The notes under the pieces are model-generated. The model worked only from the letters and a program-made list of their open reading frames with translations. It had not been told where the DNA came from and did no database searches. This document shows positions 1 through 64,000 of a DNA stretch of 64,000 nt, in pieces. Both the position numbers and the translations under genes were made by a program. Source of the stretch: Antedon mediterranea (taxonomy: Eukaryota > Echinodermata > Crinoidea > Comatulida > Antedonidae); NCBI RefSeq assembly GCF_964355755.1, contig NC_092672.1:23308501-23372500 (forward strand). Reading direction: 5' to 3'. Position 1 is the stretch's first letter, and each line of letters starts with the position of its first letter.

Positions 1-776
1 ACATCGTACGCTAGCTATATACCTAGCCTGACGTTGTATAGTTGCTGCATTAATTGTCTTTCTATTTTTGCCAGACTCCGTTGATACAAATTGGGGAAAA
101 CCCGGTATTTTCGCTGAAAAGTTAGGAGTCTTCCATTTGTTTTGGCTTCACGATCGATCGAAAAGTGGGCGAATTACAGGTGAAAAACAAAAATATCAAT
201 CCGCGCGCAATGCATTTTGGGATTTATAGCGGGCCGCTATAATTATTAGAATCGATGTATTTTTCACATTTTTAACCGTTTAAAGACGAAAAAAGTTATC
301 GCAATAGAACCATATAGTATTATTTTTAAATTAAATATAGTTTGTGATCTTAAATTAGATCTAAAAAACGTAGGGAATGGGGCTTTAAACAACGGCATGC
401 TAAAAGAACACATTACAATTCATTAAAACCTGTAAGATAAAATGGAAACACAAATTATTTATAAATAATGAGATAAATATTTATATTTACTGTACTTAAA
501 AAATAGTTTAAAAAAATGTCAAACAGTATTATTAGAAATTCCAATATTCAAAATTAACTAAAAACATAATGAACGTTTTCATTAAAAATGTATCTAATGC
601 GCCATATACAAATTAGCGCGACCAAAATAATACGCGACCGATATCAAACGTAACTAATAGGATAAAAAGCGTATCTAGCGGCGCTCCATACAAAATACCG
701 GATCTTTATTTTATCGCGACCGATTTCAAACGCGATCGATTTCAAGCGCGACCGATTTCATCTGAAACCATTTACA
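1..776. other. AT-rich intergenic sequence, no gene seen
   Basis: No open frame of note. The stretch 195-388 is one copy of a dispersed repeat listed separately. At about 715-765 the 14-mer GCGACCGATTTCAA is repeated three times with small changes, suggesting the edge of an unidentified repetitive element. Confidence 0.5.
195..388 (+). repeat. Dispersed repeat, copy 1 of 2
   Basis: This block resembles bases 25312-25497 in the same orientation. Shared words include GGCCGC after the TTTATAG motif, TTATTAGAATCG, and GATCTAAAAAACGTAGGGA near the end. Similarity fades outside these limits. There is no coding potential and no recognised family; it is probably a non-autonomous mobile element. Confidence 0.6.
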
Positions 777-3700
777 AGATTCAAGATTCAAGATTCAAGA
801 AATTTTATTTGTCCATAAAATGGAAATTCACTTTGCTTGGTAGATTAAAACAACAGTATTGCAACAATTTAAAAACGTGCAGTATTATAACAGATTAAAA
901 ATAATAAGATAAAAAGTTAAAAATACTGTTAAAAATGTAAAACTATTAAAAATTGCATTAACGTCTTACATTAGAATTAAAAATATGAATGCTATTTACA
1001 ACGAAGGATTTTCTAGTTCTACAATGATTTGCTCTTGGAGGTCGTAGCCTAATGCCTGATCTATTTAAGTTATAACAGTAATGTAACGGATGAGTGGGGT
1101 CTTTCATAATATTGTTAACTTTTTTTAGAATACTCTTTTCATAGATAAATGAACAAGGCGTTAGATCAGCTTTAATAATACGTTGTGCAATTTTACGTGG
1201 TCTCTCAATATTTTTCTTATCATTTTCAGTAAAGTTACCATAAAAACATCCAATGCTAAAAGATAAAATACTTTGAATAATACTTTGATAAAATAGAATT
1301 AAAATAGTGTTATCAACTCTAATTTGCTTGAGTTTTCTGAGAAAGTAGAGCCTTTGAGATGCCTTCTTGGAAATCATGAGAGAGTTTGACTCCCATTTTA
1401 ATTTGTTGTCAATTATAGTACCTAAGTATTTGTATTGAGTTACTCTTTCAACCTCGGTTTCTTTAATAGTTATTACATTATGTTCAACTGCGGTTTTACG
1501 AAAATCTATTATCATCTCTTTGGTTTTAGTAATATTAAGTATTAAGTTCATATCTTCACACCAATTAACAAATCTTCCAACTTCATTAACAAATTCATTT
1601 ACATTATGCTTACTATCGCAAAGAAAACCACTAATTACAGTATCGTCAGCGTATTTTACAATATTGCAATCTTTACTTAAAATATTAAAACTACTAGAAT
1701 AAAAAGAGAACAAAATTGGAGAGATAACACATCCTTGAGGAGCTCCAACACTGGTAGATTCTTTGTTGGATAGGATACCATTGCACTTAACCATCTGCGG
1801 TCTATTAATCAAAAAACTATATATAACTTTGGCGAGCTGAGGTGAGACATTAAAACTTAATAATCTATCAATTAAAACATGTGGTAAAATAGTATTAAAA
1901 GCACTGGAGAAATCGAAAAATATAGACCGTACATAATTTCTTTTTGAATCAAGGTGATGATATGCATCATGGAGATAAGAATTAACAGCATCGTCAACCC
2001 CTCTATTTTTCTTGTATGCAAATTGATTCTTATCTGCATTACCAATATTTTCCTTAAGTCTAGAAACAATCAACCTTTCTAAGCATTTCATTAAATTTGA
2101 AGTAATTGCAATTGGTCTAAAATCTTTTGGTACACTAGGTTTATTAACTTTAGGCAATGGATTTATGATAGAAGTTTTCCATATGCGTGGAACAGTACCA
2201 TTTCTAAAAATAATATTAAAAATATGAGTAAAAATTGGACATAGTTGGATATTGCACACTTTTAAAATTCTGTTTGAAATCCCATCTGGTCCAGTTGCCT
2301 TATTGACTTTTACACGTGCAAATTCTCTTAAGACCTCGTCTTCATTAACAAGAACATTATTATTATCATCATAACCAATATTGTTATTATTATTATTATT
2401 ATTATATTCATTATCTTTAAGATTGTTAAGTTTCTCACTGGTAGCCAACATGTCTGTTTCATATTGACCATCATCAAATCTGCAGAAAAATTTGTTTAAG
2501 GAGTCCACAAACTTCTTGTCACATTCACCTACGTATTTTTTCGGTTTTTCTTTGTAGTCAGTGAGCATATACATTGCCTTCCAGGCTGAACGCGTGTCTT
2601 TATCCTTGAAATGTTTTTCCATTTTAGCTTTATATTTTTGTTTTGCTTTTAATATACTAGCATCAATCTCCTTCTGAATTCGCTTCGCTTCATCTTTCTT
2701 ACCGGCTGCATATTCTTTTTTCTTTTTAACTATGAGACATTTCGTTTCATGTAAAAACCATGGCTTGCAATTTGGATACATTTTTGTCTTCCTTTTAGGT
2801 ATAATGGTATCAGCACAATAGTTTATGTATGAACAAACAGCATTCACTTCAACATCGATAGAATTTTCGGATTCTGAGAAAACACCCCAGTCCGTAGATT
2901 CAAAACAACCCTTTAGCATATCAATTGCCTCAGTGCTCCAGATCTGCCTTTCTTTGACTACAGGCTTCTGTCTTTTTAAGATTGGCTTGTAGAGTGGTCT
3001 TAGAATCACGATGTCGTGGTCAGAGTTTCCCAATGGGGCACATGTTTTAGCATTATAAGCCTTGGGGATGTTTGAATAACACAGATCCAGAATTGCATTT
3101 CCTCGTGTTGGTTGCTGTACAAATTGTTTAAACGTAGGGAGAACAGTGTTCAGGTTACATTGGTTAAAATCTCCAAGAATGATTTTTACAGCGTCTGGGG
3201 AATGCGATTCAATATTATAGACCTGCTCAGCAATGTGTTCACACGCGATAGTATAATTTGCACCTGGGTGAATATATACTATAAAAATAAAAATTTGTGG
3301 AAATTCGCGCGGTAAGTAGAAAGGTCTGATCCCAACAGTAAGTACTTCATAGTCGGGTGTACAGGCTTTCGACCAAACCTTCCAGTTGTTACAAAATTGT
3401 TGGTTAATATAAAGACAGACTCCACCACCTGTAGTTTTACCTGAATTTATGGTTCTATCACTTCTCAGGAGTGTGAAATTTTCAAGCTCAATGGCTGAGT
3501 CAGCGATTTCGTCTTTGAGCCATGTCTCCGTAAAACATAGTAATGAAGCTTCTCTATATTCATGGAGAAATCGTATATTAGCTCGCAGTTCGTCCATTTT
3601 GTTCTGCAGTGATCTAACGTTATCAAAAGTAATGACAGGTAGAGGGTGTTTAATTCCTCTTCTCCTTAGACGTTGACGGATACCACCTTTTTTGCCCCTT

Positions 3701-3965
3701 TTACGTTTACGTTTTGTTAGGCAAGTATTTAAATCCAAGCCCACAAGGTCAAGTGGCTTAGAGTACACACGTCTATTCAGGCGATAGGCACATGTATACA
3801 CCCTTTTTGATAAGTAAGTAAGTAAGAAACAATACGTTATTAACAATATTGACGATTCTGGCGGCCGAAATGAACAATACATATTTTGTCTTTTTTGGCG
3901 TTTCATGATTTTGGGCGTTCCATAACCGGCGGCCGAAATGACTGGCGGCCGAAATGATCAGACAC
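777..3965 (-). mobile_element. Near-full-length non-LTR retrotransposon (L2/CR1/Rex1-like LINE)
   Basis: The element runs on the minus strand. Its 3' end lies at about 777-800, where an AATAAA-like word is followed by about three and a half copies of TTGAATC, a short microsatellite tail typical of CR1/L2-type LINEs. Its 5' end lies near 3965, where the motif GGCGGCCGAAATGA occurs three times (about 3859, 3928 and 3943). One long uninterrupted ORF fills most of it. No target-site duplication was identified. The intact frame suggests recent insertion. The clade name is an inference from the endonuclease and RT motifs and the tail, not from a tree. Confidence 0.85.
958..3906 (-). CDS. LINE ORF2: AP-endonuclease plus reverse transcriptase, 982 aa
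   Basis: This retrotransposon polyprotein nicks target DNA and reverse-transcribes its own RNA at the nick. Residues of about 90-310 form an exonuclease-endonuclease-phosphatase domain with FTETWL, LGDFNQCNL and the catalytic GNSDHDIV. A linker contains an asparagine run encoded by an ATT/AAT microsatellite (about 2383-2405). The RT domain follows, with ATGPDGIS, FDFSSAFNTI, GAPQGCVISP and the catalytic KYADDTVI. The C-terminal thumb region is present. The N-terminal 90 residues are basic and ill-defined, so the true start could lie downstream of the first ATG. No stop or frameshift interrupts the core motifs, so the protein could be active. Confidence 0.9.
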   Translation of the reverse strand: MKRQKRQNMYCSFRPPESSILLITYCFLLTYLSKRVYTCAYRLNRRVYSKPLDLVGLDLNTCLTKRKRKRGKKGGIRQRLRRRGIKHPLPVITFDNVRSLQNKMDELRANIRFLHEYREASLLCFTETWLKDEIADSAIELENFTLLRSDRTINSGKTTGGGVCLYINQQFCNNWKVWSKACTPDYEVLTVGIRPFYLPREFPQIFIFIVYIHPGANYTIACEHIAEQVYNIESHSPDAVKIILGDFNQCNLNTVLPTFKQFVQQPTRGNAILDLCYSNIPKAYNAKTCAPLGNSDHDIVILRPLYKPILKRQKPVVKERQIWSTEAIDMLKGCFESTDWGVFSESENSIDVEVNAVCSYINYCADTIIPKRKTKMYPNCKPWFLHETKCLIVKKKKEYAAGKKDEAKRIQKEIDASILKAKQKYKAKMEKHFKDKDTRSAWKAMYMLTDYKEKPKKYVGECDKKFVDSLNKFFCRFDDGQYETDMLATSEKLNNLKDNEYNNNNNNNNIGYDDNNNVLVNEDEVLREFARVKVNKATGPDGISNRILKVCNIQLCPIFTHIFNIIFRNGTVPRIWKTSIINPLPKVNKPSVPKDFRPIAITSNLMKCLERLIVSRLKENIGNADKNQFAYKKNRGVDDAVNSYLHDAYHHLDSKRNYVRSIFFDFSSAFNTILPHVLIDRLLSFNVSPQLAKVIYSFLINRPQMVKCNGILSNKESTSVGAPQGCVISPILFSFYSSSFNILSKDCNIVKYADDTVISGFLCDSKHNVNEFVNEVGRFVNWCEDMNLILNITKTKEMIIDFRKTAVEHNVITIKETEVERVTQYKYLGTIIDNKLKWESNSLMISKKASQRLYFLRKLKQIRVDNTILILFYQSIIQSILSFSIGCFYGNFTENDKKNIERPRKIAQRIIKADLTPCSFIYEKSILKKVNNIMKDPTHPLHYCYNLNRSGIRLRPPRANHCRTRKSFVVNSIHIFNSNVRR

Positions 3966-4985
3966 TAAGAAATGTTTTCAGCTGGCGAAATAAAGGTTAA
4001 ATTAATATTTAATTATTAGTATTACTATTATTATTTATATTAATGGTTCCTATCAATGTTTTATGTACGGACTCATATCGTCGCCGTTTTGATATGTACA
4101 GCTGGTTCTTTATAAAACCACTCTTTGCAGTTTAAAAATAAAAACAGAAAATAAAACATACATTGATTTCTGGCAATTTTCTGAATCTAAAATGGCCACA
4201 GTTCAATCGAAGTTTTCGCGAAAAAAGGAGCTGTTTTGAAAGGCATTTTTTATTGTGATAAAGGTAATATAACGGTGGCTAAATCACGGGAACATGTTAC
4301 ATAATGGCCCAAAATTGTATGATGTGAGTGCGAGAAAAAAATGAAGCAAGAAATCGAAGATATAACACTCAGTGTGGTGCGAAACTGCAGTAGCGCCGCC
4401 TAGCCTAGGCTAAATACTACTACGTACTAGCTAGGCCTAGCCTACTTATGTAGGGTGATGTAGGCCTAAGGCTATACTAGTACTAACTACTTTCTCTAGG
4501 CCTAGGCCTAAATACTAAATACTACTAACTAGGCCTAGTGTCTGTCTATAGGCCTACTTATGTAAGTTGATGTAGGCCTAAAGGCTATACTAGACAAAAA
4601 GGGTGCTAGAGTAATAGATAGGAGGAGGAACAGGTAAGGCTGGACCAGGCCTAGGCCTAGTACAAGTTAGGCTTATAGCTAGCTAGATACTGTTTAGGCA
4701 TAGCCTACTAGGATCATCATAATAGCAGTTTTCATACTGGAATTACGGAAAAAGGTTAAAGGTCTCAAGATGGTTTTAGGCCTGGGGTTAAACCATATAA
4801 TATTTATATTATAAATAAAGGAAGTGAATTCATTGGTTAGTGTTCATTAAATATCTTTGTATCAAAATTGATTAAATTCACAGCGTTAATGAATGGTGGC
4901 ACAGAATAGTTAGCTCTTGTTAAGAAAGCTAATTGTAATACTTTACTCTCTGTCCAAATTAGCTATTAAATCAAATCAACATCAC
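3966..4985. other. Intergenic region rich in TAGGCCTA words; probable 5' flank of the Roc-COR gene
   Basis: No coding exon was recognised. From about 4380 to 4700 the words TAGGCCTA, CTAGGCCT and GTAGGCCTA recur densely, a low-complexity pattern repeated elsewhere in the window (about 11.9-12.2 kb). The start of the downstream gene implies a promoter or 5' UTR exon somewhere here, but I could not locate one. Confidence 0.4.
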
Positions 4986-4992
4986 AGGCAGA

Positions 4993-5009
4993 ATGGCAAA
5001 GTATACCAG
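4993..5009 (+). CDS. Roc-COR gene exon 1 (start codon)
   Basis: An ATG follows a possible acceptor CACAG at 4986. Five codons (MAKYT) plus two bases precede the donor GTACAC. The leftover two bases match the phase needed by the next exon, which is the main reason to place the start here. A different upstream start exon cannot be excluded. Confidence 0.5.
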
Positions 5010-8000
5010 GTACACACACACTCACATTCCTATTTTTCTAAGGACACAATTACAACTCCTCCACTCCCAAAGACTTGTAATAAGACTTTGTTTATGTAGA
5101 GCATCTTGTGTATTTGTTTGTCTTGTGAACCTAGCTCTGAGGGTCCCTAATGATCAGCAATTGCTGGATGGATCACCCTCATTAAATATGGTTTTAAAAA
5201 AATATTAAAAACTGTAAATCAAGAAAAACAACATACAAAAGTAAGTCACAATGTGTAAATCATCATCATTTGTCAGCTTATTGATCATGTCATCTGATTA
5301 AAATTTACTATTAAAATTGTTGTTTGATTGTTGAAGTATTTGGCCCTTTAGTATTCTGGATATGTTGAGGGTTTAAAACAAGATTTTAATGCAACGTAAA
5401 AACAATGTAATTGCAGTATACCATCAAATTATTTTCTGTTTTATTATTAATGCAAACATTCTTTTATAATTATATAATGTCATTTTGTCAGGTTTAATCC
5501 ATTGCATATAATAACAGATGCAATGGTTAAAACAACGGTGTGTACACCAGATGCCAGTAACAAAGAAATGTTGAAAGAAACAACGCAGGATATTTGTAAG
5601 TATTCACTTTATATTCAGATACATGCTGCAACCAAAATAGATGATTTATTTATATTTTTTAATTTATTTTTTATAATTATTTAGGCAAATTGCCAAAGAT
5701 AACCATAGCGAATTAATTCACTATTCTTCTTAAAGGTAGCAATCATGTTCACAAGACAAACATACACAAGATGCTCTACATAAACAAAGTCTTATTACAA
5801 GTCTTTGGGAGTGGAGTTGTAATTTGTCATTAGAAAAAATCCTGGAATATGACAGGACTTGAACCCAGGACCCTTCAATTGGTAGCCAAGCATCATAACC
5901 ACCAAGCCACAACTCTACTCCAAATTTAAAATTCACCCTGACTCATGCACTGTCATGTCACAACTTCTTTTTAATTTTTTTTACCAAATAATTGTTGTTC
6001 TCATGTCATTGTAAATTAATTGAATAGACCTCTAGGTTTAATATTTGGGTGACAATTTGCGACTACGGTAGTTCTTGCACACACTTTGATATTTCATAAA
6101 TGCATGGAGAAAACCACTACCATATAAACATACAAGTTATTTAAATTCAATTTGAGGATAAATTAGTTTTTAAATTATTGCAACAACATCATAAAAATGG
6201 TTTCAAAGTTTCTATGCTTTTAAAAAACCAATGTAACTGTGTAAGAAATAAAATAATATATACAGGATTTTATTAACATTTTTTAATTTAAAAGCTTTAG
6301 ACATGTATCAGGATGCTGTCACTGATGTCACAGTTAAACAAATGTTGAAAAGTCCACGCCATACAAAAGGATACACACCAAGAGCAGGAGCATCAAAGCA
6401 GGAAACAAAATCTGGTAAAAAGATTTTAATGAAAGTTAATTCAAATTTACTTAAAATTTCTTTATTGTTATTGTAATCTGCAGTAAAATAAATTAAAAAG
6501 TATAAACATAAAAGGCACAAAATACCAATCAATATAAAATTGGTACAAAAGAGATTTTTTAAAATAAATTTAATATAAAAGTTTTGATAAAAGACTTTAT
6601 ACAGCATTTTGCTGTGATTACTGCTGTGACATTTGAATTCAGATAGAGAATATACAAAAGGTACACATATTATAATGATGATGGCAAATTGGATCAGGTT
6701 GGAATCGACAAAAAATGATTCATTACACTAACCTTTGTTCTTGCCAAGTTAATTTGATTATAAAGCATGATGATGAATGCTAATACATTATGCTATTTAT
6801 AACAAGATAGCATCTTTAATTATATCATTACATTTTTCAGACAGTAGACCTGAGAAAGAGAAAAACCCCACAGGAGCATCAACATCAAAACAGGATGCCA
6901 AATTTGCTGAAACATCAACAAGTTCAAATCCAATGCCAAGTCTACAAAAAGAGGGTAAATATTTAGTTTGATATGTGTTTGATTGTGCTGTTCATACATA
7001 TTAATGATATCAGAAATAAAGACTAAAGTGCTAAATATTGAAATGATTAAAGGAGCGGAAATTTAATGATAATCATCAGTGTCTGCTAATGAACATATAT
7101 TATCTTGCAAGTTACTTTGACAGTTAATACTAATATTTGTATATTGTATGACACTGCTGTGTAATCTATTCAACTTGCAGTACAATGTGGTTAAATAAAC
7201 TCATCACTAAACCATTGATTGGAAAGGATAAGGTTTAAAATACTTAAATATTGCATTGGAAATACTTTTTCTTTAAATAAAAAAGTTATAGTTGGTAATC
7301 ACAATTGAGACCTAATCCAAGTTGTTGTATGTGTTATATATTTTATCACAACAGAACCAGTGTATGAAGAAAAACCAGAAATTCCTAAAGGGTTCAGGAA
7401 CAAATTTGTAGGCAAACTTCGCTCTGCAAGAGAAGGTGGTGACTCTAAAGTGGATAGCAACAAGTTTGTTATGAATATCTGGGACTTTGGTGGTCAACCA
7501 ATTTACCATGTGATACAACAGGTAAATTTTATTGGTGTATTTAATTTTTATTAATAGAGATTAGTTTTGCCGTCAATATTCAATATACATGCCTTCTTCT
7601 GAGGTTCTGTTAGTTTCAGTGTATACTTTGTCTTTTGGCCTTGTTACAATATCAGCACTGAAATCAAAATGTTTGCTCACTTGATTTGAAGTTAAGAATC
7701 TATAATCTTCCTCCAAGGTATTACAAAAATGTGGATCTAATATAGTACAATATGTCAGTATCAGATATAAAATACAATTATTATTATTATTACAATATTA
7801 TAAATTATTTTATTCTTCATTTAATTGAATACAGTCAACTCAGTCTCTAGTCTCTAATTACCAGAAACCAAAACCAGACTTGAGGTCAAAAAAGATAAAA
7901 TACATTTGAAATATCAGAATTTCTGTAAACCCAGACATTATTATGCCAGCCAAAGGGTGTCCAGTTTTGAGAGACTTTAAGTAAAATAGTATTAATTGAT

Positions 8001-9790
8001 GTGTACCATAATGTAATATTAGCCTAGATGGATAACAAAGAGGGAGAGAGAGAGAGGAAGAATGGAATAAAACATTCATTATTTATTAAACCAATGATTA
8101 AGATTGTAAATGTTTCCAAGGTGAACATGCAGTTTGTGAGGAAAACAATAAGTATCAAATAATCAGTTATGCCAGTATACTGACACATGTGTATAAACAG
8201 TTTGTAATATTGACTATTATGATTATGTTTACTAGATATTCATGGTATCTTATGCTGTTGTATGTGTGGTATTCAACATGAAGGAAGGTCTTAATGCCCC
8301 AGCTAAAGTTCTGGATCCAACAACTGTAAGTAGATTTTACAAATTTCAAATGTTTATGTACATGTTATGTTATTCTTTACCTTAACACAAACTGTACAAA
8401 TAGCAGATGCCTGATATATGATTGTTGTCATTTTCACTTCCATGATAGTGTTGTTTTTCTATATAAATTTGTGCTGTTAATAATAATAGACAATTTTCCA
8501 CAATGTTTCAAACTAGAATTTTAAGAATTTAAAATGTAAATTTTGTTCATTTTTTTTTGTTTAGGGAGAAATGTATGAACATCGAATGACAAATCTTGAC
8601 TTCATTCTGTTTTGGATTCGTTCAGTTTTTGTAAATGTAAGAAAAGGACAAAATAGCAAGATAATGCTAATTGGTACACATTATGAGAGCCTTGGTAAAA
8701 CTGAACAAGAAAGACAACAAAGGGTACATATATCATCACATTTCCTTTTAAACAGTACAAAATTGTATATTGTCATTAATTCATTGGAAACAATATGTAG
8801 TTTCATCACTAACATTAGCAATCATGTATGATTGTTTTATACGTCATGTCATGAGCATACTACTGTACTGTGCTGGCTTATGATTAACTTAACTTAATTT
8901 TATTTGTCATTTGGATATAATAAAACAAATAAAAGGGTATACAAATATCTATGATTTAGCAAACATTTTGAATTTGTTTTCTTATATTGGTATAATTATA
9001 CAATCTATACTGGGTAAGTAAATACGTAACATAACTTAAATGAAACACTTTTTGCACTTTACAAAAGGGGTTGGGGTTGGCTAAGCACACTCTAAATCTT
9101 CCCCTGACATAAGTATAATTCCAATATGATGTTATTTATTTTAGGTAAAAGAAATAGAGAATATACTTTGGAAAGCCCTGGAAGGAAAACCATTTGAGGA
9201 CATGGTGTATCAAGGAGAGGTATTTACAATAGAAAACAGTGTCTCATTTGATAAGAGCGGTGCTTCTAAAATCATCCTCCAAATACAAGAATTAGTCCAG
9301 ATGATGATTCTTACTTTTCCTATCAAATGGCTGCAAGTAATGCAGGAAATACAGCTAAGAAAAAAGGAAAAGGAAAGAAAAGGGGAAAAACTACTGTATC
9401 TACCAACGTCTGAGGTTAGAAATATATTTTTCTTTCTTTCAGCTTGATCTCAATTATATATCTTTACAGTTTAGTCATGTAAAACAATAACCAGTTACAT
9501 TCGTTTAGACTAAATATTAGTTGAGGATAATACATAGTTGATTGTTTAAAACAACTATCATTATAACCATCTTTTAAAAGTGTATAGGAAACAAGTTGGC
9601 TTATTGTTGGTAGAAATTTTGCCCATGAGGGTATAATGTTAAACTTGCTTTATTTGTCAATGTTTATTGACTGTTTATGACGAATGTCATCGGTAACAGA
9701 ACGGTGTAATTTTAGTTTTTTTTATTTTTATTTTTTTTAAAATGTTATTTATTGTACATCCAACAGTGTAAACACCAATTACAGGATGAA

Positions 9791-9823
<33 letters not shown>

Positions 9824-12800
9824 AGAACTATATAACAATTAGAATCATATTAATAACATTAATAAAATAATTTAAAATTTAAAATTATTTAAAATTATCT
9901 AACCAACTTATGGTAGACAACATACCAAAATGCCATTGTAACATTGTTCAGAAATACAAAATGATTTAATAAGTTTCAAATTTCAATTCTAACCCTTTCA
10001 TGACAATGAAAAAAGATGTCCTTCTAGTAACTTTTAGTCTTATTTCCAATATGCTGTTTAACAAACACAGTAGCAAAAATTACAATGTTGGTTAAACTCC
10101 CAACTTTTAGAATTTAATTTTATTTAATTGTTATGTTTATTTGCTTTCTAGATAAATGATTTACTTGTTCGTTGTAAGATCACCAATAACAAAGTGCTTC
10201 TTGATTACTTACATGACATCGGCGAGATTCTGTTCTACCCAGATGACAAGATCCTCAAAGAAAAAATTGTTATAGATTTGATGGGAGTAGTTGACAAGTT
10301 TAAAACAATCATCACAGTTATTGATCCCAAGCTTCAGGTTAGTAATATTATGCACTATACTTTTGTGAATAATCTGACCTAAACATTGTGATAATGTTTT
10401 TATGTGATGAATTTAGCTTCAAAATGTAATGTCTACCACAAAGAGAAATTTTTGTCCTGGAGCCTAATATATATACTGTTTTTAAAATAGAATCAAATTT
10501 ATTCAAATTTACACCTTGTTTAATTTTACTACTGTATATTCTAATACATAAAAGCAAATATGCTTGTGCATTACAGTAGAACTCTATTAAAGAGGACACC
10601 ACATAATGTGGACCCAACAAAGTGGGATCCCTTTAATAGAGCTTAGTCGTAGAACCCCTATTAAAGAGGACACCACATAATGTGGACCCAACAAAGTGGG
10701 ATCCCTTTAATAGAGCTTAGTCGTAGTTAATAATAATGATAATAGCTTTATTGTTTCTCAAGAGATGTGCAATAACAAAAAATAAATAAATAAATCGTAT
10801 AATTGTTTATTTCGGGAGAAGATATCAACAAATTAGTAATTCTTAGGACTATGGTTTCTGTTTTACAAACGAATCTTTCTTTCCACCAATCGCTAGAATG
10901 CCTAATAGTTACAATTATGACATTTGACATAATCACCACCTGGTCTATCTTGTTCTGCTTATCTTCTCATCCGTATCTTGAATCTGAACTGAACTTGATT
11001 GTATCTCTTTTATATCCGAGGCACAGTCTGAATGAGATGTGCAACAAGTATATATAATAAACAAAAAATTAGACAGAAAAAACAAATTACAAAATATTTA
11101 CATGATAACCGCTCAAAAAGTTGAGATCTTCAACTATAAACCTTTATATAGAAAAACGCAAATGGTTGAAGTAAACTGAGAAAGATTAAAAACTAAGACA
11201 AATATAGGCCATAAGCAGTAAATCGTATTGTTCTATCTCATTCCAGTGTTAGGGGTCTAGAATTTCTTAACATATTTACAATGTTAATTTTATATAATAT
11301 TTTTTAACAACATATCAAAAGTTCTCCACAATCATGTGTGTCTATTTTGAGAAATTATCAATTGATTTTGGTACTCTATTTTGATATACATCGGGATGTA
11401 TCGGCGTGAGTGATTTGGTCCCGCAAAGAAAACATGTTCAAAATACTGAATACTGAAATGCTTTATTTGTCCATCATCATCATAAAATAACAACAGAAAT
11501 TCTTCTTGAAGATTGACAATTATTAGTAAAATAATAAATAGATATCCAATAAAATATATTATGTACACACACATAATTGCACAAAAAAAATATAAGTTAT
11601 GAAACACGGTGTAAAAATGACAAGGAAAATTATCCGCAACATCCAAAAATATGTATCACGTGATTGTATTTCACCAATCATAGTATGATTACAGATTAGG
11701 GAATCCCCATAACGCACGGAGTGCAGAAGTGTGTAAAAAATCAACACATGTATTCTTCGAGAGTCGAGGAAGTTCGGTTTATTTTGCTACTTAAACAAAC
11801 GTTGTAAACAGACATTTTTAGCGAAAGAAGTTGATATATGCTTGTATGAAAATTGTTTCCTGCTTAACATGGTGTATGATTATGGTTTGTTAGAAACACA
11901 GTTTAGAGAAAATAAGAGGCCAAAAGATAGCTAGCCTAGCGCCAACGTCCTATCTAGGCTCTAGCTTAGCTAAAGTAGGCTACTGACTTTCAATATACTT
12001 CCTAGCTAGATTAGGACTGAGAGGAGTAGCATCATAACGCTAATAATGCCGAATGTCTAATAACGGAAAAACCATACAAAACAGGTGAGAATAGGCCTAT
12101 ATAGATAAACTCTTTGTAATAGTGCTGAAATTGTTTAAAATATTTCTAGGCCTAGGCTAGTAGTATTATTACTATTTAGTGGACAAATGCAACAAAACCA
12201 GACTACATTTGGATGGCATGGTCTGAGTCCTTGGTATCTAGGGCCTATATATGTGTACCACACTATTTTTCAATTCAATTTGAATCAGCTTTTATTATTT
12301 CGCAACAAAAAAAAAGCTATACTTTTAGTATTAAAAAGTAGATGAACATATACGAAATATAACACAATTCAGCCTATTTTTTTTCTTAGAAATTAATACT
12401 TAAATTATGTAATTAATGGATAATTTATTACAGTTGTTTTTAACCATTATTTTTTATGGTTTTACTGATTCGTACTTTACTGTCATTATTTTTACTTCTT
12501 TGTACAGTGTATAACTGTGTATTGCTATATTTGATAAAATTTGGATATGTTGTAGAATAGACGTCACTAAATCCAAAAAGTATTTGCTCCATTTTTAGGT
12601 TCCTCAAAACAAAAACTTAAATATAAATAATATAACCACAATTAGAAACTCCAAAAAAAACGACAATTTAACTAATATCTTTTCTCTAACACATAAGTTT
12701 AACATGTTTAAAACTAAAAAACAAGTAAAAACTATATAATATAAATATAAATTATTTAAGAAATATCCAAATATGTAAATAATAAAAGAATTTACAAAGA

Positions 12801-15800
12801 ATCTTCAACAAACACCTAGGCCTATACTAAAACTAATACATGATAGAAATAAAAGTATTGGGGTAACATAGACTGAAACACACGGTCAAACATTATAAGT
12901 AATCAAACAAATGTAAATGGCCAACATAGTAAGAACAGAACTTTAAGGTTTAGAAATAGTGGAATGAAACAAATGTTATACAAGGCCAAAACATAACAAG
13001 TAGCATATAATGTGTTTACTTTTACTACAACTTGCAATAAACATAAAATGTACGTTTTTAAAGCATACTTTTACTCCATCAATTTTATGTACATGTATAG
13101 ATATAGTGCCTTTTTAACTTCTATATTGAATTTTATTGTTTTATATTTTTACAAAAATGTATGTATGTTATGTAATATATTATATTTGTAAAAGGAATGA
13201 ATAAATGTGGGTGACCCCCACGAAAGAGAAAAAAAAAGAATATTCAACTAATAATAGTTTAAATTGACGTTTAAATAAAGCACAGTTATGAGATTTTTAA
13301 AGAAATAAAGGGAGAGAATTCCAGAGTTTAGGTCCAGTGTATACAAGGGTGTTCATTTTAAGACTAGTTCTAGTAAGTGGCAGATGATACTGATCTTTTT
13401 GTCTTGTTTGGTGAGCGTGGTATTGTTTATTTTGTGTGAATTATATTATGGGTAGTGTTCAGGTTAATTGAAGCATGATGACACCAACATTAAATCTGTA
13501 GAAGTCCTCAATTTTTAATATTTTATTTTTTCGAAAGAGATCGTGGGTGTGAGCACGAAAAGTTGCCCCTGAGATAATTCTGACAGCTTGTTTCTGGATT
13601 AATAAAATTTTAGTAATAATTGATTTTGAAGCATTTCCCCTAGCAAGAACACCATAATTTAAGTATGATAAAATAAGAGTAGAATATAAAGTATTTAATA
13701 CTTTTTGAGGAAATATTGATTTCAATTTATCATAGCAACATTTTTTGATCAAGTCAAGTCTGTCGTCAATAAATATACCAAGAAATTTTGTGTTGGTTAT
13801 TTGATTAATAGGAACATTATTGAAAATAATTTCTTTTGGTAACATACTATATCATTACTAAACAACATAATATTGGTTTTGAGCATATTTATTGATAGCA
13901 TGTTTGTAAGTTTATGACATTAAAATATGTTATTGAAATAGAAATTCAATCATAAAAGTACCAATAAATGTTCAATTAATATTTCACATCATTTTTGTAA
14001 CTGAACAAGCCAAAATGGCCACCATTATGCCCAAAATGGCTGCCATTTTATCCAATATGACCACCCTTTTATCTAAAATGGCCACATATATCAATCAATT
14101 ATATAGGAAGCTATGTTCTAAGATATCACTCCTAAAAAATTTGTAAAAAAATCACACTTTTTGCAGCTTCCTCAATAAAAACCTATTTAAGATTACAATA
14201 TTAAATTTCATATGCTGTTTACCAACCATCTCAAGAAGTCATAGGCCTACAGAAAATATAAACATGGTATGTGAATTATTTATGACTAGATGGTACGCGA
14301 GTGAAGCGAACGTACAATTTAGGGGTCCCCACAGATTGTTCTCGAATAGAATAGAACCCACCGGGGACATTTTTGGGACACTAAACAAAAACGGAAGTGT
14401 CCCTTTAATTGGAGTATTCGGAAATAAAGACAAAATATTGAATACTGGACAATTAATTGATGTGGATTCAAGAAATTGGGGAGAAATGAAAATTGGGATT
14501 GGGCGGCACGGGGTGGTGGTGATGGAACCGCAGTAATAAAGTTCATTGTATTTATACAGTATAAGAACCACACTAAATAAATACAGTAAGATATTTGGCG
14601 ATCGGAAATGGTAGCTCTTATTTAGTAACAAATTAAACTGTAGTGTACCTCTTATTAAGCTAGGGATTATCAGACAGTTTGCTAAATATTTAGGGCTAAT
14701 CATCGATTGCGGTGTTAAAGTTCCTGGAAACATTTGTGTGAAAAAAATGGGATCGAATTCTTGTAATGGGTACTGATTTGTTGGGCCGTGATTTATGACA
14801 CCTATCTATCTAGACTTGTTTTCGAATAAATGTACGTACCTATCAGATACACTTGTCTTGTGTCGTATAACAAATAAGTACTGAAGTTAGTATTACATTA
14901 CAACCTCGTCAAGCTGTTTACAGGAGTAATTAAAAACCAAATTGTAGTTGGAGAAAAGAAACTACGAAGCATGTTTATGTTATGTTGTGTGCCGTTATGT
15001 TTTCACCATTGACAGCCATTGGAGTGGAGCTGTATCATAGAGGTTGGTGTTTGCCTTCCAATCCCAAGGTCCGGGGTTCAATCCTGATTTAGTGCCATAT
15101 GGTTATACTCGCACTCTTTCAACTGCACTCCCTAAGCCTCAAATGAGACTTAGTTTAACTGAATGATGCCTATTATCTCTACGATAATCATTTGATTTCA
15201 GAACTTGATGTTGTATGAGTAGGCCTAATAAAGTTTATTTTGTATTCTTGTTTATGTAACCATGTACACATCAGTAGGCCTAATTAAATATCTGGTTGGA
15301 TCGTTACCGAAAACGTGAACTATAGCCGCAAAAAAAAATGACCTAGTTTAGTTCTTATAAGCTATACACTGCCAGTTTGATTAATCTTTATTTATCGGTC
15401 GTGGATCTAAATTTGTTTTAATTGTCAATAACTAATTATCTAACTAAATTTAATTAGTAAACAGGGTTACATCAGGTGGTTAAAATCAGTACCGAAAGTA
15501 CGAACCAACTTTATATACCATCGAGTAAAAATTCTAGAAGTAACATGGATTTACCAAATTTTGCCCTCACATACAGAATACGCAGATTTTAAATTTGAAT
15601 ATGTGTTTACAATCCACTTGACTACCCACATGGTAAATATAATAACACTTGGTCAAGTATTAATTTGTAAAGTTATTACTACATAAAAATTGGTGCAGAC
15701 CTAAAAAAAGGCTATAATTGCAGAGCTATTGCTCAAAATTGACTGGATATTTTGTGGAGAACTTTTGATATAGTGTGGATAACATATTTATTTCACAATA

Positions 15801-18800
15801 TTAACTTTCAAAATGTAGACCCTGAACGAAATTCATTTTCCAGGCCTTTTTTCAGCTACTGCTTATGGCCTAAAAATTAAGTTTGAGAAGGAATTGCATT
15901 ATATATCTAGCATTCGTGTGTTCTGCCATTGTCAGAAATATTTTAAAATGTTTTTCAAAAATGTTACTTGCTAATTTATATTTATCATGGGTTAATTGAA
16001 TTGGTGTAAATTTCAATTCATTATGGATTTTAAGATCATCAAGGAATAAGTGGTATTTATATCTAGAGAGCTAGTAGAAAACAATTCCCAGAACATGGAT
16101 AGATTATTATTGTTTAGTTCATTTTTAAGGTTCATGAGTATTGGTTGTCTTAAATGCATGAGTTATTTTGCATTGAAATACGAAATAATATACAGTTTCC
16201 TTTTCATTACAATTACACATTAAACATATACCTGTATTTTTAGGTGACCATGCTTCTTTTCTACCTTCAAGTGGTAGTGAATTGGAGCTGAATTTTAGGC
16301 TTGAAGCATGGTAATACACTTATCTAATAGATATTTTTCTAATTTTGGAGAGGTTTTAGTGAGCAGAAGAATAGTAATTACTTTGTTGCATTGACAAATT
16401 ACACTTTTGTGCTTTTATATTTTTTTAGCCATCTCTGAAACAGCTTTGGAGAAATTTAAATGGGGGCAAACTAGATGAAAGACTGTTGCAGCATATTTGG
16501 AAGGATGAGTCAGATGAGATGATTATCTTCTTTGTGTCTCTCATGCAAACCTTTGGGTTAATGTGTGAAAAAAAGAGTAAAAAGGTATTTACATTTTATT
16601 TAAAATTTTAGTTCAATTATTTGTTCATATATTCCATTTACTATTTAAGTTTCATTTTTGTTTCTATAGAATGTTGGACGAACGTTCTATGTTCTTTCAC
16701 GCCTAAAGCCCCAACGTGATAATACAAAAGCTGTTAAATATGAAGAGAAGCGTGCTATTTCTCTCTTTCATGACTTTGATGGCTACCTACCAGATGATCT
16801 CTTCCAACGTGTTGCAACTAAATTTATCGAGGAATTTCAAATGGAAGATGATGAGCCTAGATTATCTTACGAGCATGTAGAACTGAATATTAATGGCCAT
16901 CATCTTGTCGTTTTAAACGTAGCTACCATCAACAATTGCCGTTTGTTCCAGGTAAACTTAATAATGCAAGCATGAATTGAATGCCAGTAAAATCACAAGT
17001 ATTATATTGGGGGATTGTTCTTATGTTAACAGATATTAAAATATACACTGTCAGTAACTTTAAATTTACTTGGTTTATTGCCATTTCTGGAATGATATCA
17101 GTGGTAATCACGTTGGAATTGATTTGTTTTTTTGTAATTGCAGACAACAATTGTCAGAACGAAAATCATGAACACAGAATCAGGAAACAGCTCTCCTGCT
17201 AGCCCTTCTAAAGATGATGATCCACAACCTAGCATCTGTAAGAAGGTAAGCTATAAGTACCAAATAAACTAAAATACTTTATGCTACATTGAATTAGCAC
17301 AAACTTTGAATTTCATTAGTTTAGCTGTTGTTACAGAAGTGTGTTGATTTTACAATGTTATCTATGTCTAGTATAATTTACTTGCTTGATGATATTTGGT
17401 CAGTGTAAATTTATAAGCTCTGTGAATCTGGGTTGTTTATTGTGTAGTACAAGTAATTTCTTGATATTATTTGGCATACAGTATCTGTGTATCCGAGTTC
17501 AAATAATTTTTTTTTAAATGAATGAACAAGACAAGCCCATCCAGATTATACATGGTCTATGGATATAAGCTTGTTTATTCTTGTAAAGGCGTGTGTTAGA
17601 TTTTGGATTATTGATTGTGAGTTCAAATCCAATGCTCGTCGCATTGCTTGTACCAGCTGTATTATATTATGGGAGTATTTTTCCGTACGTGTTTGATCCA
17701 AAAATGACCAGGGTAATAATTTATACAGTGCTTAGAGGTTTCACAACATTAGGTGCTTTATAAATCCAGGAAGGATAATATTATTATTATTCTCTATAAG
17801 TCATTTTAAATGTAGTAAATGTGACAGGGACAAGCCAGATCAGTAGCCTGTTGCAAATATTTCATTTGGAGATAATATATCATTATGCAGCTAATTTTCT
17901 GTTTTATAATGGTAACAAAATTATTGTAATCCGACTTTTAATTACAAAGTTATGGGAAATTTATAACATGTATGTGTTGGAACTCTCTGGATTATGTTTC
18001 GGAGAAATGTGTGTTCAAAGTTTACCGACGCGCTGCTGGACCGTGGTGGCCTTCGCTGAACAGCGAGGCTGAATGAACGCCCGAACAACGGACAAGAGGA
18101 CACAGAGAACACGGTTTTATTATTGTTCTAGTTATCAGATGTTAATAAAATTCCGGAATTATTTTGTTTTTATTTTACTCTTGTAACATGCAAAATCTCA
18201 GTAAAGTAATTATACACTGCTCTCGCGTTGTGTCCTGCTTCTTCCTCCCAACCACTGCACACGTGGGTGGATTTTTTAAAGCTACGACATTGTGAGCATG
18301 CGCAGTCATGAGCTTTAAAGCCATGTAAGCACAATCACAGCCCCGGCTACGGCAGTCGTCGTTAAGGAAAATATTTTTGTTTCTATCACTAAAATTGGTT
18401 ATCATTGGTTAGGATGAAGAACAACTGAAATCATTGTCCAATAGAAATACACCTGTTTAAATTAGCTTTATATTCATAGTAAACAAACCAGACCTCGCTT
18501 AGAAAATGGTGGTATACGAATACGAAGCTTTTGAAAAGACGATTCTACATTCGAAAAGTTTTCGACATATTACAAAATCATAGCCTTACAAAATGTGAAA
18601 AAATAACAACACAGTATAATTCTAGAATACATAAAGGTTAGATTTAATAGATACAATTTTTTTTTTTTTTCATTTTTTTTTTGTCAACATGATTTTGCCT
18701 ATTCTCGGCTGTATCTCAGTTTGGGGATTACCGACCAGCGACTGGTTTGACTTGTCTGTGCCACAAATTCATTTTATTGATATTATTTATAATATTCTAT

Positions 18801-21800
18801 AACAATATTTATTATTCTTATTTTTTCTAGGTCCTTAATTTCCTTGAAGAAAAATTGCAAGTTTTAAGTCAGAATGGTGCACGTGGTGTTGAAGTAAAGA
18901 TGTACATCCGTTGTGCATGTTCAAATAGTGAGCGTACTCATATGCAGGTTGTTCGCAAATTTGACCAAGATGTGTTGCCATGTAGAAGCAGAGCAATGGA
19001 CGTGAAACGTTACCGTAAACTGTTTAGCAAAATAGAAGTAGAACAAGGTATAGGCCTAATAATCCATAATAAATACGGCATAAAACAAAACATGCAAACA
19101 TATTTTTGTTCTTTAACTAATGATACTTGTGACATACAATTTCACAAACTTCAAATTTTCAGTTGATGCATTTTAACCTTTATCTGTAGTTTTTATGTTA
19201 TATGTTATAAAGAGAAAAATAAACCATCAGAAAATGCTTATAATGCGAGTGGCAGCAATGCCAAATCTTCTTTATCAAAAGTTCAAAGAACTGCTGGTAG
19301 CATCATCTGATTGATCATGTAGATGTGGAAGGCAACAAACAACTAACATACACCATTTTACATCTCTATGTTTTAGTAGCCTCTTTATCTACTCGCACTA
19401 GATAATAATAATAATAATAATTTATTGGAAACTTCACTTTCACAACAGTGGCACACTTTGTTGACAAAGGTGCGTCCAAATAATAACATACAAGAATAAA
19501 TAAAATGATTAACTTAAAAATAAATCAAAATGAATGAATGAAATACAAAACATAACTCAAAAACAAACAAAAATAAATAAATACTTTAAATTAAAATAAA
19601 TAAATAAAACAAACTTAAGAGGAATAAAAATAAATAAAAATGTTTAGATACACACAAAATAAATAACAAAATTAATTTCATGATATGAATCAAAATAAAG
19701 AGTATAACAGTGTGTGTAATACTCAACACTAAGGCATAATAAATAAAATAAAAAGACAAAGATTACTAAACAGAAATCAAAATGACACACAAAAGTTGAA
19801 AAGCAATTCAAAACACAACAGCATTGACATTACAAGTTTAAAAGAGCACAACGTTCTTCCATAAAGATTTAGCCAATGATTTACAAAATTACATGTTAGG
19901 AGAAAGTGCATAATGGTTTCTTCTTCATTTCTGTTGCACAATTTACAACAACCATTAGCATTAGGGTCATTTGACCATTTAGATGTTTTTCTTTCAAGGG
20001 GAAGGGTGTTTGATCGCAGCTTAAATTTTAACGATTCTCCTTCAAAGTCAATTTTATCAAGTAGATACTGTTCAAGTTTTGGTTCATTTTTTATATACAT
20101 ATAATATTCAATTGACGTTTTACATTTACCGTCTTCAACCCAATACGAGAGAGCTAGATTTTTCATAATTATTTTTGTATTGGAAGCCCAGTTGGCATCA
20201 AAGTTATCATTACCATTTCGAATATCAGAAAAAATATCATGTGTACCACAATTATCAATGATATTTCGAACACACAATGGAATTTTAAATGATAGATCAT
20301 TAAAGTTCTGTCAATTTAACTAGTGTTTTCAGTAATATCCTAGGCCAACGTTCATCTTCCATCTTTAAAATTCTTTCCATATAATTAATTTTATTTACAT
20401 TTTGAATATATGAGATTTTTGACCACCCAAATTCCCCATAAAGAGTAGCAAAGGGGTATTCCTAAAGACCTTAAGGATAAACCTTGCCATTTGTAATTGT
20501 AGTCTTTCAATTCTTTCACAATCACTTTTGCTACCAACCCAAATAGTACTATCATAATTTATTGATGTATGTTTATTTTGCATAGATGCACCTATTGCTG
20601 CTCATTTGGCTGCAAGCTCATTAGGGACAGGTATAGGTGAGTAACATTAGATCATTAGGGACAGGTATAGGTGAGTAACATTAGATCATTAGGGCATTGT
20701 TATAACCACTTATGTAGTACCAGCTATAATAAAAACTACTGCTAAGAGAGAAACATTAAAGATATATCATTTATTTCATTTGAACAAATACAAACATGAA
20801 AACAGAACAAATGTAAATCAATGAGGCAGGATTACCTAAAGTAACAGTCGAGAAGCCAAAATAAGACATTCAAACATATTTAAAACATAATTAAAAACAC
20901 ATTTTTTGTAAGAAAGTTAAAATTGCTGTATATGAATGACAAGATAGTTTAAAATGTATGAAGTTAAATGTATTACAGCAAAATCCACCACAGGTTAGCT
21001 AATTCTTTAAAATAATCAAAGCCGAACAAATCAGAATGGAATCATGCTAATGTTTCTTCTAACTTTCAGAAACATCAAATTATCAACATTATTTTCTTTG
21101 ATATTATTAATTTGAATACTATAATAACAATTTTCAAATAGTAGGCAAAACTTTTCTACGTAGGAAAGGTGGTCAAAATAATAACTAAAACATCCTTGAA
21201 AACAGATTGTGTGTATACTTCTAAAGACTGATCATTTGAAATATATTAAGTCAAACTAAATAATTTATGAATATGATGAAAACACTTTTATTTATTATTA
21301 ATTTTAATTCAAAAGTTGAGGCCTTAAAATTATACAAAAAAATATGGAAACCATCATCATTAATTACTGGTTTTGCTTTAAATTATTTTCCCTATCAAGC
21401 CCAACTCTGTTAACATAGAGCCTGATTTATTCCTTTTCTCAATGCAACTAAACAAAAGGAAACAGGCCTATGATTAATATGGTGAATTTTAGTCATTAAC
21501 AATAATTCTTTATTACAGAAACAAGTCCAAATTCACTGAAAGACAAGTTAAACAAGTTAAATTATGATCTCAGTGAAGTCTTTATGAAGAATAAGAGAAA
21601 ATTCTTATTTTTGAGATGTTGTCTCTTTGATGAAGTAGATTTACAAGTCCTTGGCAATAAAGATTACAAAGCAAATGATTATTTTAATGAACTCGCTGAT
21701 AAAGGAAAGATCAAACCAACCGACGTCAACCTTCTGCTTGAAGTGGCAACACTATCAGAAATTAAACATGCTAAAGATCTTGTAAAACAGTATATGAATG

Positions 21801-23661
21801 ACAACAATGTACACATTAGTAATCAACAGAAGATGTCCTCATATAGAAAAAAGATTGTGTAAGGCATTGGAACAGTTTAACCCAAGTGAGTTGAATAGAG
21901 TTACAGCTTGTTATCAATTGGAACAACCAACAATTTGGGATGTAACATTTTATTTAGAGAGCAAATCCAAATTGGTAGATGAATCAGAAAGAGAGAAGTT
22001 TGCTGAGCTGCTTGGACCAATCCCAAATAAAATAATGTGTAAGTCAATTTGAGAGATTTCTTACCTTAAATCCACAGATTGTAGGTCACCTAAATATTCT
22101 CCCACAATAACTGGCATCAAACCAAAATTTTAGAAAAGGGTAAAAATATATTGAGAATACATTGAGTTGCACCCTCAAACATAGAATGAATGCTGGACCA
22201 TTTGATGATGACCGTATGATACAAAATGATTTGTTGACACAGGTTAAGAACATGAAATAACAGGAATATTCACATCCTGACTTTTCTTTGTCACTAAGGT
22301 TCTTATACCGTTTACAACATTATAACGCTCTGTCTATACTATGAAACTTTTTGTGACAAAACAATGTGATGTGCAATTTTATGGACATGATGATGTCATA
22401 TCACTTCCATATTTGGGAACATCACTACCATAGTTGGGCACATCACTACCATATTTGGACACATCACACATTTTTGTCAAACTAATTTGATAGTGTAGAC
22501 ATAGCTTACAACTGCCATTTGAGCAGGCAAATACTGTTTTATTACTATTTGTGTTATTTATTCTTAATTATTTTATAGTAATGTTATTTATCATCATGTG
22601 TCCGGAAACTGTAAAAGGGGATTTTGTGCTAAAACAATTTATGTCATTGTGAGAAAGCTTGTTTAACTAAAGAAAGTGTATACCTTGTTTTAAACTTTCA
22701 TTGTGATAATTTTTAGGCAACAAAGAAGATGATAATTGAGGCAACACTGAATACACCATTACGGCAACACTGAAGACACTATTGAAGATGCCTTTGAAGA
22801 ACCACTGAGACACCATTGCGGCAATACTGACGACACTATTGATGATGCCACTGAGGAACCATTGAGGCACCACTGAGACACCATTGAGGCACCACTGAGA
22901 AACTATTGAAGATGCCATTGAGGAACCTTTGAGGCACCACTGAGACACCATTGAAGATGACATTGAGGAACCTTGAGGCACAACTGAGACACCATTGAGC
23001 ACCACTGAGCCACCATTAAGACACCATTGAGGCACCACTAACACACAATTGGGACATCACTGAGCCGCCATTGAAACACCACTGATACACCATTGAGGCA
23101 CCACTGACACACACTTGAGACATCACTGAGTCACCATTGAAACACAACTGAGCCACCATTAAGGCACCACTGATACACCGTGCACCAACCAAGTGAAGGC
23201 AAGTTACGAGTGGATAGAGATATAATAGAGTAATATTAAAATTATTGTCATAATGATAAACAAAATATGATAATGTAGAGGAAGTTGATGATAAAGATGA
23301 CATTGACGTTGAATAAATGTTTACTTTAGGACAGTATATGAATTATGATTTTTTTTTTATTAAATGGGAAGAATATTTCTGCCTCGTTAAATAGAACATG
23401 TACCCGTTCCAGTCCATAAATATTCATTATTTTGTATAATGTCTACTGAATGTAAACTGTAAATGTTAATTCATTCCTTAATTTTACAGCTTGTTCAAGA
23501 TCTCTTATTCATCTGTGGATAGGTGGAGAAGACTGGCAGTGCGATTTGGTATTCAATGGGATGTTATCAGTAATACCACAGGTAAAAACAGACATGATGA
23601 ATATGACATGTTGGAAGAGGTAGACAATGATCAAAGCATTAACACAATAGCGACGTGTTGA
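4993..23661 (+). CDS. Roc-COR protein with DED-like and death-domain-like C-terminus (16-exon gene)
   Basis: Sixteen exons join with matching phase: 4993-5009, 5492-5595, 6301-6414, 6841-6954, 7355-7521, 8236-8325, 8565-8723, 9145-9414, 10152-10337, 16429-16584, 16670-16951, 17144-17245, 18831-19047, 20586-20630, 21519-22036 and 23490-23661. The product is about 903 aa once one extra base is discounted. Order: a low-complexity N-terminus, a Roc-like GTPase domain with WDFGGQ, a COR-like region (YLHDIGEILFY), a Cys-containing module, a DED-like death fold, and a death domain (WRRLAVRFG). ROCO proteins are Ras-like switches tied to a COR dimerisation device; death-fold tails usually recruit apoptotic or immune adaptors. 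No Walker A motif is visible, so GTP binding is uncertain. No leucine-rich repeats, kinase or ankyrin repeats are seen. The gene resembles invertebrate ROCO-death proteins and is not an obvious DAPK1 or MFHAS1 orthologue. Confidence 0.82.
5036..5131 (+). repeat. SINE fragment, 3' part (family A copy 1)
   Basis: It matches the reverse complement of 5745-5820 (TCCCAAAGACTTGTAATAAG, GCATCTTGTGTAT). It lacks the tRNA-like head and sits in intron 1 of the Roc-COR gene. Confidence 0.65.
5492..5595 (+). CDS. Roc-COR gene exon 2
   Basis: Acceptor TTGTCAG and donor GTAAGT. It encodes about 34 residues beginning FNPLHIITDAM, with no recognised domain. It leaves one base over, matching the phase-1 start of the next exon. 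Confidence 0.65.
5740..5935 (-). repeat. tRNA-derived SINE (family A copy 2)
   Basis: On the minus strand it starts near 5935 with a tRNA-like head. TTGTGGCTTGGTGGTTATGA resembles an A box and GGGTTCAAGTCC is a B box. A unique body follows, ending at about 5740. There is no clover-leaf of a functional tRNA. It shares its body with 5036-5131 and its head with 40655-40805. Confidence 0.75.
6301..6414 (+). CDS. Roc-COR gene exon 3 (linker)
   Basis: Phase 1 on both sides, 38 codons, basic and Ser/Thr-rich (for example KSPRHTKGYTPRAG). Exons 3 and 4 have the same length (114 nt) and phase, so they may be an old exon duplication. This looks like a flexible N-terminal linker. Confidence 0.65.
6841..6954 (+). 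CDS. Roc-COR gene exon 4 (linker)
   Basis: Acceptor TTTTTCAG and donor GTAAAT, phase 1 to phase 1. It encodes a polar stretch rich in Ser, Thr, Lys and Glu (for example GASTSKQDAKFAETSTSS). The Roc P-loop would be expected near this point of the protein but is not seen. Confidence 0.65.
7355..7521 (+). CDS. Roc-COR gene exon 5: Roc G3 motif
   Basis: It encodes a basic stretch followed by NKFVMNIWDFGGQPIYH. WDFGGQ is the DxxGQ switch-II (G3) motif of Roc domains. The exon ends in phase 0 before GTAAAT. The preceding 25 residues align with nothing resembling a GxxxxGK[ST] loop. Confidence 0.85.
8236..8325 (+). CDS. Roc-COR gene exon 6: Roc core strand
   Basis: Thirty codons, phase 0 to 0. It encodes the hydrophobic beta strand IFMVSYAVVCVVFNMKEG, which in Roc domains follows switch II. 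Donor GTAAGT. Confidence 0.8.
8565..8723 (+). CDS. Roc-COR gene exon 7: Roc G4 region
   Basis: Fifty-three codons. LDFILFWIRSVF is followed by KIMLIGTHYESL. GTH occupies the place of the THxD-type G4 base-specificity motif of Roc domains, but the Asp is replaced by Glu two residues on. Donor GTACAT. Confidence 0.8.
9145..9414 (+). CDS. Roc-COR gene exon 8: end of Roc, linker to COR
   Basis: Ninety codons, phase 0. It begins with a helix (VKEIENILWKALEGK), then a strand and ENS at the G5 position, a helix rich in Ile/Leu, and a Lys/Glu-rich charged patch (RKKEKERKGEK) before the donor GTTAGA, which is weaker than the other donors. Confidence 0.75.
9797..9823. repeat. (AT)n microsatellite
   Basis: A run of about 13 AT dinucleotides inside intron 8 of the Roc-COR gene. 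Confidence 0.9.
10152..10337 (+). CDS. Roc-COR gene exon 9: COR domain
   Basis: Sixty-two codons, phase 0. LLDYLHDIGEILFYPDD is the classic N-terminal COR signature (LxxLHDxGxILY), followed by a helix around VDKFKTIITV. COR mediates dimerisation in ROCO proteins. A 6.1-kb intron follows. Confidence 0.85.
10576..10724. repeat. 73-bp tandem duplication with inverted ends
   Basis: Two copies start at 10576 and 10649. Each runs from CTATTAAAGAGGACACC to GGGATCCCTTTAATAG, so it has partly inverted ends typical of a small MITE derived from a Tc1/pogo-like transposon. The family is an inference. Confidence 0.6.
10725..13189. other. Intronic sequence, no exon seen
   Basis: This is part of the 6.1-kb intron 9 of the Roc-COR gene. 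There is a TAGGCCTA-rich patch at about 11.93-12.20 kb and generally AT-rich sequence. No coding or RNA gene was recognised. Confidence 0.5.
13190..13845 (-). mobile_element. 5'-truncated LINE fragment (CR1/jockey-like RT C-terminus)
   Basis: The minus-strand frame 13459-13845 encodes the end of an RT domain (NTKFLGIFIDDRL, LSYLNYGV, IQKQAVRIISGA, FRAHTHDLF). This matches the arrangement in the larger LINE at 35.3-38.7 kb ([33 protein letters not shown]). The 3' part continues to about 13190. It is dead by truncation and sits in intron 9. Confidence 0.8.
14264..14536 (+). other. Unexplained 90-codon ORF island of unusual composition
   Basis: Open from ATG 14264 to TAA 14536 on the plus strand, with overlapping minus-strand frames also open over the same bases. 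The DNA is richer in G+C than its surroundings, and the peptide has no recognised domain (it contains TLNKNGSVPLIGVFGNK). No splice sites tie it to the host gene. It may be part of an unknown mobile element; translation is not supported. Confidence 0.3.
15030..15240 (+). repeat. tRNA-derived SINE (family B)
   Basis: The head has GGGGTTCAATCCTGA (B box) preceded by an A-box-like stretch near GGAGCTGTATCATAGAGG. A unique body follows, ending in TAATAAAG. It cannot fold as a complete tRNA. It lies in intron 9. Confidence 0.55.
15800..16319 (-). mobile_element. LINE fragment with C-terminal zinc-binding motif
   Basis: The minus frame 16125-16319 encodes SLKFSSNSLPLEGRK and CLMCNCNEKETVYYF, a degenerate version of the RT-associated CxxC...H...C module seen at 19777-20277 and 58127-58384. 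It is truncated and decayed. The 3' limit is approximate. Confidence 0.55.
16429..16584 (+). CDS. Roc-COR gene exon 10: COR domain
   Basis: Fifty-two codons after TTTTTTAG. LWRNLNGGKLDERLLQHIW and the helix FFVSLMQTFGLMCE match the middle of COR domains, where a [LF]xxLMxxFxL helix is typical. Donor GTATTT. Confidence 0.82.
16670..16951 (+). CDS. Roc-COR gene exon 11: COR C-terminal part
   Basis: Ninety-four codons. It includes YVLSRLKPQ and the strand-rich FHDFDGYLPDDLFQRVAT, which matches the COR-B motif F.FDGYLP..LF.R. Donor GTAAAC. This is one of the best conserved parts of the protein. Confidence 0.87.
17144..17245 (+). CDS. Roc-COR gene exon 12
   Basis: Thirty-four codons, phase 0. 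It starts with a strand (TTIVRTKI) that probably ends the COR fold and continues into a Ser/Asp/Pro-rich loop. Confidence 0.75.
17580..17795 (+). repeat. tRNA-derived SINE with (ATT)n tail (family C)
   Basis: GAGTTCAAATCC resembles a B box near 17620. The 3' end reads AGGTGCTTTATAAATCCAGG and then an ATT repeat, a common invertebrate SINE/LINE terminus. It lies in an intron of the Roc-COR gene. Confidence 0.6.
18831..19047 (+). CDS. Roc-COR gene exon 13: helix plus Cys-containing module
   Basis: Acceptor TTTTCTAG, donor GTATAG, leaving one base. It encodes a helix (LNFLEEKLQVL) followed by KMYIRCACSN and a later LPCRSR. The CxC and later Cys could bind metal, but no known zinc motif is complete. 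Confidence 0.78.
19403..20583 (-). mobile_element. 5'-truncated LINE with (TTA)n tail and zf-RVT-like module
   Basis: The minus-strand frames 20395-20583 (IERLQLQMARFILKVFRNTP) and 19777-20277 (LKFKLRSNTLPLE, CCKLCNRNEEETIMHFLLTC) encode the C-terminus of a reverse-transcriptase protein with a CxxC-x7-H-x4-C zinc motif. The tail at 19403-19420 is a TTA run on the element strand. It is similar to 57350-58600, including the 3' terminal sequence. It inserted in intron 13 just upstream of candidate micro-exon 14. Confidence 0.8.
20586..20630 (+). CDS. Roc-COR gene candidate micro-exon 14
   Basis: Forty-five bases between ATTTTGCATAG and GTATAG. It keeps phase 1 on both sides and encodes DAPIAAHLAASSLGT. 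It abuts the truncated end of a LINE fragment (about 19403-20583). Inclusion or skipping would not alter the frame, so it may be alternative or chance. Confidence 0.4.
20622..20690. repeat. 34-bp tandem duplication at a splice donor
   Basis: ATTAGGGACAGGTATAGGTG followed by AGTAACATTAGATC occurs twice, and a third copy is begun. It duplicates the 3' edge of candidate micro-exon 14 together with its GTATAG donor. Confidence 0.75.
20700..21510. other. Intronic sequence, nothing recognised
   Basis: AT-rich intron between candidate exon 14 and exon 15 of the Roc-COR gene. No coding, RNA or repeat family was recognised. Confidence 0.5.
21519..22036 (+). CDS. Roc-COR gene exon 15: DED-like death-fold region, one frame break
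   Basis: Phase-1 start after TATTACAG. The first part (to about 21800) encodes a helical stretch with FLFLRCC, NDYFNELADKGKI and LLLEVATL, resembling a death effector domain. At the A6 run near 21848 the frame shifts by one extra base. The continuing frame encodes another helical region (LCKALEQFNPSELNR, WDVTFYLESKS) that may be a second DED. Two donors exist: GTAAGT at 22039 is stronger, but GTGTAA at 22037 keeps the death-domain frame of the next exon. Confidence 0.65.
22730..23190. repeat. Degenerate short-period repeat (CACCATTGAGGCACCACTGA type)
   Basis: About 460 bp built from variants of ACCATTGAGG, CACCACTGAG and ACACC with a roughly 12-24 bp period. It creates long but meaningless minus-strand frames. 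It lies in the intron between exons 15 and 16. Confidence 0.85.
23490..23661 (+). CDS. Roc-COR gene last exon 16: death domain
   Basis: After ATTTTACAG it encodes SVDRWRRLAVRFGIQWDVI, the W..LA..[LF]G signature of helix 2-3 of death domains, then YDMLEEV. The frame ends at TGA 23659-23661. One base out of frame, from about 23628, the DNA continues with a degenerate copy of the repeat unit encoding the last death-domain helix. The native C-terminus may therefore be frame-disrupted or reached by another splice. Confidence 0.6.
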
Positions 23662-25025
23662 TTTAGCTGATAGCTGGCAGCATGCAGCAGAATATCAACT
23701 ACCTACAATGGTCAAGGCATTAACACAACAGGGATGTGTTCATTTAGCTGATAGCTGGCAGCATAAAGCAGAACATTAACTACCTACAATGGTCAAGGCA
23801 TTAACACAACAGGGACGTGTTGATATAGCTGATAGCTGGCAACATGCAGCAGCACATCAACTATCTACAATGGTCAAGGCATTAACACAACAGGGATGTG
23901 TTGATATAGCTGATAGCTGGCAATATGCAGCAGCACATCAACTACCTACAATGGTCAAGGCATTAACACAACAGGGACGTGTTGATATAGCTGATAGCTG
24001 GCAACATGCAGCAGAACATCAACTACATACAATGGTCAAGGCATTAACACAACAGGGACGTGTTGATATAGCTGATAGCTGGCAAGATGCAGCAGCACAT
24101 CAACTACCTACAATGGTCAAGGCATTAACACAACAAGGACGTGTTGATATAGCTGATAGCTGGCAAGATGCAGCAGCACATCAACTACCTACAATGGTCA
24201 AGGCATTAACACAACAGGGATGTGTTGAGATAGCTGATAGCTGACAAGATGCAGCAGCACATCAACTACCTACAATGGTCAAGGCATTAACACAACAGGG
24301 ATGTGTTGATATAGCTGATAGCTGGCAAGATGCAGCAGCACATCAACTACCTACAATGGTCAAGGCATTTAAACACAACAGGGACGTGTTGATATAGCTG
24401 ATAGCTGGCAACATGCAGCAGAACATCAACTACATACAATGGTCAAGGCATTAACACAACAGGGACGTGTTGGTATAGCTGATAGCTGGCAAGATGCAGC
24501 AGCACATCAACTACCTACAATGGTCAAGGCATTAACACAACAGGGACGTGTTGATATAGCTGATGATAGCTGGCAAGATGCAACAGCACATCAACTTCCT
24601 ACAATGGTCAAGGCATTAACACACAGGGATGTGTTGAGATAGCTGATAGCTGGCAAAATGCAGCAGTACATCAACTACCTACAATGGTCAAGGCATTTAA
24701 ACACAACAGGGACGTGTTGATATTGCTGATAGCTGGCAACAAGCAGCAGAACATCAACTACATACAATGGTCAAGGCATTAACACAACAGGGACGTGTTG
24801 ATATAGCTGATAGCTGGCAAGATGCAGCAGCTCATCAACTACCTACAATGGTCAAGGCATTAACACAACAGGGACGTGTTGATATAGCTGATAGCTGTCA
24901 AGATACAGCAGCACATCAACTACCTACAATGGTCAAGGCATTAAAACACAACAGGGACGTGTTGATATAGCTGATAGCTGGCAACATGCAGCAGCACATA
25001 CAATGGTCAAGGCATTTAAACACAA
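23625..25025 (+). repeat. 81-bp coding-derived minisatellite (about 18 copies)
   Basis: The unit is 27 codons, for example MVKALTQQGRVDIADSW then about ten residues (AAAHQLPT type). MVKAL..QGR.DIAD has the pattern of the last helix of a death domain, and the array starts inside the last exon of the death-domain gene. Runs such as 23789-24244 stay open for more than five units; others are broken by small indels or stops. The simplest reading is expansion of the exon encoding helix 6. Whether any copy is spliced into the mRNA is unknown. Confidence 0.9.
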
Positions 25026-25029
25026 CAGG

Positions 25030-28000
25030 CTTTAAAATAACAGGGACATGTTGATTTTATAGCTGATAAATCATTGTTTATTTTGATTTCTTGACACATG
25101 AAACTGACTGCCAATGCTGTATAGTGTGCATAACCATCAATATTATGATTATCAATATTATTATTATGATTAAAAGGGGCGCTTGATATATAATATAATA
25201 CAGTAACAATGGAGATTATAAAACCACACTTCTAAAATAATTTTTAATCAAAAGATAATTTTAACTATTAACTGGTGCGTGTGAGTTGTGTACTCTCTCT
25301 ATACCAAAAACAAGATCAGCAATGCATCTTGGGGTTTATAGTGGGCCGCCAAAATTTAAAAAATTATTAGAATCGCATTTTAAACTGTTTAAGGATGACA
25401 AAAGGTATCTCAATAGGACCGTATAGAATTTATTTTTACATTAAATGTAGTTTGTGACCTTAGATTTGATCTAAAAAACGTAGGGAATGGGACTTTATAA
25501 TGTAATTGACTATTGTAGGACTTGCTGTAACTGCAGTTTTTTTTTTGTATATAAGATGAGTCTTAGTAATTTGTGTTTTAGTGGCTATGGCTAGTTTTAG
25601 TGGCTATGGCTAGTTTTAGTGGCGTACATGGTAAACCCACTGTGTATTGATTAGCAAAAACATTAACATTCAGAATTAAATTTAAATGTTTCATTGGTAT
25701 AGCTTTATTCAATATTTTTTATTATTGACCTGACTAAACTTTTAAACTTATCTTGTAAAGATAAATTAAAATGTTGGTGTTCTATGTATTAATCACTGCC
25801 GATGATTTAGAAAGGTTTAATAAGCTCTCTAAACAAACTTGCTAACAGTACATTTACTAAAGCCAAATTAGTAGAGTTAGAGTTACTGCAAATACATATT
25901 TCATATTCTATTTTAATAAATGATATACAATCTTTTTTGTATTGTATTTTTGTTGTCTTTTAAATCTCAACGTGAGTCACAAGTAAACTCATTATATAAT
26001 GTTAAGGTAAATTGGTTGGTTTCAACATAGGCAATTGACTATGGTACCAAAATAATAAATGATGTTTGTTATTATTATGGTATCTCTGAATTTAGTAAAT
26101 GACTTGGCTATTGACTTGCCTAATGCAAATGAGATCATTTGTAGAAATTAGACTTACAGAATTTGATTAATGGCCAATATCACCTTTTTATGATTGACAG
26201 ACTTACTAAACAGGACGAAAGGTATGGAGATGGGATCATTCACTGTATAACAGCAATTATATAAATCTCTACCATATTTTCGACCCCTGGTGTGTAATTT
26301 TTCAATATCAAATTGACTAATGGTTGCCAAGGTATCAAATTGACTAATGGTTGCCAAGGTACGGGACATATTTTTAGTATAGTATCATTATGTCTATAAT
26401 TATATTTTGTATTAGAAAACTTTTGTCTAATTTTTATTTTGTTTACTTGCATGTTTGTGGAAATACAATTTTTTTTAAAGAATAAAAAACCTGACATAGT
26501 TCATATTTTGACACACCACCTGATTATGCAAATTATGTATTACATTCTCTTTTGGTTGGCATAGCTTAATAGTGTTTATCCTTAAAATTCAGGAAAGTGG
26601 CATAGCCTATCATGTGCGGCCCATCAATAAACACCAGTGTGACAAATGTTTTGGAGGAGATATGTAAAATACGCGAATAATTTAGTAGCATTAATATATA
26701 GATTGCTTTATACATTGATACCAAAAATTATGAGCATGGAAAACTGCACTTACAGATATTTGTGTCCCTACCCCAAAATTGTCCAAAACTGTGGAGATGA
26801 TTGGAATAATTAGAAATGCGTTAAAATCCCACCTTTCATATTCCGTTATGGTAATTACTTTATTCCTATATACCATTTACTATTATTTACTAATTTGATT
26901 TTAGTTACTTTTTGTTTTTGTTCAGGCACTTTCAACACAAGCTTTTGCTTTTTAGAAATGGTGCCTCCTTCATGATATTGTTTTATTCATTTTAAAGATG
27001 AGAAAAAAAATTGTATTGTTTTAACTATCTTTCTTCATGAATTTTGTATTATATTATTTATTTTGTATATTATGAAGGAATTAATTGTTACTATGAAAAA
27101 AAATATGTAATGTTAACATTGATTTTTGTGTTCACTGGATATAGATGACAAAATATGTACATAGTGTAGACCTCTCATATCCCATGTACTGTATTTTGTT
27201 GCTTGTAACCCGTTTTTCCCTTCACTTCATCAATGCTCAAACTTGTGGCCATGTCAAGAACTTATAATCACAAGATGATTCCTGATTCCTGATTCTTGTT
27301 AATCTTCCTCTGGCCAACAGAATAGACCACTTTCATTAGACTAGTGTGCAAGGCTATCAAACAACTTGATAGCATTGGTCTGTGTCCCTTCTTTAAAGTT
27401 GTCTTTTCTATAAATATATTGGGTTGGATGGAACAACTCAGTCACAATGTACTTCATCGAAGTGAAAATCTAAATTTGTGAACTATGATCTAATCGGATG
27501 CTATAAAGGATATTACTTTTATAATTTACAGTCCCTTTCTTTTTTATACAAAAAAAATAGAATAAAAGAATACTAAAATCAAACATTGAAAAGTCATTTT
27601 GTAGTTTTAATCAGGTTATTTAAAAAATAATGAATTAGCTTATAAAAATGTTATTAGGTTAAATAATTTTTCGTTTCCATCAATTTTTTTGTCAAACTAG
27701 TGTAACATTATAAAATAAAAAAAAATATGTGGTGATCATTTAAGCATTTGACCTTTAACATTGTATCTACAGAAGAAAGCACAGATAAAATGTTATTTTA
27801 AAGCTTTAAGGCCACATTTATATTTGTACCTAATACATTCTTATTCAAAATACTCAAGTTTAAGATATAAAATAATTGTATATAGTGTATTAATTGACCT
27901 TTGACCTAGACTCCAAAGGCAAAATTAAATTAGTTATTCTGAATTTTAAGAATAATGTTTGTATGTGTTTAAAACATTCTTTACAAAAACTTAGTGGTTA

Positions 28001-29380
28001 AAGAGATAATTAGAGAAAACTTAGTGGTTAAAGAGATAATTAGAGAAAAAGTTTTCAAAAATAAGTAGTTAACAGTAGAAATTTTAATTTTTGTTAGATG
28101 GACATACACAGTGGTTCGTACACTCCATGATTCAATCACTTTTATGTCGGTTCGGTGGGGTTTTCTATGTTTTTTTGGAGGTTTCCAGGGGTTTGCGGGG
28201 GTTTAGCAATACCCTGTTTTTCCCGCCAAATTGGACGCCATATTGGATTCTGGCATGATTAGGGAAAAGTTTTCAAATGGCAGCCATTTTGAATTTATGG
28301 AAAACAAGTAATTACTAATACACAACCCAGGGTATAGATACTAATATCTATATATGCCTATATTAACAGCAACAAAAAACATTTTGGACTGAAAAAGCTA
28401 TACAACCTATTTCTATATTACAAATAACATGAGAAGATGCAAATTTCAACTATTATTTTGAAACACTACACAGAAATGACATGATGCCCCACGATAATTT
28501 AAATGGAAACAGCAAGAGCAACCTTTCAACCAACCATGCCTGCACCATGGTTGCCTTTAAAGCGTTACCATCAGAGTTACAGCTCTTTGAAAAACATACA
28601 CAAATTCCCATGTATGAAATTCCTGAAGAAAAACACCCATAAGAAAAATAATGGTATTTTCTAAATTCAATAATTGATTTACGTAAATTTTTGTTTTACA
28701 TTAGAGCAAGATTGGTACAAAAAGATTTCACAAAAACAATTCACATATTCTGTGCCATATCTAAATAAGGACAAAATTCACATGCCAAAATCACACCTTT
28801 TACCATGGCAACCATTAATTTTTTTTCAAAAATATTTCAGTTTTGTTATATTTACCTAAAGTGTGAATAATTACCAAAGTATGACGAAAATTCATTTTTT
28901 GGCATTTGGCCACATTATGTTGATATTTGTAGTCAACCGCTCTTAAGACTTAGAAGATGTGCTTACATCCTCAAAAATGCACTCTCGTAGACGTCATTTT
29001 AGATTTGACCAACAATTCTCCAATCAAATGACAAGAATTCGAGTAACTGACCGGCACACAAAAAATTTCTATTGTTTCGGGACTGAAAGAAACCGAATGC
29101 AACTTTAAATCATGTCACACGTCATGACACCATTCCAATGGAATGGTGTCGGGAACACACACACAAAGTTTGAATCCCAAATGATCCTAAATGCATGGGA
29201 CATAAAAATCACAAACTTAAATCATATTTCTGAGAATTATTTTTATTTACTGAAATTATGTTGTTAGTTTTACATGATTTGTTTATAATAAAATTTAAAA
29301 TTTGGATTTCATATTCATTTACATGAAACTTACTCATGCGTGAAAACCAAATCAAAGCTGAAAGAGCTCCACAAACACTC
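25030..29380. other. Gene-poor stretch between the Roc-COR and MYO19 genes
   Basis: No exon with coding character was found on either strand. It holds the dispersed repeat at 25312-25497 and short direct duplications at about 26306-26360 (TTGACTAATGGTTGCCAAGG twice). Patches at 28.1-28.3 kb contain AAATGGCAGCCATTTT-like words that recur at 14.0 kb. Confidence 0.5.
25312..25497 (+). repeat. Dispersed repeat, copy 2 of 2
   Basis: Similar to 195-388 in the same orientation, including GATCTAAAAAACGTAGGGA at the 3' side. Confidence 0.6.
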
Positions 29381-29604
29381 TGAATTCTTACAGTGTAATG
29401 GATGTTAAGTTTTGTAATTTTACAACAATTGTATTATTGTTTGTATTGTGAATACAAACTTGTACGACAGCACACGCATGTAAAAATTGAATTGTGTCAA
29501 TATTCAATTTTCTTTCAACATATACAGTAGACAATTTGCGGCATTTGACACAACCTTGATACTGGTGGTAGTTATTAACATACTTAATCCTGACATGAAC
29601 TGTA

Positions 29605-30246
29605 TTATAACCTAACTGGACCATGATACAGCAAACCAAGTAACACAATACCAAAAGCTATATCAATGGCAGGAGTTGTTGTAACTTGCACAAACTTGTT
29701 ATTGATGGTAGTAGTTCCTTGATTTACAGGCTCCTCTTCAACACGTCTACCATTCTGGTGCTCACTAACTATTGGTTTATGTGTAGCACATTGTTCATCT
29801 GAGCTCTTCTTTTGAGATATTTCATCCCCATCTTTCTTTTGTTCAATGTATACTATGCCTATTGTATTTTCCTCACTTCTACCACTATTACAGTTCAGGT
29901 TACCATTTTCATGAAATTGTATTCTAGAATTGTTATTTACATTTTCTGGTTCTTCAATTTCATTGATGCTTTTATCGGTAAACTTATCTCTCTTGTCTTG
30001 ATCTTCAACTTCTTTACTGGTAAACTTATCTCTCTTGTCTTGATCTTCAACTTCTTTACTGGTAAACTTATCTCTCTTGTCTTGATCTTCAACTTCTTTG
30101 GTGCCATTGCTTGAACTAATCACCAACAGGTTACGGTCATGAGGTTCATTATCCAATGATACTGCTGACAGTATACCTTCTGTTAATATGCTATTGTTTT
30201 GTTGCGATTGTTTATCATTGCATTCTTGCACATCAGAATCAGCAAA
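29605..30246 (-). CDS. MYO19: MYO19 last exon 21: tail
   Basis: It encodes 213 residues after TTTTACCAG. The tail is polar and acidic and contains three near-identical copies of a 14-residue unit [14 protein letters not shown] (about 30000-30105). It ends with the hydrophobic [17 protein letters not shown] just before TAA. In vertebrates the tail is the mitochondrial outer-membrane attachment domain, so a membrane role for the hydrophobic end is plausible. The sequence is otherwise poorly conserved and much of it is low complexity. Confidence 0.8.
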   Translation of the reverse strand, partial: FADSDVQECNDKQSQQNNSILTEGILSAVSLDNEPHDRNLLVISSSNGTKEVEDQDKRDKFTSKEVEDQDKRDKFTSKEVEDQDKRDKFTDKSINEIEEPENVNNNSRIQFHENGNLNCNSGRSEENTIGIVYIEQKKDGDEISQKKSSDEQCATHKPIVSEHQNGRRVEEEPVNQGTTTINNKFVQVTTTPAIDIAFGIVLLGLLYHGPVRL

Positions 30247-33095
30247 CTGGTAAAAATAAATATTAAATTGTATCAAGAAAAATATTAGATTAAAAATCAT
30301 AAACTGAATGTTTATGATGTGAATACGGAGAATATTTCATGAAAATTAACTGATTGACCATTTAATGAGGCGGAACCAAGCACAGGTAATCTCTCAGTAA
30401 ATGAAATATACTCTATTCAACATTATTAGTTTCATAACACAGTACATATGATGATGTGTTAATTTAACATTAAAGTAAGTACATGTAAATGAGGATGTGT
30501 TAGTGATGAAGGAACATACTTCACATTGTAAAGTTTGTTGGTGCAGCGAAGATTGAAAATTGCGAGTTTTAAGTAAAAGCCTACCTCATCTGAATTCAAT
30601 TCATTTAATTGTTCATCTAACTTGCGTTGGTGTAAACGAATTGAATATCCAATCATAGCATACTGTATGACACGTGCTGCCTCATGTCGTCTCTTTACAT
30701 CTTTTCTCACCTTCCAGCCTCTAAAACCTACAACATATCAATTCTAGTTAGTGACAATTAGTGGCTTGGTTTGGTAACAGCATGATGCCTGCAAGATATT
30801 TGTCAAAACACTATTACAATCAATACCTGCTTGAATGATGACCACAGCTGCCTCTTGTTTACTTTTGGTTGCCAGGATCTTTCTCCACCACATCTGTATT
30901 ACACCAGCACTTAAATTGAATTCCTTCAATCTTGCAACTTCAAGTTTATCCAACTAAATGAAAAATAACGGAATATAATAAATATACAATGATGCAGATT
31001 CTTACTTACTTTTTTACAAGCTAAAAGTATTATAATTTGGTGCTACAACTTTTTCATAATGTTATAAGATAGCAATTTTACTGATTTTCAATGACTTACA
31101 CACATTTAACTGGGTAATAATTTTTAATAAAATGGTATTTTTTAAATTGTGTCAAATTAATTGTTCTTTTCTTTTTATATTTATATACTTTTTTAAAAAG
31201 AAAAATGCCTCAATTTTACATAATTATTTAGTTAATTTTGGTGAATTTCCTATCTTATTATTAAGTTATACGACAAAAATATTCCTGTAGCACTACTTTT
31301 AAAAATAAAGGTTTATTTCACAACACTCATTCAGCTCTACTCCACAGGTTTATATTATACAGATATTGCCTGCTTAGAGGTGAAATTCAACAATCAACAT
31401 TCCTGAGGGAATGATATTTTTCTCGAAGAACTATATATTACATCTGTTATATTAAAATATGTAGCAGTGTAAGTAGACTTGGCTGGGTCGGCAAGCCTAG
31501 TTCACCTTACCTTGGCGAAAAATGACCGTATAAAGTAAAAATAATTGCTAATGATTCGTTTGCCATAAAATATTCACTTAAATTAATTAAAATTTAATTT
31601 ATTCTACTGCAAATATAAAATAATTAAATTATTATTAAACTACTTTTAAGTACCTGTTCCTCTCTTAGGAATATCTTTGTTTTTCCAAACAAAAAGCTTT
31701 TCATTTTATTTTCTTTGTCTGCTTCAGCTAAAACCAGATTCGTAATAACAGCACATTTACTTTTTGTATCCAAATCTTTTACATCTTCTGAGTTTGACCT
31801 TATTAATAATTCATACCTCTTAAGAAAATCACTGTACAACATTCTATAAGAAAATTGTCATTATCATTCAGAATCAAGTATAACAAACAACACACTGGCA
31901 AGTATGTTAGTAGGTGTTCAACATGTACAGTATGCACAGGGATATATAGTATATATTATAAACAACACACTGGCAAGTATGTTAGTAGGTGTTCAACATG
32001 TACAGTATGCACAGGGATATATATAGTATATATTATAAACAACACACTGGCAAGTATGTTAGTAGGTGTTTAACATGTACAGTATGCACAGGGATATATA
32101 TAGTATATATTATAAACAACACACTGGCAAGTATGTTAGTAGGTGTTTAACATGTACAGTATGCACAGGGATATATATAGTATATATTATAAACAACACA
32201 CTGGCAAGTATGTTAGTAGGTGTTCAACATGTACAGTATGCACAGGGATATATATAGTATATATTATAAACATCACACTGGCAAGTATGTTAGTAGGTGT
32301 TCAACATGTACAGTATACACAGGGATATATATAGTATATATTATAAACAACACACTGGCAAGTATGTTAGTAGGTGTTTAACATGTACAGTATGCACAGG
32401 GATATATATAGTATATATTATAAACATCACACTGGCAAGTATGTTAGTAGGTGTTCAACATGTACAGTATACACAGGGATATATATAGTATATATTATAA
32501 ACAACACACTGGCAAGTATGTTAGTAGGTGTTTAACATGTACAGTATGCACAGGGATATATATAGTATATATTATAAACAACACACTGGCAAGTATGTTA
32601 GTAGGTGTTTAACATGTACAGTATGCACAGGGATATATATAGTATATATTATAAACATCACAGGCACAGAATAAATTCTACATTGCCCGGTGATATACTG
32701 AAATTCAATTAATTAATTTGAAACGATGAAGATGAGGAAATCTGTGAGAATGAGAAAAAGTGGCCTCCACCAAGATTCAAACCCGGAACCTTCTGCTTGA
32801 TGTCCTAACCATTAGACAACTGGGGCTTTCATGGTATTGTTCAAACTCGATTGGATCGTCGTGGTAAGGCGGTATAGCACTAGTCCCTCAGTTGTACGCA
32901 CACACATCAGAGATCAAATTGATACGCCCTCATCTTTCAGTATATATATACATATATATATAAATCCAAAGGCAAATTACTGAACAAAATGACAATGCTG
33001 TGGGTATCAGTGGCTGGATCTCAATGGAGATACACAAATAAAAAGCGAAAAGCTAAATCAAAACGATAAAGTAAACAGCCTTCATCAGTGCAATA

Positions 33096-33162
<67 letters not shown>

Positions 33163-36100
33163 TGTAAGTCCTAGAGCAAGCTGTTTAATTGGGATTGTAA
33201 TAGTCAAAAATACAGTAAAATACAAATTACAACAAATAAGAAGGTTGTAACATGTTTAGTGCAACCTATAAAACAATACAACACAACCATTTTAGTTTTT
33301 GCTTAATTATTCAATATCGAAAACAAACAGGTGTAAGCTGACCTGGTAGGGAAGCCTGTTGCACTGATCTCAATTGTTTCAAGTTAACTTAACTAAACAA
33401 GGATATCAACCAGTCATAGATGGGTACATTGTTAGTGCAAAAAGACACAAAACAACAGCTGTAAGCTGACCTGGTAGGGAAGCCTGTTGCACTAATCTGA
33501 ATTGTTTCAAGAACACCGCAAGCACGTAGTTGATTTATAACATGAACGTTATCAAAGCTGTCTGGTTGACACTCAAGACTTGGTTTGATACAGCGGATGT
33601 AGTGAGGTGTTGTTTCATGTAAAGTAGCCATAAGACTGTCCAATGAATTCTAAGATATAAGATACAATTGTTAGATTGTTACCCCGAAGATTACATGTAA
33701 AAACTATGGTATCAACCAAAATAAGTATAAGTAAATACAAAATGGAGGAAATATGTCTGATAATCAAAAAATAAAATATCTTGCATATATTATTAGTTAC
33801 ATTTTCAACAGAAGTAAAAAAAAAAATTGGGAAGAAATAATTTGAGTGATCCTGCAGATGTTTATTTGATTTATTTCAGCGTCATAAAAAACAATTTACA
33901 GATAAATTACAATTAATATAATATACAGGAAACAAAATATGAAACATCAACAATATACAAAAACAGGGATGCTGAGGATAACCCATAAAAGTCCTTGTTT
34001 CCCTGTTTTCTCCTTTTTTCAAGAAAAAGCAAAAACAACAACAAAGCAAAAAAACCTATCTAAATTCTAAAGCAAGAGCTCAGTCTTGAAGCTATTTTTC
34101 CATACTAAATTCATCAAGAGTCTAAATTAAGTTTTGAATGAGTTTCAACTTTCAGGATTCTGTACCTTAAATTTTGATACCACTGTAGAAGTAGTCTTTT
34201 TGCCTTTTGTTTTACTTGGACTCTGAAAAAAATTCATAAAATTAACATATTTTAGGTTAAACAGAACTATTGACATAATTGACAAGATGCAAAGACATTA
34301 TAAATATCACACATTTATTCGGCATTGTTCTTTGTTTAAAAGTTTCATGATGTAACATTGATGAAGACAGAACTTAAAAAGCAATGGTATAGTGTTAGTA
34401 CGGTGTTACTACAGTGTTAGTATGGTGTTAGTATGGTGTTACTACAGTGTTAGTATGGTGTTACTACAGTGTTAGTATGGTGTTACTACATTGTTAGTAT
34501 GGTGTTACTACATTGTTAGTATGGTGTTACTACATTGTTAGTATGGTGTTACTACATTGTTAGTATGGTGTTACTACATTGTTAGTATGGTGTTACTACA
34601 TTGTTAGTATGGTGTTACTACATTGTTAGTATGGTGTTACTACATTGTTAGTATGGTGTTACTACATTGTTAGTATGGTGTTACTACAGTGTTAGTATGG
34701 TGTTACTACATTGTTAGTATGGTGTTACTACATTGTTAGTATGGTGTTACTACAGTGTTAGTATGGTGTTACTACATTGTTAGTATGGTGTTACTACATT
34801 GTTAGTATGGTGTTACTACATTGTTAGTATGGTGTTACTACAGTGTTAGTATGGTGTTACTACATTGTTAGTATGGTGTTACTACATTGTTAGTATGGTG
34901 TTACTACATTGTTAGTATGGTGTTACTACATTGTTAGTATGGTGTTACTACAGTGTTAGTTTGATGTTACTATGGTGTTACTACATTGTTAGTATGGTGT
35001 TAGTATAGTGTTACTATGGAGTTTAAAAACAAATGATAAGATCAATCACCTGTAAACTGGTAACATTAGCATCAACTAATTGTTGCACAAACTTCTTGCT
35101 GCTAATTTTAAGCAAATCTACAAGTTCTGCTGGAATACCATCCTAAAAACATCAAATGATACACAATAGATTAATTAGTAAATGAACATTCACCTGTGTA
35201 CACTGCACATCAAATCTAATGAGCAAATATAATGTAATAGCAATAAGGTTTCCATTCAAAGTAAATATTATAGGGATACTCAGAAAAAAAGCCATTGTAA
35301 TAGGGCAGGAGTTTCGTTTCGTTTCGTTTCGTTTATTTATTTTTTCCACTCACTTATATATATATATATATCATTTACATTTACATAACATATATTAAAT
35401 GTGGGTGGATGGAAGTCACAGTAAGTTCACTGAACTTTAAGTCGTGACTCCCGTATGCCTAAGTATACTAACATTGCTACAGAGTAGACTAAAATATGAA
35501 TATATAATAGTGAAAGTACATAAAATAAAGAAAATAAAAAAATTTTAAATTATAGAAGTTAAGATAAACCAGGCAATTATATAATATATGAAAAAAAGGG
35601 ATAATGATAACAATTAGAGTACAATATGAAATATAATTAAATATGGTATAATAACAAGTATAACGATACAATGTAGCTGAGATTATTGTATACCAGGGTG
35701 AAGGATTTAATGCCATGTATCACCACCAAATAAATAAGGATAAAAGATCGGCGAAAAATTATGTAGCATATTCTGACACCATTTTGTGTTTGAAATTAGA
35801 TTTAAAACTAGAAAAGGAAGATTTCTGTTTAAGTTCATTTGAGAGTGAAGTCCAAAGTTTGGGACCAAAATAATACATAGAAAATCGTCGAGCCTTAACA
35901 TTTAAATTATCAAGGATATAATTGTTAACAGAGGATCGGGTTTTATAGGAATGGCGTTCGTCAATTCTTGTAAATAAAGCATTAAAATGTGAAGGCAGTA
36001 AATTGTTAGATAAACGGTACATAAATGAGGCAACTTGTAATTTATTTAAATCATAAATGTTTAAAACATTAAATCTTTTAAAAAGTAATTTTGTATGGGC

Positions 36101-39100
36101 TCTAAATGATTCTCCCGCGCAAATCCGAAGTGCACGTTTTTGTAGTTTAAAAAGGCGGTCAATTTGAGTTTTCTCTAGACTTGTCCAGGGGCATAACGTA
36201 TTAAATTTATCTAGAGTAATTGCCCAACATAAATTGGCATAAGAAAGGTAAGGCAAAACTAAAGTATTATAAAGGGTTAATAAGGTTTTTTGAGGGAAGA
36301 TATGTTTTAATTTGTTCAATATTCCAACATTTCTAGAAACTAGATTACTGATTTTATTTATATGTAGTTTCCAAGTCAGAGAGGCATCTATGGTTACTCC
36401 TAAAAATTGTGTTTCATTAACTCGTTTGATCATTTTATTATCAATGTATATTTGTTCATTTAAAGAATTTGAAATTTTACGTTTAGAAAATATTATATAG
36501 TTCGTTTTGAATGTATTAAGAGTTAATTTATTGTGTTTGAGCCAATTTGAAACTTTAAGTAACTCATCATTGACAATTTTAAACAAGGTATTTAATTTAG
36601 GATGAGAGAAAAAAAAATTTGTGTCGTCAGCAAATAAGATAAAATTTAGTAATTTAGAGCTGTTTGGTATATCGTTAACAAAAATCAGGAATAAGAGTGG
36701 TCCAAGAATCGATCCTTAATAAAATTATTTAAGGAAGTAAACTGAACACGATTGGAAAGGTAGCTTTTAATTAGTTTTAAAGGAAGGCCTCTGATACCGT
36801 AATTTGAAAGTTTATGAATTAAAATATCGTGGTTAATAGTATCGAAGGCCTTAGATAAATCAAGGAAAATGCCAACAGAAAACTCATTTTTACTCAGGGC
36901 AATTGTAATTTTGTCAAAAATATCTAATAAAGCAAGATCTGTTGAATACTTTTTCCTGAAACCATATTGGCCTTTAAATAAAATGTTATGTTTAGTTAAA
37001 AAGGAAGAAATTCGATTATGCATTATTTTTTCAATTAATTTTGAGAAACAAGGAAGTAGGGAGATTGGTCTGTAGTTATTGAAATGATGAGGATCTTCTT
37101 TCTTGTAGATAGGGATGACTTTAGCTATTTTAAAAGAATCAGGAAAAATACCGGTTTGAAAAGAAGTATTAAAAATGTGAGTTAAGGGTTTGCATATAAA
37201 ATTAGAAACACGTTTAATAATTTTATTGGAAAACCCATCAAACCCAGGAGATTTATTATCTTTGAGGGAAAGTATTATACTGACAACTTCATGTTCGGTT
37301 ACAGGACTAAGAAAGAGAGAGTGCACACATGGACGAGGTAGGGTAGAAGTATAATTATCATTATCCGACACATGTATTTTGTTAACTAAATTTGGCCCTA
37401 TACTAGTAAAATAATTATTGAATTCAGTTGCAATTTGTTGAGGATTATTTAATTCAATGTCATTGTTAATAAAGTGAGAAGGAAACGGTTTACGAGATTT
37501 CTTGCCAAGGACTCCATTTATTGTTTGCCAGGTTTTTTGTATGTTATTTTTATGGAATTCAAATTTGTCACTGAAGTAATTCTTTTGGGCAGTACGAAGG
37601 ATTTTGGTAAGTACATTTCGATATTTAACATATTTATCTTTGTCCTTTTGCTTTTTAGATATAAGAAATGTTTTATATAATTTGTGTTTTTTGTCGATAG
37701 ATTTAATTAAGCATTTAGTTATCCAAGGTTTTTTTTCTTTCCGAATATTTCGTCTGGAACGAGTGGTTTTAATGTTGTTATTATATAATGTACTAAATAT
37801 GTCGTTGAATAAAGCGTATGCCTCATTGGGTTCATTGGAGTTATAAATACTAGTCCAGTCAACATTTGACAAATCATTACTTAAGGCAGAAATTGAAATA
37901 TCATTGACTTTTTTTATGTATATATATTTTGATTTAGGTTTCAGGTGTTGGAGAGGTTCTGATTTATGTACTAACAAGAAAACAGGAAAGTGATCCGAGA
38001 TGTCCGAATATAGAATTCCGGAAGAAATGTTATCGTATAGATTATTACAAAAAATATTGTCGATTAAAGTTGCAGAATTACGCGCAATTCTAGTTGGCCT
38101 AGTAATAAGAGGATAATAATTTGATTGAAATAAAGTATTAACAAAATCAGAAGTACCTTTATGTGTTTTGGAATTTAACAAGTTAATATTAAAGTCTCCT
38201 GAAATATATGCTGTTTTTTTCTCATTATTAATGGTGTCAATTAAATTAGAGATATCTTTATTAAATGTGTTAATGGATAATTCAGGCAAACGATATACTA
38301 CTCCAAGGATTATGTTTTTGGGTTGTGCATCGATTTCAATGAAAAGAGATTCCGAACCATTAGTAATGATAAATGATAAATCAGGGCGAAGAATATATTT
38401 AAATCTCTGGTGTAGGTAAATGGCAACGCCTCCTCCTGGTCTTTCAGCTCGTGAAACATGCAAGAGGTTATAATTGGGAATATTATAAAAGGAAAAAGGC
38501 GTATTATGATTAAAAAAAGTTTCGGTGAAGCATAGTGTTGGTAAATTGATTGTTCGTTAACTTGATGAAATTGTAATATTGGAGAGCATATGTGGTTAAA
38601 TAGGTTGAAACACTCTTGTCGTTTTCTAAATTGAATTGTGTTAGTGAACCAATTCTTATTTTGATATAAAAACAGAGAAATGTAATACTGTAAGATGAGC
38701 ACGTACTCCAGACTGAAAAAAGATGGCAGCCGTAAATGTGTTCAAAAACATTATTTAACATAACAAATAATAATCTAATATAATACATTCACATATTCTT
38801 GTCAAAGCACAGTGAAGATTTATAAATCGCAATGGAATGAATAAATTCTAGGTAATCTAGCATTTTTGTATTTGAGGATCATATAGAATGCGTTCACGGT
38901 TATACGCTTAACACGCTGCATTGTGTATTGTTCTCACGCAGATAGGCTCAACACAGGCATATAGCAGTGCGTACTGCGTAGGGCATATCTGATTGGTCGA
39001 TTGAAAGTCGCTATTTTGTTGGTTCCCTCTCCATAGAGAATCACCTTTTGAACTGCGATAACAGAGCATAATAATAGATAGAGCATTACCTATAGCTACA

Positions 39101-42100
39101 AACAGCCATTCATACATTTTACTGTGGTATTTATTTTCAGTTATAAGATTATGAGAAATGAGTTTAAACGAAGCAGATGCACTATTCCATAATTGTAATG
39201 CTTTGAGAAACTATTTATGAACTTCTAACCCCCTTTTTTTGTGAATATACTGTAAAACTGGCTTTCAGTTGTAAGTATATTACCTTATTCTTTTCAATTA
39301 GACCATCCACTTGGTACGTAACTTTCTCTGCATAGTGATGCACAACAAAAGCTGGTGATGTCACTGATATATGTGCACGAGATAAGCTTGCACTGCTGAT
39401 GGTGTCATAAATAAACTAACAAAATGAACTTGGATCTGAATGTCTGTTTAACTTGCATAGCTATAAACAAGATAAACTTGCAATTAGAAAGTAAATGACA
39501 TAATAACATGATTGTGATCCTTAGATGGACAGTCTCCACTAAGCACAACAACTTGTAGTTTACAACTGGTTGTGGTGTTACTGTACTTTTGAATCTAACT
39601 CACTGGGCATAAGGTCACTCACCATCACTGATGTGCAGCAGGTGAATATTGGGGTTAAGCTTGAGGTGCAAAAGTACATCAGCAGCAGGTTTTCTAGTGT
39701 AAACTAGGCTCAAAAGTTCATTATTTATCTTCTTACAAACTACAGTTTATTTATTGATTTGGGCAATCAAGACAAACTATGGTTTTCAAGACAAACTATG
39801 CCTGTCGGGTAAAAACCACTTTTTTTCAAAATGTAAAATTCAAAATAGGAAGGAGTTATTATTTTACGACATACTGTACTACGATTGAGAAAGGCGAATT
39901 CTTAATACAGCACTGGGACAACTCATCTTTTTGTTGTCATACATGCAGCATGGTTTCATGGTACAGCAGTTTATCTTTCAATAAAAAGTACAAACTACAG
40001 AATACAGGTTGTCTTTTTCAACCATTATTTTTCGTCTTGCGAAAAACTATGACTTACAAACGTATTGTTTGTATTTTAATCGAAAGACAAACTACGACAC
40101 CCCAATATTCAACATCAAAACATGTTTTATTGTCAGTGGAATAGCAACACTTACTTGATTCATGAGAGCAAATATACTGATGTTGCCTTCAATAACATCA
40201 AGACATGTTTTATTGTCAGTAAAGTCTTCAAATTGCCATGGAATTCCCTCAGATTGACAGTCATCCTAAAATAATATAAAGATGACTATTTAATCAGCAG
40301 TATGATTATCTTTATAAAGGTTCATCATTATCACTATTAGATAAAAAAAAAAGTGAATGATAATTCTCATAAACTTTAATTATTATTGTTATCTTATTAT
40401 CATTTTATATTGTATTATAATTATACTAGTATTTTGATATTGAGTTTTTTAAGTTTTATTTATTTAACAACATATTTATACAGGATTATTTTCATTTATT
40501 TTTATTAATTAATAAAAGAACTGTATTTATTATCACTCTTATATGGTGCTAATAAAACACTGTTGCGACAAACGGTATTTTATTTTATTTTGTTTCATAC
40601 TCATCCAACAGCGAGTAACCCGCAAATTACAGGATGGATAAACTATTTAAAAATTTCACAAGACAAACATATACACAAGATGCTCTAAACTTTGGGAGTG
40701 GAGTTGTAAATTGTCATGAGAAAAAAACCCTGACATATGACAGGACTTGAACCCAGGACCCTTAGATTGGTAGCCAAGCATCATAACCACCAAGCCACAG
40801 CCATAGCATACTCTATATATAGAAAATAAGTTTGTTGGAATACCTGTTCTACTTTGAGGAAGTTGTGCACAAAATGTTGCTGAAGCTTCTCATTTGCATA
40901 ATTTATGCATAATTGCTCCAAACTGTTAAATGAAAAACTTTCAAATCCATAGACATCCAGTAGACCAATGTAAGACTGCCAACTCCTGGCCATGGTACAG
41001 CCATTGATGAATCCAACGAGCCAATCAAAACTCTGAAACGTTAAACCATAATTTAGTCACAGTCTTCAAAGCTAGTTTTTTTTGGTAAAACCAAAGTGGG
41101 GTTGAAAAAGTTTGCATGTAAACATTTTCTCCTGTTACATACTAACTACATGACAAAGAAAAAAATTAGGCAGAAAAAAGTCAGGCCATGACAGAAAGAG
41201 AGATTAGGCAGAAAGAAAGAAGTCAGGCCATGACAGCAATAGAGATTAGGCAAGAAAAAAAATAAATTAAATTGACTAAGTATTAGAGTTTGCATGTATG
41301 TATGTTTATTTTATTTTTGTGAATGTTTAAAGGTGTATGTAGGATTTGCTGTGGGCAATCCACCTCAGTGCAACCCAGCATGCATATGGGGAAGCAAATA
41401 AAAGTTATTGGATTTGTACAACATCTTCTGTGGGTTTGTTTTGAATGTATAACAGGTCAGTAAAAAGGCAAATACTACACAACAAGAATCATTTTCAAAA
41501 GAGTAAATAGGTTTCTTTCACTACAAACAAATATAGCTTTAATGTTTGTAAAATACCTGGCATAGAGTAACTTTGCAAGACAATCTCTCCTTGTATGCCA
41601 TTCATCTTTTAAGCAAGGTTTCATATAAGACACTCTTTCTACGCTTGTGAGATGCAGTGATTTGTCGGAATGCAAGACATCTAGTTAAGGCACCAACATC
41701 AAGACCAAGTAACTGTGCAGCAGCATTAACAGATGTGTCAACTCCTGATGAAGCAACATCAATAGTACAACAATATGATATATTGAATAATTAGTAAATT
41801 AGAAAATCTCTCTTTCGCTGAAATATTTTGTCAACATTTTTTGAAGATGGAGAAGAATATTAATAAGATTATTTAAGATTTTAAAATGATATAATTATTA
41901 ACGATATTTTTTTAGATATTTTGTGACCAACAATATCGTATCATTGGGCATGTATGGAAGCAGTTTCAATGCTAGAGAAGAAATTGGCCTGTTGACGGTT
42001 GCTGCGTCAGGAGCGGGCACCACAGGTTGTTCCTGGTGCTGGGGTTGTGCTGGAGGTTGCGGTAGCTGTCGTTGTTGCTGTTGTCCTTCCATTTTAAGTT

Positions 42101-45100
42101 AAATTCGGTATAAGAAAGTCGAGGGACACCACTTTAGTATGGATGAATGACACTCTCAGTTCCATGCCTCTTTAGTAGGGTGTCACCACTTTAGAAGTAT
42201 GTCGAGGGTCACCACTTTAGTAATTGTCGGCGCAACGGTAAAATAAAACAACTACTAAATGTATACAGTAAACTATGCAATTTATTCCAAGTGAATCAAG
42301 TGAGGATTCTTAATAAATAGATAAAATATACAATATACAATATTTGATAAGACAATGCAATAAACGGTGTAGCTAAGATGCTGGTTGAGAAAAGAGTGTT
42401 AATAATGTGGTCAGTGCATGATAATATTGGGCTTGGCCCATCTCATCTGACCAATTAGGATTAAGAGAATTAATGTGGTTTTCTGTTAGAGTCATTAACA
42501 TTCTTAAAATCCATTAGCTAGAAAAGTGAAGGTAACAGGAAGGTAACCTGTCAATGTGAGGTTAAATAAAGAGATATATAGAGGATGTATAAATAATCAA
42601 ATTAAAAGTAAATGTTGAAATGTTTAAAGGCTATGTGGTAGGTCTGCTACACTACCATAATATTAAGGTATTCCTTATGTCCGTTTTTAGTTATTTCTCA
42701 TATATTATATTATGGTAGAAATAAAAACAAATAAAAAAATACTTAAAAGATATATATACTGTTGATAGAATATTTTGAATCATAAGTAAACGCCAATTTA
42801 TTATAAACATAATCTATTAAAACTTAAAGGTTGCAACTACTTTAAGCTGAACTATAAATACTGTATGCAATCTTACAGGTCGCAACTACTTTAAGCTAAA
42901 CTATAAATACTGTATGCAATCTTAAAGGTTGCAACTACTTTAAGCTAAACTATAAATACTGTAAGCAATCTTAAAGGTTGCAACTACTTTAAGCTAAACT
43001 ATAAATACTGTATGCAATCTTAAAGGTCGCAACTACTTTAAGCTAAACTATAAATACTGTATGCAATCTTAAAGGTCGCAACTACTTTAAGCTAAACTAT
43101 AAATACTGTATGCAATCCTAAAGGTTGCAACTACTTTAAGCTAAACTATAAATACTGTATGCAATCTTAAAGGTCGCAACTACTTTAAGCTAAACTATAA
43201 ATACTGTATGCAATCTTAAAGGTTGCAACTACTTTAAGCTAAACTATAAATACTGTATGCAATCTTAAAGGTTGCAACTACTTTAAGCTAAACTATAAAT
43301 ACTGTATGCAATCTTAAAGGTTGCAACTACTTTAAGCCAAACTATAAATACTGTATGCAATCTTAAAGGTCGCAACTACTTTAAGCTAAACTACAAATAC
43401 TGTATGCAATCTTAAAGGTTGCAACTACTTTAAGCTGAACTATAAATACTGTATGCAATCTTTTTATTGGTATAATACAGAAAATAATTAAACAGCATAA
43501 CCTTTATATCATTTACCTTGTTTTTCAGAATCAATTTCACATGGTCCAGTGACATCATCACTAATAAACTCTATATTTCCAAGATAAAGTATACCACTTA
43601 GAACCTACAAATAAACACATTTTCAAATTCAATTCAATAATTCAAAAAATACAATTATAACATTACTATTAGATTTATGTATAAAAAACATCAAAGTCTA
43701 TTATCACTTATTTATATACTACCATTTGATTTACATTACCATAAATGTGTAAAAGTTGTTTTGAATCAATATACTATCATAATTGTAAAAACTAGGTAAA
43801 AGTTCACTGATGTTTACTGTCCACATGTGCTGGATTAGTTCAACCAAGGCATCTAAACACATTGCTTTGGTTCAGTTAGTTCACTGATGTTTACTGTCCA
43901 CATGTGCTGGATTAGTTCAACCAAGGCATCTAAACACATTGTTTTGGTTCAGTTACTAATAATATCACCATCACTAAGTTTAACCATGTTTTACCAGTTA
44001 ATTCACTCTTCCCTGGTAAAATAATGTTTGTTAAGTAACCAGTTCTAATTAAGTAAAAGTTTCTTAATTTAAATAATTCTTGTTGCTTTGACCTGCTAAG
44101 TCCAACATTATATTATTTGCTTACTAACTAATTAAGTAAAAGTTTCTTACTTTAAATAATTCTTGTTGCTGTGACCTGCTAAGTCCAACATTAGACATTG
44201 CTTACTAACTAATTAAGTAAAAGTTTCTTACTTTAAATAATTCTTGTTGCTTTGACTTGCTAAGTCCAACATTAGACATTGCTTACTAACTAATTAAGTA
44301 AAAGTTTCTTACTTTAAATAATTCTTGTTGCTGTGACTTGCTAAGTCCAACATTAGACATTGCCTACTAACTAATTAAGTAAAAGTTTCTTACTTTAAAT
44401 AATTCTTGTTGCTGTGACCTGCTAAGTCCAACATTACACATTGCTTGCTTTGTAACTATAAAATCTTGTTTATCCTTTTGATTACATGCATCTTCTGAAC
44501 GGTTTAGTGTCACATAGTTTAAGTTGTCTGAACTCAATACATTTGGTAGTAACCAGTTCCTCATTTCCCTTTCATTTGCGCCAAACAGCATCTATGATAA
44601 TTTGAAAGAAGAAATGTTAATGATATTATTAAAAAGACTAATAATGAGAATAATATAAACTAATAATATATTTCATGCTTTGATAACATTAGTAGAGTGA
44701 GTGCTTTCTTGCCCAATATTACAAAATATTACAAAGTGACAATTTTGTTTCAAGATGTTTAATATCAGTACCAGAAAGATCCTTTTCACATCTGCCTACA
44801 TTGATCTCCAGACTTATTACATGTTTTCATATTTACTCACGAACCTTGTGAAATCACGGGAGAAGTATTGTCATTGTATAGTTGATGGTGCTATCATTAG
44901 TACAATCTCAAGTTTGTGAGAACAAAAAAGTCACGCTTCGATACTTTCAAACAGGTGTATGGTCAGTTAAATACCAGGACAAAGCACAAATGCGTAGAAG
45001 AAACAAAAAAACAGGCCCCTGTGAATATCAGTAGATTTTTAAAAACATGATTACAACCAAAGGGTACATGTTTGCTATTAGCCTACTCACTTTAGAAACA

Positions 45101-48100
45101 TGGCAACAGAAATAAATTGCAGGGTTTTCTCTAACCTGAAGAAAATATGCAAATGTATCACAGTTTCCAGCAGTTAAGTTAAACAGTTGGTTATCCGGTT
45201 TAAAGGTACACCAAAATGAAACATAACTAATACTAACTTGGTAAAAGATGTGAAAATTCCTGGCACCATCACATTGATAAACAACTCTAGTTTTCTCAAG
45301 AAGATATGTCTGAATAGAAGCACCAACAACATGATTTCCACTGAAAACAAAATTGTAAAGTTAAAATAAGAATTCCTCTTATTTGTAAGAGTGTGTGTAA
45401 TTTCATTCTTCCCTGCTATGACACACAAAATGGCATATGTAGAAACTCAAAATGCATGGCCTGTATACAGTATGTTGGTTGAACATTGACAAATAAAAAT
45501 AATGTATGAAACTTACCGACTGAATTGTAGCTGAATGTACTTTCCAAAGCGGCTACTATTGTGATTCCTGGTTGTGCTAGCATTGCCTACGAAAATGAAA
45601 TAATAGTTGTCTAACAGAGATGGAGTTGTAGGGAGGTGTGGGGTACTGGGTGGCAAAAGATTAATATTACTGTATATATATATATATACTGGTGCAGGCC
45701 ATCAAATATTGCCATCAATTGCAATTAATTCTACTAGTCTTAATGATACCAAATCTGCCAAAAATTAAATTTGAGCATAAAATCTGACGAAATTCATATT
45801 TAGAACATACTGTAAGTTGGCCACTGCTCATCAACAGTTTTAGCCTATATATTATATTAGGAGTTTAAAGGATTTTTTTGACACCATGACTGAAGGTTAA
45901 AGATTATGCTAGAATTACAAAATGTAAAATCAGTACACAAACTGCTTTAAATTAGCATTTTAAATTTCATTTTACATAAAGCGTTAATCAATTTTAGGTT
46001 AGGTGTAGCTTTATTTATTTATTTTTAAATCAGTATGATACTTATTGACTTTTATATTTCAGTTTTCTCAGGGAAGAGTTAAATTACAATTTAATTTAAC
46101 TCTTCCCTGGTTTTCTTGTAATTTTAATGGTACACTATGGTACTCATTTTTATTTGGTTCTCATCTCTTTATCGACTGTTCTTATTCTATTTTTTTCTTT
46201 ATCTGTTGATGATAATGATGATGAATATAGAACATTTGATATATTGATATGATTTAAAAATGCTGATTTTGTATATTTAAATAACATAAAGGTGCTTCTT
46301 CTAGCGATGTTTCTTAGGACCATAACAGTACATAGATGTTTTTACATTTGAGAATGACATAGTGTATCTTACTGTACTTTATTAAAGATAAACATAATAA
46401 TTACCAAATGCTTCAAGAATAGGATTTGAGTCTAATATTCTACGTTCAATGCAATCTGCTGGTGATGGTGTAAAACCACTATGAACAAAAAAGACAACAA
46501 GTTATCACAAATAAGTAACAAAACAGAGACAAATCTATAATTATGATGAAATAAAAACTGTAATTTTACATACATGAGAGTGTTTAATGATATTAAATTA
46601 AATGGGTTTATTTTTATTACCCAGGGTTACATACTGCCACCATTGTCAGATATTTTAGTAAACATCTTGCATTCCATGTCTGTAATAAAACAATAATAAA
46701 TAACAGAGAATAACAAACGTTTTTGTATTTTCACAAAAAATATTGACAAACTGCCTTTGTGAAAATGGATTGCCAACATTCCCTCTTTGCACGTCTGGCA
46801 AGCATTTAGTGACATTCAATAAATCCTGATTTTGTAACGGTGTCTTTTGAAACAGTAAAAACAAATTATAGCACTCTCTATTACTTGTCCATGCTTTTAG
46901 CCTCTCTATTTTTATTCAATTTTGGGCCTCACTATTATTTCAAAATAAAGAAGTGGTTTTAAATGTAAAAAATTGACTCTGATTACATTGGTGAAAACAA
47001 ACGTAAAACTGAAATTGTTGAATTACCTTTCCAGAACCACTTTCACCGCTGACAATTATTGACTGATTAATCTTGTCTAGTCTTCTAGTAAGATTACACA
47101 AAGCTGTTTCTGCAATTCCAAATACATGTGGTGGGTGTGCCTGAAAAAAATAAAATAAAGAAAGATGTATATTCCCCAAAAAACATAAAAATGAGGATTA
47201 ATAAATCAAGCCATTTTGCTGTTTTAAAAAAGTTATTAATTTTAAAGAAATAAAAACAAACAAATATAGTGTTTTTACTTTAAAAAAAGACAAAATTAAT
47301 GGTTAAACTTAACCAAATGTTAAAAAATTACAGTCTTTCAGGTAAATAATGTTTTTTTTTCCAATTTTTGGTCAAAGTGAATAACTACAGTATTATGTGA
47401 CATAAAATAGCATATTCAACAAAACAATTATCTTTTCAGAGGAGCTCTGCATATATCTCTAAGTTCTCACTTCTAAGAGCAACTGAGGACATATTAATAT
47501 TTTTTCCCAATATTGAAGATAAAGTGAAGTCAAGATTTTAATAGTGATGTCATCAACATATCAATTTTCCTAAAAATCAATAGTATACTAGCAAATCGTT
47601 GTTTACCTTTTGATTACTATGGTAACGATGAATCATATGAACATCAAAATATCCAGCTGCTTTGAAAGGATTTAAAGTAACAAGTGTGTTGCCAGTCTGA
47701 GTGTAGTATCTACCAGAAGTACCGCTCAAGTGTGTTGCCAGTATTTTGTCTAATTTTCTTCAAATTGTTCTACTCTAAAAATGTATTACTGTAACTATAA
47801 ATTTTATTTTAAAGTGGTCTTTAATTGGAGAAAAATTTGAAGGAAAATGTTGGATTCATCCAAATTGTGGTCTTTGATCTCTAATTAGAGGGCGGCAACA
47901 GCTAATGGTAGAAAATAGGTGATCATCTGTCTTTAAATTAGATTGAGCTTTTAATTAAAGGAGTCTTTAATAGAAGGAAGACCTGTATAGTACTAACAAC
48001 CATTGAAACATGTGTCTACTATTAATTCACTTACCAGCAGGTTCTGAGAGAGGATTAAGCAAAACAAGATCATCTGTATTGATCCAATCTGTTTGAGTAC

Positions 48101-48428
48101 ACAGCACTGGATAGCCAGCATGACCACGTATCACAACCTCCTAGACAATGAAGTTACAAGCAATATTTAAAATACATTATATAGAATACTTAGTAGCAAG
48201 GTTGGGTTGTTGGCATAGATGGTATGCTTCCCTCCCCTCCTTACCTTACAATTATATTTAGTGACTATAATCTTGCCATCACTAAAACATGAATTAACAC
48301 ATGCTCGAACCCAGACCTCTTACCTGGCCATTAGATTTAGTGACTATAATCTTGCCATCACTAAAACATGAATTGACACATGCTCGAACCCAAACCTCTT
48401 TTTCATCATGTATCCACACCATTAACCC
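29605..48428 (-). CDS. MYO19: Unconventional myosin XIX (21-exon gene)
   Basis: The exons, 5' to 3' on the minus strand, encode about 1000 residues: an SH3-like N-terminal strand region, the full motor, IQ motifs and a charged tail ending in a hydrophobic segment. In vertebrates MYO19 is an actin motor on the mitochondrial outer membrane that moves and partitions mitochondria. Motor landmarks are the P-loop GESGSGK, switch I region [15 protein letters not shown], switch II region [12 protein letters not shown], and the actin-contact/SH1 region [10 protein letters not shown] and [12 protein letters not shown]. The MYO19-type details [13 protein letters not shown] and [18 protein letters not shown] support this class rather than myosin V. 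Splice phases agree at the junctions I could check. Exon 11 carries an extra base, and exon 3 has an unreadable 5' part. Introns hold a LINE, an LTR remnant, a SINE and minisatellites. A further upstream start exon is possible. Confidence 0.92.
30585..30718 (-). CDS. MYO19: MYO19 exon 20: IQ motifs
   Basis: The acceptor TTTTAGAG gives [19 protein letters not shown], which completes IQAGWKVRK, and then [15 protein letters not shown]. These are calmodulin or light-chain sites. The exon ends in an acidic helix and GTAGGC. Confidence 0.88.
30827..30953 (-). CDS. MYO19: MYO19 exon 19: start of IQ region
   Basis: [40 protein letters not shown]. The lever-arm helix with the first IQ motif (VIQMWWRKI). 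One base is left over. Confidence 0.88.
31654..31843 (-). CDS. MYO19: MYO19 exon 18: converter
   Basis: It begins by completing Arg, then [14 protein letters not shown], and ends [12 protein letters not shown], the [FY]GxTK[VI]F end of the motor. Phase 2 in, 0 out. Confidence 0.92.
31875..32660. repeat. 77-bp minisatellite, about 10 copies
   Basis: The unit contains ACACACTGGCAAGTATGTTA, GTAGGTGTT, CATGTACAGTATGCACAGGG and an ATATATAGTATATATTATA segment. Copies differ at a few sites only. It lies in MYO19 intron 17. Confidence 0.95.
32755..32830 (-). repeat. tRNA-like SINE head
   Basis: The minus strand reads TTGTCTAATGGTTAGGAC (A-box-like) and then GGGTTTGAATCTTGG (B-box-like), resembling the 5' half and T arm of a tRNA, without clover-leaf pairing of the acceptor stem. 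It is treated as a SINE head. Confidence 0.5.
33099..33159. repeat. (AT)n microsatellite
   Basis: About 30 uninterrupted AT/TA dinucleotides in MYO19 intron 17. Confidence 0.95.
33333..33395 (-). repeat. Partial duplicate of the 3' edge of MYO19 exon 17
   Basis: GTAAGCTGACCTGGTAGGGA and the following bases repeat those at 33461 onward, 128 bp away. The copy includes about 50 bp of coding sequence and the GTCAGC donor. Confidence 0.85.
33471..33649 (-). CDS. MYO19: MYO19 exon 17: actin-binding and SH1 region
   Basis: [33 protein letters not shown] and [19 protein letters not shown]. This holds the HYIRCIKPN and LRxCGVLExIxI motifs. It ends leaving two bases before GTCAGC. Its 3' end and donor are duplicated 128 bp downstream (33333-33390). 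Confidence 0.95.
34166..34222 (-). CDS. MYO19: MYO19 exon 16
   Basis: Nineteen codons: a Lys/Thr-rich loop-2 remnant ([13 protein letters not shown]) then VVSKFK, the TVxSKFK helix that precedes the actin-contact region. Confidence 0.88.
34390..35020. repeat. 22-bp minisatellite, about 28 copies
   Basis: The unit is TTAGTATGGTGTTACTACAT with a GT/TG joint. Variant units (CAGTG against CATTG) are interspersed. It lies in MYO19 intron 15, about 30 bp from exon 15. Confidence 0.95.
35050..35142 (-). CDS. MYO19: MYO19 exon 15
   Basis: Thirty-one codons: [19 protein letters not shown]. It directly continues EKNK across a 4.1-kb intron that holds a LINE, as in the EKNKD.[IL]P.EL.xLL motif. Confidence 0.92.
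35308..38790 (-). mobile_element. CR1/jockey-like LINE, one internal deletion
   Basis: Runs on the minus strand inside MYO19 intron 14, the same orientation as the host gene. The 3' end is a CGAAA-type pentamer tail at 35308-35332. Endonuclease and RT are encoded by two frames (36685-38463 and 35759-36586) that are separated by a small deletion near 36712, so the element is inactive. The 5' boundary is approximate. A short related fragment is at 13.2-13.8 kb. Confidence 0.88.
35759..38463 (-). pseudogene. Broken LINE ORF2 (endonuclease plus reverse transcriptase)
   Basis: The upstream half (36685-38463) has endonuclease motifs [21 protein letters not shown] and [10 protein letters not shown], then RT motifs [20 protein letters not shown] and [15 protein letters not shown]. 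At about 36712 the reading jumps: the expected CGVPQ-type residues are missing, and [17 protein letters not shown] continues in another frame with the catalytic FADDT. The downstream half then holds [12 protein letters not shown] and the C-terminus to 35759. A few tens of bases appear lost. The N-terminal end of the endonuclease is also incomplete (TAA upstream of LCFTETFF). Confidence 0.85.
38790..39283. other. Sequence between LINE 5' end and MYO19 exon 14
   Basis: At about 38880-39060 there is a patch with several CpG sites (ACACGCTGC, TCACGCAG, TGCGTAGG) in otherwise CpG-poor sequence. It could be LINE 5' UTR/promoter or unrelated. No exon is seen. Confidence 0.3.
39284..39415 (-). CDS. 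MYO19: MYO19 exon 14
   Basis: Forty-four codons: [19 protein letters not shown] then LIEKNK, the FxVxHYAGxVxYxxxGLxEKNK motif. Phase 0 on both sides. Confidence 0.93.
40155..40265 (-). CDS. MYO19: MYO19 exon 13
   Basis: Thirty-seven codons: [20 protein letters not shown], the W..I.F.DN..C[LI][DE][LV]IEG motif of the lower 50-kDa domain. Phase 0 on both sides. Confidence 0.93.
40655..40805 (-). repeat. tRNA-derived SINE (family A copy 3)
   Basis: It shares its head with 5740-5935 (GGACTTGAACCCAGGACCCT, GGTAGCCAAGCATCATAACC on the plus strand) but lacks part of the body. It sits about 40 bp downstream of MYO19 exon 12 on the gene strand, in intron 12. Confidence 0.75.
40844..41030 (-). CDS. 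MYO19: MYO19 exon 12: relay and switch II
   Basis: [11 protein letters not shown], then [13 protein letters not shown] (switch II with DxxGFE) and [18 protein letters not shown]. The acceptor that fits the phase is TTTCAGAG. This is among the most conserved exons of the gene. Confidence 0.94.
41557..41744 (-). CDS. MYO19: MYO19 exon 11, contains a single-base frame break
   Basis: The first part encodes [16 protein letters not shown] and [11 protein letters not shown]. One base later the frame changes, giving [19 protein letters not shown] then LLYA. The exon is 188 nt, one more than its flanking phases allow, which supports one extra base near 41623. [13 protein letters not shown] is diagnostic of MYO19. 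Confidence 0.85.
41898..42092 (-). pseudogene. Truncated gag-like ORF of the LTR element
   Basis: Starts [16 protein letters not shown] and is Gln/Pro-rich, typical of retrotransposon Gag N-termini, then [16 protein letters not shown] before a stop at 64 codons. It has no recognisable capsid or zinc-knuckle part. An isolated short frame; protein production is doubtful. Confidence 0.4.
41898..42651 (-). mobile_element. LTR-retrotransposon remnant: one LTR plus start of gag
   Basis: The minus strand 42651-42225 begins TGTAGCAG and ends CGCCGACA, giving a TG...CA bounded LTR of about 427 bp. It is followed by AAAGTGGTGACCCTCGACA, which resembles the leader/primer-binding region of Gypsy-type elements, and then a 64-codon frame from 42092. 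No pol or second LTR is present. The family (Gypsy) is an inference. The remnant is inside MYO19 intron 10, between exons 10 and 11. Confidence 0.6.
42823..43462. repeat. 49-bp minisatellite, about 13 copies
   Basis: The unit contains AGGTTGCAACTACTTTAAGC, TAAACTATAAATACTG and TATGCAATCTTA with few substitutions. It lies in MYO19 intron 10, about 55 bp from exon 10. Confidence 0.95.
43517..43604 (-). CDS. MYO19: MYO19 exon 10
   Basis: [14 protein letters not shown] matches the VLAGLLHLGNIxF motif. The rest is acidic. Phase 0 in, one base left over. Donor GTAAAT. Confidence 0.92.
43802..43956. repeat. 77-bp tandem duplication
   Basis: GTTCACTGATGTTTACTGTC starts at 43802 and again at 43879, followed by nearly identical sequence to TTTGGTTCAGTTA. 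Confidence 0.9.
44050..44421 (-). repeat. 81-bp repeat copying the 3' edge of MYO19 exon 9
   Basis: GCTAAGTCCAACATTA recurs at 44095, 44178, 44259, 44340 and 44421. The unit holds the last codons of exon 9 ([14 protein letters not shown] on the minus strand), its GTAAGA donor and intron sequence. The true exon end is the 44394 copy; at least four extra donors lie downstream. Confidence 0.9.
44394..44591 (-). CDS. MYO19: MYO19 exon 9
   Basis: Sixty-six codons, [15 protein letters not shown] through SQQQELFK, matching the ICKGA.E..R..W.L and later helix of MYO19-type motors. It continues exon 8 in phase 0. Its 3' end and donor GTAAGA are tandemly repeated at 44095-44421. Confidence 0.85.
45238..45340 (-). 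CDS. MYO19: MYO19 exon 8
   Basis: Encodes [15 protein letters not shown] and ARNFHIFYQ, the YLLEKSRV and RNFHIFYQ motifs of the motor upper 50-kDa domain. Phase 2 in, phase 0 out. Donor GTTAGT. Confidence 0.93.
45517..45586 (-). CDS. MYO19: MYO19 exon 7: switch I
   Basis: [17 protein letters not shown] then IQLQFS. NxNSSRFGK is switch I, which contacts the gamma phosphate. Phases 1 and 2 match the neighbours. Confidence 0.93.
46405..46458 (-). CDS. MYO19: MYO19 exon 6
   Basis: Acceptor CATCACCAG, donor GTAATT. It encodes [17 protein letters not shown], the conserved [ILV]L.[SA]NP[IVL][LM]EAFGNA helix that precedes switch I. Confidence 0.9.
46631..46679 (-). CDS. MYO19: MYO19 exon 5
   Basis: A small exon, [16 protein letters not shown] plus one base, completing GESGSGKT. 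It aligns with the TWTSRCLMKF helix I recall in human MYO19. It uses donor GTAACC; an alternative donor GTATGT lies three bases upstream of it in the same exon but gives the wrong phase. Confidence 0.85.
47027..47140 (-). CDS. MYO19: MYO19 exon 4: P-loop
   Basis: Thirty-eight codons, phase 0. [13 protein letters not shown] leads to [15 protein letters not shown], the ATP-binding P-loop. The last Gly-Lys is followed directly by Thr encoded in the next exon. Confidence 0.93.
47607..47772 (-). CDS. MYO19: MYO19 exon 3: motor N-terminus, 5' part unclear
   Basis: The 3' part (to about 47726) reads cleanly: [19 protein letters not shown], which matches the YT..G..L[VI]..NPF motif. Upstream of it the frame meets a TAG, and a 15-bp direct repeat CAAGTGTGTTGCCAG (47681-47695 and 47727-47741) appears to have been inserted. 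The exon length does not fit its flanking phases. This is either a local lesion or an assembly error. Confidence 0.7.
48035..48140 (-). CDS. MYO19: MYO19 exon 2: motor N-terminus
   Basis: Acceptor TTGTCTAG, donor GTAAGT, leaving one base. [13 protein letters not shown] aligns with the DDLxxLNxLxEPxVL entry to the myosin motor. Confidence 0.85.
48256..48405 (-). repeat. 79-bp duplication inside a MYO19 exon
   Basis: GTGACTATAATCTTGCCATC and about 60 further bases occur at 48261 and 48340. The second copy is the coding exon and the first is in the following intron. The intronic copy is also followed by a GTAAGG, so it could act as an alternative donor. Confidence 0.85.
48324..48428 (-). CDS. 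MYO19: MYO19 exon 1 or 2: N-terminal SH3-like strand region
   Basis: Thirty-five codons between ACTTTCAG and [23 protein letters not shown] resembles the VW..D....W..A start of the myosin N-terminal SH3-like domain. An in-frame ATG lies at the third codon, so this could be the first coding exon, but the acceptor suggests an upstream one. As I recall it, human MYO19 lacks this region. Confidence 0.78.
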
Positions 48429-49265
48429 CTGAAAGTACAGTAAACAGTTCATTATTCAATTCAATCAACTTTTATTATCCACAATCTGATTCTTTTGGTT
48501 GTGGCAGACTCACAAATGTAAACAAACATTTAAAACAAATGTTTAAAATACACATGTATACAAATTATTGCTAAAGAGTAATAGTTGTAAAGTCTAACAG
48601 CTTTCAGAATAAATTAAAATTTTGCAGATATTTAGCATAATGGATGCTATAAGCTCGGCTATAAATAAGCCCATCGCTAAATACCTTTGAATAGGCCTAG
48701 AGTTTTCGCATCAGCAGAAGAACACGAAACATAGCCTAGGACAAAAATCATTCAACTGTGACCACTCTTGATCATCGTCGTGATTTTGCCATGAACGGTC
48801 TCTTTGGCCATGCGCAGATCATGCCGGGAACCAGTACAAATATTGCGCCCTCTCTGGCGTGGTCCTGTTGTCTTTTTAGAGAACACTGGATTTTTATTTG
48901 GTAAATGGTAGTTCAAGTCCGTAGTATTTTTCAGTAAAACAGGTAGCGCAAGTGCCTCATGTCTTGAAGTGGCTGCTGCACCCACCGTTTGGTTTATATA
49001 CAAGTGACCCCCCTCCCCCGGATGCCAGATGAAGACTTATTGAAAACAAGTTAAAACGTTGCACATGTACATATTATTTTTAAACAACCTACTGACTTAA
49101 AGAAGGGCTTACACAGATGGAATTAGTAAATTAACCAGCCAATGTGTGGGGCAACCATTTCATTCCATGTCTTTAATACCCTAATAAATAACTGTGCCAA
49201 GTATCAGAATGTTCACTTCAGGTCTACTAAAAGTAGGCCTACTATGCATGACAAGTGTCAGAACC
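48429..49265. other. 5' flank of MYO19
   Basis: No exon can be assigned with confidence. An 83-codon minus-strand frame at 48752-49003 has no domain and no splice support. The MYO19 promoter or first exon may lie here or further upstream towards the BEN gene end at 49920. Confidence 0.4.
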
Positions 49266-49600
49266 CAGGTAAAAATTCCAGTTGAAGACCAGTTGGGAAT
49301 TTTCCCAGTTGGGAATTTTCCCTGTTGTGAATTGAGACAATTCCCAGTTGAAAAACCAGTTGGGAATTTTTGAACTGGTCTTAAAAATCCCAGTTGTAAA
49401 TTTTTCCCAGTTGTGAATTTTCCAACTGGTCTGACCGATCCCAGTTGTAAATTTTCCAACTGGTCTGACTGATACCAGTTGTAAATTTTGTAACTGGTGT
49501 GATTGATCCCAGTTGGAAATTTTCCAACTGGTCTGACCAATCCCAGTTGTAAATTTTCCCACTGGTGTGATTGATCCCAGTTGGAAATTTTACCAGTTCA
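49266..49600. repeat. Palindromic minisatellite
   Basis: Built from CCAGTTGGAAATTTTCCAAC and TGG variants; the core is a near-perfect palindrome. About nine units are spaced by CTGACCGATC-type linkers with a period near 35-37 bp. Tandem palindromes could form cruciforms. Confidence 0.88.
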
Positions 49601-49685
49601 ATAGGTCTAAAAAACAGTACAAATACAAATCACTCAAATAACATAAATTCAAATTTGTTTAGTTTAATAACTTGTTCTGGACAAT

Positions 49686-49915
49686 TATTATTTACAGTAA
49701 CTGTGCCTCCTGTGGTAGGGGGCGTTACTCCACTAAGGTCTTAATGACCCGCATACCCCCACATTATTTACAGTAACTGTGCATCCTGGGGTAGGGACGT
49801 TACTCCACTAAGGTCTTAATGACCCGCATACCCCCACATTATTTACAGTAACTGTGCATCCTGGGGCAGGGGCGTTACTCCACTAAGGTCCTAATGACCC
49901 GCATACCCTCAAAAT
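49686..49915. repeat. About 76-bp tandem repeat, three copies
   Basis: CAGTAACTGTGC starts at 49695, 49771 and 49846, each followed by GGGCGTTACTCCACTAAGGT (with minor variation) and CTTAATGACCCGCATACCC. The array ends at the stop codon of the BEN gene, within its 3' UTR on the minus strand. Confidence 0.9.
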
Positions 49916-49919
49916 AGGT

Positions 49920-50062
49920 CTAATCAGACATTGCCAGTTTACGCTTTGCTGGCCGGTTTAAATCAGCGACCTTTTCTGTTATATATCGGTTCAGTCGACT
50001 CCCCTCAACAGCAATTTCTTCCCGTGTCCTACCAGATTCTGATAGGTATTCAATGAATCTAT
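49920..50062 (-). CDS. BEN gene exon 6: end of BEN domain
   Basis: DRFIEYLSESGRTREEI, RLNRYITEKVADLNRPAKRK, then TAG at 49920-49922. A PAKRK patch at the end is basic. Acceptor TATTTCAG matches the phase. Confidence 0.9.
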
Positions 50063-52947
50063 CTGAAATATACAAAGCAAGATACACCTACATCAATAAT
50101 TGTCAATTAAAAATATGATTTAAACAGAAAAAAAACTGCAAACACAAAGAATATTACTCGCAAGCATTCATAATGATGGTGGATGAAGAAATGATAAAAT
50201 TTCAATATACTTAAAAGAAAAAAGATTTGTAAAAAGCCCCCTTTTTTACATTACTTGTGCATGTTGTCTGTTTGGTTTAATGAATTAAAGAAGCATATAT
50301 TTGAAAACAATTAAGCATTTTCATGGATGTTATACACAAAGTTACGATTTCATTGAATTCAGAAAAAAATTGGAAACTGTAACAAAAATAGAAATTATTA
50401 TAATAAACATACATACCTCTAACTGCCTTGTATTTTACAGGCGTCATTGCTGGCTTGGCAACACGGGTTCCTATGTGCCTGGGACACACCTTTCCCTCTA
50501 CCGAACGGTTCTTTAAAGTCTCGGAGCCCCATACCGCCACAACCAGAGACTTTACAAACATTGATGCTTTACGGTTTGCTTTTATTGGTTCCCAATTTTC
50601 TATGGGCAGAAATAGCCCAAAACCAATGTGCACCTGAAAAAATAAGAAGGTTGATTAAAAAAAGTACAGTACTTCCTTTCTATTCCTTTCTTTTTAATTC
50701 AAAAGTGACATTAGGATAGCAGTAAAGACAAAAATACCTGTTTATGAGGAAACCAAGAGGGGGACGGAAAACTACTAGATTTGAGGTTCATTTACAATTT
50801 GGCCTTCATACAGATGTAACTGGCTCAGAGAAACATTGGAAATTAAGTTGTGGAACCGTTTAGAGTCCACAGTGGACTGATGTTCTCTAAAGAAAAACAA
50901 TTAACATGCATGATTTCAGATATTGACGTAGTTACAGATAATTAAGGGTCTAATTTCTACTGCACCAACTCAATTTGTTATAACAACTTACTTGTCCATC
51001 TTGGTTGGTCAAAACTGGCGGCAGGTCATCTTCCTGGGTTTGGACTTCTGTCTGGGGCAAGGGATCTTTATCAGGCTGGTCTACAGGTGGCTGACTATCA
51101 ATTTGGTCTTTGGATGTGTGTGGCTGATCATCAACTCTCTTCATTTTTTGCACACCTTTGGCTAAAAAATGAAAAAACTTCGATTTACCAAAAAAATTGT
51201 TGGTATCTAGTCATATATATACAAATTCCAAACAAAATTCATAAAACATTTGTTCTGTTCACTCATGCCTGCTAGATAGTCTAGGCTCCAGGTGGAAAAA
51301 AAGTTTGTTTAAATTTTTAATTTCTTTTTGAAAAAAACATGCATGGTGTATATTTATATTAAATTATATAAAAAAAACTACATACCAATCGGAACAACAT
51401 TTCTAAGGAGTGCTTTTTGAAGGTCTAAATTAATAGACCGGTACTCTTTAACTTCTTTTTGGCATTCAGCCAGCTTCTGATTTACAGTGTCCATTTCTGT
51501 TTTTGATGTTTTTCCATTTTTGACGATATTTCTCTGCCAGTTGAGAAACTTTCAAATACTCTTCTTCTGATACAGATTTACTAGTTGATTGCTTTGAAAC
51601 AGCAGTACAGAGCGGATTATCCCTCTTTGTTTTCAATTTCTCCTCTAGTACTGTGCTCAGAGCAGTCTTCTCAGCAGCAGCAATACTTGATTTTTTCTGT
51701 TTCTTCAATTGCAAGAATAACAAGAACTATATCAGAAAATATGTTTGTAATTATAGGATACATAACGAAATGTGTGTAGTGCAAAGGTTGCATTAAACAA
51801 TATCCTTTATCCATGAATTTATGATCAATGATCATAAATGTGCACTGTTTTAACTATTAACATAATTTAAAGTTTAGTTTTTTCATTACTTTTTAAATTG
51901 TGAACACTTAATTTCTACTAATAGAGTTAACTACAACAATGTTAACTTAATTTAACCAGAATCAAATGAATAGAAACATAAATATAATTACTTACTCTTT
52001 CCTTTTTTGCTGATTGTAATATATCCTCGTCACTTGTTTCCTCCACACTTGTGTCAAGGATTTTGGGAACCTTAACCCTTGATTGATTAATCAGCACATC
52101 CAGATTTTCCCGGGTATCTATTTAAACAAAATTATTACTGTTAAAATACTTTTGATGGTCCGTTATTTACCATTAAAACCAGTGAGTTCTTATTTTACAA
52201 CTCCCTGATTAAAACTATGGTGCACTGAAACTCCCAAAGCAGTATGTTAATTTATGTAGCACGGTGAAATTCATGACCATGTCCCCAACCAACAAAAAAG
52301 GTAATGATAATAAAAATAAAATAATTTATATCCATTTTTATATTTGTATATATTATATGGATAAATCAATGAACTTCACGTGGTAATAATGCAGTATAGT
52401 AAGTGCGAGAAAAGGAGGGATAACTTTAGATAAACAAGTCATTAATGGCAATATTGGTAAACTTTCCATGAGATCCCTGATTGCTTGAAATTAATTTGTT
52501 TTCTTCGATTAATAACGAACTATTCACAACCGCTAGAACTAGCACTACTAAATTTAGTAATGGATGTTCAAGTAGGCTCCGGGCTAAGCCTACATCTAGT
52601 ATTTAAATTTGTAAAAAAAAATGTATTTAAAAAAAAATTAATGTTTACTCTGGTAGTAATAACATTATAATTTATATGGTTTTAACAACTCCCTGGTTAG
52701 GCATTGCTAGTATAATTCAGATTAAAATGTACAAAACAAAAATAAGTGCATTACCTGCTAACAACAAAATCTGAGCCTTGTAGTAATCTTCATCTCCATC
52801 TTCATTTTTCCAGAGAACGCGAAAGGCCTTCTGCTTGTTAAAATCCCCATCTTCAGTGGTTGAGAAACGCTTAATACTGCTTATAGGCACAACAGTTTTG
52901 ACATTATCGGTAATGTAGCGTACATAAGCAAATTTAAAATTGGACAT
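49920..52947 (-). CDS. BEN-domain protein, 6 exons, about 394 aa
   Basis: Six exons join in phase. The N-terminal 64 residues (MSNFKFAYVRYITDNVK, FRVLWKNEDGDEDYYKAQIL) look like a small all-beta chromatin or nuclear-protein module common in front of BEN domains. A Lys/Glu-rich coiled coil (LAECQKEVKEYRSINLDLQK) and a Pro/Asp-rich linker follow. The BEN domain (FVKSLVVAVWGSETLKNRS, KPAMTPVKYKAVRDRF and AVEGSRLNRYITEKVADLN) covers the last 110 residues. BEN domains bind DNA or chromatin partners and usually repress transcription. The gene is head-to-head with a transposase ORF (187 bp apart). Exon 3 has an apparent extra base. It may be a host gene or part of a transposon. Confidence 0.9.
50417..50633 (-). 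CDS. BEN gene exon 5: BEN domain N-terminal half
   Basis: VHIGFGLFLPIENW then FVKSLVVAVWGSETLKNRSV and KPAMTPVKYKAVR, the BEN consensus of a hydrophobic helix, [FW]..E.L..S and P.L.P.K...[IV]. One base is left over before GTATGT. Confidence 0.92.
50992..51161 (-). CDS. BEN gene exon 4: linker
   Basis: KGVQKMKRVDDQPHTSKDQ then a Pro/Gln/Asp-rich stretch. A basic KKMKR-like patch could be a nuclear localisation signal. Phase 1 in, 0 out, donor GTAAGT. Confidence 0.87.
51386..51726 (-). CDS. BEN gene exon 3: coiled coil, one frame break
   Basis: KTALSTVLEEKLKTKRDN and EEEYLKVSQLAEKYRQ, then after an A5 run near 51513 the frame moves by one base and continues KTEMDTVNQKLAECQKEV. The exon is 341 nt, one more than the phases of its neighbours permit. 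Confidence 0.82.
51996..52117 (-). CDS. BEN gene exon 2
   Basis: Acceptor TTAAATAG, donor GTAAGT. ENLDVLINQSRVKVPK then an acidic stretch. Phase 1 in, 0 out. Confidence 0.87.
52755..52947 (-). CDS. BEN gene exon 1
   Basis: Start codon at 52947, 64 codons plus one base, donor GTAATG. It encodes a beta-rich N-terminal module (YVRYITDNVKTVVPISSIKR). The ATG is the first in frame, and no upstream in-frame extension exists. Confidence 0.88.
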
Positions 52948-53134
52948 GATGATGAATACAAAGATAATAGTAATAATATACTGTGGCTTTTCTTGGCAAA
53001 ACGATCTGTTTAAATAATACAGAGCAAGTGATTTCGATTTCTTGGTGGGCCAACTTGAACTTGTTTATAAGTTGCAATAAATAAATGATTGGACATGTCA
53101 AATTAAAAGAGCAATTGACCAATAAAAACGACCG
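52948..53134. promoter_or_regulatory. Shared intergenic region between divergent BEN gene and transposase ORF
   Basis: The two start codons are 187 bp apart and point away from each other. No TATA box or other element was identified with confidence, so promoter function is inferred from geometry only. Confidence 0.35.
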
Positions 53135-54043
53135 ATGCCCCGCGGTGTAAAAGGACCATCACCACTCATCAACCTGCCAAAGTTTGAGATTGTATGGGGG
53201 TTTGTACCAGATTACATGCACTCAGTTGCATTGGGCGTAACCAAACAATTAGCAGAATATTGGTTGGAGTCTGCCAATGAAGATTACTACATTGGATCAC
53301 CTAATAATTTGCGTATTCTGGACCAAAGACTTAAAAGCATCAAGCCACCCAGTATAGTGACAAAGGTCCCACGTGCTATATCAAAAAGAAAAAGTTGGAA
53401 AGCTTCAGAATGGCATAACTGGCTTTTGTTTTTCGCTCTACCTTGTCTTAAGGGCCTGCTACCTGATCTCTATCTCTCACATCTTGGTGCCCTCGTAGAA
53501 GCAATGTTGTTGCTTCTCCAGCGATCGGTAAGTCCTGAAGATGTAAATAGATCTGATGAGCTTCTTTTGTCATTTGTTTTCAGAATGCAAGTACTATATG
53601 GGCCTTCTGCAATGAGGTATAATGTCCACTCATTAACTCATCTCCCCAAAAGCGTTATGTTATGGGGACCATTGTGGACTCATACTTGTTTCCCCTTTGA
53701 GTCTGCCAATGGTGTTGTGAAACGTCTGAAAGGAAATAGGGGTATTCCACAGCAAATTATGCATTATTTTTTGCTAGAAAAAGCTCTCCCAATGTTCAAT
53801 GAAATCTATAATATCTCATTTGATATTCAGCAATTTGTTGATGATTTAAACAGGACTCGAAAACCTGTTCCTACTGATCAGTTAGGTTTAATTTGTATGT
53901 ATGGGCAACCAAAGGTACAGCAGCTGTCCGATGTTGAAATTACTGTACTCCATAGGAATGGTTATGATGTAAATGAGCAGGTCAGGATCTATTACACACA
54001 TATTCAATCATTAAAACGGTTATACTTAACGGAGCATTTCTAA
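53135..54043 (+). CDS. TNP2/DUF4218-type transposase C-terminal half, 302 aa
   Basis: An uninterrupted ORF with GPSPLINLPKFEIVWGFVPD, YMHSVALGVTKQL, WKASEWHNWLLFFALPCL, NVHSLTHLPKSVMLWGPLWT and FESANGVVKRLKGNR. These are landmarks of animal transposases of the TNP2/DUF4218 group linked to CACTA-type (EnSpm) elements. Full proteins of this family are about three times longer. The usual N-terminal zinc-finger and DDE core part is missing, so it is either truncated or a second-exon fragment. The start at 53135 is simply the first ATG. No stop interrupts it, so it may be recent or under constraint. Confidence 0.82.
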   Translation: MPRGVKGPSPLINLPKFEIVWGFVPDYMHSVALGVTKQLAEYWLESANEDYYIGSPNNLRILDQRLKSIKPPSIVTKVPRAISKRKSWKASEWHNWLLFFALPCLKGLLPDLYLSHLGALVEAMLLLLQRSVSPEDVNRSDELLLSFVFRMQVLYGPSAMRYNVHSLTHLPKSVMLWGPLWTHTCFPFESANGVVKRLKGNRGIPQQIMHYFLLEKALPMFNEIYNISFDIQQFVDDLNRTRKPVPTDQLGLICMYGQPKVQQLSDVEITVLHRNGYDVNEQVRIYYTHIQSLKRLYLTEHF

Positions 54044-54063
54044 GCTGTTTGATTTGTGTCCGT

Positions 54064-54352
54064 GAAAATAGGATGATTTGGACAATTGGAATGTATCGTA
54101 TAAAATGAACTATAGCTCCGTCGGAATGTTGTTTATTGATGGTTAATGAATAAAGAGCGATAGGATGATTTGGACAATGGGAATGTATTGTATAAAATCA
54201 ACCAAGCTCCGTCGGAAGGTTGTCCGTTGATGGTTAATGAATATAAAGAGCGATAGGATGATTTGGAAAATGGGAATGTATCGTATAAAATCAACTATAG
54301 CTCCTTCAGAAGCTTGTCCGTTGGTGGTTAATGAATAAAAGAGCGATAGGAT
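54064..54352. repeat. About 94-bp tandem repeat, three copies
   Basis: AGGATGATTTGGACAATGGG, GTATCGTATAAAATCAAC, GCTCCGTCGGAA and GTTAATGAATAAAGAGCGAT recur at about 54070, 54164 and 54257. It lies just after the transposase stop, and each unit contains AATAAA-like words. Confidence 0.88.
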
Positions 54353-55459
54353 AAATTATTATTTGCAAATATTTTTATGTTGCTTTTGTTTTTCCTTTCA
54401 TTATTTTGCTCAGTTGTTTTATTGTTTTATTTTGGTTGCACCACTAACGACAGTGTGTGCCACTGATAAAAAAAGTGATGACCAATAAATAAATATGCCT
54501 CGGATGTCAATATAAATTTGTATTGTATTTGAAATAAATAAGAAGGTATTATAAATGCATATTATCATTTATTTATAGGTCAGCTGGTGCGTTTACAACC
54601 GTTAATCTATCCATATCTAGGAAGATATATACACCAGGCCTAGAGAACCAATTACGGTTATTTAAATAAACGCCAATTGAATAAGCAACCGCCCCCATCC
54701 CCTCTCCCACCCCCTCTCCTCATAAAACATCCCTTTTAATAAACGCCTCTTGACTCTTGAATGTAGTCTATTTCGAATATAGTGTATGGTTTAGGCTAAT
54801 CGTAAGCTTGTTACGAACTAATCAGGGAGTTTACAACTCCCTGAACAATCAAGTTCTAATACTCTAAATTGCATATTTGTTTATGTAGGATGTACAAGGC
54901 AGGCAATGCAATTTATTTTAGAGTGATTTCATTTTGTATATGTTTTAAATTGTATCTTATTCTTATTGCTCTTATTCGCCAGTTTCATAATGTGTCTTTG
55001 TTTATGTTTTAATGTTTATCATATTATGGAAAAATAAATATTAGCAGTATCAGCACTTATTCTTTTTAATAACTATACCTACAGAAAACGTCGTTTATAA
55101 ATGCTTTTGCTAAATAAGTAGAAAATACGAATTAGCAATTTACACCCCCGCTAAATACAGACTGGCACTTTAACAATGTGTGAAATATGGTGTTCCAAGT
55201 TAACTAGCCAGAGAAATAAATGGTAGGCCCAGTACTTACATCATTGTAAGATATCAACAAACTGGCCAGTTTTACCGTGACCATCTGCTGCCACCAAGCA
55301 CTCGACATTCTACGCATACGATTACAGACTGTGCTTGTTGTTGGCAGAAGGGTCATCAGATCCCCTCCTGGAATTGACATTTGTTATAGTTTAGTTACCT
55401 ACGAGTAAGTTATGTTGTAATTAATGAATAACAATAATTCTTCTCTTTAGTGCTATTTT
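54352..55459. other. Intergenic stretch, no gene seen
   Basis: AT-rich, no coding frame. The palindrome CAGGGAGTTTACAACTCCCT at 54823-54842 is the only structured element noted. Confidence 0.5.
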
Positions 55460-56521
55460 CAGGCCCGTAGCCAGGGGGGGTTTTTATGGTTCGGGCGAAC
55501 CCCCCCTTTACAGCGAACCCCCCTTAACCGACTGCAAACCCCCATCCCCGACATGCCCAATACCTCACCCTCATCTCCGAAAATCGTCCAAATACGTGCC
55601 CCACAGTACAAAAAGTTGTTCGTAAATTAAAGAATTCGTAAACTCGTTCGGAATAACTCATACAGTACCTTCTTCTCTGTATGAGCGTACTTCGAGTGAT
55701 ATAGTCTGTAAAGAGTTGCAAATGAATTGCCGATTTTAACCTGAAAAACAAATGTTTGGTCCCTGCATGTAACATGATATTGACGCGTCTCACAGCGAGC
55801 TGGGGGACGGACGAACGATTCGTACAAAGGACACCGCCAGACAACTGCGTACCAATTGTTTAGATCACTGGCAGTCAGGCAGCATGCATAAAGTATATAG
55901 CCTTCCGACATACATCAGTATTTATGTGTGGCTATGAAGTATAATGTATCATAGAGGATTATAGTGAATATTAATATTTTACACTATAATATCTATGGTA
56001 TCATGTACTGTATAGTTTACATTATGACATCCGATTATTTTTTTATAGACCACCAGCCGATACGTACTCAAATGTATCAATATCACCTATTTACATTGGC
56101 ATATTTAATTTCCTCAACAAATTGCTGTAAATAAATATTATAGATAGAGCTATAATAAGAATTGCATTTGCCTTCACCCAGTGTGCTTTTTTCGGGGCTT
56201 CTCCTAGACGTACGTTCGCATTGAACTTGAAAGCAAAACAAAATATCGAGTAAATGATCAAACAATCGGCGGTTCCGCACAGAGCACGCGCATCTAACAT
56301 ACGGCAACAAATGTTATCGTTAGTCCACGAGTCCAAGTACGATCGTTTTGCTCATTGGTAGCATGCTGCATGAGAGTGTCTTTTCCGGCCATCTAGGGGT
56401 GTTGCTTCGTCTCAGGCCCAACCCCAGTGGGGGGGGGGTAGGTATTGGGGTGGGGGTGACCCAAATACTTAGTGTGCAAACCCCCCCCCCCCCCCCTTGA
56501 CAGATCCTGGCTACGGCCCTG
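55460..56521. mobile_element. 1.06-kb non-autonomous DNA transposon with hAT-like ends
   Basis: Left end CAGGCCCGTAGCCAGG, right end CCTGGCTACGGCCCTG: 15 of 16 bases are inverted repeats. Runs of G near the left and long runs of G/C near the right (56425-56500) flank an interior without a transposase. ATTTT lies immediately outside both ends (55455-55459, 56522-56526). The CAGG/CCTG termini resemble hAT elements, but hAT usually makes 8-bp duplications, so the superfamily is uncertain. Confidence 0.75.
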
Positions 56522-56526
56522 ATTTT

Positions 56527-57350
56527 AAAACGTTGGGAAGAATATTAATGCTGCCTGTCTATTTAACTTAAAATCAAGAAATGTCATTGTGTCGCGACAG
56601 TTTTTTTAAATACATTTATCTTGTACATTAAAACTAGTATCCAGTTGTGATTGATTCTTGCTATACAGCTGCAATATCAATAATTTGTAGTGCTGGTTTT
56701 TCTATCTTAAACTTATATAAACCACAATGTATTCTTGCTAGTAACAATACTCATAAACATAAAGTTATAAAAAGTACAAGAACATTGTTAACGATATTTT
56801 TTCGTAACAAATAAATTGATCTGGTAGGCTTACAAGCAAAAAACGGAAGTTTGATAAATGCAAGCATTCATTGTTCTGCTTTACACACCTTGAGAAAAAT
56901 AATGCAATCGTGAATAACAAAACAAAATAACAACTCCCTGAACAAACAGTGATACAGAAACTGGCGGTGCTTGTTTTCTCTTTAAGTTTTAAATAGCACA
57001 GTGTATCATTGCTCCAATATGAATAATATAAAGAAGTTATACAAAGTACAATAACAGGCCTCTCATTGTTACCAATCTCTTCTCCAATAAACAAATCTTT
57101 CTAGTACCGGCAAATCGGAAGTGTGGTAATTGTAAAAGAACAAAATGAAACAAATTTAAGCTCCAAATATTATTTGTTTTACAGCTTTATATAAGGCAGC
57201 TTTAAAAGTTCAATAATATTTACTGATTTATTTTGTTTTATAAATACTAGTAATTCGCAGAAAAAAGCGCAGCTTAAAAGAAAAATGAAACAAGTTCTGA
57301 TGAGTATAGGCCTATTGTTATACCGATAAGGAAGTACAGTAGACCTACAA
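56527..57350. other. Intergenic stretch, no gene seen
   Basis: A 109-codon minus-strand frame (56765-57094) is Phe/Leu/Ser-rich without domain or splice support. Nothing else was recognised. Confidence 0.45.
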
Positions 57351-58600
57351 TAATAATAGTCAATAAATTTTATTTGGAAATTGCACCTTTACACAGTAAG
57401 TGGTGCATCCATATTAAACACAATTAACATAAAATAACGGATACGGATACTTAAGCTAATTTACAAAGTTAAAAGATTAAAAAAAAAAATAATAAATATA
57501 TAATTAAATAAATAAAAAAAAAATAAAAAATTAGTACTATATACTGTGGCAATATTTGTCTGACATGAGCTGATACATCATTTTAGTTAAATATATTTAT
57601 ATATGCATAAAGAGGAAGTAGTTACAAAAATAATTGTTGATGATGCTATTAAAATTGTAATGATAGATAATATTGAAGTTGTTTCTTATACAGTATAGTA
57701 ATAACAATAATAAATAATGATACAAAATGAAATATATAAAAAAAAAAAAAAAAAAAAAAAATACATTCACATAACGTCATAAGTTACTATGAAAAAAAAA
57801 ATCTTAACTATACTATACTTAACTTAAAGTAAAGTAAATATATTTAATGTAAGGTATAGCATGTTAATCATTACATTTACAGTTATACATTAGTAGTACC
57901 AGACTGGTATTTAAATATTTTACATTTTGGTACGTGAAGCCCATGCTTGTTTTAAATAGCTTTTGCAAAACATGTCAAATATTTCATTTACTTTATTAAC
58001 AATTGCTGGTTGCGCCCCAGTAGGAAGGCTAGTGTCACTTCCTAGTGTTAGTTTTAGTTTTAATACTGGGTTACCTAGTAAGAAGTGCAACCAGAATGTA
58101 TAGAGATTACTATTATGTAGGTTACGCTAAAGTTTACAATATTCCGTTAAGCGTAGATCATCAAAATATTTGCATTTGAACATAAAATGTATAATGTCTT
58201 CTTTATCATTTTTACATATAGGACATGTACCATCATTATCTTCTTCCCATATGGATTTCTTAAGGTTAAGTGCAAGTGTATTTGATCTTGCCTTAAATTT
58301 AAGACTTGCCCCTAAGAAATCTAATTTATCTAAAAGATACGGCTCTATATATGGTGTGGATTTAAGTGTGACATAATTCTTCAATGAAGTTTTTTTCTGG
58401 CTTGGTCAAAAATTTGGATACCATCAATATTTTAATTATATTTGTTGAAATGTTTACCCATTGATTGTTAGTATCTGTCGTTAATTTAAACCTGTGGCTC
58501 ATTCCATACGAGTCTAGTGTATTTTGCATATGGTTGTACCATTTCCATTTGAAAGTAGACGTATGACCAATGAATAGCATTACACTAAAAGCCAATTTGG
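57350..58600 (-). mobile_element. LINE 3' fragment with zf-RVT-like module
   Basis: The minus-strand frames 58127-58384 (PYLLDKLDFLGASLKFKARS, CPICKNDKEDIIHFMFKC) and 58362-58595 belong to the same LINE family as 19403-20583. The 3' terminal sequence (AAATTGCACC...TTTGGATG type) and ATT tail at 57350 also correspond. It contains an A26 run at 57737-57762. Several frame breaks; inactive. Confidence 0.8.
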
Positions 58601-58619
58601 GCCATCAACTCATATCCAT

Positions 58620-58974
58620 CTTTACTAAACGATTTAAGATATCAATTCGTTGCAAGAAAATATAACATCAATTAAATTGCTTGTCTTCGTTCGGCTGATC
58701 AAAACCTACTACTTGTTCCTAGAATTAACACCAAATCTTATGGACAAAGGTCGTTTATGTTCTCTGTTGCTTCTCTTTGGAATTCTCTCCCTCGTCATTT
58801 TACTCATTCAACTTCTATTGCTATTTTTTTTTAAGAACTTAAAACGCATCTTTTTAACATCAAATATAAGCGCCTTTGATTTTTACTTCGGTTTAGTTGA
58901 TTCTGGCGCTATACAAATACCTAAATTATTATTATTATTATTATATTATTATTATTATTATTATTGTTAGTGTT

Positions 58975-59015
<41 letters not shown>

Positions 59016-59020
59016 AGTTG
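58620..59020 (+). mobile_element. LINE 3' end fragment with (ATT)n tail
   Basis: A plus-strand frame gives LLLVPRINTKSYGQRSF and ASLWNSLPRHFTHSTSI, the usual last 60 residues of CR1/jockey-like RT proteins. It is followed by a 3' end GGCGCTATACAAATACCTAA and an ATT array at about 58927-59016. Confidence 0.75.
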
Positions 59021-59284
59021 ATTGTACATTACAGGGATCAATTTGGCCGCGCCCTGGTTGGAAACTTTTATATTATGTACAATATTTAGGTTTTTTTTAT
59101 TCATGCAGGTTTTTTTACAGAGCCTCACAATGTTATTTTATGTCCGTTCATTTTTTTTTTATTAAATCGAAAACAAAAGGGAATTAGAATTTTGAAAGTG
59201 TGCAATAAGCAATTATGTCCGATTTTCACTTATATTTTTAATATTATTTTTTATTAGTGTAGGTCTACTGTTCCACGCGTATAT

Positions 59285-59600
59285 TTATATTATCAACCCA
59301 TTGCCAAAAGTAAATAAACCCAGTGTACCAACAGATTTTAGGGCAGTTACAATTACGTCTAACGTTACCGTAAACGTTTAGAAAGATTGAATGTATCAAG
59401 ACTCAAGGAAACATTTGTAATGTAGCCTAGATAAGAACCAATTTGCATCCAGAGCTCAACGATGCTGTTAATTCTTTTCTCCATAATATTTACCAACGCC
59501 TTGATCCAAACAAAGTTATGTAAATGGTCTATCTTTATCGATTTCCCCAGTTCATTTAACACTATTTTACCTCATATTTTAATTGAGAATGCGTCAATAA
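59285..59600 (+). mobile_element. Decayed LINE RT fragment
   Basis: The plus strand encodes NPLPKVNKPSVPTDFRAV, then a degenerate stretch with DKNQFA. It matches the RT region of the 777-3965 element (NPLPKVNKPSVPKDFRPIAI, DKNQFAYKKN) with stops and shifts. Confidence 0.75.
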
Positions 59601-60124
59601 ATGTCAGTACCCATTGTAGTAGGCCTACATTGTAGGAGATTGTTAATAGACAAAATTTCCGGTATAGAATAGGAAAGAAATTTACGCGAAAATATCTTTC
59701 AGAACAATTATTCATTGTTGCAAATATTTACGCCTCCATTCTATATATTATCCAACGATAATATATACTTTACAATTTAATTCTGAATGTAAATGTTGTT
59801 AATGGATGGCTATACTTGTTTGTGTTATTATTCATACATCTAGATTCGTGGTTGACTTTTTAATAGGTTTGACAATGCTATACAATTCATTTCATAATTC
59901 ATAATTTTCGTCGATTTTAGCTTGTAATTTGTATTCATTAAACAATTTCATACATTCACAATTCTTGAAGATGAACAGGCAAAAAATGTACTTAGTATCT
60001 GTTACTGTACAATATTATTTTCAGATGTTTCCTTTATAAACCTCACTTCCTGAACAAGACCATTAAGTTTACAATTATGAACTATTTCTAATAAGGAAGT
60101 TCATCTTAAATGTGTTGAATTGGT

Positions 60125-60212
60125 GCAGGATAGGCATTTGTATCCTGTCTCAAGGTTGTCAGGTCAGGTTTTGTTCCATGTAAGTTTACAGTTGCTGCTA
60201 CCATCGCGTCAA
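60125..60212 (+). repeat. Tandem-repeat unit flanking the 3.1-kb insertion, left part
   Basis: ATCCTGTCTCAAGGTTGTCA, CATGTAAGTTTACAGTTGCT and GCTACCATCGCG match units at 63378-63620. The unit ends in TCAA at the element boundary. Confidence 0.75.
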
Positions 60213-60639
60213 AGGGCGCGTTTATACAACACGCATTACACGCATATTCTACACGCCTACGAGAAGTGTGTTGTATAACAACAAAAGTTGTGTTTATGAA
60301 CATTTAAAGTATCTGGATATGCCAGAGGTCTCTCCTGGACAAGGCTAAATCAAAATTCTCCCTACCGTTTACAGACTTCTAGTTATCCGGCTACTCATGG
60401 CCTTATTTTCAGCCTGATTTGCGTGATTATCTCATAAAATACATTGTTTAATCCAGCAAGGTCGCCTTCAACTTCCCTGAGGACAAGCCAACCCTCCAAA
60501 TTTGCCGGGCTGAGGTTGGTCCGGATAACACAGGTGGTAGTACTCAAAAAAGTCATTAAGGGTCGTTAAGGCATGATTAATGACCCCAAAAGATGACAAG
60601 TTATCCGGATACTTGCTGTTTGTAAACGGGCCCATAGAG

Positions 60640-60870
60640 ATTCCGTGTAATGAGATTTTAATTGCAAAAAAGGCTACTTGGCTGAATCCTAAAATTTGGT
60701 GGATTCCCGGTCGCCGTTACCGTGTTGGAAGTGTCCTCAGGGTATATTTTGACCTCTCGTTAAAACAGGTCGTAATATCAATCATGTCATGCGACGTTGC
60801 TAACAAGATTGGGCCCATTTATTGCTGCTTCGCTGCCAGCAATCATCCTCCTACCACGTCTTACGCCTAG
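60640..60870 (+). repeat. Duplicated segment, copy 1
   Basis: GAGATTCCGTGTAATGAGAT, TTGGTGGATTCCCGGTCGCC and CGTGTTGGAAGTGTCCTCAG are shared almost without change with 62556-62779. Open for 96 codons but not recognised as a protein. Confidence 0.85.
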
Positions 60871-61049
60871 CCATAAATCAGCATTAAATAAGCGGGTAAA
60901 TCTTTATGGAATTCATTCAAAAGGAAAGCAATATGCTTAACATTGAATGTGAAAGATATAACAATAAAGAAACAAGTATAGAAAAATGGGTAGCTTTAAG
61001 AAATACTATTATGTTAATATAAATTCTAATTTGCTCGATTATCAAAAAA

Positions 61050-62150
61050 GGAATTCACTGTGATACGAGTTACAGGTGGTGCTGATCTGATTTAATTCGT
61101 TTTATATTGTATATAAATACATTGTATAATCCGGGTTGTAAAATTAAAACAAACAATTGAAAATCTCACAAATTCTTTATGTGTAAAATATTTTAAAACG
61201 AAGAACATTAATGAAAATAGGAGGCAATACGGAATTCATAAATGTAAAAAATGTTACTGATGAATTGTAACGACATTGGGAATTAATGAATGTGGATAAA
61301 AGTGGTGTTTGCGCCACAAAAGAGAAAAAAAAAGCTATCGATGGAATGGTGGGTACGAAATCCATGATAATTTAGTTACTTATCTAAAATAAATTCAACG
61401 GGAACCTGATTTTACAAGAGGACCTCTTATATGAGTTTGTGAGGACTCCGTTTATAGAGGACATCTTAATATCTGTCATGTTCTAAAGACTCCTTAATAT
61501 CAGTTCAAATTGATCAGTTCTTTTCTAATGAAGAATCTGGGCAATTTACAATCAAGCAACAACACCACATAATTCTACGTGAATTCTGCTGTACGCGAGC
61601 TAGCCTTAATAATACCGCCTGATTACGGTATATAGGCCTACAGTATTAGCTTCAGAATAAATGACGACGTATTCTACAGATATTAAAACAAAATGAAAAT
61701 ATTAAATTGGCTTCGTCGAAATGTTGTACCTTGATAGACAGACCCCCAAGCAGACAGCCCACATTACTGTACAGACAATCTGCACTGCAGCACAATCTAT
61801 TGGTTTTAACTGTACACGCGGTGATTCAACTAAAAGTAGTAAAAACATTTTGGCACACAAGGCGTATCATATAATTTGCGGACCATGACCGAAGCACTTC
61901 CGCTTCGATCTATTCGACGAAAATCAAAAAAGGATAACTATTTTCTGCTTTATATTTAATTTAATGTAATAGCTTGATCTAATAACAGGCGTAACAACAC
62001 AGAATACATATTGTAGTTTAATACTGGCTTAAATATGTTTGTTTTATATAAACTGTATTTTACAAAATTACAATAGAACTTCATTTTGCAATAGTACCTA
62101 ATTTGGCGCCTTAGACGCCAAATTAAGTGCGGTACCTCATTTGGCAGTGG
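61050..62150. other. Interior of the 3.1-kb element, nothing recognised
   Basis: AT-rich with a few CpG-containing words (TAGACGCCAAATTAAGTGCG at about 62112). No coding domain was found. Confidence 0.4.
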
Positions 62151-62159
62151 TACCTCATT

Positions 62160-63130
62160 TGGCGTGACAGGGCCAACTCGTATTGGTAGTAGGCCTCTAT
62201 CATTTCCCACTCCAAACAGAAGAAAAAATAACATCGCAAAAATGGCATCTTCTTCCATAGTGTATAGATGAAACAATGAAACCCTTAAAATAACTTTTAT
62301 TAAATGAACCGAGAACAAAATTAACACAATGCAAACGTGAACGAATACAATAATGAAAATGGTAAAAACCGCGCGAATACATCGGACAGCGAGGAGGCGA
62401 CGATGATTGTTGACAACTCCGCCAATTCAAGCGATCAACGATTTGACCTTTTATCCTAGCATGCACTGCGTGTTGATGAAACTTCCGGTACAACACGGTA
62501 TTTCTATTACACGCATATTCTACACGCCTACGAAAAGTGTGTTGTATAACAACAAAGAGATTCCGTGTAATGAGATTTTAATTGCAAAAAAGGCTACTTG
62601 GCTGAATCCTAAAATTTGGTGGATTCCCGGTCGCCGTTACCGTGTTGGAAGTGTCCTCAGGGTATATTTTGACCTCTCGTTAAAACAGGTCGTAATATCA
62701 ATTATTGCTAACAAGATTGGGGCCATTTATTGCTGCTTCGCTGCAAGCAATCATCCTCCTACCACGTCTTACGCCTAGCCTAGTGGGGCCAACTCGTAGT
62801 GGTAGTAGGCCTCTATCGTTTCCCACTCCAAACAGAATAAAAAAAATAACATCGCAAAAATGGCATCTTCTTCCATAGTGTATAGATGAAACAATGAAAC
62901 CCTTAAAAATAACTTTTATTAATTTAAATGAACCGAGAACAAAATAAATAAACAACAATGCAAACGTGAACGAATACAATATAATGAAAATGGTAAAAAC
63001 CGCGCGAATACATCGGACAGCGCGAGGAGGCGACGATGATTGTTGACAACTCAGCCAATTCAAGCGCGATCAACGATTTGACCTTTTATCCTAGCATGCA
63101 CTGCGTGTTGATGAAACTTCCGGTATAACA
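62160..63130 (+). repeat. Tandem duplication of about 340 bp around copy 2 of the 200-bp segment
   Basis: GGGCCAACTCGTA, CCTCTATC.TTTCCCACTCC, AAATGGCATCTTCTTCCATA and GCATGCACTGCGTGTTGATG recur at 62170-62490 and 62785-63120, with small indels. The 62556-62779 segment lies between them. Confidence 0.85.
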
Positions 63131-63159
63131 CGGTATCGTGATTTCTAGTATAACAGCAA

Positions 63160-63345
63160 ACGTTAAGGTGGGTTGACCTCGGTCCGAACAACACGCTAAA
63201 AATTAAAGCCGTGTTCAAATTTAGGGTGTTGTATAAACACGACCTAGTACAACATGCAGCAAACGTTAAGGTGGGTTGACCTCGGTCCAACAACACGCTA
63301 AAAATTAAAGCCATGTTCAAATTAAGGGTGTTGTATAAACACGAC
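63160..63345 (+). repeat. About 105-bp tandem duplication at the right end of the element
   Basis: AGCAAACGTTAAGGTGGGTT, GACCTCGGTCC and GGGTGTTGTATAAACACGAC occur twice, so the terminal sequence is present in two copies. Confidence 0.88.
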
Positions 63346-63351
63346 CTTCAA

Positions 63352-63640
63352 GTCAGAGGCTATAATTAGCGGATATTATCCTGTCTCAAGATTGTTCAAG
63401 TCAAGTTTAGTTCTATGTAAGTTTAAGTTTACAGTTGCTGCTACCATCGCGTTATTAGTGGATATTATCCTGTCTCAAGATTGTTCAAGTCAAGTTTAGG
63501 CCTAGTTCTATGTAAGTTTACAGTTGCTGCTACCATCTCGTCCAAGTCAGAGGTTATTAGCGGATATTATCCTGTCTCAAGATTGTTCAAGTCAAGTTTA
63601 GTTCTATGTAAGTTTACAGTGTTATTCAAGTTTACAAACG
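63352..63640 (+). repeat. Tandem repeat array interrupted by the 3.1-kb element
   Basis: Units start with GGATATTATCCTGTCTCAAG and run through TCTATGTAAGTTTACAGTTG (63372, 63453 and 63562). The copy at about 63520-63550 contains CTACCATCTCGTCCAAGTCA, an uninterrupted version of the target site. Confidence 0.85.
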
Positions 63641-64000
63641 CTACCCAGGCTACTTTCAAATACAATTATTTGGATTTAATCGGTTTACTTTATAGTGATT
63701 TTATGTTCAATTGGTTAGCAGATAAAAGGTATGTTATTTCTACATTATATTACTCTATATGTTTAGAACGAGATTATTCACACTTCTACTAGTTCATTCG
63801 GCGTGAGTAGCAACAAATTGACGACAATCATCACCCCTAAGTTGAAACATTGAATCAAATATCAACAAAATATACAATTGTGTTTATTTGCATGGTATCG
63901 CACACGTCATTGTCTTACAACAATTAAATAATTTTAGGGTGGGACAGTACCTAATTATAACATTCGTATCGAGCAACCGACCAGTGATTTAGTATTATAG

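Follow-up and report, generated by a model that had tools for sequence, protein, structure and literature searches.

The birth of a minisatellite is difficult to trace, since in most cases no unamplified ancestor survives. In work by Taylor and Breden in 2000 and by Haber and Louis in 1998, minisatellites were reportedly born at non-contiguous short direct repeats. The array described here resembles that model in that, in its unamplified ancestor, the unit lies between short direct repeats (ATAGC, 81 bp apart), but differs from its cases in having a protein-domain exon as parent and in that the unamplified state persists in paralogs of the same genome. A second comparison is with human genes in segmental duplications, which, according to De Grassi and Ciccarelli (2009, PMC2812944), carry variable internal tandem repeats, half of them in coding sequence and most of these frame-keeping, with RNA support; the average case has a 30-bp unit and 4 repeats. 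As in these human cases, minisatellite-class exon repeats occur here in recent paralogs and are of unequal length in near-identical copies, the paralog groups are large, and the duplicates lie mostly on the same chromosome. Unlike those cases, the host exon here is frame-broken and known from DNA alone, and the array departs from their average with a unit of 81 bp in up to 18 copies. A further known clustered gene system also shows segmental duplication, tandem repeats and deletion of genes, but the repeats that its abstract names are short tandem repeats of GA and GAT, located around genes and duplications, whereas the minisatellite here lies inside a dead exon. None of the top literature matches listed, from a search with subscription journals mostly outside it, describes a minisatellite that originated in a death-domain (DD) exon. 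Arrays of this kind are known; the record that this one keeps of its birth is unusually easy to read. It is a young minisatellite that arose from an exon, sits in decaying DD exons and was spread by segmental duplication. Judged from sequence, it very probably originated in a DD exon within a single branch of an expanded gene family and goes untranslated.

The array and its host exon

The window (the whole 64,000-nucleotide stretch analysed) holds these features:
21519..22038, + strand: upstream exon with two helical modules, DED-like by eye
22039..22044, + strand: putative splice donor GTAAGT, phase 1, a consensus match only
22735..23190, + strand: degenerate 11/44-bp intron repeat, from TRF and copy comparison
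23490..23626, + strand: relic DD exon, with the acceptor TTTTACAG before 23490
23627..23707, + strand: first unit, MIKALTQ*RRVDLADSWQHAAEYQLPT, at the position of the native copy of helices 5 and 6
23708..25002, + strand: 81-bp minisatellite units 2-17
25003..25068, + strand: terminal partial unit, frameshifted, with the ancestral-type GTTGATTT retained

TRF describes the tandem array as period 81, 16.9 copies and 93% matches at 23624-24999, with a score of 2321, the top value among the window's 51 rows; head-to-tail units of this length lie within the minisatellite range of roughly 10-100 bp. Eighteen unit anchors, from 23627 to 25003, mark 17 units and one partial, the first unit following directly on the DD relic at 23490-23626, in agreement with the first-pass annotation, which had counted about 18 units beginning inside the DD exon. 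Its reading of the encoded pattern, MVKAL.QQGR.DIADSW, was correct, and several consecutive units do stay open, the longest run in the window being 154 aa or about 5.7 units (23780-24241). The unit length of exactly 27 codons holds as a rule: 12 of the 17 units before the terminal partial are 81 bp long, and the five exceptions (83, 84, 80, 83 and 74 bp) include four that shift the frame. The GGCATTTAAACAC variant of the terminal unit, an insertion, is also found in units 10 and 14, which fits block exchange. Mean unit differences at lags 4 and 5 are 5.23 and 5.52, against 5.96-6.53 at the remaining lags from 1 to 9, so that a higher-order repeat of 4-5 units is weak in the window and a regular one is not claimed.

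The exon that carries the array is itself broken. QDLLFIC lies in one frame of the window, RWRRLAVRFGIQWDVISN..DMLEEVDN in the next and the array in the third, and the splice-entry frame is closed by TAG at 23621-23623. Five of the seven array copies have the exon split between three frames, L005 and L006 between two, and all seven share the break that separates QDLLFIC from helices 1-4. The acceptor is lost in L006 and present in the other six copies; in all six the splice-entry frame stops ahead of the array, and in five of the six it is the array frame, with one TAG between them. A TAG reported in the native copy is indeed there, as codon 8 of the first unit (23648-23650); the same copy had been called out of frame, which is true relative to DD helices 1-4, but it is in frame with the splice-entry frame. 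The short array of L005 is in frame with helices 1-4, as is the first unit of L006 up to a TGA, so that not every copy has its frame broken where the array begins. No array copy holds a complete six-helix DD (PF00531) in one frame; the in-frame L005 reading reaches 14.5 bits against Pfam's Death cut-off of 22.6. Mean p-distance across six of the seven copies is 0.029 in the DD relic, 0.028 and 0.029 in the introns and 0.016 in the upstream exon. The DD relic thus diverges at the intron rate. The 11/44-bp intron repeat has a mean p-distance between copies of 0.071, above that of the remaining intron parts.

The window's upstream exon has a six-A run at 21847-21852 where the other ten aligned copies have five A, and the resulting frameshift runs into a stop at 21860-21862. 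No Pfam family matched this exon and its best PDB match (E 0.51) is not significant, which leaves the DED name unconfirmed; its model is helical, with low confidence (pLDDT 55.0). Its 12 synonymous variants, against 10.9 expected, show no purifying pattern, and it therefore provides no within-gene contrast for the array. Without splicing at the putative donor, the frame closes at TGA 22050-22052.

Origin of the unit in the family's own death domain

The consensus unit aligns to an intact DD paralog, L011 (group C5), over exactly 86 contiguous bp, from ATAGC to the ATAGC 81 bp further, where the local match ends. In L011 the 81 bp for helices 5 and 6 are flanked by this 5-bp direct repeat, and the consensus array unit is the L011 segment closed on itself at ATAGC. 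Bounds were compared in three of the six C5 copies: those of L013 equal those of L011, and the left bound of L012 is ATAAC. Intact paralogs match Pfam Death (L011, 2.5e-10, 40.8 bits; L007, 5.8e-11, 42.8 bits), and both hold a complete six-helix DD in a single frame. The array ORF matches positions 52-84 of the 86 in the Death profile with E 0.0015, below Pfam's cut-off, although as a repetitive query it matched many unrelated Pfam families, 16 of which ranked above Death. By conventional helix naming and this profile position, the unit covers DD helices 5 and 6. Birth from the DD of the same family, which the first-pass annotation had proposed, therefore stands, but with helix 5 plus helix 6 as the parent and not the last helix alone. 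The resemblance is not due to chance: unit and family death domain are homologous.

A genome search for the unit, candidate-limited and in one assembly, gave 38 matches at E<=10: 26 at the seven array loci, 10 within the family's intact DDs, one at another DD locus (E 0.41) and one at chance level (E 1.6, with five stops). The reversed-pattern control of the genome search gave 0 matches. With 37 of the 38 matches of this candidate-limited search in array or DD loci and one at chance level, the distribution is not that of a dispersed satellite, nor, in this genome, does the unit resemble only unrelated satellites, a result that the annotation had said would tell against its reading.

Paralogous copies and a proposed order of events

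Besides DD loci, the search placed the unit in seven C3 paralogs, one of them the window, with some 2 to 18 units each. Anchors number 18 in the window, 10, 3, 10 and 13 in L001-L004 (the L004 count omits one stray anchor 1.7 kb away), 2 in L005 and 1 in L006. Degenerate units beyond the counted anchors are also present in L005 and L006. Copy number is thus unequal between paralogous loci, as expected of a minisatellite: the window and L001 share 98% identity across 231 bp of DD exon and first unit but differ in anchors, 18 against 10. The seven array loci form one clade (support 100/98) and sit at different places within the C3 cluster of near-identical copies. Unit types are common to different loci, and units differ by 5.05-6.36 per 81 bp within loci and by 4.98-5.77 between them (four loci). 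The values are alike, and locus-specific homogenisation is not seen.

Four further paralogs (L014-L017) are without exon and array and have one common junction at AAAACA, a motif present at both ends in the window; the junction lies outside the array, and in these copies the upstream exon is still open. L007-L010, the intact C3 group, fall with the array clade; they are without the left ATAGC, however, and have GGTAGACA in common with the DD/array junction of the array copies, so that the order of events is not clean.

One genome thus shows apparent successive states, namely an intact exon that holds both ATAGC repeats, arrays of about 2-3 units, arrays of 10-18 units, and loss of exon and array together. 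Because they stand side by side, they can serve as a natural series in which a repeat is born, grows and is lost. The DD frames may have broken under relaxed constraint, since duplicated genes can presumably do without the DD. The first tandem copy could have arisen by slipped mispairing or microhomology-mediated repair at ATAGC, and further growth would have come from unequal exchange or slippage between units. The array probably diversified before the segmental copies parted and altered its length afterwards, and L014-L017 would have lost exon and array by deletion.

Coding potential of the units and rival explanations

Forty-three units, a set that omits the 74-bp window unit 17, hold 36 distinct variants: 7 synonymous (6.2 expected), 25 nonsynonymous and 4 stop (2.7 expected). 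A stop codon occurs in 10 of the 43. The dN/dS comparison among units that had been suggested was run as a pooled pN/pS, which is 1.22; dN/dS for intact DDs, C3 versus C5 groups, is 0.33-0.45. The variants look neutral, and because units are not independent, such selection tests are weak against fine effects. A coding repeat under selection was rejected, given the lack of a synonymous excess, the stops and the pN/pS value. Of the two fates first proposed for the array, dead amplification fits this neutral pattern, the stops in the units, the entry-frame stop in six of six copies and the intron-like DD divergence; a source of variable-length C-termini, if spliced in, is not supported, given that entry-frame stop, the neutral variants and the stops. 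We infer that the array is not translated. Repeats that look untranslated and selection-free make this a clear example of minisatellite birth from a broken exon.

That the array is nevertheless spliced in and translated, giving death-fold adaptors with variable-length C-termini of helix 5-6 hairpins, is improbable. The 27-codon unit is mostly open, with runs of 207 aa in L003 (about 7.6 units), 152 aa in L004 and 134 aa in L001 beside that of the window, but open units are inherited from a coding parent and need no selection. The shared entry and array frame, with its single TAG in five of six copies, and the in-frame starts of L005 and the first L006 unit would also suit translation; against it stand the stop ahead of the array in every acceptor-bearing copy, the missing acceptor of L006, the stops and neutral variants of the units, the frame-shifting lengths of 4 of the 17 window units and the upstream frameshift of the window gene itself. 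More doubtful still is that the arrays serve as a reservoir of hairpin chains, expressed as C-terminal tails by some alleles or paralogs; with one TAG between frames and the L003 units open, a stop-free allele or alternative splicing could expose the hairpins.

An array that is non-coding but functional, for instance as a 3' UTR that is transcribed or as a substrate for recombination that drives cluster turnover, is as improbable as a translated one. The array loci do lie in a cluster of near-identical copies, and minisatellites in segmental duplications are known to vary (PMC2812944), but four close paralogs without the array keep an open upstream exon, their AAAACA junction lies outside the array, and units show no locus-specific homogenisation in the four loci compared. 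Long-read consensus errors in copy number or frame are an extremely unlikely source of the pattern: the upstream frameshift of the window comes from a single additional A in an A-run, and one assembly was used, but the array recurs in seven loci at different places, all with the same break between QDLLFIC and helices 1-4. Annotators should be warned that the open units of the array could pass for a protein domain in repeated copies. Modelled by single-sequence AlphaFold2, the 154-aa run has a mean pLDDT of 46.4 and a pTM of 0.22.

The unit and its source in the death domain

The array occupies a relic death-domain (DD) exon that follows an exon encoding two helical modules:

21519-22038 (+): upstream exon, two helical modules
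23624-24999: 81-bp tandem array, 16.9 copies, 93% matches (TRF)
23627: start of the first unit, at the place of the native copy

Using ATGGTCAAGGCATT as anchor, 18 unit starts were placed between 23627 and 25003. Unit length is 81 bp in 12 of the 17 units preceding the last, partial one; the others measure 83, 84, 80, 83 and 74 bp. The consensus unit is MVKALTQQGRVDIADSWQHAAAHQLPT. Stops occur at codon 8 of the first unit (TAG) and at codon 24 of the second (TAA), and the longest open run in the window array is 154 aa.

The window maps to C3:23308501-23372500. The genome (354 Mb, 18 contigs) contains many death domains, with at least 149 PF00531 matches. A search with the DD exon plus first unit returned six further array-bearing copies, all on contig C3 (L001-L006), and DD homology without an array in four copies on C3 and six on C5; all six array copies, all four other C3 copies (L007-L010, DD intact) and three of the six C5 copies (L011-L013) were fetched. 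L011, whose intact-DD sequence includes ...VQWRNSWQHAEAHQLPTMIKALKQQGRVDLADSLCTRHEYKD..., and L007 both match positions 7-82 of the 86-position Pfam Death profile. Alignment of the unit consensus to L011 spans exactly 86 bp and has ATAGC at both ends, so closing the stretch between these two ATAGC repeats on itself gives the 81-bp unit; this match bears out the proposal of the first-pass annotation that the array arose in the gene's own death domain. The bounds are the same in L013, the left bound is ATAAC in L012, and the alignment covers 70 bp in L007 and L010, whose left part has diverged. Models in which minisatellites arise at short direct repeats are a precedent. The unit corresponds to Death profile positions 52-84, which we take to be helices 5 and 6, so the source is two helices and not, as originally suggested, the last helix only.

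The unit appears confined to array loci and DD loci. Its first 27 bases, with up to 3 mismatches, occur 47 times in the genome, 46 times in array loci and once in a C5 DD (reversed pattern, 0 occurrences). A three-unit protein query (E≤10) gave 38 matches: 26 in array loci, 10 in same-family DDs, one in a C7 DD locus (E 0.41) at a place that also matches Death, and one on C6 (E 1.6) with five stops. No unrelated satellite source was seen in the 27-base genome search or among the matches listed for the protein query.

Duplication, length change and probable loss

The seven array copies form one clade in the DD-exon tree with support 100/98 (14 rows, 11 different; six of eight inner branches open).

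Anchors per array
Window: 18
L001: 10
L002: 3
L003: 10
L004: 13
L005: 2
L006: 1

L004 has one stray anchor 1.7 kb away, beyond its 13, and degenerate units are visible in L005 and L006 besides the anchored ones. Over 231 bp of exon and first unit the window shares 98% identity with L001, yet the two have 18 and 10 anchors, so array length changed after they parted. Unit types probably predate the segmental copies, because units differ about as much within loci (5.05-6.36 differences per 81 bp; 81-bp units, four loci) as between them (4.98-5.77). From the sequence comparisons, we read the array as an exon-born minisatellite that was amplified in a decaying DD exon and spread with segmental duplications; variable internal tandem repeats in human segmental duplications are a precedent (PMC2812944).

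The upstream-exon subfamily comprises, among the matches listed, 11 copies: ten matches of at least 94% identity and the window copy, which is matched in separate parts. A DD relic or array is present in 7 of the 11, the upstream exon of L003 being located in L018. The other four (L014-L017) keep an open upstream exon and gave no DD match (tblastn, E≤0.01; 5.8-7.6 kb each); they jump from ~22636 to 25654 in window positions, with the junction at AAAACA, a motif found at both ends in the window. Because the wider family has the DD exon, we infer deletion in these copies rather than original absence of exon and array. GGTAGACA is common to the intact C3 group and the DD/array junction of array copies, and the left ATAGC is absent from the intact C3 group, so duplication and frame loss may have come in either order, and gene conversion may have occurred between copies.

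Between the upstream exon of L018 and the DD relic of L003 lie ~5.5 kb (C3:20744590-20750061) that match nothing in the part of the window used for comparison and start 12 bp ahead of the DD exon. This putative insert is flanked by matches with a 6-bp overlap (window 23478-23483), like a target-site duplication.

Reading frames and constraint

The first-pass annotation left a choice between dead amplification and spliced-in, variable-length C-termini. The upstream exon ends in a phase 1 GTAAGT donor, and the DD exon has the acceptor TTTTACAG (TTTCACAG in L004), lost in L006. Several features count against a dead array: the splice-entry and array frames coincide, a run of 207 aa is open in L003, and helices 1-4 share their frame with the L005 array and, as far as a TGA, with the first L006 unit. 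However, the entry frame hits a stop ahead of the array in all six acceptor-bearing copies, a TAG one codon ahead in five and an earlier TAA in L003. In the window and L001-L004 the DD exon is split over three frames, and in L005 and L006, too, its peptide QDLLFIC is out of frame with helices 1-4. Together with the neutral-like variants described below, the entry-frame stops speak against spliced-in tails, and dead amplification is the better alternative.

Variants were counted in 43 of 50 listed units (six not of 81 bp and the 74-bp window unit 17 were dropped; the list excludes terminal and degenerate units). The 36 variants were 7 synonymous, 25 nonsynonymous and 4 stop, where resampling of the same base changes predicts 6.2 synonymous variants (sd 1.9) and 2.7 stops (sd 1.2); a stop is present in 10 of the 43 units, and pooled pN/pS was 1.22 (903 pairs, stop codons skipped). 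Five of the seven intact DDs fetched served as control, with dN/dS of 0.33-0.45 when the C3 group is compared with the C5 group and of 0.39-0.73 within C5.

In six copies (without L003), mean p-distance was 0.029 for the DD relic, on a par with two intron parts (0.028 and 0.029) and higher than the 0.016 of the upstream exon; it was 0.071 for the intron repeat and 0.136 for the 5' flank, where the alignment ends are ragged. Across 11 copies the upstream exon has 12 synonymous and 29 nonsynonymous variants but no stop variant (expected, 10.9 synonymous and 1.8 stop), and its frame is open in 10, the exception being the window copy with one extra A. Constraint on this branch as a whole is thus either weak or too recent to be visible.

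At the upstream exon's acceptor, L005 (276-300) has CCTG in place of the ACAG of the other aligned copies, so the exon may be unspliced there. The intron repeat (22735-23190, directly ahead of the DD relic) is a second, degenerate repeat of 11/44 bp, AGACACCATTG-like; the array copies compared with the window carry it too, and it diverges more than the remaining intron.

Neighbouring repeats and frames

Other minisatellites in the window
31885-32662: 77 bp x 10.1, 0% indels
34387-35016: 22 bp x 28.6, 0% indels
42823-43462: 49 bp x 13.1, 0% indels
44045-44446: 81 bp x 4.9, 0% indels

All four lack indels, so uniform unit length is no sign of selection; the 81-bp repeat is, by eye, unrelated in sequence to the DD array. 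A 42-bp repeat (29977-30099; 2.9 copies, 100% matches) runs in frame (14 codons) within a 243-aa minus-strand open frame that had no Pfam match at E≤0.1. The two-module upstream exon is part of a very large family on C3, C4, C5, C9 and other contigs, with at least 150 matches (322 candidates, of which 150 were scored and all 150 matched); a Pfam scan of one member gave no match. A 177-aa minus-strand frame at 19780-20310 weakly matches zf-RVT (E 1.1e-4, below the curated cut-off) and is possibly a fragment of a LINE-like element.
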